64,000 nucleotides of DNA, taken from positions 21,639-85,638 of the forward strand of contig FN648635.1 of NCBI GenBank assembly GCA_000310025.1. The letters run 5' to 3'. Source of the stretch: Ectocarpus siliculosus (taxonomy: Eukaryota; Sar; Phaeophyceae; Ectocarpales; Ectocarpaceae). The position numbers and the translations under genes are program-made. Below, one piece after another: positions 1 to 64,000 of the stretch. Below the pieces are notes generated by a model. It was not told the origin of the DNA, searched no databases, and worked only from the letters and a program-made list of their open reading frames with translations. Numbering within the stretch: position 1 is the stretch's first letter; the number at the start of each line of letters is the position of its first letter.

Positions 1-583
1 ACTGACCCAGGTAGCACGACATGAAGAAAAAACGCCAAGAAGAACGAAGGACAAACAAGTCAGAGCTACATATACATGCTACACACTACGACTGCACTAC
101 AGTGTTGCAAAATCATATCCGCCTGCATCCAATCCGAAAGTCGAAAGGCTCATGTCCTCGTTGGTTTGGGATGCGGGACCGGACGTGGTGCGCAGAGGAC
201 AAAGCAGAGAGGGTGTGGTGTGTGATGTGTGCTGTGCATCTCGCAAGCTGGGCGCATAATAGGGGGGGGGCGTGCTATCAACTACAGCTAGGTATTTGCT
301 AGTTTAGGGGCCCCGTGTCTGAAAAAATCCGTATTGGTATCGTCGATATTCGATATTCGATCTCGATACATTATCGACACATCGGCAATATTATTCATCG
401 ATTTGGATAGTGAGTATCAACTATAAATCGGTATCGAATGTGGCAATTCGATACGCGATTGCACATCCCCAACGGCAAGCACAATAAATGTTGCGTTGTA
501 CGTACGTCATTCATGATGTGGGTTGACGTTTTGCTGTGACGACAAAATATATGCAAGATCGGCCGGACGTCTTTTATTCGGCT
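1..583. other. Intergenic, no gene seen
   Basis: No reading frame here looks like protein. Positions 325-445 are AT-rich and full of short CGATA/TATCG words (imperfect palindromes). The last bases, about 569-583, read CTTTTATTCGGCT, which closely resembles CTTTTATTCTGCT found just past the right end of the adjoining element at about 4161-4173, so this may be part of an old target duplication. Confidence 0.5.
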
Positions 584-3410
584 CAGGGCCCATAGGTAGG
601 GCTAGCCGGGGACGCAATATATAAAAACTCGCGCGAAGCGCGAAAAAATGTTTAGAGGCGTTTGCACAGAATTTGGCTTTTTTTTGTTTTTTTCGGACAC
701 ACCTCTGATCCACTGCTGTTTGTAGGCCGTTCTCCTCGAACTGTGAGCCGATTTAGAAACGGTTTCTTGCACTGCATTCTCAGGCACGTCTAGCATACCG
801 TCCAACTCAATATCGTTGTCGAAAGACGGCAGATGGCGCCGGAAACAAAAAACACACCACACACACACACACATCGCCTGGGCAGCCGTGGTGCTGTATC
901 TGCTGCCTCAATCGTGGGCCGTTTGTTTGTAATTTCCTTTACCATCCAAAATTCTGGGCGACTGCCGTACAAGTAGTGCACATTTAAATGACCGAACGGC
1001 CTTTCGAACCGGTAGGCAAATATTTACATTCTTTGTAATATGTCCAGCTCTTCTCGACCCGGCAGTACAGGCTAACCATCACCATCCTCCACGTGTCGTA
1101 TGAGCCCTTGCATACATCGCACGGGCAGGGCAAAAACGTCCTCTTTCTTTGCTTCGGGTTCCAGACTTTGTCCGACTCTGGGCGCCGCAAGCTCTGGTCC
1201 ACTGAACATTTTTTCGCCGGTTCGACGTCGGGCTGGGGCGCTGAACCTTTCGCCTTATGTCCACGGCGATTCCCAGGGTGTTCAGCAGGGTATGCACCCT
1301 TGTGGTGTCCGCATTCGGTGCAGGCCCTGAACTGCGGCAACGACGCCCGCGCCGCCCGCGCCGCCACCGCCGCCCCCGCCGCCCCCGTCGCCCCCGCCGC
1401 CCCCGCCGCCCCTGCCGCCCCAGACCCAGACCCAGACCCAGCCAAGATCGGCGACCCCTCTACCGGGTCACCTCCTGCCCCGGAGGAGCCCCCTACAACC
1501 ACGCCCTGCCCGCTGCCTGCCCCCCCCTCCCTTGCCGCCGCCCTCATCGCCGCCATCGTGGCGTCCGCGACCGCGGCGGAAGCAGTCGGTAGGCCGCCGA
1601 CGCCACGGTTGGGGGCAGGCATTTGCGGCGAGCGGACGGATCCGACGGCATCATCGGGTTGCCTCAGCGAAGCCGTGAGCCGTCCAATCGGTCCTTGAAC
1701 GGGCCCGAGGGTGTTGAAGAAGTAAAACCAGAGCTCCCTCTCTGCAGGTGGAAGAGGAACGACGGCCCCCTCAAAGCCGCAATCTGGAAGGTCGCTACAG
1801 GTTCCCGCCCACGAGGTGAAAACTGCCACTCTGCGTCCGCTCGGCACACCATCTTTCCCTCCACTCGATTTGGATGATGCTCTGACGGAGGGAGCCGCAG
1901 GCAGCGGCTACCGCCTCCGGGTCGTACACGATGGCAGGGGTGAACTCCAGATGCAGCTGTGGCAGGAGCTCCAACTGAACTCCGGCGTCCACCTCGTCTT
2001 CCAGATAAAGACTGATCCACGTTGCCTCCTCAAACTCGCGAAATACCCGTTGCAGCAGTTGACGGTCATCACAGCAGTCATCTGACAAAGTTATGCGTCA
2101 CGCGTCACGCCACGGGGCCGGAAAGGATTGAGGAGACAATACTGCAAAATCACTGCGAAAATAGCAGGCCTGACACCGGTCTACAACCTCGAAAAGCTAA
2201 GCAAGTCTACAATCATTTCGCAAATTACCTGTGTTCCACAGAGTAGGAACCTTGAAGCCATTGCGAACGAATCGCATGAAAAAAAGCTTCAACTCCTCCA
2301 CCAGCTCGCTCAAGGCACTCGTCTTCATCGGACGCTGCCAGACCAACTCCAATCCAGAAGAAACCTAGAATTCGATGCCACGAAAACATGACTGATGAAG
2401 TTTATCGAGCGAAAACTCTTCATCGCATGCTGAACTTAACGAAACCCCATGATGTACGCCACGTCGTGCTCCATGAACACCCGGCGTGGCCCCTTAGGGT
2501 TCCAGCCATCAGGTGCGCCCTTGCCCCCACATCCTGGACAAGGAACTGCCTGGAGCTCTGGGAACAAGAACTCCGGTATCCATACCAATACTGCCTTCTG
2601 ATAAAACCGGTCGAGTTTCGGTAGGCCTGGGCGCGCGTAAATTTGAGGTAGATATGTCAGAACATCGGGCACGCGAGAAAAACAAATTAGCCTACCGGGG
2701 GACGGGATGTTTTTTTCCTGGACGATTTAATCCGAAAAGAACGATAGATAGGCAGAGCTATCCCCTCCCCCCTATAAAAAGAAACAACTCCTCTGGCGTA
2801 CCTGGTGATGGTTGGAAAGTGGCACACTTCGGACGGACGAGCGGGTTGTCAAACGGGAACCGGCCTTTCACACCACCTCCCTCGTGGGTGATACTCCGGT
2901 CGATCTTGTCCTTCACTTCTTGAAAGAAGCGTTCCTGCGCACTGGATATTGAAGTATCATCATCGTCGGCCCCTCCACCGGCGGCTCCTTCAGCCCCACC
3001 TCCTCCTGCTCCACGACCTGGCGCTGCTGCCCGTCGCCCCCCTCCCCCACCTCCCCCACGGCCGCTCATCCCCCCTCCTCTACCTCCTTCACGGCTGCTC
3101 AGCCCCCCTCCTCGTCCTTGTTGGCGCGCTACGTGGTCTTGACGTCCGCTTGCTGCTGGTCTCGCCGCTGCCGCCCCCGCGGCGGCGGCTACTTCGGCTG
3201 CTACTGCTGCGAGTTGTGCCAATGTTGCTGCCCCTGTTGCGGCCTCTGGTGCCGCTGACATTGGCAGTGCTGTTGATGCTTGTAGTAACCCCTCACCTAT
3301 TTGAGAGGATAGCACTGCTCGAGCTGCCCTCCCGCGTACTTGGGAGGCTTCATGAGCAAAGGCTTTACCCTTGCCTTTGCTGGGAGGGTGCGGGACGGGT
3401 ACTGCCGCCA

Positions 3411-3441
<31 letters not shown>

Positions 3442-4157
3442 TGCTGTTGATGTTGCTGCTGCTGTTGTTGCCGTTGTTGTTACGAGCTCTGTTGATGCTG
3501 TGGCGAATCCTTCCCCTACGGTTGGGAATGGTGGTGCCCGAGCTTCCTCTCCATCTACCCGAGAGTGGTCACCCTCATCGTCCAAGCCAGGAGGCGACTG
3601 CTGCTGTTGTGTACCGGCGGGAGGTGGAGTGGACTCGCCGATGGTTGGTGCCGCCGTGCTTGATGAACCACCAGAATCCCCAATAACGTCGACATCGCCG
3701 GCGGATGACGCGCTCCTAGCACCCGCACTGCTTCCCTCCCCACTCTGGTCTTCACTCACCCGTGGCCGCTTTGATGATGGCTGGGCTTGCGGGTTCCGGG
3801 AAAGCATCCTTGCGAACCCGTCCGTCTGATTCCTCTGCTGCGCAGCTATCTTTTCCCTCTCCGCATTCGTTTTCCGACCCGCTTTTTGTGCGCCATCCTT
3901 GGGCTTTGACCCTTGATTTTGCCCCACGGGGAGCGCTGGCTCCACGGTTGCTGGGTGGGAGGGCTGTTGTGCTTTCCGTTGTGGTCTGTGTTGGGTGTCA
4001 TCATGTGTCTCGGCAGCAGCGGCCCAATTCGGGTGCTTTGGCCCAATCAGCCGCCGTCGTTTTTCATGTCTTGGGGTCGTTTTTCATGTTGGGACGTGTT
4101 GATTGACCAATGAGATTGCGTCGTTTTTCATTTTTCTGGCCCTACCTATGGGCCCTG
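584..4157. mobile_element. DNA transposon with 22-bp terminal inverted repeats
   Basis: The two ends are inverted copies of one 22-bp sequence beginning CAGGGCCCATAGGTAGGG (584-605, and 4136-4157 on the other strand), with one mismatch. They enclose a multi-exon minus-strand gene completely, which makes this a self-contained element of 3574 bp. Near the right end the word GTCGTTTTTCAT occurs three times (4056, 4076, 4120), as transposase-binding subterminal repeats often do. The flanks share a CTTTTATTC-GCT word, offset by about one to three bases from a clean target duplication. The superfamily is not settled: the internal protein has a CPGC/GWN/PRRV region reminiscent of large eukaryotic elements (the KDZ group is a guess), and no complete DDE catalytic core is visible. 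Confidence 0.75.
984..3945 (-). CDS. Element-borne multi-exon zinc-motif protein, function unknown
   Basis: The reading direction is from 3945 down to 984. Exon 1 (about 3945-2802) encodes a low-complexity Ala/Gly/Ser-rich, probably disordered region with RGG-like stretches (GGRGGGMSGRGGG). A clean GT-AG intron (2801-2627) joins it in phase to exon 2 (from 2626), which holds LPKLDRFYQKAVLVWIPEF, then CPGC, GWN and GPRRVF motifs. Exon 3 (2364-2229) includes SELVEELKLFFMRFV and exon 4 starts at 2081 (acceptor TTTGTCAG, phase kept). The last exon, ending at 984, is Ala/Gly-rich and carries CTECGHHKGAYPAEHP and CPCDVC, probable zinc ligands. The 3' splice of exon 2 and the exon 4 to exon 5 junction could not be resolved. 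The true start is also uncertain: position 3945 is a GTG in a frame open further upstream. The gene sits inside the inverted termini, so it is probably the element's transposase-related protein or what is left of it. Confidence 0.5.
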
Positions 4158-4285
4158 TCCCTTTTATTCTGCTGAGTGGGAGGGACAAAATTACCGGTCC
4201 GCGTTTCTAGTGGTCTCCTGAATTCGGGTGTGACAGTGCGTACTGGACAGATCATCAGCGAGCATAATTAGCGAGGATATTATTA

Positions 4286-5427
4286 AGACCCATGTTTATG
4301 GTCGCCAAATCTTTGAAAAAAACTTCAAATGTTGTCCAAACATTTGCGCGCGAATATCTGCCAGAGGAACATTTGACTACCGTTTTATGGGCGAAAAAAT
4401 CTTTATCGTGTGGTTTTCTCGAAATGCATCGCACGTGTGGCGGGAATCGTGGTCTACTCCTACCAAACGATTTGTGACAGGCAAACCTCAAATGCGTCAT
4501 GGCGACTGAATGTAACGAGCTCGCAAAGGGCTCCCCACAACCCTTGATGCACTGAGCTGATGCTGTGCCCGCCAATATGTGGCGATAGCGCTCCGGGCGT
4601 GCGAGAAAAAATGTTCTCGGTGTCAAACAGAGACCAAAACGTGCGTCAGCGCTTCCCAACGGCAAAAAGTCGGCCGCTTGAGAGGACACGTGAGTACAAA
4701 ACTATCCAGCTCTCGTCCTCTAGACCATCGATTCATGTTTTGTCTTCTTGGGTGTCTTGTCCATCAACGACTCTCATCCGGTTGTGCGTGGGTTAGCAGT
4801 GGCCGCGCTCAGCCGGCAGGGAGGCACATCGTTGTGCGCGCAAAGTTGTGGACACAACGTTTTTTCCGGTCTATTTTTTCACTTGAATATAGAGTGCTTG
4901 TTCCTCCGTCCCAAAAAAGACTTTTTCAACACATCGAGTTCACAGCGACGCGCCCCCCTGCCTGTTGAGTACGTCCACTGCTGAACCACGCACACCCGGA
5001 TGAGAGAGCGGTTGATGGAGAAGACACCCAAGAAAACAAAACATGAATCGATGGTCCTGAGGACGAGAGCTGGATAGTTTTGTACTCACCTCTCCTCTCA
5101 AGCAGCCGACTTTTTGCCGTTCGGAGACACAAACCACGCTTTGTCCGTGCCCTCCAAACCACCCCTGTCTGCTTGTTTTTTGTGCACGCTTGACGAGCTC
5201 CCGCCATGTATCAGCCGGCAAAACATTGACACGGTAACTCTAGGTTGTCCGGATCCCTCTATGAGCTTGGTACGTTGAGTGTGCGCTGCGCAGTGGTTGG
5301 TGTTTAGGACGGAAGGGGCGGTCGTCTACAAATAATTCCGCCGCTCTTGGGAAATATATTCGCGACCTGCCCCATTTCAAAATGTTTGAGAATATTGGGT
5401 CAAACGAGCGGCTTTTGCCCCATAAGA
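4286..5427. mobile_element. Fold-back repeat, copy 1 (right end replaced)
   Basis: It starts with ACCCATGTTTATGGTCGCCA, the terminal sequence of the family. Inside are two long inverted arms of about 125 bp: roughly 4659-4781 and 4996-5122, the latter reading back the same sequence around CCATCGATTCATGTTTTG. The family's right terminus is missing here. After CTTTTGCCCCAT the sequence runs straight into the left terminus of copy 2. No long open frame is conserved between copies, so it is probably non-autonomous. Confidence 0.7.
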
Positions 5428-6682
5428 CCCATGTTTATGGTCGCCAAATCTTTGAAAAAAACTTCAAATGTTGTCAAACATTTGCGCGCGAAAATCTGTC
5501 AGAGGAGTATTTGAGTACCGTTTTTATGGGCGAAAAAATCTTTATCGTGTGGTTTCCTCGAAATGCATCGCACGTGCGGCGGGAATCGTGGTCTACTGCT
5601 ACCAAACGATGTGCGACAGACAAACCTCAAATGCGTCATGGCAACTGAATGTAACGAGCTCGCAAAGGGCTCCCCACAACCCTTGATGCACTGAGCTGAT
5701 GCTGTGCCCGCCAACATGTGGCGATAGCGCTCCGGGCGTGCGAGAAAAAATGTTCTCGGTGTCAAAAAGACCCCAAAACGTGCGTCAGCGCTTCCCAACG
5801 GCAAAAAGTCGGCCGCTTGAGAGGACATGTGAGTACAAAACTATCCATCTCTTGTCCTCTAGACCATCGATTCATGTTTTGTCTTCTTGGGTGTCTTCTC
5901 ATCAACGACTCTCATCCGGTTGTGCGTGGGTTAGCAGTGGCCGCGCTCAGCCGGCAGGGAGGCACATCGTTGTGCGCGCAAAGTTGTGGACACAACGTTT
6001 TTTCGGTCTATTTTTTCACTTGAGTATAGAGTGCTTGTTCCTCCGTCCCAAAAAAGACTTTTTCAACACATCGAGTTCACAGCGACGCGCCTCCCTGCCT
6101 GTTGAGTACGTCCACTGCTGAACCACGCACACCCGGATGAGAGCCGTTGATGGAGACGACACCCAAGAAAACAAAACATGAATCGATGGTCTAGAGGACG
6201 AGAGCTGGTTAGTTTTGTGCTCACCTCTCCTCTCAAGCAGCCGACTTTTTGCCGTTCGGAAACACAAACCACGCTTCTCCGTGCCCTCCAAACCACCCCT
6301 GTCTGTTTGTTTTTTTGTGCACGCTTGACGAGCTCCCGCCATGTATCAGCCGGCAAAACATTGACACGGTGACTCTAGGGTTGCCCGGATCCCTCTATGA
6401 GCTTGGTACGTTGAGTGTGCGCTGCGCAGTGGTTGGTGTTTAGGACGGAGGGGTGGTCGGCTACTAATCTCGCCGCTCTTGGGAAACATTTTCGCGACCT
6501 GCCCCATTTCAAAATGTTTGATAATATGTTGTCAAATGAGCGACTTTTGCCCCATTTCAAAATGTTTGAGAATATTTTGCCGAAAATTTTCTCCCATAAA
6601 CAGTGAAATAAAATCTGTCCGCAAATGTTTGAAAATATATATATTTTGGCAAAGATTTGGCGACCATAAACAACATGGGTCT
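5425..6682. mobile_element. Fold-back repeat, copy 2 (complete)
   Basis: It is nearly identical to copy 1 over about 1 kb and lies head to tail with it. Both ends are present: ACCCATGTTTATGGTCGCCA at the left, and its inverse (AAAGATTTGGCGACCATAAA, then CATGGGT) at 6654-6680. Inverted arms lie at about 5798-5920 and 6132-6258. Towards the right end the words TTTCAAAATGTTTGA-AATAT and CTTTTGCCCCAT are duplicated, so this end is longer than in copy 3. Confidence 0.75.
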
Positions 6683-6774
6683 AACAGCATCAAATCCCTC
6701 CCATCAAAAAGTGAGTGTGACAAGAATGTTTGATGTCACTATATGGGCAATTCCACTTTTATTTTTCAAGTTGC

Positions 6775-6850
6775 CACTTACATTGGGCCATCTGCTACCG
6801 TTAAATCAGTTGCACTTACATTGGGCCATCTGCTACCGTTAAATCAGTTG
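6775..6850. repeat. Perfect 38-bp tandem duplication
   Basis: The 38-bp block starting CACTTACATTGGGCCATCTG occurs twice back to back (6775-6812 and 6813-6850) with no difference seen, which indicates a recent duplication. No gene lies around it. Confidence 0.85.
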
Positions 6851-6861
6851 TACGTAGCTGG

Positions 6862-7220
6862 ATGGGCGTTCTGAGAAGTGCCCTCCCTCTCCGTTCAGGG
6901 CCGGTCGCGTCTGTTCTTTTCGGGAACGCTCGGGCGACACGTGGATCAGACCCTCCGGCCGAACATGCTCGCTAGTTTTTAATGCGTCTACAGGGCGACG
7001 TGTGGCTAAAGTCAGTGTCAGTTAGTGTTAGCTTCTTCGGGTTGGACGTTGTTGGCTCAATATACTGTGTGTATGCATGGCTCGTTACACTATTTTTCCG
7101 TTTGCGTCAGTTGCAGACTGCGGGGCCCCGCCCCTGACGCATGACTTTCCGTTCTTTTCTCAAGTGGAACGTGTGTTGTTGTTTTCCTTTGTTGGTGAAC
7201 AAGGTGTGCCCGGCAGCCCG
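6862..7220 (+). repeat. Dispersed repeat (family P), copy 1
   Basis: About 350 bp that recur, inverted and diverged, at 37385-37740. Shared landmarks are GGCGTTCTGAGAAGTGCCCT, CAGGGCCGGTCGCG, a GTTAGTGTTAGCTTCTTCGG-like block, GCAGACTGCGGGGCCCCGCC and the GGTGTGCCCGGCA end. One end only is also present at about 28421-28510, and looser matches occur near 39150 and 41585. It is non-coding and stops shortly before the pogo-like element. Confidence 0.65.
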
Positions 7221-7257
7221 GCATGACGCATGAAAGAAAAAAGGGAGCTTGGGACTA

Positions 7258-7400
7258 CAGTCGAGGGACTCTTTTAGTGCCGGTACGTGCACAGAGCGTT
7301 CACCGGCACTAAATCGGGCACCCGGCACTATTGCGAATAGTGCCAAACGGCACTATTGAGGGCTGGCCAATCCCTCATTAGTGCCGGTACCGGCACTAAT
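7258..7400. repeat. Left subterminal array of GTGCCGG words
   Basis: Within 140 bp the word AGTGCCGG or its inverse CCGGCACT occurs about seven times in both orientations (for example TTAGTGCCGGT at 7274, CACCGGCACTA near 7302, and a palindromic TAGTGCCGGTACCGGCACTA at about 7380-7399). Arrays like this at element ends are usually transposase-binding sites. Confidence 0.75.
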
Positions 7401-7602
7401 GAGGTTGTGTTCGATTTATGGTGTAGCGCCCACGCTTACGGGGCCAACAAAGAACGAAATGGATCGACACTATTACTGTACTGTTGAGTGAAGTTCCAGC
7501 ATGGGCGTGGGCGAGTTGAGTTTTCTTTTTGTTGTCTTGGGGCGCTCTTTGGTTCTTCATTTTCTTCTGCACCTCACTTATTTGCTTATTTGTGTACTGT
7601 CG

Positions 7603-7935
7603 TCGGGACAAATTCTCTCCTGTTTGCCTGGCGCACCCGCTTCGTTGTTGCAAGAAAAAAAAACCGACAAGCACGACAGGCAGCGCACCGCAAAAAATCA
7701 AACAACCGTTACCACAGCTGTAACCCCTGCCCTCACTACTGTACGTCGGGACAAATTCTCTCCTTTTTGCCTAGCGCACCCGCTTCCATGTTGCAAGAAA
7801 AAAAAAAAATGACATGCACGACGGGCAGCGCACCGCAAAAATCAAACAACCGTTTTTTTAGTGCCACAGCTGTTCCCCGCCCTTACTCCGGAGCAACAAA
7901 CTCCCTCATGTCTGCCTGGCGCACCCGCCTCTTGG
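7603..7935. repeat. Tandem repeat, about 143-bp unit, over the transposase 3' end
   Basis: Two similar units begin with GTCGGGACAAATTCTCTCC (about 7603 and 7745). A third, more diverged unit begins near 7889 and is the coding end of the transposase (its antisense reads GCCTGGCGCACCCGC). The 3' end of the gene therefore seems to have been duplicated twice downstream of the stop codon. A-rich runs separate the units. Confidence 0.7.
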
Positions 7936-10768
7936 AATGCTCTGCAATCATCGCCATCTTCGCTTTCGCTAGGTAGAGCGCCGCGTCTCCATTGCCGCTC
8001 TCCTCTGCTGCCGCTTCCAGGACGCCGAAGTGAGACGACAGTTCACCATAAGCCGGTGGGACACGGCGCGCGAGCCCCGTGTTGTCATCGCCGCTGTCCT
8101 CCTCCTCGTCCTCCTCCTCGCGGCCGGTAGACACTCGAGTCCCAGCCAGCTGTGCCGTCATGTCTTCCACCGTATCCTCTCTGAGAGCCTCAACCACTTC
8201 ATCGTCGTCCTCGATGGAATCGCGTTCACCGCTTCCTCCAGGAGCGGCTTTCCGGGTTCGATGCGGAGTTCGGCGATGTCCTCGTCCTCGATTTGGGTAC
8301 CCTGCTTGTGCGCCTCGTGCATGCTCTCGTGCTCAACGTGTTGAGAGTCTCCGTGAAAGCCTTCAAGGTAGGCTCGGCGACGTGGAACTGGGACTTTCCG
8401 TGTTGCTTGGTGAGCTCAGCGGCCATCTCGTCCGGAAGAGTCTCGGCTTTGATAAAGCACCTGATCCCAGGTAGCGCAGAAAATGTCATGCATACGTTTG
8501 TGGGTGGACAACAAGCGGATGTTAGATGAACCCAGGGACGATCAAAGACTCATAGGCGGGGGAGGACTCAAGTTTTTGCGAAAAGCAAAGAAGATATGTA
8601 TTCGGATGTTGGAAAACTCAGTCGAAAACAATATAACCTATCCGTACAGCCTTACCCACGTTACCTTTGTACCACCAAAGCTATGTGCACCAAGGCGCGA
8701 GTTGAACAGTTTACATTAATTATAAACAGCGATTGCACATGCTCAAACCTCACCTGGCGATGTCCTGGGCGGTGACGCTGGCCCATGCTTTCTGGAGAAG
8801 TTCAGCGGCATCCCGCACGTGAGGTTGGTGCCCTTGCGCCAGCCCCATTGTCCCGGCCTTCATTTTGCGAGCTTTGGCCTCGGCACGAAGGGTGTCAGCC
8901 ACCAACATGGTCGATGTCTTCACATCGAGCAGCTCCTTCCTGTAGTTGAACTTCGTCTTGGCGATGATCCCCATGTCCATAGGCTGGTGTACGGAGGTGC
9001 AGTTTGGAGGGTAGAACTTGGTGGTAACTTGCCCCCGATCATCCACTAGATCACCGTGAGAAGCACAGCCGTCCATCAGAAGCAGCACAGGTTCGTGAGT
9101 GAAGCGCCGAACGAACGGGAGGAAGACCTCACACCACCACTTGCGGAAGGTCGCGGTGTCGGACCAGGCGTTGGCCTGCGAGAAGTACTTGAGAGGTGAA
9201 GGCGTGTCGTTGAAGCAGCGGGGACCCTTTGCCTTCCCGATGATGGACATGTCAACCTTCGCAGTGCCGTCGGCATTGGCGCACATGATGGCAGACAGTC
9301 GATCCTTGAAGAACATGCCCTTGGAGCCCCGCGCCGTCTTCCGATCCTTCAAGTTGGAGAGGTACGTGCGCCTGGGCATGAGCTTCCACTGGAGGCCTGT
9401 CTCGTCGACGTTAAAGATGAGCCTAGCCGGGTACTTTGCGCAAAGGGCCTTGAGTTCCTCCATGGCTTCCTTGATGGCCTCCTTGTTGACGCTACCAGCC
9501 TCGCCATGAAGTCTCACGCTGTCAATGCTGTTGCGCTTCACGAAGTTCCTGGCCCACCTTTCGCCGGCCTTGAAATCCTCGACCCTCGCCTTCACTTCCT
9601 TAGAAGCTGCTGGATCAGCCAGCAGGGTTGCCCTGGCGGCACGGCCGAAGCTTCGAAGGACGTCGCGCGTGACGGGCATCTTGGTCTTCCGGGCTTTCTC
9701 TAGTAGGTCAAGAGCTATGGCGTCCACCTATTGACCGTCAAACGAGGAGTAAACAATAAAGACGGTACAAAAGATAGCACGATTAGTTTCGAACATTAAG
9801 CCTCGTTGCACAGTGCATCGTAGTGGGAAGGAAACATTTCCGGGCATTTGAAAAACCACAGAAGCTCGCCGCTGCATCCGCATGTGTATTGATGTATTGT
9901 AACTCGTTTGAAAGAATAGGTGTGCGTGCGATGTAATGTACCAGTACAGTACAATACAACTACACATTTTTGGTTCGCAGTTTATATGCTGGCGCAGCAG
10001 CGCACGAACGATAAAACAACGAAGAAAGTTGAAAAAAAAGGTAACACAAAAAAAGACACAAACGAACGACGAGAGGGAACAAGCTCAACAAGTACTGTAA
10101 CAGTCGAGAAATAGAAGAAAAATGGGGAAAGGGAACAGAGAACAGGGAACAACTTGACAAGAGAAGAAGAAAAAAGAACAAGAACATCAGATAGACGAAC
10201 AAGGCTACAGAAAAAGGTCCTTGCAAAAAAGAAAACTCTTTGCAAAGAAGGCGCGGGAACTACGCGTATTTTTTTGAAAAACAACAGCAGAGTAGCGCAC
10301 CTCCGGATTATTGCCTGTGCGCACGTTTTTCTTGCTTCCTCCGCGTCCTGCAGCAGCCTCGGTCTCGTACTTCTTCCTGTTCTTCTTCACATCCCGGACC
10401 AACCGTTCCGAGCACTTGAAGCGATCTGCTATCTGCTCATGAGTCACCTTCTGATCCATCAGCTTCAGCATCTCACACTTGGCGCTGAAATCTGGCCGCG
10501 AACGAGGCTGAGACTTGTTGCTCCCCCCATTCGTGGCCTTCGGGCGTTTAGATTGTGCCTTCCCAGTGCTGTCTGCTGCTGACACTTTGCGCTTGCCGGC
10601 TTTGGCGACGCACGCGCTGCAGATGCGGTGATTCTCGTTGCCTACATCAACCACACTGCCGCAAATGCCGTGCAGTCGCCCGCCACATCCTCCCTGGCAG
10701 CCGTGACCATGAGGGTCTTGCGGCGTGGTGTCCTGTAGTTGGCACAGTTCACCTTCCGCACAGGGCAT
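7883..10768 (-). CDS. pogo/Tigger-like DDE transposase, three exons
   Basis: Exon 1 (10768-10301, 156 codons from ATG) has a Cys/His cluster (CGGRLHGICG, then ICSAC) followed by a CENP-B/pogo-type helix-turn-helix: HEQIADRFKCSERLVRDVKK. The intron 10300-9728 (GT-AG, phase 0) leads to exon 2 (9727-8754), which holds the catalytic core. In exon 2 numbering the acidic residues are D108 (FNVDETGL), D219 (LLMDGCASH) and D251 (NCTSVHQPMDMG), a DD31D spacing as in pogo/Tigger/Jerky proteins. The intron 8753-8461 (donor GTGAGG, acceptor GATCAG) leads to exon 3 with IKAETLPDEMAAELTKQHG. Further on, the protein-like frame changes twice (about 8340 and 8235) before the acidic tail ending VAPE at 7883, so exon 3 carries indels or further small introns. 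The protein would bind the GTGCCGG arrays and cut and paste the element. Confidence 0.85.
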
Positions 10769-10869
10769 GGTACGCCCCTGTGTAGAGCTGTTCGGGTCTG
10801 CAGCAGCACGTGTACCCTATTTCTGTGTGTGGAGTCTATGTTTTCTGCCCTGGGTTGTGCGTGTGTGTG

Positions 10870-11055
10870 TTTCGCGCGTGCGGAGTACCGGCACTATTGG
10901 GGGTGACAGCAGTGCCGAACCGGCACTATATCGGGCATGCTTTCATTAGTGCCGCTCTGGCACTATTGAGAGCTCCGCCTGTGTGCAGAGATTTTACCGG
11001 CACTATACCGGGCATCTGGCACTATTCAACCGGCACTAAAAGGGTCCCTCGACTG
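10870..11055. repeat. Right subterminal array of GTGCCGG words
   Basis: This is the counterpart of the left array. ACCGGCACTAT occurs near 10888, 10918, 10995 and 11028, with related AGTGCCG and TGGCACTATT words between them. The array lies just upstream of the transposase start codon, so it may also overlap the promoter. Confidence 0.7.
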
Positions 11056-11057
11056 TA

Positions 11058-12836
11058 CATAGCATGCCAACGATATTCGTCCGCTTGCTTTGAAGCAATG
11101 ATTATATCCGGCTCCAAATTACCTGCGTGAAGGCAGACAGACGGCAACGATGCCTGTATTCACAGTGGCCTCGTTTGTATACCCCCACCGCTCACACGGC
11201 GTTGCGTGTGAATTATTTTCTCTGTTCACAACTGTGCGTCCCAGTGTACCCCTACCGCTTATGTCTCGGGACAACAGAGGGTTGATGCGCGGCATCCAAG
11301 GCGGTCTCGCCTTTCATTGCTTCTGCTGATGTCTCTGTCTGGGTTTCTCTCTTTCTCCCTCTCCGCTGTATATATATCTCTCTCTTTTTTTACTGTTCTC
11401 CCTCTGTTTGGTCCCCTCTCTCTTTCTTGTCGCTTTCTCTGTGTGTCTGTGATGTTGGTGGTTGGTGGGTTCGTGTGTGTGTAATCGAAAACAAAGTACA
11501 GCAGCTGCTCTATGACTCATGATTCATTTAAGAAAGGCCAGAATACCATGTGTGTACCAAAGTCTATTTAATGTACTGTGTGTGCGAATAATTTGTTCCT
11601 TTTAGCGGTGGGTTCGAATCAGTCTGATCGCCTGTGTTTTCCTCCACTAAATACACAGTTTTGGACTGTGGCTCCAAATTTGCTGAGATAAGGAAACATA
11701 TTTTGAGATAAGAAAGTTCCTGGAAACTACCTGCAGGCGAATATTTTCCGATTTAAGGCGGCTTCATGTGATTGGCTGTGGGACGACAGTCACCCAACGA
11801 ACTTCCCCTGTTCGCAGGTACTGCTCTGCTGTTAATTGTTGTGCGCTGCGTGACAGCTGCACCCTGATCACCGCGCTCCCACTGCTGTTGAGTGTGCGTG
11901 CATGCATGCGTGTGCGTGTCCGTGTTGCCCCCTCAACCCAGCACACGAACTCACACCAGAACAGCGACAGGAAGTACACATACTGCCCGGCAGCCCTGTA
12001 CGAAGTGCTGTGTATCGCATTTCAAGCGTTGGGGAGAGGGTGTCTTTTGGGGGCGGGGGCACATCGAAGTCAAACACGCTCTCTCAAGTAAAGCAGAGAA
12101 TACTCTTGCGGCGCGTCACCAGAAGGCAACTAACTGCGTGCTCTTCCTCCTCTCTGCCCTTTGTGGCGGTGCTGCCACCTCCTCTACGTCGTCGGTTGCG
12201 GCGGTTCGTTCCGGCGCTCTTTCTCCCCCTTGCTTTAACCTGTGTGTGACGGGCGCGTATTGCTGACCTAAAGCCGTGCAACAACCAACCCCAACTTGGT
12301 TTTCTGACCGTGCAGCCCCCCCCTTTCTGTGTTGGTGGCGCGCAACTCCAGGGCCTTTGCGCTGGGCGCTGGGTTTTATTTGGGCGGCCGCTGGACATGC
12401 TCTTGCAGACTGTGTGTGTGCGTGTGGGTGGTGCCTGATGATGTGTTGTGCGTGGTGCCTGATGTGTTATTTCAAAGAAAGCTGGGAAATCGAAAAGTTA
12501 GCGAGTTTTTCCACAAAACGAGCCTCCCCCCGCTGTTAAATCTGAATATTTTTCCCTTTTCTTGGGTTCTGGCGAGACTGTCAGGAACGATACTCAGAAA
12601 GATGGCTTAACTCAAAATATCTTTCCCTTTTTCAGCTTTTTTTGGTTTCGAAACTGTCTAATGCAGACGGGCTAGGATCTACATATATACATGAACCTTG
12701 CATTATTATTGCGTCCCCGGAAACAATAAATAAATAAATACCCAAAACAAAACGCAGAACAAACACGAATTAAATAATGGTCATGTTTTAATGATTTTCA
12801 ACCCGAAACCACCGCGGCGTAAAATAGGCATGCACA
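11058..12836. other. Intergenic; pyrimidine-rich tract, no gene seen
   Basis: Positions 11320-11460 are almost pure CT on the plus strand, with a TATATATAT core at 11371. Short GT-rich stretches occur at 11880-11930 and 12410-12470. Open frames of 90-125 codons exist on both strands but none resembles a protein family or shows codon structure. Positions 12720-12740 hold a TAAA microsatellite. Confidence 0.4.
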
Positions 12837-13138
12837 TTTTTTTTTTTGTCTCCACATAAATCAGCGCTCACAGCACTAGTGCCGTTTCCTCCAACCCGTC
12901 ATCACACAGAAGAGTCCCTCTCTACCCTCCCCCCCTGCGGTACTTTGCCTTCGAATTTTTAATGCGAGAAGAGTTCAGCACTCTCTTTTCTCTGTGGACA
13001 CACGAACTAGCGCTATCCACTAGGCCAGGAGCGGAAGCGAGAGAAACACTTACTTTGCAAGAAACGTTCGCTTACGCCGGAACTCGAACCGCTGATCTGA
13101 CCTCTAGAAGGTTTCGAGGATACCAACGGGGCGACTGG
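12837..13138 (-). mobile_element. tRNA-headed SINE, minus copy
   Basis: Read on the minus strand, it starts with CCAGTCGCCCCGTTGGTATC, continues through a tRNA-like T-arm (GCGGTTCGAGTTCCGGCGTA, matching the Pol III B box) and ends in an A run (the T run at 12837-12847). It is a diverged copy of the SINE at 47779-48096 along its whole length, including the CACTAGTGCTGTGAGC block before the tail. The A-box region is damaged: part of GTGGTCTAG is lost. Transcription would have used RNA polymerase III and mobilisation a LINE partner. Confidence 0.8.
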
Positions 13139-14373
13139 TTACACGCATCCATCGGATGGAGGGTGGAAAAACACACACAAAAAATGAAAACGTTGGTTTA
13201 GTTTGCACACCACACGCGTGTTGTTGTGTGAACATGCGATCGAGTTGTTGTGGGTTGAGTTGAATCAGAAGTTGTTACGACTCTTGCCTCCGACCTGATC
13301 CTCATCTAGTTGAGATACCGTTGCCGATACGGATGATGTCGATGTCGATGTTGTTGGTCTTGGTGTTGATGTGGTCATCGTTGTTTTTGCAGGAAACCGT
13401 GGCTGCAAGAGAGCCCAAGCCAACGCCACAAGCTCATCGAGTTCCACTGTGGCGACGCTCTCAGGTACTACAATACCAGCTGTGCTGTATCCCATATCCA
13501 TAGTTGGTTAACAAGTTGCGGGGCAAATCGTTGTACGGTGTTAACATTCCACAGGGCTAGTTTGACCGTTCGATTCGAGTTTTGCTGACTGGGAAGAATC
13601 GCTTGTACGGCTGCAACGGCGGGTTTTGTCTGTGTGTGTACTTTTGCCCTATTCAACCCAACGCCAGAGGTTTCTAGTCAAGACACAAACCAAACTTAAT
13701 AACGGGTGGTAGGTTGGCACGTGCTTGCCCAAAACGTGCATGCTTCAGGCGTGGTGGGCTCCACTATGCTTTTCGAGACTGGTGTCCTCTCGCTTAGGTT
13801 CAATCAACAGTTGCACCAGGTACAAGCAGTCCCCGAGATGATCAGAGTCATTCATTCGTCAGGGCTACAAACACCGATGTATATCCGTGGGTCTATGTCC
13901 TTTGCGCTGAAACCAAGCCGACTCTGACCCTGGTTTGCACGTTGCCGATCACCAATCAATGCACCTCTGAGCATCTGACTGTAGCTGTAGGAACGATTTC
14001 GGTGGCAGCGAACACCTTGACTGTTGGGTGTTTGTGTACGTGCTGAAGAAGGATATCATGCGATCAGCCTTCGGGGAGTGCTGCTTGTCGTCGCTGTGGG
14101 TGTTGTGGTATTGTATAGTGTTGAGACAGAAGAGCCGGCCCGACCTCTTCCGAGCGTGTGCATGTCATGTGTGGTGTGAAAACTCCAGGAATCCGGCACG
14201 TATTTGCTCGAAACCTCCTTTCACCACCATGGTAAGAAGGCCCGACACACCGCCTTTTCAGTGGAGTGTACCCATGCAAGAGATGAAATCTAGGCGTTAG
14301 ATACCTCGGGAAGCCGATTGGACGTTTCGCGCCTGCCGCACTGCTGCCCCCCCCCAAAAAAAAACAAATAACC
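13139..14373. other. Intergenic, no confident gene
   Basis: The minus frame at 13656-13468 reads TVKLALWNVNTVQRFAPQLV, faintly like the start of a LINE endonuclease domain, and an overlapping frame continues to 13265 with a Ser/Thr-rich tail. No catalytic motifs follow, so I do not call it. The rest shows nothing recognisable. Confidence 0.35.
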
Positions 14374-15268
14374 GACAGTTTCATGCAGGCCCGAGAAGCT
14401 CTCGAGACCATGAGGCACGAGCACGCGAAGAACGACTGCGGGTTCTTCGCCTTCACGATGGTCAGGCAGCCGCTGGAGTGGCTTGTCTCGCTGTACGACG
14501 ACCTGTGCCACCGGAGGCTGAAGGGGCACAAGGAGACGTGTCCGCAGCAGGCGGGTGTTGTGTTGTGCCTCTTGTTGGCCTTCTGTGGTGGTAGTGCTGG
14601 TGTTGCTATCCGTGCGGATTGGTGAGGCTGCCGTGGTTGTTCGGAGGGTGGCAGTTGTCGTTGTTTAGTTGGGGTGGTGGTGGAGGTCTTGCTGCTGCTC
14701 CGGACAGTTGTAGGTTAGGTGATGCTGCTGCTGTTTGTAGCATGTCCATTGTTGTAGTGCTGTTGCTGTTGCTGTTGCCGTCCGTAGGTATGGCAGTTGT
14801 GGCGGTGGAGGTAGACTTGCAAGAGTCGGAGGATTTCTCTACGAGTGTAGGTAAAAGTTTGGAACAAAATTTAGAAGCTAGTGAGCAACATGTCGCCCCG
14901 CTACGACGGTCGCCGGACCTCGACTTCTCCTTTACCACGTTGTTAAGGTCGAGATCAATCGTGCGGACCGTGCTGTTTTCCTCCCCTTCCGCTCCCTGCC
15001 TCTCTGTCTCTCTGTCTGTTTCTCCCGGATCCAGCTCCTGTTTCTTTCCGGTCACCGTGGTTAATCTGTAATTCTTGGTGACCCCGCCCACCTCCCCCGA
15101 TTTTTCTGTGTTTCCACATGTACTTCTCCTCCAGAATAGCATGACCCCCAAGCAAGAGATGCTCGCGTATCCCCACAGGGACGGACTGGTCAGCTACTTG
15201 GCACACGGGTTCAATGGCTGGGCGTCGCCCGGATCAGTGGATGAGCGCACCGTAGAGGTGTGCGTACA
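14374..15268 (+). CDS. Sulfotransferase-like exons (partial gene)
   Basis: After an acceptor (AACCGACAG, ending at about 14373) an exon reads MQAREALETMRHEHAKNDCG and then FFAFTMVRQPLEWLVSLYDD. The F-x-VRxP-x(4)-VSLY pattern is the 3'-phosphate-binding motif of PAPS-dependent carbohydrate sulfotransferases. The first exon ends near 14540-14556; a likely second exon starts near 15135-15141 with MTPKQEMLAYPHRDGLVSYL and ends at about 15268 before GTGTGC. The N-terminal P-loop-like 5'-phosphosulfate motif is not found upstream, and the C-terminal part is not found downstream, so the gene is incomplete or its other exons are not recognisable. Such enzymes sulfate polysaccharides in the Golgi. The intron between the exons is rich in TGT/TGC repeats. 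Confidence 0.5.
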
Positions 15269-16068
15269 TGCCTTTATGACGTGTACGTCGATGCGTGCCC
15301 GGGGGGGGTATTGCTTGCGTGTTGTCTGATAAAGACTTGCTGTTTCCCGCATACACGTGCGCCGGTATCGTAAGGCCGACCGTATACGAAACAAGATAAC
15401 ATACACGCCCTCGACCGATTCTCTGCGCTCGGTTTTTCAACAGCAGCAAGAGTCGCAGCGCCGAAAATGGCAGCGCTGGAACCGTTTGGTCGAGACCTCT
15501 CCGAAACTGTACCGTTTCGTCAATGCCTCATTTTCGTCGTGGTGTAATCTATTGGAGCTTTGAAAATCGGTCCAGGGGGTGTGCTATCTCGTGTCGTATA
15601 CGGTATTAGTTACTGCAATCTTCGTGGGTTCGTGTTTCTTTTTGTTGAAAAAATACAGAGCACGCGCGATGTATTGCTAAGAGGAAAGCCGAACGACCTG
15701 GGCTGGACTTGTAGCCAACGTGGCGGGTGGCACCACGTTTGGCAGGGCATGGACACGCATCACGTGGTGTGCGGTGTTGTGGTCGTTTCTCGTGGGGTCC
15801 GGTGGGACGATCAATCAAACGCCTCTTCCCATGTACTGTGCTCTTGTGGCCAGGATGGTATGCCCCCCCCCGCGGGAGTAGTAGTGCGCAGAGGGGTGAC
15901 AATTAGGAACAAGCGAACAACCGAAGTGCAGACCACAACGGGTGCATGCCCTCAAGCAACAAGCAACCGCTGTTCCTTCCCGCCCGTGCTCTGCGTGGCC
16001 TCCCCCCCCCCTCCCTCTTTGTCTTCTTCAACGGCGACAAATTTCTCCCTCCCCGACCGTGGTCTCTT
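15269..16068. other. Intergenic or intron, nothing recognised
   Basis: No protein-like frame or conserved repeat is visible. The stretch could hold downstream introns of the sulfotransferase gene. Short C runs occur near 15860 and 16000. Confidence 0.35.
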
Positions 16069-16656
16069 CCCCCCCGGTGTTTGACATCGGGTGTGGGTTT
16101 TTGTCACTTGGCAACGACGTTGTAAAACAAGCCGCCCCCCCCGCCGGTTACCATCGGGGGTTTCGTCGCTTGGCAGCAATGTTATAAATTAAGCCTATTA
16201 CTCCGTGAGCTCGGCAACCAGGTTACCGGTTTTTTTTTGCCTCCGTTCGTTTTTTGCGGTAACCATGAATGCTTGTCGAGTAGATTATGTTGTGTGGGCT
16301 CGAGAACCGTCAATCCGCGCAAAGGGGACAATCGCACCACGTTGTGTTGAGTTGGTGAACCACCCTCAAGGCAGTTACACACACGCTTACATACAGCCTC
16401 TGGGAAATGAAAACACCAAAAAGCAGGAGATTGTCATTGGTACGGGGAGAAATAAACCCCAAGATGCCGAACCCCTTTCCCAGGGTACAGGCGCACCCTC
16501 AGTGGGACTCCCCGAACCCCCCAGGGCGTTTCGCGCTATGGGAGACCCTGGTCCCAGTGAGAACCCGGCATGTTTTATCCCGGCTTTGTAGGGATGGGAG
16601 GTTTACGGTTTAAAGGATTACGGCATGCAGGATTATGAGTCCCCCCCCCCCCCCCC
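16069..16656 (+). repeat. Poly-C-bordered repeat, copy 1
   Basis: It begins after a C run with GGTGTTTGACATCGGG and a CACTTGGCAACGACGTTGTA module. It continues through GAGTAGATTATGTTGTG, CGCACCACGTTGTGTT and AACCCGGCATG, and ends with TACGGCATGCAGGATTATGA followed by 16 C. The same order of blocks recurs at 17266-17882 and 36557-37187. It is non-coding, with no inverted termini seen. Confidence 0.75.
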
Positions 16657-17265
16657 CGACCGTGGTCTCCGCAACATCTCGCCGCCCGCCGTCGACGCCC
16701 CCTTGACAGGAGATATTGGAATCCTTCGGAAGGCATCTCGATCTCGTGGCCCTTACCAGCGAGGTGCCACAGATTAGGAGGTACCTGACGAGACGGTTTG
16801 TGGCCCCCCACGGCGTTCTCACGCCTCAAGTGGAAGATAATCTTGACCGGGGGGAGGTCAGTTGTATTATCGATATACGTACCTTTGTTTAGCCACGTTT
16901 TTATTGTTGTTCAGTTTCAGTCATCGCTCTTTAAATTTTGTCTATTTTGTTCATTTTTACCATTTGCTTTGTTATTTTTCAATCATCGCTCTCCAGTAGT
17001 ATACGATTCCCACTTTGGCATCATTTTTTGCAGATATACTGTTCACGGGAGGTGATACGTGATACGGAGTATGTACGTGTACTACACCCTTTTATCCTTA
17101 CGGATATCGCGGTGACCCGGCAACAAGTATCGACGCATTTAGAACGTAATGAGGATGGCTTGTATTTCCTAGAGGTGGGAACATTACTGTCAAGTCCACC
17201 TACTTTTACTGTTCTTTTCTCTCACGCATATACCCTCGGCATCCGTCCCTCTCAATGTCCCAAAT
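16657..17265. other. Intergenic between two repeat copies
   Basis: No gene or repeat was recognised. Positions 16880-17040 are T-rich. Confidence 0.35.
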
Positions 17266-17882
17266 CACCCCCCCCCCCGCCCCCCCCGGTATTTGCCATC
17301 GGGACTGGGTCGTCGTCGCTTCACAACAACGTTGTAAAACAAGCCGCCCCCCCTGTGTTTGCCATCGGGGTTGGGTTTTCGTCACTTGGCAGCGACGTTG
17401 TAAAACAAACCAATGCACTTGAACTCGGCAACCAGGTTACCGGGTTTTTTTTTTATCATATTTTTTTTGCAGTAACCATAGTGGTCATCGAGTAGATCAT
17501 GTTGTGCGGGGTTGAGAAGCCTCACTCCGCGCAAGGGGGATGATCGCACCACGTTGTGTTAAAATGGTAAAGCATCCTCGAGGCAGTTACACAGCAGTGC
17601 TTATAACTGTCTCTGAAAGTGAAAGCACCAGAAAATATATTTAGCGATGCGCAGCTGTCATCCGTACGCAAGGAAGTATGCTCAAGATATCGAACACCCT
17701 TCACAGGATGCCGCTCACCCTTCATGCGACCCGCCGAATACCTCACGGCGTATCGCGCTTGGTAATGTGAGAGCCTGGCCCAGTGAAAACCCGGCGTGCT
17801 CCGTCCCGGCTGTGTAGGAATGCGACGTCAAAGGTCCAACGACTACGGCATGCACGACTATGAGTACCGCCCCCCCCCCCCC
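17266..17882 (+). repeat. Poly-C-bordered repeat, copy 2
   Basis: Same architecture as copy 1, with the TTTGCCATCGGG...GACGTTGTAAAACAAGCC module present twice (17290 and 17357, about 66 bp apart). It ends with CTACGGCATGCACGACTATG and a C run at 17871-17882. It is closer to copy 3 at 36557 than to copy 1. Confidence 0.75.
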
Positions 17883-18049
17883 TGCTGTCGCGCTTGGATT
17901 GAATGATTCCCCCAACCCGCCAGCTGCAAAATGCCAACAAAGTCAAGACGATCCGACTAAGCGACTTCGATCCCGATGAGCTGGCACAGCTCAACTCGAC
18001 CATCCAGCTAGACTGGATGCTGTACGAAGGTGTACTCGCCACGCACGAA

Positions 18050-18165
18050 CCGGTTCAGGGGTAACCGTTGGGATGGTTCACTTGTAGCCGTCGTGACGGT
18101 TGGCGCGTAACCGACCGGTTCAGTTGCAGCCGTCGTTACGGTTGGCTAACCGCCCGGTAGTTCAT
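18050..18165. repeat. Short imperfect tandem repeat
   Basis: A unit of about 56 bp containing AGCCGTCGTGACGGTTGGC and ACCGACCGGTTCA occurs twice. Each unit contains the small palindrome CCGTCGTGACGG or a near match. The surrounding region 17883-18849 shows no gene. Confidence 0.6.
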
Positions 18166-18849
18166 TCTCTCTTGAAATAGAGAAAGGGTGGCAGCGCTGG
18201 GTACGACAACGTCGCCCGTCGAGGAACGCTTCTGGCACTGCTGTGGTGGTAAAGTTTTCTTTGGCAGGCGATCAGCCTGGGTGGTTCGCTGGGGTGCTGT
18301 GTACGGCTGTGCGATTCAGGTTATCTTAGTTTGTGTTAGCAAATACCGTTGTCACATGATGGAACGAGTAGCGATGCTTCGCCACGCGTGTACGTGTGGG
18401 GACGTTTGTAACTAGTTCAGATGTTGGCTTGAATTTTTATCAAGTTCTGAGCTTGGGTCTCTGTCGACCAAAGGTGTTTTTCTCTTCGTCGCTCTGTGTC
18501 GTTGATATTCGCATAGCCCTCCCCTTGACCGATCGGGTCTCAAAAGGCGATCTCAGCCCACACTGCAGACCTCCGAGAACTACCAACAGTTTTGTGTAGC
18601 TGAGACGTTGTCAAGACTTCTCACTGGTGTTTGAGCAGCTAGCGCTTGCTGTGGCGTGATAACCGGTTTGTGCGTTATTGATGCAGTGAAGCAGGTTGAC
18701 CTGTTGTCGTAGGTCCTTTTTCCCTAAAACGCTCCTCATCAATCTCCACACAAACATGCAGCGCCCGTTATGCTCCCGCTGCTGCTGCAAAATGCTTGTA
18801 GCGTGTTGCGGGAATCTCGCACATGAACCACAAGCAGCTTTGTGCAGCC

Positions 18850-19100
18850 GAGTTGGGTTGGGGGATGTTGTCCAACACGGTCGATATCTCGGACCTTGTC
18901 TAATGTGCACTTTTTTACCTTGCACAAGGCCCATTTTTTCGTTGAACCTTGGGCAACCCCTTTCCCTCGAACCCTGCTCAACCCTCTCGAAAATTCTGAA
19001 CCTTGCCCAAGGTTGAGTTGGGGGACGTTGTCCAACATGGTCGATTTCTCGGACCTTGTCTAATGTGCACTTTTTTTGGGGGGTTACCTTGCACAAGGTC
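18850..19100. repeat. Direct repeat, about 80 bp, 163 bp apart
   Basis: The block GAGTTGGGTTGGGGGATGTT...TCTAATGTGCAC...TACCTTGCACAAGG at 18850-18930 recurs with few changes at about 19013-19100. The stretch between them has related CCTTG/CAAGG words, so the region may be the remains of a longer tandem array. Confidence 0.7.
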
Positions 19101-21298
19101 AAACCGTTTCACGTTATGGCACCTTGGCCAAGGGGGGGGTAGCGTCCATCTGTGTCACTACTGCTGTCGTGCTACAAGGCCTGTGGAAATTTTGTCCGGT
19201 TCTGATCCTTGGCCATTGAAGCACGCCGCCGCAGGTTCAAGATCGAGGTCGATTGTGCGTTTTACAACTCACGTTCGGCGTACATCTGTCCGTGGCAAAG
19301 ACGACACGACCTTGCTTCTGCTGGTGTGTCAGGATTCGCCACGATGACGCCGCCGGGGGAGTCTTGCCCTGATTCTACCCGTCTCGACTCCCTTCCACGC
19401 CTGCTCTTGCCTCTACTGCTCCGGTCCTGCTGCACCCCTCTCCTCTTGCTGTGGCCGCTTGTCTGTGGTCGCTTCTCAAACACAAAAGCGAGAAAGGGGC
19501 GTTTGCCCGGCGAAGAGGTACCGCACCGATCTCCCGTGGTCTCCTGTTTGGTCCGACCCGCGAAGTGGTTATCTAGGTGTGGCATGAGTCTCCCTCTCCC
19601 TGCTGGCAGATGCCTGGACCCGGTTGTTCGACATTGCAAATGAGGTTGCACTCTCAGCTGTAGCCCAATTCTTTTTTAGCCCACTGTGAAATTGCTCGCC
19701 TTTTTTTTTCTTTTTTTCTTAATATGACACAACGAAACCATCTCTATCATAGAAAAGAGTCTGAGACAGATTAGCAATGGATTCATAGCGTCAGAAAGTA
19801 CCTGTATGTCTACGATTTCCCAGACAGCATATAGGGACATCTCCCCTGCGGGTAACAGGCTCAACAAGACAGTTTGGTAGCTGTCTTGTGTGTCTCATAT
19901 ATGTTATGTTGGGAAGGTGCAGATGATATGTGTTAGGTACTGGTCGGGCGTTTTGTGTGTGGCACCCTTTTAGTCGTAGGGCATGCAATCTCCCTCAGTT
20001 TTCAAACGTATTTTCAATGTGGTGCGCGCATGTGCCGGGTATTTGGGTATGTATATGTGTGGATACATTCGGAGTATGTGCGGACACACGGGCATGGTCT
20101 CACCATTTTCTTACCTTTTTGTGTAATTTCGTGCTGTTAGGTCTGCAAATGGCACGGGAGAACATTTTTTCATTGCCTCCTGACGTGGTCGCCGATAGAG
20201 GCATGTGGTTGAGGTTTCATCACCGACATGTGGGTGTGTGTTAAATGCAGTGGGTATGGCTACCTATCTCGCTCGTATGTAGGCAGAAGGTATGGCTACC
20301 TCTCCCACTAGTAGGCAGCGTGGACCACAAGTAAAGACAAGGCCGATCATTTCATGCATGTTACAACATTTGTATTTGGCATGAGAGGGAAAAGAGGTTG
20401 TTCTAGTTTGTAAGCAATTTTGACGGTGTATGGGCAGGGGGAGTACTCCCTGTGTCCATGTTGTACCCAGGTGTCGTCGCATCAGTTGCCGCTTCAGTTG
20501 GCAGCACGTGTCATGGACATGTAGACGTGGAATGGTGGCGACAGGTGAAGGCAGCTGCAGTATGTTATGCATGGTGTAGTCCATCCTTCGACCACACATA
20601 AAAGGAGTTTGTTCGTACCTGTGGGGATTTTCGAAGTCCTGGGTCAGCCAAGAGCAGCAGCAAGGAGCAGACGCAGTGCAGTATGCTACTACAGCTTTAC
20701 AGTCCGTCCTCCTCAAGTCCTATCGGAGATGATTAGTATCGCACAACGGCTGGATCCGAAATGCCGGCTAGCTCCGCAATCCAAGAGAGGTAGGTAGCTG
20801 ATCTAAAAACGGAATGACTGCATGCTTGCTCCTCTCAGCAGATAGATGTGGCTGGCTGGCTCTTTGATGTGCAGATTTCTGGTTCAGCGGGATTTGTCGG
20901 AATTCCCAATTTTTCCGTTGTCACCTGGGTGTAAGAGAGTTTTTCATGAAAGGTGCACAGAAATCGATTATCTTAATTGCAAGGGACACGTTTCATTTTC
21001 AGTGTTCCCCCTTGCGGTTTCGACGGTCAAATATGCGGTTGCCCACAGATTTTCGCATCGCTATAAGCTATAAAGCTCCTAATAAAGTAGTGCGTGCAGG
21101 TTTGGTAGCACAAAAGGCAAATTAAACGGGAATTTTACGTCATTGATTACATACCAGCGTCCTTTTTGATCATATAAACATTACGGTGTACGAACACAGC
21201 ATAACAACATTTCAGGAATTGTTGAACAACAGGATGAAACACTTTCTAATACAGCGAAACGTAATCAAAACAAAACACAATACAAGATAACATGCAAG
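19101..21298. other. Intergenic, nothing recognised
   Basis: Open frames of 130-150 codons occur (for example minus 20716-20264 and plus 19209-19643) but they lack known motifs. GGTATGGCTACCT occurs twice at 20256-20302. The longest frames overlap others on the opposite strand, so I call none. Confidence 0.4.
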
Positions 21299-21556
21299 CT
21301 AATCTAACAAGAAAAGTCCTTCGTATCTATTCGCTTCCAGATACCCAGTTCCACTTTCGTCCAGTATGAATTCCGCACCGTAGGTACATGCAGTCACTGT
21401 CGAGGTACGAAAAAATGTATACATGAAATTGTGTAAAGTACTACGTACAAGTCGACTAGAATAGTAACGTGCAAGCATATCAGCCACCAGTCTGGCTGTG
21501 GCTGCTTGAAAAAATCGAATATCAGTACATCTAATAGCAAATCGGCATATTTGACA

Positions 21557-21564
21557 GTGTAACG
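21557..21564. repeat. Target site duplication, left copy
   Basis: GTGTAACG, identical to positions 22831-22838 on the other side of the inserted element. Confidence 0.9.
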
Positions 21565-22830
21565 TAAGCTTAGCCTTATCAGGCAACCCTAATTTATTGC
21601 CTGACAGCCCCTTTTCAGATCGGGGTTGCCTGAGAGGGTGTTTGGTGCCTGAGATGCCTGACTTTCGCCAGGCAACGCAGCAAACCGCCAAAATACGTGT
21701 CAGGCACCATGAAATAAACGCCAACTCTCATAAGTAGGTATGTAGGGGGCCGAGGGGGGCCCGTGAGACACAGAGAGGGGGAAAAAATCAAGCACGGACC
21801 CCCTCCTAAAAAAAACAAATAGAGATGGATTCGTTGTGCCATATTAAGAAAAAAAAATAAATGCACGGCCTTGCGCGCTCGACGAATGATGCGCCAGTGG
21901 TGGTTTAGCTAGCCGTGTGTGGTGCTGGTAGTGTCGTGCTGGCAGTGTGTCGTGTGGTCGTGCAGCAAGATGCTGCCAGCCAACTTTTCTTGCCCGTGCG
22001 TACATGAAAGGGATTGCGGGAAAGTCGAGGGGGCGCCAATAATCTGGCTGGCTGCTCGCATTTACCTCCGGTCATACTTGAAAAATCCAGGCCCCCTGCT
22101 CCTCCTATAGAGCTCGTTGACTGTTAGCGTTGTCTATTTATTTTGCGCTTCTGCACACACCAAACAGATGGAAGTGGGGGAGAATGGTAATTATCGGTTT
22201 ACCATGCCTTGCGTCGGCGGGGAATGCTTTGCTTGTTGTCGAACGTTGAATAATGTCCGAATCTTGTTTTGAACGTTTGTTTGTTGTCTGGTTTCTTTGG
22301 CATCTATCTGTACAACAACAATCTTCTTTGCGAAGTAATGGTTTTCTCTGTTTCTTTCTGCTCCTCCAGCCTCTGTGCGCTCTCTGTACCTCGCCCCTCG
22401 CCCCTCGCCCGCTTCAAGCAACCTCTTGCTGATGTTGGTAGAGTACTGAGTCGAGACGCATGGGGTGAATGGGGGGAACCAACGTACAGGCATGTATGCA
22501 ACATAATAAAACAATAATAGACTATATATTTTTCGTCAACTACGTGTCTGAATACTTCAGTGTAAGCCCTGAATGCCAACACTGCCGGGGCACGTTAGTT
22601 GCGCGCTACAGGTGCGTAATGAGGGCGCCAAAACGACTTGAATGGGTTTCAGGCAAGTGTCAGGCAAGTTTTCAGGCAGGTTGCGTGATTCAAATCAGGC
22701 ATTTCAGGCAAAAACCTGGTGTCAGGCAAATGCCTGAAATTTTGCCTGACCCCAAAATGTTTCGCCTGCGGCGGGCTGTTTTGCACATGCCTGAAGCACG
22801 CCTTCGGCGTGCCTGATAAGGCTAAGCTTA
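21565..22830. mobile_element. Non-autonomous DNA element with 8-bp target duplication
   Basis: Ends are TAAGCTTAGCCTTATCAGGC at 21565 and the exact inverse at 22830, about 21 bp each. The element is flanked on both sides by GTGTAACG (21557-21564 and 22831-22838), a perfect 8-bp target duplication; removing the insert and one copy restores an RT reading frame. Eight-bp duplications fit the hAT superfamily (KDZ and others also make 8 bp). Both subterminal regions are packed with TCAGGCA/TGCCTGA words. No transposase frame is present in the 1.27 kb. Confidence 0.9.
22620..22820. repeat. Right subterminal TCAGGCA array
   Basis: About ten copies of TCAGGCA or its inverse TGCCTGA occur within 200 bp, in mixed orientation, with a matching cluster at 21580-21710 inside the left end. 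This is a probable binding array for the transposase that mobilised the element. Confidence 0.75.
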
Positions 22831-23480
22831 GTGTAACGTCGACATTTTACACCTAGTAGATAACACTGTTTCCCAATGCGGAAATGCCCGATATTGCTTT
22901 AGCGTAGCCATATGTTGGCGCTTATTATACATACCAATACAAGTCTTACCAGGAATGTCTTGCCCTATTTGCATATCCAGAAAGTGTGCTGATTTCCCAC
23001 ACTGTTCTAGTGTAATGCGAACAGGATTTTCTGTCTCATCACCATCCATATCTAGCACTATCGTATGTAGGGTACATACCACCATACCTGATTACCCTCC
23101 TTATATATAATATCTTCAAATAAATGTTGGTCCAGTCTGGTTACCATATCGCACTGTAAAGATGTCATCTATACACCGTTTTGTACCAATGCTATACTGC
23201 TCAATAAATTCAAATGGATACAACGGTGTAGTCCCAGCTTGTTTAGCAATTAAATACTCCTCCACCATTTCCTTCAAAAAACATAATTCATGTGTAAACG
23301 CAAAAATATTCGCTAATTCGGGGGCCGGTGCCGTTCCCATAAATATACCAGAGGCTTGTTGGTACATGCCATTCCCAAATTGTACAAATCCTTCATCCAA
23401 AATAAAATCTATCCATTTACAGACGGCCCGTTCCCATCCAATGTGATTCGGTCGACCTCTACTAGACGTTGCGTTGCTCG

Positions 23481-23871
23481 GGTTTTCCTTATTTTTTTAG
23501 CCCGCTGTAGGGTTCAGAACCAGAACCTATTTTTCACCACAACGCTTCTGTGATACTTGGTCTTCGGGTTCTATTGATGACCCAATTACCCATTCAAATG
23601 CAGAGCAGTGCGGCTTTGCACTACCAGGGTTCTGCGCTAGGTTCGAGGTTCTTGTCTCTTATGGATGCTTGATTGACTTTACGGATGTCGTCGAGGAAGG
23701 GAACGGACAGATAGCTGTTGAGGGAAACTTGTTGTTGATTCGTCTCTTAGGGCTATTGTTATCGACCAATAAAACACGAAAAAAAAAACGAAACCGTGTT
23801 TTCTTGAACACATATGGAGGCGTTTTTGAACGAAAGCGTGAAAAGAAGGAGCCCGGTTTTTTTGGGGCTTG
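23481..23871. other. Flank of the RT pseudogene, nothing recognised
   Basis: No further RT blocks could be found upstream of the pseudogene. The stretch contains an A run and a minus frame without motifs (23906-23679). Confidence 0.35.
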
Positions 23872-24198
23872 CTACTGAAACGAATTCGTGTTTTTGACAG
23901 AAGCATCGGACAAGCTCACCGCAGGCGCTGTAACATCACTGAGAACGCTAGAAAGACCTGCCAGACTCACGTCCAGGTCTGTTGTGGAGATGGACAAGCG
24001 GCAGAAGCGGCGTTCAGTCCGTTCTTGGTCCAAAACTAGACATTGCGTGGTGCTCTCGTCTTCAACTGCTGCTGTTGGTGCTGGGGAATTTTTTTCGATC
24101 ACACATAGCAAACACGAAAACAGTAGAACGAGTACAGCAGCACCACCAAGACCTCCAAAGCGCTGATTCCTTCGGTTCGGCTGTCTATATGATACCAT
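23872..24198 (-). CDS. Possible first exon of a type II membrane protein
   Basis: From an ATG at 24198 the frame reads MVSYRQPNRRNQRFGGLG, then the hydrophobic stretch AAVLVLLFSCLLCVI, followed by a Ser/Thr-rich hydrophilic part. A short basic N-terminus with one hydrophobic helix is the layout of a signal anchor, as in Golgi glycosyl- and sulfotransferases. No catalytic exon is recognised next to it. A diverged copy of the region around the start (TTCGG-TTGGCCATCTATATGA) lies about 230 bp upstream at 24395. The call is weak and rests only on composition. Confidence 0.25.
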   Translation of the reverse strand: MVSYRQPNRRNQRFGGLGGAAVLVLLFSCLLCVIEKNSPAPTAAVEDESTTQCLVLDQERTERRFCRLSISTTDLDVSLAGLSSVLSDVTAPAVSLSDASVKNTNSFQ

Positions 24199-24349
24199 CT
24201 CCCGGCGCCGTGCTGCTTCGTGGGTATTGAGTGCTTGGGTGCTGCTCAATAAGGTGTGTGAGAGACGTGTGCCACCGCACCAAAATGCCGTTGGAAAAAT
24301 TGCGGCGAGATGATCTGTTTTGGTCGGACACATCAACATCAATCCACGG

Positions 24350-26165
24350 CGTCACGCAGCAGTAGAGCAACAGGGCCTCCACCACGCTACTTCTTTCGGA
24401 TTGGCCATCTATATGATGCTGGCCGTCAGCGCGGCTGCCGCCCTATGATTGTTGAGCTCGTCTACCTTTGGGTAGGTGGTGGTCAAAGATGGGAGTCGCA
24501 ACCGTGAAAAATGAGCTGGCAAACTGAAGAAATCGCAAGCAACACCCAGGTTGCGACACTCTGCCGTGCGCCTGTTGTTGCTAAAAACTGAAAACAGCAG
24601 GCCGGGTGGACGGGATCTTTCTAAGTGTGTTGTCCTCTGTGCCGGGTGCTGCTTATTGCGCTTTTATCGCTGCTCTATGGTGAGCAATACCATGTCAACC
24701 TGTTGTGTGCCGAGCAAAGCGTGTATTCAGGGAAGGAAACGTACTTTTTTTGATGACATCACGAAAAGAACAACCAAAAAAAAGTCGGGTTTTCTTTCAA
24801 CCGTTCCGTTTAAAAAAGAACGATTTCGACGTTGCGTTAACAATAACCCTTAGCGGCTGCTGCACTCAACCCAGCTGCATGCATACCAACACTGCTGTTG
24901 CTGCTAACCTATCCACGCACACACATGCTAAAGTCGAGCTCTACCTAGATCTCTGCAACCGAACTGGTACTCAACACATGCCCACTTGACCTTTACCCTT
25001 GACCGGGAGCTCTCTCTTCTCTGAACTCGTGGGGTCGACACAGAGCCAACTTCATGCGAACACATACGTCATCTCGGAGAATAGCAAATTACGCCGCATC
25101 TTAACGCCAACACACCAGAAAGCGGGGACAAGGTCCAAACAGCCCCTGAAACGAGCCTACTTCGTACCACACTTCATCCCTCATCCCGCGCCTTAGCATG
25201 CTAGTGATAGGCTCGACCCCCGGAGCATACAGCCACATGCAACATCAGCACGGCAGAAACACAACCCTTGCAGGCGAGGTTCAAGCAAAGGGCGGGCCAC
25301 CGTTATGAGTGCAGCACCGGTGGGAGACCGTTCGAAACACCAGGCGCCACTCGGCGAGAACGAGAAGTCGGGGTTCCGCCGCGTCTTTCATCGGGGGACA
25401 GCTGCGGGAGCGACAGTGATGGTAAGCACTCTAAAGCCACATATACTTGTGGGTATTCAATCTCAACGTAGGTAGACAACCAGTCCATTGTTCCGCTTCG
25501 TTGGTTACAGACCTGGTAGGAGTTGACTTGATACCCACACCATATCGCATACCCAACGAAACAAACTCGAACTAGGTAGGAGCTACAGGCAGGTACCGAT
25601 GTACTGTAGACAGACACGTAACACCACGTGCACGACCCCGGTAGCTCCGATGCTCTAGTGGTTACCGTCGTAATCCTGCTGCCAGCAGGTTCAACGCTCT
25701 CTCTCTCTCTCTCTCTCTCTCCCCCCCCCCCCCTCTCTCTCTGGAATGGAAGAGTTTTCATTTGGCCGCGGAAAACGTAGTACTTGGAGTAGTTGTTGAA
25801 CACTCGTTCCGGTCTCCGTTCGTGCACCGTCTCCGTTTGTGGACAAATTGCACTTCCAATAAATACTTCGAGCTCACGTTCGACGAGGGAAAAGAGACGG
25901 CAAAATCCTTCTCGCGATGCAAAATAAGGCGAGAACCGCAGGAGGAAAAAACGTTGAATGAATCGGCAGCAGACCCATCGTAGAAGCTTCCAACAGCAGA
26001 TCGTCTCCCACCAATCACACATCGGCTTTGTAAGACATTTTGTAAGACAGAGACAGATGATTAGGCGAATGGCACGAAGCTCGGGGAGAATCCCCCAAAT
26101 CTTCTTGAAAAACAGACGCAGCACAGCAGCAGCACACGTAGACAACATACGAGACAACCAACACA
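24350..26165. other. Intergenic; CT microsatellite, no gene
   Basis: Positions 25698-25742 are (CT)n with an internal C run. A 301-codon minus frame crosses this microsatellite (26208-25303) but has no recognisable domain and a composition unlike protein. Nothing else was identified. Confidence 0.4.
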
Positions 26166-26660
26166 GCAGCATACAAGACTGCTGTAGGCCAAGGGCGGCC
26201 AAGGGCACAAATCATAGGGGGCGTTGGGTGTGACTCTTAGAGCTCGTTGCCTGCTGTTGGCAGCACAAGCGAGGGACGACGCAAGTCAACCTGCGGTCTG
26301 TCTTCACCACCTGCCGATCCTTGGAGCTTCCCACACAGAGGCACCCCCACGACACAGACAACGAGATGTGCACACTGCTGTAGGTCAAGGGCAGCCAAAG
26401 GCACACACATGGCAGGCATCGGAAACGATTGTATGGCCTGAGACACAAGTCCAGTCTATCTGTGGTCTGTCTTCGTCTGCAGGCCAATCTATGCTTGCAC
26501 AACAGACGCACCCCCGACACAGAGACAAGTGAGACGTACACTGCAGGCGGAGGCCAAATACACGCATCGTAGGAGGCGTCGGGAGCGATTTTTAGGGCCC
26601 GTTGCTCGCTGCTACCAGCGTAAGCGAGGAACGCAAGTGCACAGCCACGCACAGCAGCAG
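26166..26660. repeat. Degenerate tandem repeat, about 190-bp unit
   Basis: Two to three units share CTGTAGG-CAAGGGC-GCCAA, GGCGT-GG--GAC, AGC-CAAGCGAGG, CTGTCTTC and GCACCCCC-ACACAGA words in the same order (starts near 26180, 26380 and 26540). Both strands are open over parts of it, giving spurious frames of 60-146 codons. Confidence 0.6.
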
Positions 26661-27194
26661 CAGCTGGTTACATGTAAGAGCTCGCCCATACCAGCGCTCT
26701 CATTCATCCCCGGGCTGCTAGACAGCAGACATCTGACTGACTGGTGGTGTCGGGTGAGGTGTGAGGGTGTCCAGTAGTGGCCTCTGTGATGGCGTAGGCT
26801 CCATCCATATCTATCTGCGCTTGCTTTGATGTCTCTCTCCGCCACTTCTTTTCGCGCTAGGCACACACAGAACGAAGAAGCCGAGGCGATGGACTTGGTA
26901 CATCAGTCCGATGCTGATACCCGTGCAGAAACAATTCACACGGTACAGGGGGTGTCCTTAGCCGTCCGGAGTGGCGCTTGCAATATCCTGAGGTAGTGGT
27001 ACACACCGCGCGACGCGCCTACGCATTCTACCCCTTTTGTTTAGCTCCCTTCGTTTCGCTCTCGGTATGTGTTACAATATGGAAATGTTAGCACATAGCC
27101 AGTATGAGTCAATGTTCACGGTGCCCCTATCTCCGCCGTGGTGGTTCGACGGGCTCCGCTTAGTACAAGTCTTTCCCGTAAGGGTACTCCCCCC

Positions 27195-27305
27195 CTTTCG
27201 GTGAGAACCCGGCGTGCTCCGCCCCGGCTTTGTAGGGCTGCAGGTCAATGATCTAACGACTGCAATACGGTATGCGTGACTACGAGTACACCCCCACCCC
27301 TCCAA
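27195..27305 (+). repeat. Poly-C-bordered repeat, 3' end only
   Basis: Only the last 110 bp of the family are present (GAGAACCCGGCGTGCTCCGC to GTGACTACGAGTACACCCCC). It abuts the LINE remnant directly. Confidence 0.7.
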
Positions 27306-27560
27306 GCAGCGAAAGTCATCCTGGGAATCTCCAAGCGCGTAAATAATGCAGCCGTCAGGGCAGAACTGGGGATCCAATGTTTACGATCGGGAAGAGACGC
27401 AAGGAAGCTGATATGCAGTACCGCATGTGCGGCATGGGAGAGAAGACGTTGCCGAGAATAGTCTGGGAGGCGACGTGGGCAAATAAAAAGAGGGGTAGAC
27501 AACCCACGGAGTGGGTCAAGGTTGTAGAGGACGTATTGAAGGGGTTCGTTATTTTTTTCT
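27298..27560 (+). pseudogene. LINE reverse-transcriptase C-terminal remnant
   Basis: One frame reads AAKVILGISKRVNNAAVRAE and LGIQCLRSGRDARKL. After a frameshift near 27400 it continues as MQYRMCGMGEKTLPRIVWEA and KKRGRQPTEWVKVVEDVLKG. The ILG-SKR-N-AVRAELG and RD--KL then M-E-LPR-V-----W---RGR order matches the region just after the RT domain of many non-LTR retrotransposons. Everything upstream (the palm) is missing, so this is a 5'-truncated, frameshifted piece, as left by incomplete LINE insertion. Confidence 0.6.
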
Positions 27561-28420
27561 CTATGCGTCGTCACGTTTTTGCTTGATTTAACCTGACTTC
27601 GGCGTATCTGTGGTGTTTGAAGTGTATCTTAGATTCGCCTTGGCACGCTGTACACGGCTTCTTTAATACGATAAAGCATGAAATTTCTCGCCTTTAACGC
27701 TATCCACTTTGGCTTACTTCGTGAGATGCTTGTATCTCATGTACGCAATCCAGGAAACAGACCATGTTTTTTCTTCGCCACCTCCCACCGTTTACAGCCA
27801 TGTTCCGGTGATTCCCGAAGGAGCATGCCACCATGTCGAAGAGGCGGCTGTTTTCCCTCCTGGCGCGGGTCAGGGGCGCCGTAGCATGGCGAGGGAGGGG
27901 GTAGGAGGCTCGACGGGCCGCGGTGCTGGACGATTAGAGGTGTGCTTCCCAAGGTGGGGGTCCACTGTGCGTTAGTCAATGGCAAAGGAAGGCTCGTGAT
28001 GAGGGGTCTTTGGGAAGGTGGTGGTGGGATTCGATTCCTTCTGGAAGCCCACCGATTTCTAGTGTTGCTCGTTGACTTATCGAGGACCGATCAGGTGGCG
28101 CAGATGACAGCCCCGTTTGACATCTCCGCGCTCGCCGCGCACACGAGGTAGGTTAAGGGCGGTGATATATATATACTTTTTTTTTCCGAGGTGGTCGTCT
28201 CTGTGTGTCCGTTTATTGACATGGTAGATGATACTTTCGTTGCTGCCGCTGCCGCTGCTGTTGTTGCTGCTCCTGCTGCTTCTGGTGGTGATGGTATGTT
28301 CAGGAGCGGAGCGTCCAGCCTGGATTTCAGGAGCTCGGCAGTACACGGACCGGAGCAGGATGCCGCCGCCACCGACGCCGCCAGTGCTGCTGATAGCGGC
28401 AGCGCCGGCGAAGGAAACGA
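27561..28420. other. Intergenic; GCT-rich microsatellite, no gene
   Basis: Positions 28235-28295 are rich in GCTGCT repeats, which produce Leu-, Ala- and Cys-rich spurious frames. No domain was recognised. Confidence 0.4.
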
Positions 28421-28510
28421 GAGCGTTGCCCGAGCGCTCCCGTAGAGAACAGGCGCGACCGGCCCTGAACAGAGAGAGAGGGCACTTTTCAGACGCCCAT
28501 CCATGCGTGC
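28421..28510 (-). repeat. Family P repeat, one end only
   Basis: This segment matches the family ends at 6862-6935 (inverted) and 37650-37740: CGTTGCCCGAGCGCTCCCG, GCGCGACCGGCCCTGAAC and GAGAGGGCACTTTTCAGACG. The remainder of the repeat is absent. Confidence 0.65.
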
Positions 28511-28874
28511 GCCCCGATAAAAATGGCGACTTGAATAGAGATAGCGCCCGCAGTTTAGAAAAATTATGTTGAGGAAATAGAGAGTTTCGGAAGAAAAGTT
28601 ATATTTAAGAGCGTTTCAGATTTAGATTTTAGTTTTGGAAGGTTCTGGGAAGATTATTCTGTGGCGAACAGTCTCAGATTTAAGAAATCTGGGACGTTTT
28701 GTGACGTGGGTTATAAACGTGCTTTGATTGGCTGATTGTCACAGTCTGGGAAGACCCACCGCACACATAACGCGCGGGCCCTCCGCCACCGGGAGCGCGA
28801 GGCACACACACACGATACCAGCAGCCAGCACACGCACCTCAACCTGGCAACACTACTACTAGAGTCGTCCCATC

Positions 28875-30691
28875 ATGTCACGTCTGCGTATCCGTGAGAG
28901 GATCGCGCGCAAAACACGAGCGATAGTGTTTTTGCAGTGCCGACAGATGTTCGAGGCCTACACCGACATATGGATGGCATACAACATGGCCTTCATCCAC
29001 ACGATGGCGAGTCTTGTCGCAGACGATGTGGCAACACGTGTGGCACGCCGAGACGTGACAAACTTCTTCAGCCCCCAAGACTGCGTCAACTTTCTTCGCT
29101 GCACACAGCCGCAGGTAGGTGCTTCCCAGTTCTCTGTCTGTGTGCATCCTACTTGCAAGAACGCCGCACTGCTGTATGTAAGTATGTAGACAGCACCAGT
29201 GCACAGCAGCAGTACACTTGTCCCCACACACTTCGTTCACATGTTGCCGAGGGTGTGTACACAGCGGCAGTGCGATAGAAGAAGTATTGAATGCACAAGC
29301 CGTGGGCCTTCACCGAACTCGGATCGTGTGTGACACCACACGTCTTGTCTCCTTTTTTCTTCGTTCCAGATCATGCTCATGCTGGATCTTCTTTTGATCC
29401 CTGCTTTCATCCGGACCGACTGTGGGTTTGTCGTGAGTGGGCGAGAGGCTCTTTGCGTGCTGCTGTATCGCCTGGCGTTTCCATGCCGTCTGAAAGACAT
29501 GCGCTTGGTTTTCGGGTTGAGCGAGTCGTGCATCTGCCAAACATTCAATTGGATGCTGCACTTCCTCGAGTTCAAATGGGGCTGGCTGCTCTCTCTCGAC
29601 GTGGAGCGACTGAAGCCGAGGTTGGTGGAGTTCGCCGAAGCCATCTACAACGCGGATTGCCCTCTCACACACTGCTGGGGCTTCATCGATGGAACCGTCC
29701 GCGGCATTGCGAGGTGTGTGCGATAATTATTGCCGTTTTCCAATGTGGTAGGAATTAATGCGGGGTGGGCACACCGGCAGTAGACTTTTATGCACAGAGT
29801 ACGATTCGAAGACTCTCACCAACAAAGTAAGGTTCAAATTTGTGATGTACCCAGGCAACAGTATGTCGGCCCGTTCTCCGTACGGTTCAAATGGAGCCAC
29901 TGCTGAATCCCCCCAGTTTTACATCACGTCGCCGGATTTGCATCGGCCAAACACATATTGTGCCGGTGCTTCTTGTTCTTGTACTCTTCGTAGGCCCGTA
30001 CGCTTCCAACGGTGGTACTACAATGGCCACAAGAGGAAGCATGCCATCAAGTTCCAAGGAGTGATTACCCCTGACGGACTCTTCGTCGATATGTGGGGCC
30101 CTGTGCTTGGCACACGGCATGACAGTTACTTGCTTGCGCAGTCTGGACTGATGCAGAAGCTGGCAACACACTTTAACAGCCCTTCTGGCCACCCGTACTG
30201 CCTGTATGGAGACCTGGCATACGGTTGAAGCGACCATCTCGCCTGCCCTTTTAGTGCCACATCCCACGGTCCGCTTACGCCCGAGATGGCCGACTTCAAC
30301 CAGCGCATGAGCCACTGCAGGGTGGCCGTGGAGTGGGGCTTCAAGGAGATGACGAGCAAGTGGGCATTTGTAGACATGAAGCCGCAGCAGAGTACTTGTT
30401 GAGCCCAGTAGGCAAGCAGTACCGAGTGGCTACCCTGCTCTCCAACATGCACTCCTGCCTTAATGGAGGCAACCAGATTTCGCAGTTCTTTAACGTGCAG
30501 CCGCCCACCCTCGAGGAATACCTTAAGGTGTAAGTCGTATAGTGTGTGACGTGTTTCAGACTTCAACGGTGGAGAAATGCGAGCATGCCCTGTCCAGGTA
30601 CTTGCGCGACGAGGTGTTCGCACTGGCCAGAAAAAGAGCAGGGTGGAAATTGTGGGTTAAATATAATGCCTGTGATTTGCGCCCTGATTGA
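28875..30691 (+). CDS. PIF/Harbinger DDE transposase, five exons, frameshifted
   Basis: Exon 1 (28875-29114, from MSRLRIRERIARKTRAIVFL) ends at a GTAGGT donor. Exon 2 (29370-29713) holds VFGLSESCICQTFNWMLHFL, a helix-turn-helix-like part, and HCWGFIDGTVRGIAR with the first catalytic Asp. Exon 3 (29994 to about 30225) joins in phase and reads KRKHAIKFQGVITPDGLFVD, then CLYGDLAYG with the second Asp. Exon 4 (about 30255-30534) has RVAVEWGFKEM (catalytic Glu), then a one-base frame change near 30394, then GKQYRVATLLSNMHSCLNGG and PPTLEEYLK. Exon 5 (30560-30691) is basic and ends at TGA. These blocks match the DDE_Tnp_4 family. The exon 3/4 junction phase is unresolved, and the frameshift suggests an inactive copy. 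The protein needs its Myb-like partner for DNA binding and nuclear import in known systems. Confidence 0.8.
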
Positions 30692-31499
30692 GCTTAGCCT
30701 ACAAATTTGCGACCCAGAAGATTAAACGACCGGGGCGTTCTGGTGTGGTAGCAAGCCGTGTGCAATTGCCGCCGTGTAGCCGTCACGTCCGGTATTAGCA
30801 AGTCCTTTGGTGTGTGGTTGTGTGTTTGTGGGAAAATCAGGAGCTCTAGAGAGAGCCGGGAGGGCTCCCATCGGAGGGGGTACAGAGAAGTACCTACACC
30901 CGTTTCAATTTCGCTTTTTTTTCGCCCGCTAAACTGATCGCTTGAATATACTGAAAAGAGTAGTGCAGGCAGGTTGGTAGTGCAGGGTTTCTGAGGGGAT
31001 CACTTCAAGGTCTGCCAGCCTACCACTCAACAAGCCTTGTATGAGGCTGGGAGTTGCGGCCATCGTGTCGCGGCCCGCGGTAATGGTGCACATGGAGATA
31101 GCTTGTGCGGCTACAGAATTTGTTCTCGCTCTCGCTCTCTACCACACCCTCTCGGTTCTCGTATCTCCATGGTAAAAACCTCGAAACAAACATTGCTACG
31201 AAACCTGGCACGAGAACGTCGCACTGACAGTCCAGGTTTCTGGCCGGCTGGACCCATAAGTGTCGAAGGGCTCCAGTCGATTAGCAACACACGAGTTAAA
31301 CACGTCGAATCCCTGCGGCTCTCTACGGTAGTAAGCGACTCTGCAGAAATAGCAACAAGGGCTCCCCTTCGCTACCACGTCGGTGAAATAGAATGGAAAG
31401 TAAAACACCCCCCATATAGCCACCTACAACCTTCACGCGGAACACTTCAACGCAAATATGCATTTGGCGACAGGAAGACGTGCACGTCGCAAACAGAGC
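30692..31499. other. Non-coding interval inside the Harbinger-type element
   Basis: No gene was seen. Frames of 60-195 codons on both strands lack motifs. Confidence 0.35.
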
Positions 31500-31565
31500 A
31501 ACTTTTTTCGGTTTTAAGGATTGGGGCATGCACGATTAGGGGTACCCCCCCCCCCCCCCCCCCCT
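31500..31565 (+). repeat. Poly-C repeat end, short relic
   Basis: Only the terminal words of the poly-C family are present (GGTTTTAAGGATTGGGGCAT, ACGATTAGGGGTAC), followed by a run of more than 20 C. The minisatellite starts directly behind it. Confidence 0.55.
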
Positions 31566-31629
31566 CCCGCTCTCTCGCAACGCAATCGCACGGCGCGGTA
31601 TACCTCTTCGACCACAACAAATAAAAAAC

Positions 31630-32660
31630 AAATAAACGAAAAAAAACAAAGCACTGCAGCCGCCACGCCGCCAGCAACGCAACAAGCACGGACACCCCGC
31701 CCTCCCGTGAAAAACAAAGCTACGAAAAAACAAAACGAGGGACTGCAGCCGCCACGCCGCCAAAAATGCAGCAAGCACGGACACCCCCTCCTCCCTTCAA
31801 AAACAAAACTACGAAAAAACAAAACGAGGGACTGCAGCCGCCACGCCGCCAAAAATGCAGCAAGCACGGACACCCCCTCCTCCCTTCAAAAACAAAACTA
31901 CGAAAAAACAAAACGAGGGACTGCAGCCGCCATGCAGCAAGCACGGACACCCCGCCCTCCCGTGAAAAACAAAGCTACAAAAAAAAAAAAGAGGGACTGC
32001 TGCCGCCACGCCGCCTGCAATGCAACAAGCACGGACACCCCCTCCTCCCTTCAAAAACAAAACTACAAAAAAACAAAACGAGGGACTGCAGCCGCCACGC
32101 CGCCTGCAATGCAACAAGCACGGACACCCCCTCCTCCCTTCAAAAACAAAACTACGAAAAAACAAAACGAGGGACTGCAGCCGCCACGCCGCCAAAAATG
32201 CAGCAAGCACGGACACCCCGCCCTCCCGTGAAAAACAAAGCTACAAAAAAAAAAACGAGGGACTGCAGCCGCCACGCCGCCTGCAATGCAACAAGCACGG
32301 ACACCCCCTCCTCCCTTCAAAAACAAAACTACAAAAAAAAAACCCGAGGGACTGCAGCCGCCACGCCGCCTGCAATGCAACAAGCACGGACACCCCCTCC
32401 TCCCTTCAAAAACAAAACTACGAAAAAACAAAACGAGGGACTGCAGCCGCCACGCCGCCAAAAATGCAACAAGCACGGACACCCCCTCCTCCCTTCAAAA
32501 ACAAAACTACGAAAAAACAAAACGAGGGACTGCAGCCGCCACGCCGCCAGCAATGCAACAAGCACGGACACCCCTCCATCCTAGAAAAACAAAGCTACGA
32601 AAGAAAACAAAACACTGCAGCCGCCACGCTGCCACCAATGCAACAAGCACCGACGCCCCC
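31630..32660. repeat. 88-bp GC-rich minisatellite, about 12 copies
   Basis: The unit contains GACTGCAGCCGCCACGCCGC, CAAGCACGGACACCCC and AAAAACAAAACTACGAAAAA. Copies start about every 88 bp (AAGCACGGAC near 31684, 31772, 31861, 31939, 32027 and so on to 32645); one copy is about 11 bp shorter. Two sub-types alternate irregularly: CCCGCCCTCCCGTGAAAAAC and CCCCTCCTCCCTTCAAAAAC. Because 88 is not a multiple of three and the unit lacks stops, frames of more than 220 codons run through it on the plus strand; they are artefacts of the repeat. Confidence 0.9.
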
Positions 32661-32821
32661 CCCCTCCCCCAGTGGCCGTATGGAAGTAGAGTAGTACCAT
32701 ATGCGCGTCACCCAGAGCAGCTTTGTTTTCTTGAGCGTGGTACCAAGAAAATGTTCTACGGTTTCTTACTCTCTGCCACGGCCATCTGCACCTTCAATCG
32801 CATCATTTCCAACTCGAAGTT

Positions 32822-35800
32822 CTAGTCCCTTTCCTTGTCCGCCTTTTCCTCGGCACGCCTAGCGGCCTCAGCCGCCTCCCGCTTATCCCTGTCCTCCCGT
32901 TCCTCCCGTCGCTCATCAGCACGCATATCTCTCTCGTGCTTGCGATTCAGCTGCCTTTCATCGCGCTCCCACTGGTATCGGTCCTCCGCCTTCTTCTCGC
33001 TCCTGATTGCCGCAGCGTCTTCCCTGGTCGCCCTCCGAACCTCATTTTGCTCGGCATTGTGGATCGAGCGCTCGATCATCCTAGATTTTGGACACAACAA
33101 GAAAGACAACAAGCCACCTTTTGAATGCATGCTCGTGCAGACGATATTGACAATACTACAGGACATGGGGAATTGTAGGCAAGCAAGAACTAACTACAAT
33201 GAGGTTGGGTAGGCCTTGCCTACTGATACAGGTGAGGTTGGGTATACCTTCACTTGCAAGAGACACCACGCATGGAACGCACTCCATGACACACAAACCT
33301 GGAACCAACAATCGTCTCGACACGTTTTGTGAAGCAACCCAAAGAGTATAAAATCAGTACGCTCACCTGTTCATGTCCGTCTCCTCCTTCTTGCTGGTGT
33401 TGGTGCGGATTTTCCGACCGCTCTTGCCCTTACGTTTGGCTTGCTTATCGGGAGGTGCATCGTCGTAGCCGGAATCACCGTCGTCGTCAGCGCCGCCGCC
33501 GCCACCGGCGAAGTCCAACGGCGTGTCGCTGCCATCGAATACCAGTCGAGACGCCAGAGCCCTCGTCAGCCCATCAAAGATCTTGTCCGACGGCCCTTCC
33601 AGAACCAGCCACCCAAGGCGGTACCTCTCGGCATAGGGAAGGACGCTAAACGAGCCATAGTCTTGATTGTAGTGGGCAAAAAGTGCGTGCGTGATATTTC
33701 CGTACCTGTCTAGTCCAGGAGCTTTTGACGTATCTACGGAGTCCATGCCGTCGGCGTCTTCGTCAGCTGCAACGATATCTCTCACATATGCATCCACCGA
33801 CTTCCCATCCCTTAGTCCCATGAAGTAGTCCGCAATCACATCCTCCATCATCCTCGTTGCGACATCATGTGGGATTTGGTCAGGCCTAAATCCGGCGTTG
33901 AGGAAAAGGTCTGCCTGCTCACGCATAACGCCAACTTTCGACGCAAGTCTCTCAATCGTCGGTGCGCGTAGCAGGGCGGCAAGGGTGCTCCCAAGCGGGG
34001 GGGTAAGTGTGACCCCACCCGCGGTAGCTGGGCTGGATCGGCCGCTACCGCTACCGCTAGGGTTACCACTACCACTACCGAAACCGGCCACACCGCCGAT
34101 GTTAGCGGGGCTCGATCGGCCGCTCCCACTACCAGACGGCGTGAAACCAGGCATGCGTCGCCTGTTGTCAATGACACCACTCATCCGGCGCTCGTCGCTG
34201 GCGTGAGCTTCTCCGAAGGTCGTCGCCGCTGCTCCCGGTCCACACCGGCTGTTGCCCATGTCAATGGCTGATAGCCCAAGCAAGTTCTGACCCGCCTTCC
34301 TCGCCTTTTTCTGTCGACTGTCTGCCCTCTCCCCCGCCCTGGAGTCTACCGCGGATTGCACCAGCTTCTCCTACGAAAAAGGAGCAACATGACCCGACAC
34401 AAAATGGTGGAAGCGCGGCAAGACCAGCAGCAAATGTCACGTCTCCCGTTACTCCACTTGGACATTCCCGGGTTTGCATACAGACTTTGCTTGACTTCTT
34501 GCATGTTTTTCGCGAACGCATACAGCTGAACGAACTCGTCACATACAGGCAGCGGGCTACCCCGAATGATCGTTGTCAACTAAACACTGATATGAAGAAT
34601 GTAGGTATATCACAGCAGGCAAACAAATCTCCGTTATCTACCCGATTAGCTTCTCACCAGCTCGGCTTCGTCTCCCTCGAGGTCGTCGGCGGAGGTGTTC
34701 CCTGCTCCGGATGCTTTTGCCGCCTCCTCGTTTTTCTTCGTTTGAGCGCGAATATGCGAGTCGAAGCGCGACTTCAAATGCTTGACCGTCTTGATGCCGA
34801 ACACTCTCACATACGGCTCCTTGTTCAAGTCCTCGACGACTAATGCCCACCTGTCTTCAACACTGTCGGTCAGGCCAGCCACTCGCCAGGTATTGTGCTG
34901 GATAGCTGCCGCGACATAGAAATAGTGTTAACAAGCACGAAATATATGCGAAGTTGTCGGTGAAGAGCCCATGGGGTCGGAGTATTTTTCGGAAGAGATA
35001 CCTAACACCTCTCCGAACAAGCCTACCCGGACGGATGCAAATGTGGTGAGTATAATAGCAGGCACACTTGGGCGCACCGTGGAATAGAAATTTGGATGTT
35101 GTTACGTTTTCGCCACACCTTCCTGTGCTACGGCAACCACTGCTGTACATACCTCCAGAGCTGCCCGCTCGTTATACTTCTGTACAGGAACAGCAGTCGG
35201 GTGGTAAGAGACACAATTCCTGTTCTAATCCCCCCATTCAAGCGAGAGCATCGGGTCCTCTGCTGTACAGCAGTAGAGACGCAGGCGTGAGGGAGCCTAC
35301 CCATCTCGGCGCCGGCTGTTGCGGCGAAACAGGAAATTTGAAATTTGAAAAACGTAAGACACCGATCGTCGAGCTGATGCGGTCTTCCTTGTTTCTGCTG
35401 GTGACCGCCAGCTGTTCTTCGCCACCGCGCTTTGCTTACTCAACGCATATTCTCTCCACATCACCTTCAACTGCCGCCCTACACACAAAACCAAACGCGC
35501 CGCGGAACATCATCATCTCGTACAGATAGGCTGGTGTGGTACCCCTGCTGCAACCCAAAAGCATGTATGTATGTATGTGCTCTGTGCTGTGTTATCCACC
35601 AACAACAGCTCGCCACCTCACCACAAGCCAAGTCTTCGGACCGAGTGCACGCACAGGTCCTATTTACAAAACAACTGGACGCTATGCAGGAACTCTACCA
35701 CAATAGGTGTCACCATGATGATGAGCGATCATGATGCATCGTGTTCGGTGGTAACGAATGCATATGCGTGCCAGCTGTGCATGCATGGTCTAGTCTACAG

Positions 35801-36006
35801 CAGCAGTACAACATGTTCGCTTTGTCTGATGGTCGCACAAACTCACCGTGTTTCATCAGCGTCAAGTCCAGCCGCGTGCTCCACTTCGGGGAGACTCTCT
35901 TCTTCTTCTTGCCCGCGGAAGCCGCACTAGATGGGTTGGCCACAGCTACCACCTCAGCGTCGGAGTCCTCCCCCTGCACCGGAGTCTCTTCTCCACCCAA
36001 GCTCAT
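32822..36006 (-). CDS. Myb/SANT-like partner protein of the Harbinger-type element
   Basis: Five exons join in phase with GT-AG introns: 36006-35847 (donor GTGAGT), 34905-34658, 34579-34496, 34370-33367 (donor GTGAGC) and 33080-32822, giving about 584 residues. Exon 1 ends SPKWSTRLDLTLMKH and exon 2 continues AIQHNTWRVAGLTDSVEDRW, then RVFGIKTVKHLKSRFDSHI: a Myb/SANT-like helical domain with regularly spaced Trp and basic third helix. Exon 4 has Ser/Gly-Pro repeats (SGSGSGRSSPAN) and an uncharacterised conserved-looking block, PYAERYRLGWLVLEGPSDKI. Exon 5 is a highly charged coiled-coil segment (RRAEEKADKERD). The stop at 32824-32822 is followed in frame by FELEMMRLKVQMAVAESKKP before the next stop at 32758, so the stop looks premature. 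The start at 36006 is the first ATG of the frame; an upstream ATG at about 36148 is in another frame. Confidence 0.75.
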
Positions 36007-36556
36007 CACCTTTTGCGCGTGCCCATCGCCTGCCGCCCTGAAGGACGCGCGCGAAGAGTCACCTGCTTCCCTGGCGGGAAGCCTCTAGGGCCAAGACCTT
36101 GTCCGTGGGGGTGACGACCCTCGAGCTCTGACGGGAAGCCATGCTTGCTTGTGTGTGCTCTATACAATCTGAAAGGTAATTTTCGATTTAGGAAAAAGCG
36201 GCGCCCGGCCTCTGTTTCTCTAAAGCTGAAAGCCCCCTTTCAGATTTAGGAGCTCGATGTTCCCCCGCTTTGAGGAACGTTCCAAGAAATGGAGCCTTCC
36301 ACCTAAATCGAGAACTTCCACCTAAATCGAAAAGTGTCGAACCGTGTTCCGAAACTCCCCAATGAGGCTCAAGTTTTTTAGAAAAAGAAGCAACGAGGGC
36401 TTAGAAACATACATAACTCAATCTCGGCCAAAACGTAAGAAACTTGATATTAGTGCGATATCCCCATGATACGAGAAGTCTTCGGTGCTCCCACCCCCTT
36501 CCCTAGCTGAACACAAGTGCACTGTTTGTGGTAAGGGGGCAGAGTGGTTGTTTTTG

Positions 36557-37187
36557 CCCCCCCCCCTGACCCACCCCCCCGGTGTTTACCATCGGGGTTG
36601 GGTTTTCGTCGCTTGGCAACGACGTTGCAAAACAAGCCCCCCGCTCGGTGTTTGCCATCGGGATTGGGTTTTCGTCGCTTGGCAACGACGTTGTAAAACA
36701 AGCCAATTCACTTCGTGAACTCGGCAACTAGGTTTCCGTTTTTATTTTTTCGTCTTTTTTTTTTTTTGGCGGTAACCATAATGGTGGTCGAGTAGATCAT
36801 GTTGTGCAGGGTCGAGAACCCTCACTCCGCGCAACGGGGGATGATCGCACCACGTTGTGTTAAAATGGTCAAGCTTCCTCGAGGCAGTTACACAGTGCTT
36901 ACAACTGTCTCTGGAAGTAAAAGCACCAGAAAACAAATTAAGTCATACGTAGCTGTCATCCGTACGCAAGGAAGTAAGCACAAGGTGCCGAACACCCTTA
37001 GCAGGATGCAGCTCACCCTTCATGCGACTCGCCAAGTACCTCACGGTGCTTTGCGCTTGGTGATGTGAGAGCCTGGTCCGGTGGGAACCCGGCGTGCTCC
37101 GTCCCGGTTTTGTAGGGATGCGAGGTCAATGGTCTAATGACTACGGCATGCACGACTATGAGTACACCCCCCCCCCCTCCCCCCCCG
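36557..37187 (+). repeat. Poly-C-bordered repeat, copy 3
   Basis: A C-rich entry (36557-36580) is followed by two CCATCGGG-TTGGGTTTTCGT modules (36581 and 36647), the GAGTAGATCATGTTGTGCAG and CGCACCACGTTGTGTT blocks, and the CTACGGCATGCACGACTATG end with a C run. Over most of its length it is very similar to copy 2 (17266-17882). Confidence 0.75.
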
Positions 37188-37384
37188 CTTACTCCTGCTG
37201 TTCCCTGTGCTGTACTATAGTACTGCCACACATCGCGGACAACCGCATGCTCTCCGCTGGTGTACGAGTTTGTTGGCACTCTCCACCATCTCTCTTGAGG
37301 GCTTGATGAAGAGGATTGTCTCAAAAGCAAGCCGACGAATGTCGTGGGCGTGCTAGTCCCAAGCCCCTTTTTGTTTTTCTTTCT

Positions 37385-37740
37385 TACGTCATGCCGGGCA
37401 CACCTTCTTCACCAACGTCCCACTTAAAGAAAATAACGGAGAAACGCGTCAGGGGCGGGGCCCCGCAGTCTGCAACTGACGCAAACGGGAAGATAATGCA
37501 ACCAGCTATGCATACCTGCAGTATATTTTGCCAACAAAGTCCACCCCGAAGAAGCCAACCCTAACTAACACCGACCCTAGCCACAAGTCGTCCTGCAGAC
37601 GCATGAAAATCTAGCTGTTCGGCTGGAGGGTCTAAACCACATTGTAGCATGTCGCCCGAGGGCTCTCGAAAAGAATAGCCGCGACCGGCTCTGGGCTGAG
37701 AGAGAGGGCACTTCTCAGAACGCCCATACATGCGTACAGT
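37385..37740 (-). repeat. Family P repeat, copy 2 (inverted)
   Basis: This is an inverted diverged copy of 6862-7220: TGCCGGGCACACCTTCTTC, GGCGGGGCCCCGCAGTCTGC, CCGAAGAAGCCAACCCTAAC and GAGAGAGAGGGCACTTCTCA appear in reverse order and on the other strand. It is non-coding. Confidence 0.65.
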
Positions 37741-38085
37741 AGGCGGCCCAATATCGCGGCAACTTGAATAATAATAGTGACCCATATTGTGGCATCAAAA
37801 TCTCTTGTCACAATCTCAACATGTACATGAACCCGATATATCGAATAATAATGGCGCTGCCCTGAATAAATGATACAGAAGTGGCATGTTCTCCTCTTCC
37901 TGCCCCTACATGTCATTATACCGGATCACTTACTGTAAGCACTTTTGCGGCGAGGGACTCGATGCTGTCAACAATCTCCTCCCTGCCCGCTCGCCGATGA
38001 TCTGTCCAGTACTACAGTGGCCGTTGCATTGCACTTATCCCAATGGTTTCGTCCTTATAATATATGCATACGCACGATCACACCC

Positions 38086-41000
38086 GAATGCAGGAGATCA
38101 CCCGAACGCGGACCGGTAGTTTACTCCCTCTCACGGCGGAACAAAAAACGTCCGGTCGAACTTGCATTTATTTGTCGTCACAACAAACGTCAACCCACTT
38201 TATGATTGACGTACGACGCAACATCATGATTGGCGTACTCTACTCTGCTTGCCGTTGGAGATGTCCAACGCTACGCGAGGAAGGCGTTAACCGAGGAGGC
38301 GGAATCTGTACGGTCAGTTCACTGTGGTGACAACTGTAAAAAATAAAAAATGACCAGACAAGACCAGACAAGAGGCTGTAACCACCACGGACGAAGTCTG
38401 TAACCCTGCCGTCCGTGTTAGATGCGCACCGCTACATGATGCGTGGGCGGGAGACCCCAAGAAACAAAGCATGAACACACGAAACAAACAGCAACATGGA
38501 AATACGAAAAATGAGCGAGGCCAAGACAGTGAGCCAGGCCCGACAGGTTTCGGAAAGAAGGCGAGAGAGAGCATAGAAAACGCACCCTCCTCGCCGCTTT
38601 GAATCCCCAGAAGCTGTCACATCGCACTGCACTAAGCATCATGGTCATGCCCATTCCCTGGCAGCACCCATCGTCTCCCATACAGCGGCCGGATGCACGG
38701 GTAGCCTCTTAAGTCTACTCAGTCAGCAAAATGAAAAACAATCGCGGTTGGCGTTGTCGTGGGGACCCCACCGGCGAAAGGTGAGAGAGGAGAGCGGAGA
38801 GAGGACAAGACATTCACTCTCTACAACACACCCACTCTCGTTCCTCTGACCACTGTGGCTCAAGATCAGCGTTTAAGACCCTGTCGGGTAAGGGGTGGGC
38901 TATGCGAAAGAAAATGTCAGGGACACAAAAAGTGAACTTCGGTGGATGGAGACCAATTTCTAGCGAGCTTGGGAATGTGCATCGATAGACATGAAACGAT
39001 GCTGAGCAGAGAACGACAAATACCACTATCCTGACCAAACTCAGCAGTGTCACTAGCAGATGGACCATTATTCTTGGTGGAGACCACGACTTGATTATCG
39101 CGCGAAGCAGGTTGAGACGACCTGACGCGCACCCGGAAATAACAACAGTCTTCGACCGGCAGTCAGCGGAGAGAAAGAAGAGGACACTTCTCACAGCGCC
39201 CATCCGTGCGTATGCATTGTTGGTGGCGAGGGAGTCCACGCTGTCAACAATCTCGCTAATCGTGCTCGCTGATGATCCGGCTGGTATGCACGATCACACC
39301 CGAATAAAGAAGACCACCAGAACGCGGACCGGTAGCTTAGTCTCGCTCTTTCGGCAAGAACCAACCACCCCCGGACGAACTTGCATTTGTAGTCACAAGA
39401 ACATCATGATCTATTGCTGATTGATTGACGTACTGTTTTGCTTGCCGTGGGGGATGCGCATCGCTACGGACAGCGAGGAAGCCGTTCACCCCTCGCACAG
39501 CTTCTTGCGCACACGATGAGTGTGCTGCCGTCAACCCTATCCCTCGAGCTCACACACAGCCATACCCGATACATGCGAAGAAAACGTCAACCCCTCGCAC
39601 AGCTTTTTGCGCACACGATGAGTGTGCTGCCGTCGACCCTATCCCTCCAGCTCACACAATCCATACCCGATACATGCGAAGAAAAACATCCCCCGGCAAA
39701 CTATTAATTGGTGGGTGGGCCAGCGCGGATGGAGGATGGAGGACCCCAGAAAACAAGGCATGAATACAGTAGGAATACATACGCATATGCATTGTAAACC
39801 CATGAAAGAGAGCCCGAGGCAACAGACTTATCCGAGGAGGCGGAGGAGAGCATAGAAAAAGAACCCTCGCCACTCTGAACCCCCGGCAGCTCTCACATTG
39901 ATACTGCCCAAACATTATGGCCACGCCCATTAGCTGGCAGCGCCCATCGCGTTACATGCACCAGCCGTACCCTCGATTATTCAGACAGCAACAAACAAAA
40001 CTACGTAATCTACGGACGGACTTTCTTTCTTCGTAGAATTCTTCTCTGTGTGGGAAAATGTTGTGGTGACAAAAAAACAAAAAGAACATGATCAATGACA
40101 TGATGATTAGAAGAGACTAAGCATCACGGACAAACTACTTCAAACAAACGCCTGCCGTCCGCGTTAGATATGCACCGTTACAAGAAAAACTTTGACCGTT
40201 CTCGTTACCACTCCGTGTATACACACGATCAAAGAGATCGTGCTGCCATCGACCTTGGTGGGCGTTCTCTCCAAGCCCTTGTTGCAGATCACCTGTTCTC
40301 ATCCACGGAACCCCTTCGTGTTTCCGTGATTTCGACATTATTTACTGCGGAATAGTTGTCGACGATGTATAATTTGGATTGAAATGGGGCCTCTCGCCAC
40401 GGCATGGGACCCACCCATACTTCCTGTTATTGAACTGTTATTTCTTGTCGTGAATCGACGATCGCCCAAGTTCCCAATCATGTACTCAGCAAACATCCAT
40501 GCTTGCGTGCGGCGGACCGTATGTGTTGTTAGTCTTTGTCTCGAGCTGCTGTCGTTGTTAATGGGTGACAACACAGACAAAAACTCAAAAGATACGCGCA
40601 ATGTCGGAGATATGCATCATGGCTGGATACCCGCAGTAGCATCACGAGTCACGCCATTCTCTCTGTAGTCGATTGCAGCAACAAAACAAGACGTTTCTGT
40701 CTGTGTGATGCATATTTATGTATGTGCAAATACATGCGTTCCACGCGTGTAGCCTAGGGATAATAGGTTGAGAGTTTTGTCCTAGATACACAGCAGTGAC
40801 AGAAGCCTGCGTGTAGAAGTCCAGCAGGGAGACTCTGAATGCTTCAGAGAGGTTGTCGGAATATTTGCGGTGGAATTTTGTTGGGTTGTCCCAAAAGACC
40901 CCGAGAGACCAGTACAGCGAGTAGATCTCTGAGGAACCCTGTGTTAGACGGTTGTTTGATTTTGTTTTTTGCTTTCGAGATGAGACACAAGCGCGCTCTC

Positions 41001-44000
41001 GCCCCCTTTGTGCTCACTCCACTTCAGCACTATCAAAACCCGACGCGGGAGTTAGTCAGTAATCAAACATCATCCTTTGCTTCTTTGCTCCGAGGCACAC
41101 ATCAAGTTGCATAAGAACAACGAGCTCCCTCCATACTCCATAAGTAAGTTATTGTAGTAGTTGAAACCTCTCATTACTCATCCATGAAGAAGTCCTTTTA
41201 TACACAAATACTTAAAAAAAATGTGGTGCAAAAACTATCCATGGACGAACCCAGCAGTCAGTGCCGATGTTGTTGTCTTCACAATTAATTTCAAAAAACC
41301 GTTCGTTCTGTTCTCTCTACCCAGTACCTTCTTGTACCTTCTTCGTCTGTTCGTACTATAATACTATGTATGATAGTCTGACACTTGACGCGGTCGATTC
41401 CCGCCGTGGTCAAGGCTTACTTACCCAAAAAAGTAATACGAAAATATAATGGACCCGAAGAAGGGTCCGCAATTCAACGACAGATTAGTCTAGGACCCTC
41501 CGCTCGCTTCACTACGCTGGATAATGAAGCAAAAAATGAGCAAACGAATATTAGAGGCGACCTCACGTGCGCCCGAAAAAAACGTCAGTCTTCGACCGGC
41601 GCTTCTCACTACGCCCATCCATGCGAATGCACCTTTTGTGGCGAGGGACTCCATGCTTTTAAGAATCATCTCGTTGATTTTGTTTTCTCGTTTACGTACA
41701 TGTAGTGCGCACATCACACCCGAATGAAATGGAGACCACACCCAGAACGCGCTCTTCCACACGCTGGGAAAGAATCCGGGACAAAATGAGTGCGGGCCCC
41801 AGAAGATGCGCTTTCCACAGTAGGTTTCCTCTCCGAAACGAAAGAACCGGACGGGAGAGAGGGAAAAAAGAAAAGAGACGAGGCGTAGTACGCGTTCCCC
41901 GTCATAGACATTTCATAAGAGTCGTATTGTGGTAGTGGCAGGAACCTCTCTCTGCGATCAGGTCAGAAGACGACCAGTCCCCGGAGCTCTTCTGTTGCAC
42001 CCACCCATGGACGCAGTAGTAGTAGCGCTTGTCCTGTAGTAGACAACTACTGCTGAAAATATTGGAGACCACGAATGAATCATACCGACAGGTGGGTCGT
42101 GGGTGGGCGGGGGACCCTAAGAAACAGTCAGACTCAGCCATTTTACATCCTCACAGTTTTTTGCAAGGAAGAACGAAGGGCGATAACAAAAGAGAGACCG
42201 CCAGCGACAGGAAACAAATAAGAAGTAGAGGAGAGCAGAGCTAAGAAACAAGTGAAGAAACAAAACCTCCTTGTCTCTCTGACCCACTGGAAGTTTTCCA
42301 TGTACCGCAGCAAACAGCAGGGGCAGCACCCACTACCTCACATGCAGTAGCCGAATACATTCACGGACTCATACGTAGTACAAGTTTAGTCTCTTTCTCC
42401 GGCAAGAACAATAATAATAACGCCCGGGCGAACTTGAACTTGTAGTCACAAGAAATAGCGTCATGATGACGTCATTCATTCAGCTTGCCGTGGGAGATGC
42501 GCATCGTTACGCGAGGAAGGCGTTAACTCTTCGCATAGAATATGCTGCCGTAGACCCTATATCCCTCAAGCTCAACCACAGCTATACCCGATACATGGTA
42601 GCATCATATCCAGCTGTAGAAGAATCGAAAAAAAACTGTTTTCTTGGTGGCGAAGCGGACCCTCTTTAATGTGACTCTCCAACTGCTGTTTGTGGATGGC
42701 GACGACATGGCGACACGGACAGACAAAATCTAGGGTTTGATGTCGGTCTTATCCGCCGCAGGAGGTGGAAGCTATTCTCAAAGTCGGGGAGGGGTCGTGG
42801 TTTGCAATTCCCCACGGAACCGTACTTGAGGCGCCATGAGATTATTTCCACTGCCGTAGCCGAGGTTATTTGTCGGCAGGGAAACATAAAATGCAAAGTC
42901 TTCGGCGGACCGGACCCTCTTTTTCAACTGGCCAACTGTTGTTTTGGATGGCGAGACAGTATCCGGTCTTCTTGTCCGTCACAGGAGGCCGAAGCTGATG
43001 CTCAAACTCGGGGAGGGGTCATGGTTTGCGAGTCCCTACCGAACGATACTCGCTCGGGGCACCACGTCATGGACATGACAAGAAAAACATCCCCCCAACG
43101 AAAACTGCTGAAATTCATGGAATGCTCTAAACCGCTGGAAGCTCTCACACAGCACTGCATGTGCGGCGAACCGTTGGGCCCAGGCGCATTGCTTGACGGA
43201 AAGAGGCGGAGCCCATTGCCTCACATGCAGCAGCCGGGTACACGGGTAGCCTCCTACTCAGCAAGACCCAAAACGATTGCAGTTGACGTTCGATGTTATT
43301 GGGATCCTAACGGCAAAAATACAACACAGAGAGAGAGGTACACTAAAGGAAGAGAGACTCGAGAAGACAAGGCATGAACTCTCGTCGAGAAGACATTCAC
43401 TCTTATCTCTCTGGCCCACCGTAGGCTTGAACACGTGTAACGAACGGCGACATCCGATGTGCGCTCAGCAACAGTTAACAACAAACACGACAAAAGAAAA
43501 ATAGTAGTCGTTTCCGAACTGCTGTGGAGATACTGTAAGCTGGTGGAGACTTTCTTTCTTTTCTGGTATGAAGTGGCAACAAAGAAGAACACGACCATTC
43601 TATCTGTCTGTGTAGACTAGAAGCACGACGGACGAGCTATTATCTCAATGCGCTTGCCGTCGCGATTGATGCGCACCGCTGCCGCTATACAAACGAGCAG
43701 GCTGTTGTCAAACCTGACTAGGATAACCGTACGACCATTGCAGCACATTCCGACCATAACAGCAGAAACCGCAGCAGCAGCCGCATGTGTGCAATGGTCA
43801 CTCAAGAACAAACAAACGTAAAAAAAAAACAAATGTGGCGCGCAGCACGCAGGACGCAGGACCCTCTTTCGCTGTTCAACCGGCCGTTTCCATAGCGAAA
43901 CAGGCAAGGAACAGTCAAGGCCGACTCTTGCCGGCCAAAGGAGGCGGAAGCCGCTCAAACTCGGGGACGGCTCATGATTTACGATTCCACACCGAACCAT

Positions 44001-44640
44001 ACTCGAGGCGCCACAAGATTTGCGCTGTAGCTCGAGATCATCATTTTTGACCGGGTCGGGCAAGGGGTGGTGCATGCGAATGAAACTTCCACGGATATTG
44101 AATGATGAGATCCCCAAACCTTGGACGTGTCGGTGGGCATGGTACAATAGGATGTGGTGGTGTGTTGACAAGTGGAATGGTTGGGGTGTGAGTAAAACGT
44201 CCGGGGCCCAGTCATGAACATGGCAAGGTAAACACCTCTCCCAACAAAAATTATTACTGAAATGATCGGTGGGCGGGTGGCTGGGGGACCACAATAAACA
44301 AAGCATAAAAAAAGAAAAAGAATATCAAAGACAAGTGAGCCACAGGCGCGACAGGCTTGAGGGAGGAGGCAAAAGAAGCATAGAAAACCCACCGTGGTCG
44401 TCGCTCGCTCTGGGCCGCTGGAACATGTCACATAGCACTGCATGTCCAGCATTAGGTAGGGCCCCAAGTCCATTGCTTGGCATAAAACAGGTAGCGCACA
44501 TCGCCTCTCATGCAGCAGCCCGGTGCACGGGTAGTCTCTTACTCAGCAAGATGCGAAACCACTGCGGTTTATGTAGTTCGATATGGTTAGGACCCCACCG
44601 GCGAAAGACGAGAGAGAGACAGGTAGACTAAAATAAGAGA
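38086..44640. repeat. Mosaic of diverged copies of dispersed repeats
   Basis: Several blocks recur. Block a (ACGCGGACCGGTAG-TTA to GCTTGCCGT-GGAGATG) is at about 38098-38300, 39308-39490 and 42370-42530. Block b (GGCGGG-GACCCC-AGAAACAA to CACGGGTAG-CTC) is at about 38445-38740, 39710-39970, 42090-42345, 43070-43275 and 44265-44560. Block c (CGCGCAGCACGCAGGACCCT to CTCGGGGA-GG) is at about 42895-43050 and 43828-44010. Block d (GGGTCGGGCAAGGGGTGG) is at 38880 and 44050. A CCCATCC-TGCG family-P end occurs near 39190 and 41610. No reading frame is conserved between copies. The interval 40000-41580 shows nothing else. Confidence 0.6.
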
Positions 44641-45022
44641 GCAAAGAGAAGACAAAAGACATCCACTCTCGAGAAGACACTTACTCACTCTCGTCCCTTT
44701 GGCCCACCGCAGGCTGTCAGACATCCGTACCGAACGGCGGTATCGGAAGTGGGCTCGGCAACAACAAACACAACAACCACAAGTCGCCGAGTTGGAACTA
44801 GACTAGAGTAGTGCGGACTTTCATCCTTCTGTGACGAAGTGAGAACAAAAAACATGACTACACGGACAAACTAGATCGTCCACGATAGTTGTGACCGCTG
44901 CACGGGGCAGCAGATTGTTGGTTGCCATACCTCACTTACTTTCTGTTGTAAATAAGATTGTGCTGCCATCTACCTTATCGCTCAAGTTACGACTGACTAC
45001 GCAGCAGACTCAAAAATCATCA

Positions 45023-45602
45023 ACACCCTTATTCGATGTATGCCACCCATGCATATTATGCCGCTTAGACTATTACGATGCATACCACCCATGCATATGC
45101 AGCAAGAGAGAAAAAAGGCCTGTTGTTGTCTGTCTCAACTGTTGTGCTGCTGTTGCTTTTCATGTATAACGACACAACAGGCGACAAAGTAAGCGACGCG
45201 CATCGCCTAGTACGCCATGCGAGCACCCCAAAGCGACAGACACGATATCACAACCTTGTCTGAAGCAATTCAACAAACAGCAGCATGGTCACTCAGGAAA
45301 AAACAAATGTGGCGCGCAGCACGCAGGACCCTCTTTCGCTGTTCAACCGGCCGTTCCCATGGCGACACAGACAAGGAACAGTCCAGGCCGAGTCGTGTCG
45401 GCCACAGCAGGTGGAAGCTCCTGAGACTCGGGGAGGGGTAATGGTTTGCGATTGCCTACCGAACCATACTTCGGGCGCCACGAGATTTACACTGTAGCTC
45501 GAGATCGGCATTTGAGACAGGGTCGGGCAAGGGGTGGGCTATGCCAATAAAAGTTCCACCCACGGATATTGAAATATGAGACTGAAGCTAAAGCTTCAGA
45601 AA
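45023..45602 (+). repeat. Dispersed duplication, copy 1 of a 600-bp block
   Basis: The block from ATTCGATGTATGCCACCCAT to the palindromic end CTGAAGCTAAAGCTTCAG recurs at 48891-49506 with the same internal order (a GTAAGCGACGCGCATCGCCT segment, then block c and block d). It is non-coding. Confidence 0.75.
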
Positions 45603-45809
45603 CAAGAGTTCCCCCAAATTTCGTCGGTGTTGTTTACCTCTGGATACTTGGAAAAGGATTTCCCCAAGTTTCATCGTCCATTTTGCAACTCATGTTCGAT
45701 TATTTTACCTTCTTCTTTGACGGAGGCGTGTCATTTTCGATCCATGCTTCGGGACTCCCATTCCGTGGCGTCGCCTTCTCCTGCGGCTTTCGTCGAGGCT
45801 CGTCATCTG

Positions 45810-46981
45810 ACCCATGTTTACGGTCGCCAAATCTTTGAAAAATATCTTCAAATGTTGTCAAACATTTACGCGCGAATATCTGCCAGAGGAACATTTGAAT
45901 ACCGTTTTTATGGGCAAAAAATCTTTTATCGTGTGGTTTTCTCGAAATGCATCGCACGTGCGGCGGGAATCGTGGTCTACTGCTATACCAAACGATTTGT
46001 GACAGACAAACCACAAATGCGTCATGGAAACTGAATGTAACGAGCTCGCAAAGGGCTCCCCACAACCCTTGATGCACTGAGCTGATGCTGTGCCCGCCAA
46101 TATGTGGCGATAGCGCTCCGGGCGTGCGAGAAAAAATGTTCTCGGTGTCAAAAAGAGACCAAAACGTGCGTCAGCGCTTCCCAACGGCAAAACGTCGGCC
46201 GCTTGAGAGGACACGTGAGTACAAAACTATCCAGCTCTCGTCCTCTAGACCATCGATTCATGTTCTGTCTTCTTGGGTGTCTTCTCCATCAACGACTCTC
46301 ATCCGGTTATGCGTGGGTTGGCAGTGGCCGCGCTCAGCCGACAGAGAGGCACATCGTTGTGCGCTTGAATATAGAGCGCTTGTTCCTCCGTCCCAAAAAA
46401 GACTTTTTCAACACATCGAGTTCACAGCGAAGCGCCTCCCTGCCTGTTGAGTAAGTCCACTGCTGAACCACGCACACCCGGATGAGAGCTGTTGATGGAG
46501 AAGACACTCAAGAAAACAAAATGTGAATCGATGGTCTAGAGGACGAGAGCTGGATAGTTTTGTACTCACCTCTCCTCTCAAGCAGCCGACTTTTTGCCGT
46601 TCGGAGACACAAACCACGCTTCTCCGTGCCCTCCAAACCACTCCTGTCTGTTTGTTTTTTTGTGCACGCTTGACGAGCTCCCGCCATGTATCAGCTGGCA
46701 AAACATTGACACGGTGACTCTAGGGTTGTCCGGATCCCTCTATGAGCTTGCTACGTTGAGTGTGCGCTACGCAGTGGTTGGTGTTTAGGACAGAAGGGGC
46801 GGTCGTCTACTAATAATCCCGCCGCTCTTGGGAAACATTTTCGCGACCTGCCCCATTTCAAAATGTTTGAGAATATTTTGCCGAAGATTTTCTCCCATAA
46901 ACAGTGAAACAAAATCTTTGTCCGCAAATGTTTGGAAATATAAACATTTTCGCAAAGATTTGGCGACCATAAACATGGGTC
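45810..46981. mobile_element. Fold-back repeat, copy 3 (complete)
   Basis: Starts ACCCATGTTTACGGTCGCCA and ends with the inverse (TGGCGACCATAAACATGGGT, 46961-46980). Inverted arms are at about 46184-46310 and 46478-46600. It is shorter than copy 2 because it lacks part of the spacer and one terminal TTTCAAAATG unit. On the minus strand the flanks look like an intron: GAG-GTAGGTGAG on the right and CAG followed by a hydrophilic frame (EPRRKPQEKATPRNG, 45790-45710) on the left, so it may have landed in an intron. Confidence 0.8.
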
Positions 46982-47778
46982 TCACCTACCTCAATTTAAT
47001 TTTTTCTCCGTCATCGTCACCTAACCTTCAGGCGAAACCTTCATCGTCGAGATTTTTTTAGTTACAGTGTATGTGTGTTATATGTTTTATGTGTACATGT
47101 TGTGTGTTCATGTGTTCAACATCGCCATTTTTCGCGGGATACAGGGTGGTTCGTTGCGACCCTTTCCCGCCCTCGACATTTTCTGTCCTGGAGCCAATAG
47201 TTTTGCTAACTTGGGCTATGTTGGTTCGTAGGTTTTGTCGCAGGCCTCGACATGGGGCCCTGTTGACCGTTCAAACTATTTATCAATGTAGTCATGCCTT
47301 CCTTGATCAGCGAAATAAACTCTATTACCCTGAGGTGGTGTGCATGTCGTGGCTTGCTATAGCCCCTTTTTACTAGCATTTTGGAGTTTGTTTATTTTGT
47401 TGGCGTAGTTCTGGACTCTCTCGGGTGGTGACTCTCATTCCTCGAGTTGAGATACGCGCCCGTGCGCGTAAAAGGGTGGTGTGTGTTTGTTTATATCGAT
47501 TTTGTATGGTCTTTAGGGTAATGTGATTTGCAGCATTTCTTGTGCCTAGCTGTATCCCTCTCCAGGATAATAGCATTTTCATTGAGCCGCAGTTGTGTTG
47601 TCAACTTGGTGGAAGCAAGCTGTGTCTAAATGATGGTGTGGGGGGTAGATTCGGGATATTTCTACAGCTCCTTTTTCCTTTGGATGCTATTGTGAAGAGT
47701 CATACATTTCTAATCAAAATTATACACCATCACCTTTTCTGGATCGAGCTTCTTGGATTTGAGAATCTGCATAGACTG
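46982..47778. other. Intergenic, nothing recognised
   Basis: The stretch is T/G-rich, and no gene or known repeat was found. Confidence 0.35.
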
Positions 47779-48096
47779 CCGGTCGCCCCGGTGGTCTAGT
47801 TGGTATCCTCGAAACCTTCTAGAGGTCAGGTCAGGGGTTCGAATCCCGGCGTAAGCGAGCTTTTCTTGCATAGTGAGGTTTTCTCTCGCTTCCGCTCCTG
47901 GCTTAGTGGATAGCGCTAGTTCGTGTGTACACAGAGGGAAGAGAGTGCTGAACTCTTGTCGCATTAAAAATCGAAGGCAAAGTGCTGCAGGAGGGGAGGG
48001 TAGAGAGAGGCTCTCCTGTGTGACCACGGGTTGGAGTATACGGCACTAGTGCTGTGAGCCCTGTTTTGAAGTGAAGGCCAAAACAAAAAAAAAAGA
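47779..48096 (+). mobile_element. tRNA-headed SINE, plus copy
   Basis: The head GTGGTCTAGTTGGTATCC matches a Pol III A box (TGGTCTAGTTGG) and GGTTCGAATCC is a perfect B box about 40 bp later, as in a tRNA. The acceptor stem does not pair and the T stem is imperfect, so it is not a working tRNA gene. A body of about 230 bp follows, and the element ends in an A run (48080-48094). The minus copy at 12837-13138 matches over the full length. Confidence 0.8.
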
Positions 48097-48702
48097 GATG
48101 ATCTTCAGGGTGGGCTAGTGTCGAACAGTGTTGATGTACGTCTTAGATAGGGTTCATCTTTGTCTAGAATAGGATGTGGGATGGCCGGGAGGTATACCTC
48201 TGAGGGACAATACTACATTAGGACTCAGCTATTTGCGTGCCCCCTGGTTGCGAGGTGGATCCCCACCTCAACCAGACCAAACTCGCTCTCAATTCAAGTA
48301 ATATCTCATTTCTACACAAGCGTGGAGACAAGGCACAAAGCGACCGTACCTCTCTCTTTATCCCAGGACCCAGCTGCTTCCTACAGGTGGGGGTCCTTCT
48401 CATTCATATCCGAAGAATTCTATCGCCTGGATCATTTTAAAGCGGAAACCTTTGAAATGCAATTCATGGTATGAAATCTTCTACATGATGTCCTTAAGAG
48501 ACCGATCATCGCCGTATACTTGAAATATGCTGTACTGAATGTCGAAATGCATCATTCAGCGCAAAAATATACCTAATCTGCGTTCATCGTAGCGAACGCT
48601 TTGGAGTAATGATGACTGTGATGCATCAAAAGAGGGTGATCCCTGAATTATGTACAATGAAGATTCTTGGTCGAATATCCTTGTCGAAGATCTTTAAGCT
48701 TG
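48097..48702. other. Possible 3' flank or LTR remnant of a Copia element
   Basis: This lies downstream of the RNase H scrap in its reading direction. I could not recognise an LTR or polypurine tract; nothing else was seen. Confidence 0.25.
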
Positions 48703-48909
48703 TCACGTCCCGAAGTTCTTGATCTTGTCGATGAGATACCGGTGATGACGTCGTTTGTCGAGGTGCTTTGTTTCGATATCAGCGAGGTTATCCTCGGTCG
48801 GGATGAAGTTAATTGATATTCTTCCCTCCTTCACGATCTCGCGGATGTAGGAGAAGCGTAGTTCCGCACGCTTGGTCCTCGTCAAACACCCATATTCGAT
48901 GTATGCCAC
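48703..48909 (-). pseudogene. Ty1/Copia RNase H C-terminal fragment
   Basis: The frame reads TKRAELRFSYIREIVKEGRI and then NFIPTEDNLADIETKHLDKR. The H/R-F-YIRE-V--G-I---(Y/F)IPT-DNLADI-TK-L pattern is the hallmark C-terminus of Copia polyproteins. Upstream of 48909 the sequence switches abruptly to the dispersed 600-bp block (from 48891), so the rest of the polyprotein is absent here. Confidence 0.8.
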
Positions 48910-49506
48910 CCATGCATACGCCGCTTAGACTAATACGATGCATACCACCCATGCGCATGCAGTAAGAGAGAAAACCACCCACTGCACCACGGAGTTGGAG
49001 AAGGGCCTGTTGTTGTCTGTCTCAACTGTGCTGCTGTAGCTTTTCATGTATAACGACACAACAGGCGACAAAGTAAGCGACGCGCATCGCCTACTACGCG
49101 ACGCGTGCACCCCAAAGGGACAGACACGATAGCCTCCAACCTTGTCTGAAGCAATTCAGCAACAGCAGCATGGTCACTCAGGAAGAAAAAAATATAAAAA
49201 TAATTGTGGCGCGCAGCACGCAGCACCCTCTTTCGCTGTTCAACTGTTCAACCGAACGTTTCCATGGCGAAACAGACAAGGAACAGTCAAGGGCGAGTCG
49301 TGTCGGCCACGGGAAGTGGAAGCTGCTGAAACTCGGGGAGGGGTCACGGTTTGCGATTGCCTACCGAACCATACTTCGGGCGCCCCGACATTTGCACTGT
49401 AGCTCGAGATCAGCATTTTAGACCGGGTCGGGCGAGGGGTGGGGCATGCGAATAAAAGTTCCACCCATGGATATTGAAATATGAGACTGAAGCTAAAGCT
49501 TCAGAA
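48891..49506 (+). repeat. Dispersed duplication, copy 2 of the 600-bp block
   Basis: Partner of 45023-45602. A further copy of block c alone follows directly at about 49515-49695 (CGCGCAGCACGCAGGACCCT to CTCGAGGCGCCACGA). Confidence 0.75.
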
Positions 49507-49984
49507 TAAAAAAAGATTGTGGCGCGCAGCACGCAGGACCCTCTTTCGTTGTTCAACCGGCCGTTCCCATGGCGGAAAAGGGCAAGGAACAGTCAAAGTC
49601 GACTCTTGCCGGCCAGAGGAGGCGGAAGCTGCTAAAACTCGGGGACGGCTCATGGTTTGCGATTCCACACCGAACCATACTCGAGGCGCCACGACATTTA
49701 CACACATACAATACCCCGTGGACTACTGCTTGCTGTAATCTACATGCAAGATGTACGGGTCACGCTAAGAAGCGAGACCGATCCAGCATGGTTGAAGTGC
49801 ATGCATGTGCCAATGTGTGGCGCTGTGGTGGCGGCGAGCTCGCGCCCGCAGAGACGAGGGAGGGGAGGAACGACTAGCACAGGACTGGCCTTGAGAGCTG
49901 GAATGTACCCAAACCGCAACAAGATTCTCTGTGATAATCTCTGTGATAGAGACAAACTATAGCCCTGGGAATGATGCAATTGGA

Positions 49985-50135
49985 ATGATCCACTTTCCGT
50001 GGAACGTCCGGAAGGTTCCGCGGAAAGTCCCTCGGAAAAGCTCAAAGCTTCTGCGGGAACTGCCGAACTTTCCACGGGACTTCCCGTACTTTCCGCGAAA
50101 CGTTCTATTTCCCGTGGAACGTCCCGCGGTAAGAT
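49985..50135. repeat. Cluster of TTCCGCGGAA-like palindromes
   Basis: Within 150 bp, imperfect words of the type CTTTCCGTGGAACGTCC, GGTTCCGCGGAAAGTCC, TTTCCACGGGAC, CTTTCCGCGAAACGTTC and CCCGTGGAACGTCCCGCGG follow each other every 15-20 bp. The core TTCC-(G/A)CGGAA is itself palindromic. This could be a decayed short tandem array or a binding-site cluster. No gene overlaps it. Confidence 0.65.
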
Positions 50136-50544
50136 TACCGAAAAATAAAAGAATGCGCATCGTCGGCCTACATGATTTGAATGTATTCAGCAGTGCTACA
50201 ACCGAACACACTTTTGCAACCAACAGGATAGTCTTCCTACTGAGTTTCATTAACCCCCACCACCTACAACTCCCAGTAAAACTGATACGGACAACAGCCT
50301 CGGTACTGGCCACGAGCTACAATCTGCAGGTCGGTCATGAAATTCGCTGCGGTCGATCTGTGTTACCTGCGGTCCATCTGTCTCTGTTTCAAAAGGTTGG
50401 TGTCCTCCACCAAGACAAGATCTAGGGGTTGGGTCCCCACTAAATGGAAATCTGCATAGCGGTCTCTTCCCTACTGAAGACAATGGTCAGAGCAACAACA
50501 CCTTTGAAATATCTTCGAAAAACGAAATGCTTTGAGCCAATTTC

Positions 50545-51110
50545 TCAAACTGGTATCTCAAATCGCGCTAAAAGTACCCCAGGCAGCCACGTTCGAACAA
50601 TGGAGTCCATCTCTTCGCGAATGTCCGGAGAAACCTCGTCCTCCCATGTTCTGCTTGAGGAGGCCTCTTGTCCTCCAGGGTGAGGATTCCGGTGTACCTT
50701 CTGCTGCACATCTGGTAGTGTCGTGTCTATGTCTTTGATCCATGCTGCGGGCAGTGTAAAGCCCACGAACGATGCCCATTGGTAGTGCCAGCCTAGCGGG
50801 TCTCTCATAGCATCTTCGTACCAGAATATTTCACTTCTGTCAGACAAATCCCCATCGAACAAGATGTGTCGAATCGTGGTGAACTGGCAGATTTGCGGAA
50901 GTATCAGCAACACGGCCTTGTCCAAAGTTTTGCCCCTTGCCAAGTGATCCAAGTCGAATGTCAATCCTTTGACGTGGAAGTAGGTGCTGACAGCCACTGC
51001 GCGAGGGTCCCTCATCACCGCGAACTGGAGAGAATAATCTAGTAGACAATAGCGCACAACAGTCGGGATGTTCCGGCGAAACCATGTGGTGGGGCTTAGG
51101 TTGCCAGACC
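50545..51110 (-). CDS. Sulfotransferase-like C-terminal exon
   Basis: Read from about 51110, the exon includes WFRRNIPTVVRYCLLDYSLQ and then FAVMRDPRAVAVSTYFHVKG, the 3'-phosphate-binding motif (VMRDPRxVAVSTY) of PAPS-dependent sulfotransferases. The end, PDIREEMDSIVRTWLPGVLL and then ARFEIPV before the stop at 50545, resembles the C-termini of algal carbohydrate sulfotransferases. An in-frame stop lies just upstream of the exon (about 51120), so it must begin at an acceptor near 51100-51115. The N-terminal exon with the 5'-phosphosulfate loop was not identified. It shares only the motif with the fragment at 14374. It may be the 3' end of a real host gene. Confidence 0.6.
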
Positions 51111-51784
51111 TCGCATATCAGATGCGCGGAGGTCAACGATGAGAAGCTGTTGTCCAATGCCTTACGCTGGGCAATGAAAGCGGAATTGGGAGCAATTACT
51201 CGAGCATCTCGAAGTTGGGTTTGGGCGACCCGTACCATGCCGCAAGGCGTACCTGAATACTCGCACGATGCTTCTTTCATACAAAGCCACAAATCTGTGG
51301 CATTCTCCACCGGTCGTCCATTGACGCTCCCGCATCCCTGCTCAACAGAGGCGAGGCCCCCAGAGTGTTCCCAGCGGCAGGACGCGGAAACAGGAAACGA
51401 GTGCTTGGAACGACTCGACGCCGCCACCTCTACCCTGCAGGAGACACCAGGTTGCGGCGCGTGGATGTGAAACGTCACCACCGTCAGATTGTAACAGTAG
51501 TACTGTAGACTCCACGGCTGAGGTGTGATTCTTGCACCGCATTTTATGGGAGCACAGAGTTTCGCCAAAGGTGTTGAGACTTTGCTTTGGACAGAAATCG
51601 CGCGATCTGGAGCAAACGTTCACGAACATTTCTAGCGACCAAGGTGGCCAACAAATGTTACGCGGCGAGACTTCCGCCAGTCCTCGTCAAACGCTTGCCG
51701 CTATGCCACACACGTAGACCCCTCTCTAGCTTCGATTGGAAGGCATCGTGTTCACCGATATCTCGAAATTACACTCGAGTTTCC

Positions 51785-52590
51785 TCATGAACGGTGTATT
51801 CGGAAGGGGGTGATGCCATGGGCTGTCTGGCAATGCCAACACTTAACGCCGCGAGGCGCCGAACGCGCCGGGACACAAGGTTTGTGTTGACGCACGGCCA
51901 TCAACGGCCGCGAGCGGCTAATTAAGGTTCGTTGCTTTTGACAACCACCTTGGGTTTCCACCGATACTTTTCCGAAGGAGGAAGTACGAGCAATAGCGAA
52001 CCATTCGGCCGGAGGTAATTCTCTGCTCCATATTTCAAGCCCAAGGTTTAATGCCGTGGGGGTATCGTGCGCGTCTGGAAAGGTTTGGTTGACGTTCACC
52101 CGTATTGCAAGTCCCATAAAACGCCAAAAAAAATGGCAACGGGGCTCCGCGAAAACCGATGGTACCCCGCTTGAGACCCCATGATCGGTTGCCCAGCGCA
52201 CCACCTGGTGCACACCTTTGTCAATGCTGATGTCCATCACACAGATAGCTACGTGCCATGTTGTGTTGCCCACACGCGGACATTTCGTTTGGCCTGGTTC
52301 CACGCTGAACCTGGCAAATGCCGTGCTTTTAAAAGCGAAAGAGCTGCTGCTTCAAGCCCGTTCCGCAGCTCTCAGCACCAACCTTCACGTTGAAACCCGC
52401 GGCCAAAGGAGACGATTTCGCTCGAAACTTCGCCAGAGTGCATTACAGGGGCATAGGTAGCATTGAGGGGTTGGCGAAATTTGGGATCGCCACTACGAGG
52501 GTCGTTCCAGTGAACCACTCTATCGCCTGTATGTCGATCAAACACGCCGAACGCGTCTACCTCCAACTTTGTTGGAATTTTCCGGCAAGT
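51785..52590 (-). CDS. Two protein-like frames, function unknown
   Basis: One frame (about 52580-52372) reads KLEVDAFGVFDRHTGDRVVH and then NATYAPVMHSGEVSSEIVSF. A second (from about 52290) reads HVAICVMDISIDKGVHQVV, VNVNQTFPDAHDTPTALNLG and LEIWSRELPPAEWF. Both have balanced, protein-like composition and follow each other on one strand about 1 kb upstream of the sulfotransferase exon, so they could be 5' exons of the same gene or of a neighbour. No family was recognised and no splice pair was settled. Confidence 0.25.
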
Positions 52591-52619
52591 TCCACGGCAA
52601 TTTGACCTTCAACGCTCTA

Positions 52620-53392
52620 TCCGCGCTCAAGAACAGATCTTGTCCATTTGGTTTTCGGCACCACGCTGTACAGACATGCCTGAGGTTGCTTCAGAAGGTT
52701 GGTGACTTTTGGATCGCCACTACAGCCGGAGTTGTTGACGAATAACGGCCTGTCCTATGGGGATTCGGCGGCTGTGGGGGCTCCGCGTGATCGATGCCTT
52801 GTCGTAACAAAAAACAAAATCGTTCATTGTGGGGACTTCCAACACGGATGCCTTTCAATACCCACGTCAGAGACCGGTTGGTTAAAAAGAGGAATGTACA
52901 GTACCGGTACAGAATACCGGTAATTTGCCGGTAGAGGGTTGGCGGGCCAAACTTCAGGTAATTCGGTCATTCTCGACAGTCTCGTCGCCCCCCCCCCTCC
53001 CCCCCATTCGCGGAGCCCTCTGTGCCCCCACTCTTGCTCCACTTTGCCAAGGGGGAAACAACTACTGCTGCAGCTTTCAACACTCATGCTGAGTCCCTCC
53101 CGAGGTCAGAGCGTAGCATGTCTGCAGCAGACCGCCGACACAGACACTGAGGCCATTTCTTGCGGTTCTTTTTTCGCAGATCTTTTTTTCCCCCTTTCGG
53201 ACAACCCAGAAAGGGATCTACGAAAAATATGACCCCCTTCTTACGGTGTTGGTCGATCCTTTTTCACCGACCAAAAAAAAAAAGACTCTGCAACGGCTGC
53301 TGTCACACATACATGGACCTTCCCACCGAAATGGTTTTTCGGTGATATCTCCTCACAGAGTGAAGCAGCGCCTACTGTAAAGCTATCCCTCG
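52620..53392. other. Intergenic, nothing recognised
   Basis: A C-rich run lies at 52987-53008 and an A run at 53272. No gene was seen. Confidence 0.35.
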
Positions 53393-53950
53393 CGAGCTGT
53401 GTTTATGGTCCGTCTTGGGTGGCGGCTGACAGAGACCACAAGGCGATAGGAGGCACGGGAATGGAGGTGCCGAGAGTCGACAGCACGCTGAAAAAATGCC
53501 CACCGCGCCAGCAACAATTTGTTTTTGCTCTTGTGCCCCTGTCAAAACTTTGGTTTACCGGTACTCTCTCGCCACCCACGCTAGCAACAGCGATGACAAA
53601 GGTATGCGCCACGAGCTGTGTGTATGGTCCGTCTTGTGTGGTGGCTGATACAGACCAGGAGGCTATAGGACGCTCAGAAATTGTGAGCGCGAGAGTGGTG
53701 GACAAGCGGGAAAAATGATCCGCCGCATCTTCAAACAACTTTTTTCGCTCTCTTGCCCGTGTCCCAACTTTGGTTTGCCAGTACTCCCTCGCCACCCGCT
53801 CAAGCAACAGCGATGATAAAGGCATGCGCCACGAGCTGTGCGTATGGTTCGTCTTGTGTGATGATTGATACAGAACAGGAGGCTATAGGACGCCCAAAAG
53901 TTGGGTTCGCAAGGTTGACAGTACACGAAAAATGACCCACCGCTGCTGCG
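53393..53950. repeat. 220-bp tandem repeat, about 2.5 copies
   Basis: Units start with CGAGCTGTG at 53393, 53612 and 53832. Shared internal words are ATGGTCCGTCTTG, CAAAACTTTGGTTTACC and AGCAACAGCGATGA. The third unit is cut at about 53945. Spurious frames run through it on both strands. Confidence 0.8.
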
Positions 53951-54382
53951 CCCAGGCTCTCTCGGTTTGTTTGCCTCTTGTTTGCCGCACACATCGGGTT
54001 GTCCACGTGGGGTAGCCCACTGAAAAAACATTGGCTACCGCCGGTGCCACCGACTCTGTACCCCAGCAACATGACACACCTCGTGTGACCGCCGTTAGAG
54101 TTTGCGAAGGGCCGTCGAGAGATTCAAGTTTCTAGGTACGAGTGATGTGGTTGTGACCAAAAGAAAACAACAATTTTGGACAGCCTCCACTTGTCCAAAA
54201 CTGCCCCCAAAAAAGACAGCATGGGCTGTCCAAAACGGATTGTCTTTTTCTGGCGATCTTTTTTTGAGGAAAAAAGACATTGTAAGACCCTTCTTTATGG
54301 AAACATAATCTTGCAATTATATCTTGGCGTTTTGACCCAAGATTTGCTCACAATATATCTCCGCGAAGATTTGCAGTATCGC

Positions 54383-55265
54383 GATTTATGGGGGAAATAT
54401 CTTGAATGTTGAAAATGCGGCGTGTTGTTCCTTTCTTCTGCTTGAAGTTGATAAAGGCACAACCTCCCCCAGCTGTATTGCCTCAACACTGTGGGTGGAT
54501 ACTAGCGATGGGCGCCTACCTGGGGTGCCAAATTGAATCCGTTGCCCACGAGCTCATATCAAGCGGAGAAACAAAACTGTTCCAGTGCTGTCCAACTAAC
54601 AAGAAAGTGCATCAACCCGAGGCCGATGACACCCATGCACGTATCTCACGATGTAGGAGGCGTACCGAGGTCAAACCTCCGGCGCTGTCATCTGCACCCA
54701 CGGATTTGGCTCGGGTGCAAACGGATTGGGTGTGGAGTGATTCGATGAAGAGATAGAAGCGTCGCACACGACAGAGCAGTGTTGGCAAAACGTTCCTCCT
54801 GCTCCATTTTTCTACTTCAAAAGAAAGTACTCTTTGAACGGTCCCTCGACAGACTGGTGATGATGCACGTGGAACGAGGCAGGACAAATACGCATTTTTT
54901 TCTCACGCCTTGGTTGTTTTCGTTGGCCGTCGGCGCCCGCGGCGCCGACACAGTGACGCCAGGGTGCATTAGAGACCCTTGCGAGTGTGCCACGTGCAGA
55001 TTTCATGGCGTTATGGACGATTAGGTTGACTGACCTTCGGAGATCGCGCCGCACCCAGGCAAGATTTGTTACGCCGCCTCAAGATTTGTAAGGCTCGTTT
55101 CGACAGATCTTGGGTCAAGATTTGTTCGAAAGGGCAGATTTCGGGCCTCGAGAAATCTTGGCCAAGATATATCGGAAGATTTTGCTCCCATAAATGGTGA
55201 AACTGGCAGATCTCGGCCAAGATCAAGATTTATCGACAAGAGATTGTTCCCATAAATCGGGGCCT
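54383..55265. mobile_element. Possible diverged relative of the fold-back family
   Basis: CGATTTATGGGGGAAATATC near 54383 and its loose inverse near 55240-55262 could be termini. The right part (CGGAAGATTTTGCTCCCATA then AATGGTGAAAC, 55168-55201) parallels the right end of fold-back copy 3 (GAAGATTTTCTCCCATAAAC at 46884). Many AAGATTTG words occur between 55060 and 55230. The borders and family are uncertain. Confidence 0.3.
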
Positions 55266-55742
55266 AAGAAGACCTTATACGGCCAGTTGTCTTTTTTTGA
55301 GTAAGAAAAAATAAAAAGATCATAACAAAAGACAACCGCAAGAAATGGTCTAAAATACCACAAAAACAGGAAATGATTGGCGGCGTTCGACATTTTTGTA
55401 GAGGTCACACCACAGCGGGGACATTTCAGTCCACCAGCAAGGTCAGGAGCAAGCATTGCCGGAAGACGATGGCAGGTGTGACCCAAAGGCTGGCGGCCCA
55501 CTTCGCTGGCCAGACGGGTGATCGTGTGGTGTTGTTCACCGAGGCTCCGGAGGAGGCAAAGGATGCACACCAACGAACATGTCTTACGGGACACAGTGTG
55601 CTGCTGTTGTCTACAGCACCACATCCTTGCAAAAATCTATGTTCAACACCGGACATTTTCATTCACTGGTGTTTGTTTTTGTGTAAGGCAACTCGACGAG
55701 TATCGTCGCGTTGCCTGTCTGAAGCTTTCGATTATTGGGTAA

Positions 55743-55823
55743 CGTGTGACAGCTACAGAGCGCGTGAAGCAACGGAAGGACAGCAGCAGCCGCCTAACGC
55801 AGTAGCGGCGGCAGTTTAGAAAA
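55743..55823 (+). repeat. Split repeat A1
   Basis: The 81 bp starting CGTGTGACAGCTACAGAGCG and ending GGCAGTTTAGAAAA are identical, as far as I can read, to A2 at 62301-62381. Confidence 0.9.
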
Positions 55824-55883
55824 GGAAGGGCGGGACGGGACACGGCGCAAGCATTGGGGAAGCGACCAGCACGCGACTCTCCA

Positions 55884-55889
55884 TATAAA
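55884..55889 (+). promoter_or_regulatory. Candidate TATA box of the YR element
   Basis: TATAAA in the context CTCCATATAAAGGTGTGT, about 60 bp inside the A1 repeat, with a C/A-rich stretch (GTGTCCAACATCC) about 25 bp downstream where a transcript could start. Confidence 0.35.
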
Positions 55890-56984
55890 GGTGTGTACTC
55901 GTGTCCAACATCCATCGTGTCGGCCGTGTTCCTATTCGCGTCCCGCTACTCTTGTGACCTCACCGCTGCGTGCATTTAGCACGAGGGGGGAGGGTGCAGT
56001 AAGATAAGCGGCGGCAAGCCACCGCAGTCTCGCTCGCCGCGCCGCTCAGATAGGTCCCTTCCCAAACATGAGATGCGGTTCATCCCAACCAAGACGTACT
56101 CTCGCTGAAGAAAAAAAAAATGCGGTTCGTCCCAACCGAGACGTACTCTCGCTGAAGAAAAAAAAATTCAACGGCAAAAAGAAAGAGCGGGGCCTGTTGT
56201 ATGGTCGCACGCTGACTTGTCGCGGTCGATAGCAGCCATTGTACTGCGCGGGGTGGAGGAACCCTGCGGCATCGGACATAACCAATCGACCCGCGGCAGT
56301 AGGGCATGATGCTGTCACGAGTATGCACATGAGGCAGGTGCCTTGTTTTCTGTTTCCCCCGGCTTACCAGGGACTACTTGCCGGTACAATCTTGTCTGTG
56401 CCGCGCACAGAGGGGCATATAGCTCAAGGAATCGACGATAATATGCTCACTCACGTAAGCAATCGTCTCCACGGATGGTATTGACAAGTCCCCACTGATG
56501 GTATCGACAAGTCCCACGGCATACAAAGCGGCCGCATGCGTAATCGGAAAGTGCATTCAACAGCATTCACGGGAACGGATAAAAGCAAAACCACATGCAT
56601 GCGAGAGAAAGACTCAAAGAAAAAGACTGAAAAACAAAGAAGACGAGAAAAAAAAACGAGACAGCGAACTACGTGCTGTATGCATAAGGAAAAAGAAGAT
56701 GAGAAAAAAAAAAGGGGGGGAAGGTGAAAGTCACACGCGAGGTTCGACCTCGCGAAGATCGCCAGGTAACGGTCCGTACGAGCGCATCATGGTCTCGAGG
56801 GGCATCACGTCAAAGTTATTGCCGATGTGACACAAACCTTCTATAAGAATACGTCACGTCCATCGACGATTAAGCGACCGTTCCAAAAACGCCCGGACAG
56901 CAATTGATGCATGCCAAAAACTCGTCAACCTGCCGTAGGATTGTCTATGCGGAAGTGATCTCAATGGAAAAAAAAAAACAAGGA

Positions 56985-59375
56985 CACGCACCAGCACGGG
57001 ACGCGCCAATAGTGGAAGCACTCGTCCGTGCTGTTCGCGAGTGGAAGTTAACCGATCTCAACGCAACGAAACACGAAGTCATACATGTATCAGCACGGGA
57101 TGCGCCAATGAGTGGAAGCACCCGCGCTGTCGGCGAGTAGAGTTAACCGAATTCAACGCAGCGGTAGAAAAATACCACAAATCATGCATCAGTACGGGAC
57201 GCGCCAATGAGTGGAAGCACCCGTGGTGCATATGTGATGTCAGCCTCAGCACGGGACGCGCCAATGAGTGGAAGCACTCGTGCTGTTGGCGAGTAGAGTT
57301 AACCGATCTCAAAAAGAAAGAACGAAACGCCGTACACGTATCAGCACGGGACGCGCCAACGAGTGGACGCACCCGTGCTGTTGGCGAGTAGGATTAACCG
57401 ATCTCCACGCATCGAAAACAAAGTCGTTGACGTATCAGTACGGGACGCGCCAATGAGTGGAAGCACCCGTGCTGCATATGTGTTGTCAGTTTCAGCAAGG
57501 GACGCGCCAATGAGTGCTATTGGCGAGTAGAGTTAACCGATCTCAAAAAGAAAGAACAAAACGCCGTACACGTATCAGCACGGGACGCGCCAATGAGTGG
57601 AAGCACCCGTGCTGTTGGCAAGTAGAGTTAACCGAATTCAACGCAGCGGTAGAAAAATACCACAAATCACGCATCAGTACGGGACGCGCCAATGAATGGA
57701 AGCACCCGTGCTGCATATGTGATGTCAGCCTCAGCACGGGCACGCCAACGAGTGGAAGCACTCGTGCTGTTGGCGAGTAGAGTTAACCGATCTCAAAAAG
57801 AAAGAACAAAACGCCGTACACGTATCAGCACGGGACGCGCCAATGAGTGGAAGCACCCGTGCTGTTGGCAAGTAGAGTTAACCGAATTCAACGCAGCGGT
57901 AGAAAAATACCACAAATCACGCATCAGTACGGGACGCGCCAATGAATGGAACGCACCCGTGCTGCATATGTGATGTCAGCCTCAGCACGGGCACGCCAAT
58001 GAGTGGAAGACACCCGTGCTGTTGGCAAGTAGAGTTAACCGAATTCAACGCAGCGGTAGAAAAATACCACAAATCACGCATCAGTACGGGACGCGCCAAT
58101 GAGTGGAAGCACCCGTGCTGCATATGTGATGTCAGCCTCAGCACGGGACGCGCCAATGAGTGGAAGCACTCGTGCTGTTGGCGAGTAGAGTTAACCGATC
58201 TCAAAAAGAAAGAACGAAACGCCGTACACGTATCAGCACGGGACGCGCCAATGAGTGGAAGCACCCGTGCTGTTGGCAAGTAGAGTTAACCGAATTCAAC
58301 GCAGCGGTAGAAAAATACCACAAATCACGCATCAGTACGGGACGCGCCAATGAATGGAAGCACCCGTGCTGCATATGTGATGTCAGCCTCAGCACGGGCA
58401 CGCGCCAATGAGTGGAAGCACTCGTGCTGTTGGCGAGTAGAGTTAACCGATCTCAAAAAGAAAGAACAAAACACCGTACACGTATCAGCACGGGACGCGC
58501 CAATGAGTGGAAGCACCCGTGCTGTTGGCGAGTAGAGTTAACCGAATTCAACGCAGCGGTACAAAAATACCACAAATCACGCATCAGTACGGGACGCGCC
58601 AATGAGTGGAAGCACCCGTGCTGCATATGTGATGTCAGCCTCAGCACGGGACGCGCCAACGAGTGGAAGCACTCGTGCTGTTGGCGAGTAGAGTTAACCG
58701 ATCTCAAAAAGAAAGAACCAAACGCCGTACACGTATCAGCACGGGACGCGCCAATGAGTGGACGCACCCGTGCTGTCGGCGAGTAGAGTTAACCGAATTC
58801 AACGCATCGAAAACGAAGTCGTACACGTATCAGTACGGGACGCGCCAATGAGTGGAAGCACCCGTGCTGCATATGTGTTGTCAGTTTCAGCAAGGGACGC
58901 GCCAATGAGTGCTGTTGGCGAGTAGAGTTAACCGATCTCAAAACGAAAGAACGAAACGCCGTACACGTATCAGCACGGGACGCGCCAATGAGTGGACGCA
59001 CCCGTGCTGTTGGCGACTAGAGTTAACCGATCTCCACGCATCGAAACACGAAGTCATACACGTATCAGTACGGGACGCGCCAATGAGTGGAAGCACCCGT
59101 GCTCATATGTGTTGTCAGTTTCAGCAAGGGGCGCGCCAATGAGTGGAAGCACCCGCGCTGCGTACAAGTATCAGTACAGTCGCGCCAATGAGTGGAAGCA
59201 CCCGTGCTGCATATGTGTTGTCAGTTTCAGCGAGGGACGCGCCAATGAGTGGAAGCACCCGCGCTGTTGGCAAGTAGAGTTCACCGTATCCAACGCATCG
59301 AAGAGAAAAAAAAACACGTATCATCACGGGACGCGCCAATGAGTGGAAGCACCCGTGCCGATGGCGAACCGGGGT
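56985..59375. repeat. Higher-order minisatellite with a hairpin core
   Basis: About 30 copies of a 39-bp core, CAGCACGGGACGCGCC...GGAAGCACCCGTGCTG, are separated by three spacer types. One is about 60 bp with TTAACCGATCTCAAAAAGAA, one about 60 bp with GAATTCAACGCAGCGGTAG, and one about 20 bp with CATATGTGATGTCAGCCT. The order core-s1-core-s2-core-s3 gives a higher-order unit of roughly 250 bp that is most regular between 57190 and 58760 and decays at both edges. The first and last nine bases of the core are complementary (CAGCACGGG/CCCGTGCTG), so each can form a hairpin. It lies wholly inside the YR element. Confidence 0.9.
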
Positions 59376-59639
59376 TCACCGAATCCAAGAAAATATATAT
59401 ATATAAAAAAAAAAAGAGAAACCATCGCTAGTGTTCCAAAGAGAGAAATATTCGGGATTGGTCGACGTCCGGTGACCGTAGCGTCAGCAGCAAAAATCAC
59501 TCCATTCAATCCACAGGCGTCGAGAACGAACTAACGCGAGCTCGCGATATAACAACGCGTCGTTCTGGGCCCGACGAAAACCCACGTCAGATAGTTTCGC
59601 CCGAAGATAGGATTTGTAGACCATTCTAACTGCAGATCC

Positions 59640-60629
59640 AGGCGCGCGATCGACTACGCCCACGATGAAGAGGAAAAGAAGTGTTCCCGCAACGCCGCCC
59701 TGACGCTCGCCCGCCGCCTGCCGCCGGTCCGCTGCTTATACGACTCCAACCGCGACCAGATGCCGACACGGGCCTCCACGCGGAGCGGCAGGGCAGCGGC
59801 TGGGCAAGCAGGGCGAGGTCGGGCGCCGACACCTTCGACACCACGCACGAGGAGGTCTACCGCGCGATCGGTGGCGAGCTCGACGGCTCGCCCCTCGACG
59901 CGCAGCGGATCACGTACTCCGGCGAGGCGTCGAGCGGTATCCTCCTCGCGAGCGCCAGGGACAGGCACCCGCGGCGACCCCCCCGCTGATGAGACTGAGC
60001 TCGCTTCTCTCCGCGGGCTGGTGGACGGCCTGAGGGTGGAGCTGCAGCGGAAGCGCGATGAGGCTGCCGGCGATCGCCAGCAGCTTCAAGCAACGATCGA
60101 CGACCTGATCGCCACCCAAGCAGCAGGACCTGGCCTTCCGGGGGGGGGTGCAACTGGTGGGCACAACCGCCCCACCATCGGCCTCTCGGGCCCCCGCTAC
60201 ACCCAGCGCCGAGGCGGCTAAGGCTACGGCAAAGGATAGAGCGCGGATGTGGGGGGACCTCCGCCGGGTAGAAGCGTGGCTCATCCTGGGGCGGCCTCCG
60301 GCAGTTTCAAAACTGTCGCAGATGGAGTGGCAATCCTTGCTTCGCAAAGGCGTTCTGGTGACAGAGAAAGTGGCGGCATCGCTCGACACGCTCGTGGTTA
60401 CTGCCTCGCCTTCAACTCGTCGTCCGGTTGCCATGATCGTAACTGCCCACACATCCACGCCCAGAACCCTTCCCACGCTAGGCGCGGAGCGTCCGAAACT
60501 CCGGCAACCGGCGCGCGCGGCGTTGGCCACGGCAACGGGGGAGGGCGCGGAGGAGAGGCGCGCGCCGCTGGCGAGGGCGGCGCGAGACCCAAGGCCGCTG
60601 ACTTCTTCACCCACGGGAAAGACAAATAG
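59640..60629 (+). pseudogene. gag-like region with coiled coil and CCCH finger, frameshifted
   Basis: Protein-like segments follow one another in changing frames: FDTTHEEVYRAIGGELDGSP (about 59840), a coiled coil VDGLRVELQRKRDEAAGDRQ (about 60020), MWGDLRRVEAWLILGRPPAV (about 60247) and, in the last frame, GYCLAFNSSSGCHDRNCPHI-H (about 60400), a C-x8-C-x4-C-x3-H finger. A basic Gly/Ala-rich tail ends at TAG 60627-60629. A coiled coil followed by a Cys/His finger upstream of an enzyme ORF is a gag-like layout. Three frame changes indicate decay or short introns; I could not find good splice pairs. Confidence 0.5.
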
Positions 60630-61874
60630 GGGTGCGGGCTCTCCCGCGTAGCGGGGGGGCCTACCTCGGATGGCAGCGCACCTGCGGCTAAATCGAACGG
60701 CAGCACGCCGGTCTACACGAGGTTGGCTCCAGGGCTATCAGCAGGTTCAGGACCTGGGACAGGCAGGACGGGACTTTGTTACCGACGTCTTGGCATGCAG
60801 CTCGTCGAGCACTCAGTTGCGTCTTCGTCTAGAAGGACTTACACGTCAGGCTTCAACTCTTGGGGCACGTTTCGCAGGCTGACGGAGAAGCCAAAGTTCC
60901 TAGGGCAACGTGCCGGGGACCTTCATGTGTGGGAGTTGATAGACTTCGTAGCCTGGTGTTTCGAGTCTGAGGGTAATCTAGCGAGTACAATATCCGGAAA
61001 ACTCACGGTACAACATCGTCATAGGCTGGAAGCTTCTGTCGAGCTAGATTTGTCGTCTCCGATGTTGAAATGTGCGCTAAGGGGGATTGCGAGAAACCAC
61101 GTGGCTGTGGGGACGGTACGCCGTGTGCGCCTGCCTGTGTCTTGGCGTATGCTGCTGGACGGGGAAAGCGCAAGCCAGAACTGGGGGGAAGCGGGCAGAG
61201 TGATGTGGCTGTGTCTGTGCTTGTCCTATCTCTTTATCACACCGTCTGATGAGGTGTTCGCGAATGATGCGGGCAGAGTGCATGAGGCACACTGTCTTAC
61301 GAGGGCGGACGTAGCATTGTTTGCTGGCGAGACGCAATTAGTCTTTAGTCACTATCGTAGAGCAGACCGTGTCGAAATGAGGTTTAGAGGGCACAAGGCC
61401 GATCAAGAGCAGAAAGGAAACATACGGGTTCGTACGCGAGACGAAGTCACCGGACCGCAGTCAGGTGTGAGAGCACGCGGCGGCGCGGTGGCTCTTGTGG
61501 TGGAGCTGTTATCGTGTCATGCGACGTTGCCTGACTCCGCACCGTTGGCTTCGTACCGTAGTGGAAGAGCAGTGAGAGTAGTGAGGTATACTGCTGCCCT
61601 CCGTGTAGTCAGAGAAGTGGTAGCGAAGTCGGGGCGTAACCCCCAGGAGTACGCGTTGCACTCGTTGCGAATTGGAGGCGCGACGGCTCTTGCATCGGGC
61701 GGAGACATCGCAGAACGAGTGATTCAGAGAGAAGGGAAGTCGAGGTCGGATGCATACAAGCCGTACGCGCGAAACAATGTAGAGGATTCGCGGCGAGTGT
61801 CACGGAAACTTACAGACGGCAGTAGGATCGTATCGAGACAGCCGGGGGAGGGGACCGTCTGGGGGAACGGATAG
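60630..61874 (+). CDS. Tyrosine recombinase (YR)
   Basis: The frame is open from the codon after the gag-like TAG (60627-60629) to 61874. No ATG occurs in its first 50 or so codons, so its start is unclear. An N-terminal SAM-like core-binding part (RTYTSGFNSWGTFRRL, WELIDFVAWCFESEGNLAST) is followed by a catalytic domain with SYLFITPSDEVFAND, MRFRGHKADQEQKG, EYALHSLRIGGATALASGG (H-x2-R box) and DAYKPYARNN, whose Tyr is the likely nucleophile. Length and motifs fit YR proteins of DIRS/Ngaro/Crypton-like eukaryotic elements, and the frame is intact. It would integrate circular DNA by strand exchange at the split repeats. Confidence 0.8.
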   Translation, partial: GCGLSRVAGGPTSDGSAPAAKSNGSTPVYTRLAPGLSAGSGPGTGRTGLCYRRLGMQLVEHSVASSSRRTYTSGFNSWGTFRRLTEKPKFLGQRAGDLHVWELIDFVAWCFESEGNLASTISGKLTVQHRHRLEASVELDLSSPMLKCALRGIARNHVAVGTVRRVRLPVSWRMLLDGESASQNWGEAGRVMWLCLCLSYLFITPSDEVFANDAGRVHEAHCLTRADVALFAGETQLVFSHYRRADRVEMRFRGHKADQEQKGNIRVRTRDEVTGPQSGVRARGGAVALVVELLSCHATLPDSAPLASYRSGRAVRVVRYTAALRVVREVVAKSGRNPQEYALHSLRIGGATALASGGDIAERVIQREGKSRSDAYKPYARNNVEDSRRVSRKLTDGSRIVSRQPGEGTVWGNG

Positions 61875-61915
61875 TTGACTTATTCTGTAGTCGTCCAGAA
61901 ACTGACCTCGATGTG

Positions 61916-62150
61916 GGTGTTGTAGAATGGTGTGTACCATTTGAGGACTTGGTCAGTTTTGGGACTCCTGCGTTTGCAGTCGTAGTCCCTCGGCTAGTAT
62001 TTGTGGGGAGAGAGATGGATTTGTAAGAGTTGACGCCGGCCTTTGCAGCTAACGCGGCCGGAGAGACGATGAGCGTTTCGTGCGTCTCTCTCCCCAACAC
62101 GTAGCCTAGAAACCGAAGAAATAGTGAAGCAATTCGAAAGAAAACAAAAT
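61916..62150 (+). repeat. Split repeat B1
   Basis: 235 bp from GGTGTTGTAGAATGG to AAAGAAAACAAAAT, differing from B2 at one base (ATAGTG here, ATAATG there). It contains a near-palindrome around GAGAGAGATGGA/CGTCTCTCTCC. Confidence 0.95.
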
Positions 62151-62300
62151 AAAAGGAAGGTTTGTTCGTCGAAGCAGATAGAATAAACTGGTGTTTATTT
62201 TGTAACAGTCGAATTAGAATTTGGCTTCATTTTCTACCGGAAACCCAGGGTCACGGTGTTTGGAATTATTAGTCTATAGTTGGGGGTGTCATTCCGTGAT

Positions 62301-62381
62301 CGTGTGACAGCTACAGAGCGCGTGAAGCAACGGAAGGACAGCAGCAGCCGCCTAACGCAGTAGCGGCGGCAGTTTAGAAAA
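62301..62381 (+). repeat. Split repeat A2
   Basis: 81-bp partner of A1 (55743-55823), placed between B1 and B2. Confidence 0.9.
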
Positions 62382-62449
62382 TCCCGCCCTCCCATCCCTT
62401 TTCTTTCGAAGGTGGGGGCATAAGTTCGGGAATATTCGGTATCTAGTCA

Positions 62450-62684
62450 GGTGTTGTAGAATGGTGTGTACCATTTGAGGACTTGGTCAGTTTTGGGACT
62501 CCTGCGTTTGCAGTCGTAGTCCCTCGGCTAGTATTTGTGGGGAGAGAGATGGATTTGTAAGAGTTGACGCCGGCCTTTGCAGCTAACGCGGCCGGAGAGA
62601 CGATGAGCGTTTCGTGCGTCTCTCTCCCCAACACGTAGCCTAGAAACCGAAGAAATAATGAAGCAATTCGAAAGAAAACAAAAT
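62450..62684 (+). repeat. Split repeat B2
   Basis: 235-bp partner of B1; its end at 62684 is the presumed right border of the YR element. Confidence 0.95.
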
Positions 62685-62940
62685 GGTGCACAAGCAAGGC
62701 ACCACTGCTGCAGAGTCTGGCCCAAAACAAATGACGCGGATTGCATGGATGCAATGATGTCGAACCTCCGCTCGGCAGAATACCCTGCTCGTGTACACGC
62801 ACCGAGTAAGGAGCGAGCGGGAAGCACTTGTGACAGCACGGGAAAACCTCTATATCTTGTGTCCATGTATTGGGTTGATGCGTGGTGAAATGAGCTCCAG
62901 TCTGCAGGGAACATTGGCACGAACAGTCGCACTGTATTGA
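62685..62940. other. Spacer between YR element and transposase
   Basis: A frame reads LRSAEYPARVHAPSKERAGS up to a stop at 62888, but no family is recognised. It could be a 5' part of the following transposase gene cut off by the YR element. Confidence 0.3.
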
Positions 62941-63857
62941 TTGGCATGTCTAGGAGAGGGTTCGTCTTTAATTGCTCGCACACACCTATACGTTTTTTCT
63001 GGGGTAGTGGATGGGCTTGCCGCTGCCCGAAAAGCTAATTTTAGAGAATCTAAGAGCGCCTCTGTTGTGTCCCTCCCCGCGTGCCATGCCTGTCCTCAGG
63101 AAAAAAGCACGGGCGGCGCCTTTCAAGGTGTGGTAGCTGCGGGGGATGGCCTCTTCGTGAAGACTCTTGCTCCGCCTGCCCGCAGCACTCCGAACGTTCT
63201 CTCGTATTATTCTGGGAGCAAGTGCGGCTACGCGATGAACGTACAGGCGACGTGCGATGCCAACTACCGGTTTTGCAGCATGTCTTGCATTGCGCCCGGC
63301 TCGACCAATGACTGGACGGCATGGAACCATTCGGATCTATCCAAGCGGTGAAAAACCTGCCGCCAGGCTTCTATATGCTCGGAGACGCGGCTTACCCCCT
63401 AAGCGACCACCTGTTGACTCCGTACCCAGGGAGGGGACTGACGCTGGACAAAGACGCGTTCAACTTCTATCTGAGCCAACTCAGAGTCAGGATCGAGCAA
63501 GCGTTCGGCATTCTCGTCGGCCAGTGGGGCATCCTGTGGAAGCCCTTGCGTGCTCAGTTCGCTGGGCGCTGCGACGTCATCACGGCGCTCTTCCGCCTCC
63601 ACAACTATCTCCGGGACGAGCAGGTCACACCAATCTACCGGTCGGAAGAAGACGCGGAGGTAGTCCAGGTACGCCCCCACCTACTTGGCGACAAGACTCT
63701 GTCAGAAGCTTTCAGCACGACCACCAAGGACGCGCAGAAACCTACCAGGTCAGGCGAAGTCTCCACGCGCAAGGCGATCACGATGATGCTGGACAACAAG
63801 CGCCAGTACCGCCCAAAGCACAACTTGGAGCGCAACGCAGCGAGGAAGACGTAAGGG
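62941..63857 (+). pseudogene. Second PIF/Harbinger-type DDE transposase, one frameshift
   Basis: The first frame contains GAFQGVVAAGDGLFVKT (first Asp), YYSGSKCGYAMNVQATCDAN and CIAPGSTNDWTAW. A one-base slip near 63345 moves to the frame with KNLPPGFYMLGDAAYPLSDH (second Asp) and LRVRIEQAFGILVGQWGILW (Glu), then ITALFRLHNYLRDEQ. These are the DDE_Tnp_4 blocks in the expected order; the protein ends about 80 residues later with a basic tail. The N-terminal helix-turn-helix exon is not found, perhaps because of the neighbouring YR element. It is clearly a different family from the transposase at 28875. Apart from the frameshift it is well preserved. Confidence 0.75.
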
Positions 63858-64000
63858 ATCGAACGTGGGCGGGTTGCGGTGGAGGGTGGGTCCCGAGGAC
63901 GTAGTACGTGGATGGTGGACGAGACGAGGCAAATGCGGCGGTGGTAGCCTTTGAGGAGCGTGGGCCGTGGCCAGGGCGGGGGATGTGGACAATCTGGTCG
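63858..64000. other. Window edge, nothing recognised
   Basis: GC-rich sequence downstream of the transposase stop; the right terminus of that element was not seen. Confidence 0.3.

Follow-up and report, generated by a model that had tools for sequence, protein, structure and literature searches.

What is a tyrosine recombinase (YR) element that carries the split direct repeats of a retroelement and no reverse transcriptase (RT)? The question is raised by a locus of the brown alga Ectocarpus siliculosus, on contig C146 of our genome search, within a stretch of 64,000 nucleotides that we call the window. An earlier note, made from the letters of the window, had described the repeats, a satellite and an intact recombinase gene, and had left the choice between a non-autonomous YR retroelement that keeps its recombinase and a distinct YR class. 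The accessible parts of the literature give A1-[ORFs]-B1A2B2 as the layout of Ngaro elements (PMC8547959) and report 15 Ngaro families in Ectocarpus (PMC12477816). We think it likely that the element in the window is a degenerate member of an RT-less family, recently amplified and derived from an Ngaro-type YR retroelement, with RT supplied in trans.

The repeats are arranged as first described: A1 (55743-55823) and A2 (62301-62381) are identical over 81 bp, B1 (61916-62150) and B2 (62450-62684) are 99.57% identical over 235 bp, and the order is A1...B1-A2-B2, placed behind an open recombinase frame. A search between 55000 and 64000 found no pair of inverted repeats of at least 25 bp, and thus no sign of a DIRS1-like architecture, in which the terminal repeats are inverted and a complementary region lies inside the element. 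The features of the window copy are listed below, where C315 denotes a more distant, RT-bearing relative in the same genome.

55737..55823, + strand: A1, 5'-truncated, the final 87 bp of a repeat of about 265 bp in other copies
55824..56960, + strand: 5' leader, whole or partial in 12/12 full copies
56988..59360 (approximate), + strand: tandem array with sub-units of about 95-99 bp and a higher unit of about 250 bp
59760..60110, + strand: gag N-terminal remnant, matching C315 gag residues 1-130 (tblastn E 3.7e-4, 32%)
60399..60473, + strand: gag remnant, presumably a CCCH finger by its motif, matching C315 gag residues 412-438 (tblastn E 0.002, 48%)
60627..60629, + strand: UAG separating the gag frame from the recombinase frame, both in one register
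60723..61874, + strand: putative tyrosine recombinase ORF, 383 aa from TTG 60723, in a frame open over 60630-61874
60742..60879, + strand: RT-RNase H tail remnant, matching C315 residues 725-770 (tblastn 56.5%, E 3.1e-7), in a different frame and overlapping the recombinase
61916..62150, + strand: B1
62151..62381, + strand: A2, a 150-bp left part and the 81-bp core
62382..62449, + strand: A2-B2 spacer, 68 bp, 100% identical in complete copies
62450..62684, + strand: B2, the 3' end of the element

The satellite noticed in the 5' part is the tandem array of this list; its length varies, and it is kept in 10/11 readable full copies.

Elements of this kind are numerous in the genome (189 Mb, 492 contigs searched). 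A search with the A core as a 30-mer, allowing 2 mismatches at most, gives 295 places, whereas the reversed pattern, used as a control, gives 0, so A is not a chance sequence. The 769-bp block from B1 to B2 has 441 candidate matches, the best 40 of which were scored, and at least 81 recombinase matches are 95% or more identical to that of the window, a lower bound from 107 scored among 725 candidates. Within the first 100 of the 295 cores, 31 neighbouring same-strand A-A pairs are separated by between 2 and 9 kb, with a median of 5,945 bp; 26 of them enclose a recombinase match and 0 an RT match, in a comparison that drew on 37 of the 107 recombinase matches and 21 of the 62 RT matches. Around individual copies we examined 20 stretches. 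The complete A1...B1-A2-B2 arrangement recurs in 12 of these, and the remaining 8 run into a contig end or are themselves truncated or broken. The 12 full copies are 3.6-7.3 kb long, with a B of 236 bp and an A of 265 bp (150 + 35 + 81) in 11 of them and 269 bp in L023. Within each copy A1 and A2, like B1 and B2, are near-identical, A1 differing from A2 across the set by the outermost flank base and two private changes.

These copies define the borders of the element. On the right, the border suggested by the window held, since other copies also end with B2, followed by a terminal AA that the window lacks. The left border did not: in the 12 full copies it is marked by an AGGAAGG motif about 180 bp outside the start of A1 in the window, where homology to other copies begins at 55737 and about the first 180 bp of the repeat are absent. 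Disagreement of the borders with the A1 start and the B2 end, which the earlier note had named as a ground for refutation, is seen on the left side only. The window A2 is likewise shorter, by 35 bp found elsewhere between the 150-bp part and the 81-bp core. A longer, diverged 5' repeat upstream of 55737, suggested by similarity to the 150-bp part, was considered and dismissed: among 48 matches to window positions 55500-56100, no other copy extends left of 55737.

Precise ends are also seen at insertion sites. For each of the 12 full copies we joined 90 bp of left flank to 90 bp of right flank and searched the genome with the product. For six (L011, L015, L018, L019, L021, and L022), uninterrupted DNA elsewhere matches the joined flanks over 180-183 bp per 180-bp query (155-160 per 155 for L021), from which it follows that the borders are real and that there is no sizeable target duplication. 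Most of these empty sites lie within dispersed repeats, and those of L018 and L022 each rest on one place of 93% identity; for the other 6/12 insertions no empty site was among the matches listed (best 40 candidates scored). By this comparison of flanks, the ends at the six sites are precise and any target duplication is limited to about 1-3 bp, as would be expected from the accessible account of YR elements, which are described as moving without target duplication (PMC4157794). Sequence to the left of the element is frequently A-rich at the junction, as would fit an exchange of strands within a short A-rich core. Since some of the small contigs could represent alternative haplotypes, the copies might be attributed to segmental duplication or assembly redundancy rather than to transposition; with different flanks and precise ends in 12 full copies and uninterrupted sites for 6/12, we give this account very little credence. 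Past mobility with precise ends is thus shown for the family.

The absence of RT between the gag-like part and the recombinase, claimed for the window, proved to be a property of the family. We searched the window and 48 loci by tblastn with the C315 RT-RNase H (P0001) and gag proteins. In the window, P0001 finds nothing beyond its last 46 residues, and RT is found in 0/11 readable full copies, with the tail alone present in 11/11. (L011 contains a run of N and was excluded from this count; the same run accounts for a 1341-aa open frame at C241, rejected as a candidate.) The part kept in the full copies runs from residue 725 or 730 to 770 (in two pieces in L023) and coincides exactly with the overlap between the RT frame and the recombinase; the alignment begins at residue 669 in L003 and L010. 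The window also keeps gag residues 1-130, or part of them, and 412-438, and DNA comparison finds the same remnants and the same junction in 10/11 readable full copies; in L014 the satellite and gag are both gone as well. The UAG between the frames has the same context, UAG GGG, in the window and in 13/15 copies checked, the exceptions being L011, which reads N, and L014, which lacks the place. A run of about 20 residues following this UAG resembles the start of RT, with a score reached by 9/5000 shuffles. What survived an internal deletion is the 5' leader with its satellite, pieces of gag, the recombinase gene and the whole set of split direct repeats; RT-RNase H was removed, and gag in part. 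In the simplest history, a full element would have lost these parts and then been amplified.

Relatives with RT are present in the same genome. At least 5 of the 81 recombinases at 95% identity or more have an RT match on their strand no more than 4 kb upstream; for the other 76 none was among the matches scored, 58 of 487 RT candidates, so that the RT counts are lower bounds. The RT-bearing copies, known here from coordinates and identities alone, have recombinases 95-97% identical to that of the window, and in two of them, on C74 and C79, the RT and recombinase frames are both stop-free over the match. On C27, another RT is preceded at 5.3 kb by an exact A core; near a further 15 recombinase matches at 85-89% no RT was among the matches listed. 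The C315 relative has a recombinase 63% identical to that of the window and shows what a full element may look like: a gag-like ORF of 496 aa, then UAG, GGA and the 770-aa ORF of P0001 in the same frame, P0001 overlapping the recombinase in a different frame, and B1 and B2 copies (197 bp, 97.5%) downstream of the recombinase. We take P0001 to be an RT-RNase H because it has a YVDDA motif and an end resembling RNase H; its one Pfam match, to RVT_1, is weak (E 0.021, below cut-off), and it also matches the RT of a further element, L024, in keeping with this identity. The RT of L024 was itself considered as the family RT and rejected, belonging as it does to another family, 35% identical, that adjoins a broken recombinase copy. 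No relative turned up among the viral contigs that we scanned. The distinct YR class of the earlier note, one that never possessed RT, could claim the absence of RT from 11/11 readable full copies; set against this are the RT tail in the overlapping frame, the gag remnants and the close relatives that bear RT, and we reject it as scarcely credible. The other half of that note, a non-autonomous YR retroelement keeping its recombinase, describes the family well.

What of the recombinase? We compared the window gene with 23 other copies that have both gene ends (2 of 25 were dropped), and we presume its active-site residues from the family motif. The frame is open in 19/23 other copies and frameshifted in 4. 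The gene described as intact in the window is indeed open from 60630 to 61874, but two presumed active-site residues are replaced there: the box I Arg, present in 23/23 other copies, is Pro, and the Trp, present in 20/20 copies readable at that place (3/23 are out of frame there), is Ser. Because the box I Arg is replaced in the window alone among 24 copies, the window copy is probably dead, and its recombinase, judged by these substitutions, very probably no longer works. In one other copy, L013, the His of HxxR is gone.

Assignment of the family protein to the tyrosine recombinases relies on motif and on a weak profile. R, K, HxxR, W, and Y are conserved in the recombinase of L024, which is 37-40% identical and has Phage_integrase (PF00589) as its sole Pfam match up to E 10, at a sub-threshold E of 0.15. 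With a profile of four sequences, a search of the PDB returned nine distinct sequences, all Cre, at E 0.26-0.36, and in the Cre alignment H, R, and Y fall on Cre HSAR and NY. The recombinase was unmatched in Pfam, PHROGs and NCBIfam; a three-sequence profile returned a ribosomal protein alone (E 0.71), a single-sequence search gave no match, and a structure prediction for the window recombinase alone reached a pLDDT of 31 and was not used. Taken together, motif and profile suggest that the protein is a tyrosine recombinase.

Two comparisons bear on whether the recombinase is needed by the elements that carry it. Between C315 and L015, dN is 0.29 and dS is saturated, which indicates constraint on the recombinase over the long term. 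The 19 RT-less copies with an open frame differ by 10 synonymous and 20 non-synonymous variants, and purifying selection among them was not detectable (pN/pS 0.66, p = 0.19), so the recombinase may be a passenger in these copies. Such weak constraint makes a strict cis requirement less likely; the recombinase may act in cis or be supplied by a helper.

Judging from these sequences, the RT-less derivative probably spread to dozens of genomic places by borrowing RT from complete relatives. RT and Gag supplied in trans by RT-bearing members would copy the element RNA, the internal B1-A2 would allow the ends to be restored in a circle whose junction reads B-A, and the circle would be integrated at a short A-rich core, with no target duplication, by a recombinase that either the derivative or the helper encodes. 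Alternatively, the RT-less element could be a DNA transposon whose recombinase moves a DNA circle in the manner of a Crypton, with no RNA step. A recombinase kept and open in 19/23 other copies, the lack of RT in all 11 readable full copies and the lack of a detectable target duplication would all agree with such movement. However, the full A1...B1-A2-B2 arrangement, useful for RNA copying, is kept in 12 copies, RT-bearing relatives are present, and selection on the recombinase is not detectable. In addition, L023 carries a 4-bp insertion in both A1 and A2, 5.5 kb apart, that is found in 0 of the other 11 copies, as expected if one template served both repeats in a replication cycle, although gene conversion is another source of such a shared change. 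On balance we find movement as DNA unlikely. About equally unlikely, in our view, is a semi-independent parasite with its own recombinase and outside RT (and Gag), perhaps able to move as a DNA circle without RT, that is, a retroelement on the way to becoming a recombinase-only DNA transposon. We therefore retain the Ngaro-type derivative that borrows its RT as the best description.

LTR and LINE elements commonly have non-autonomous partners. To our knowledge, few have been described for YR retroelements, a group that is little studied. Here RT has been lost, the recombinase and split-repeat apparatus have been kept, and an autonomous partner resides in the same genome, so that the family offers a natural test of which YR-element roles of recombinase, RT, and Gag must be filled in cis and which can be filled in trans. 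What we regard as new is an Ngaro-type derivative without RT that retains both the recombinase and the split repeats. In the accessible literature we found no RT-less YR family that keeps its recombinase, and papers that use other wording or require subscription may hold one.

The nearest known systems each share part of this design, as far as the accessible portions of their descriptions go. SIRE, the short non-autonomous form of VIPER, likewise derives from a YR retroelement of the split-direct-repeat kind, but consists of the A2-B2 region only and has no recombinase gene (PMC6681497). The Type 2b Ngaro variants of Cafeteria are also internal deletion derivatives within a host genome, but there ORF1 was lost in a deletion of about 2 kb and here RT-RNase H (PMC8547959). 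Cryptons share a recombinase without RT (PMC3212892); in the material available, neither split direct repeats nor an RT remnant is described for them, and both are present in the family studied here, whose gag and RT remnants set it apart from a recombinase-only element. PAT-like elements combine split direct repeats, which are shared here, with a methyltransferase; the RT-RNase H ORF of the C315 relative gave no methyltransferase match in Pfam, where RVT_1 was its only match, although a divergent domain could escape such a search.

Agreement is closest with Ngaro, as far as its sources are accessible (PMC8547959, PMC4157794, PMC6681497), in the repeat order, seen in the window and in 12/20 stretches, in the putative tyrosine recombinase and in the lack of target duplication. 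The C315 relative has in addition the gag-like ORF and the RT-RNase H overlapping the recombinase. Ngaro is described as without methyltransferase (PMC4157794); C315 gave no methyltransferase match, though a divergent domain may have been missed. Since the tail is all that is left of RT-RNase H, we class the family as an Ngaro derivative and not as a full member. Unlike Ngaro as described in these sources, it also has one in-frame UAG separating gag from the next frame, and a satellite in the 5' leader. In the C315 relative, a 122-bp unit is repeated 14 times in tandem before gag.

In both the RT-bearing relative on contig C315 (stretches L046-L048) and the window copy (60627-60629), a single UAG parts gag from the next frame, the two lying in one frame, and the codon that follows this UAG is GGA or GGG. 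Stop-codon readthrough after gag occurs in some retroviruses, and by analogy the gag UAG of the C315 relative and of the window copy might undergo readthrough. The C315 relative also carries its own leader array 5' of gag (122 bp x 14, in L046/L048), so satellites in the leader may be characteristic of this group of elements. A tandem array also lies elsewhere in the window:

31639-32668, tandem array, unit 89 bp, 11.8 copies, higher unit 266 bp

Among the A cores listed (30-mer matches to repeat A), three occur consecutively at C12:1577014-1582874 and at C10:2009030-2015261, where the additional core follows A2 at a distance of 569 bp or precedes A1 by 452 bp. These triplets suggest tandem duplication of repeat blocks. 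One copy of the RT-less family, L014 on contig C99, is a 3.6-kb derivative from which satellite and gag are gone and in which the recombinase and both ends are kept.

A second recombinase group comprises 15 of the matches listed, at 85-89% identity. Their open frames are longer, reaching 596 aa, and most of these matches contain an internal TGA. None of the 15 has a counterpart among the RT matches listed, and the group is possibly another RT-less lineage. In stretch L024, a different YR retroelement (RT 35% and recombinase 37-40% identical) adjoins a broken copy of the RT-less family.

Transposase sequences also lie in the window:

63321-63851, + strand, DDE_Tnp_4 transposase fragment (Pfam E 1.1e-11)
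8750-9727, - strand, DDE_1 transposase (domain match)

The former, which we take to be Harbinger-like, begins about 0.6 kb past the B2 end; the latter also has a weak Tc5-type helix-turn-helix match.
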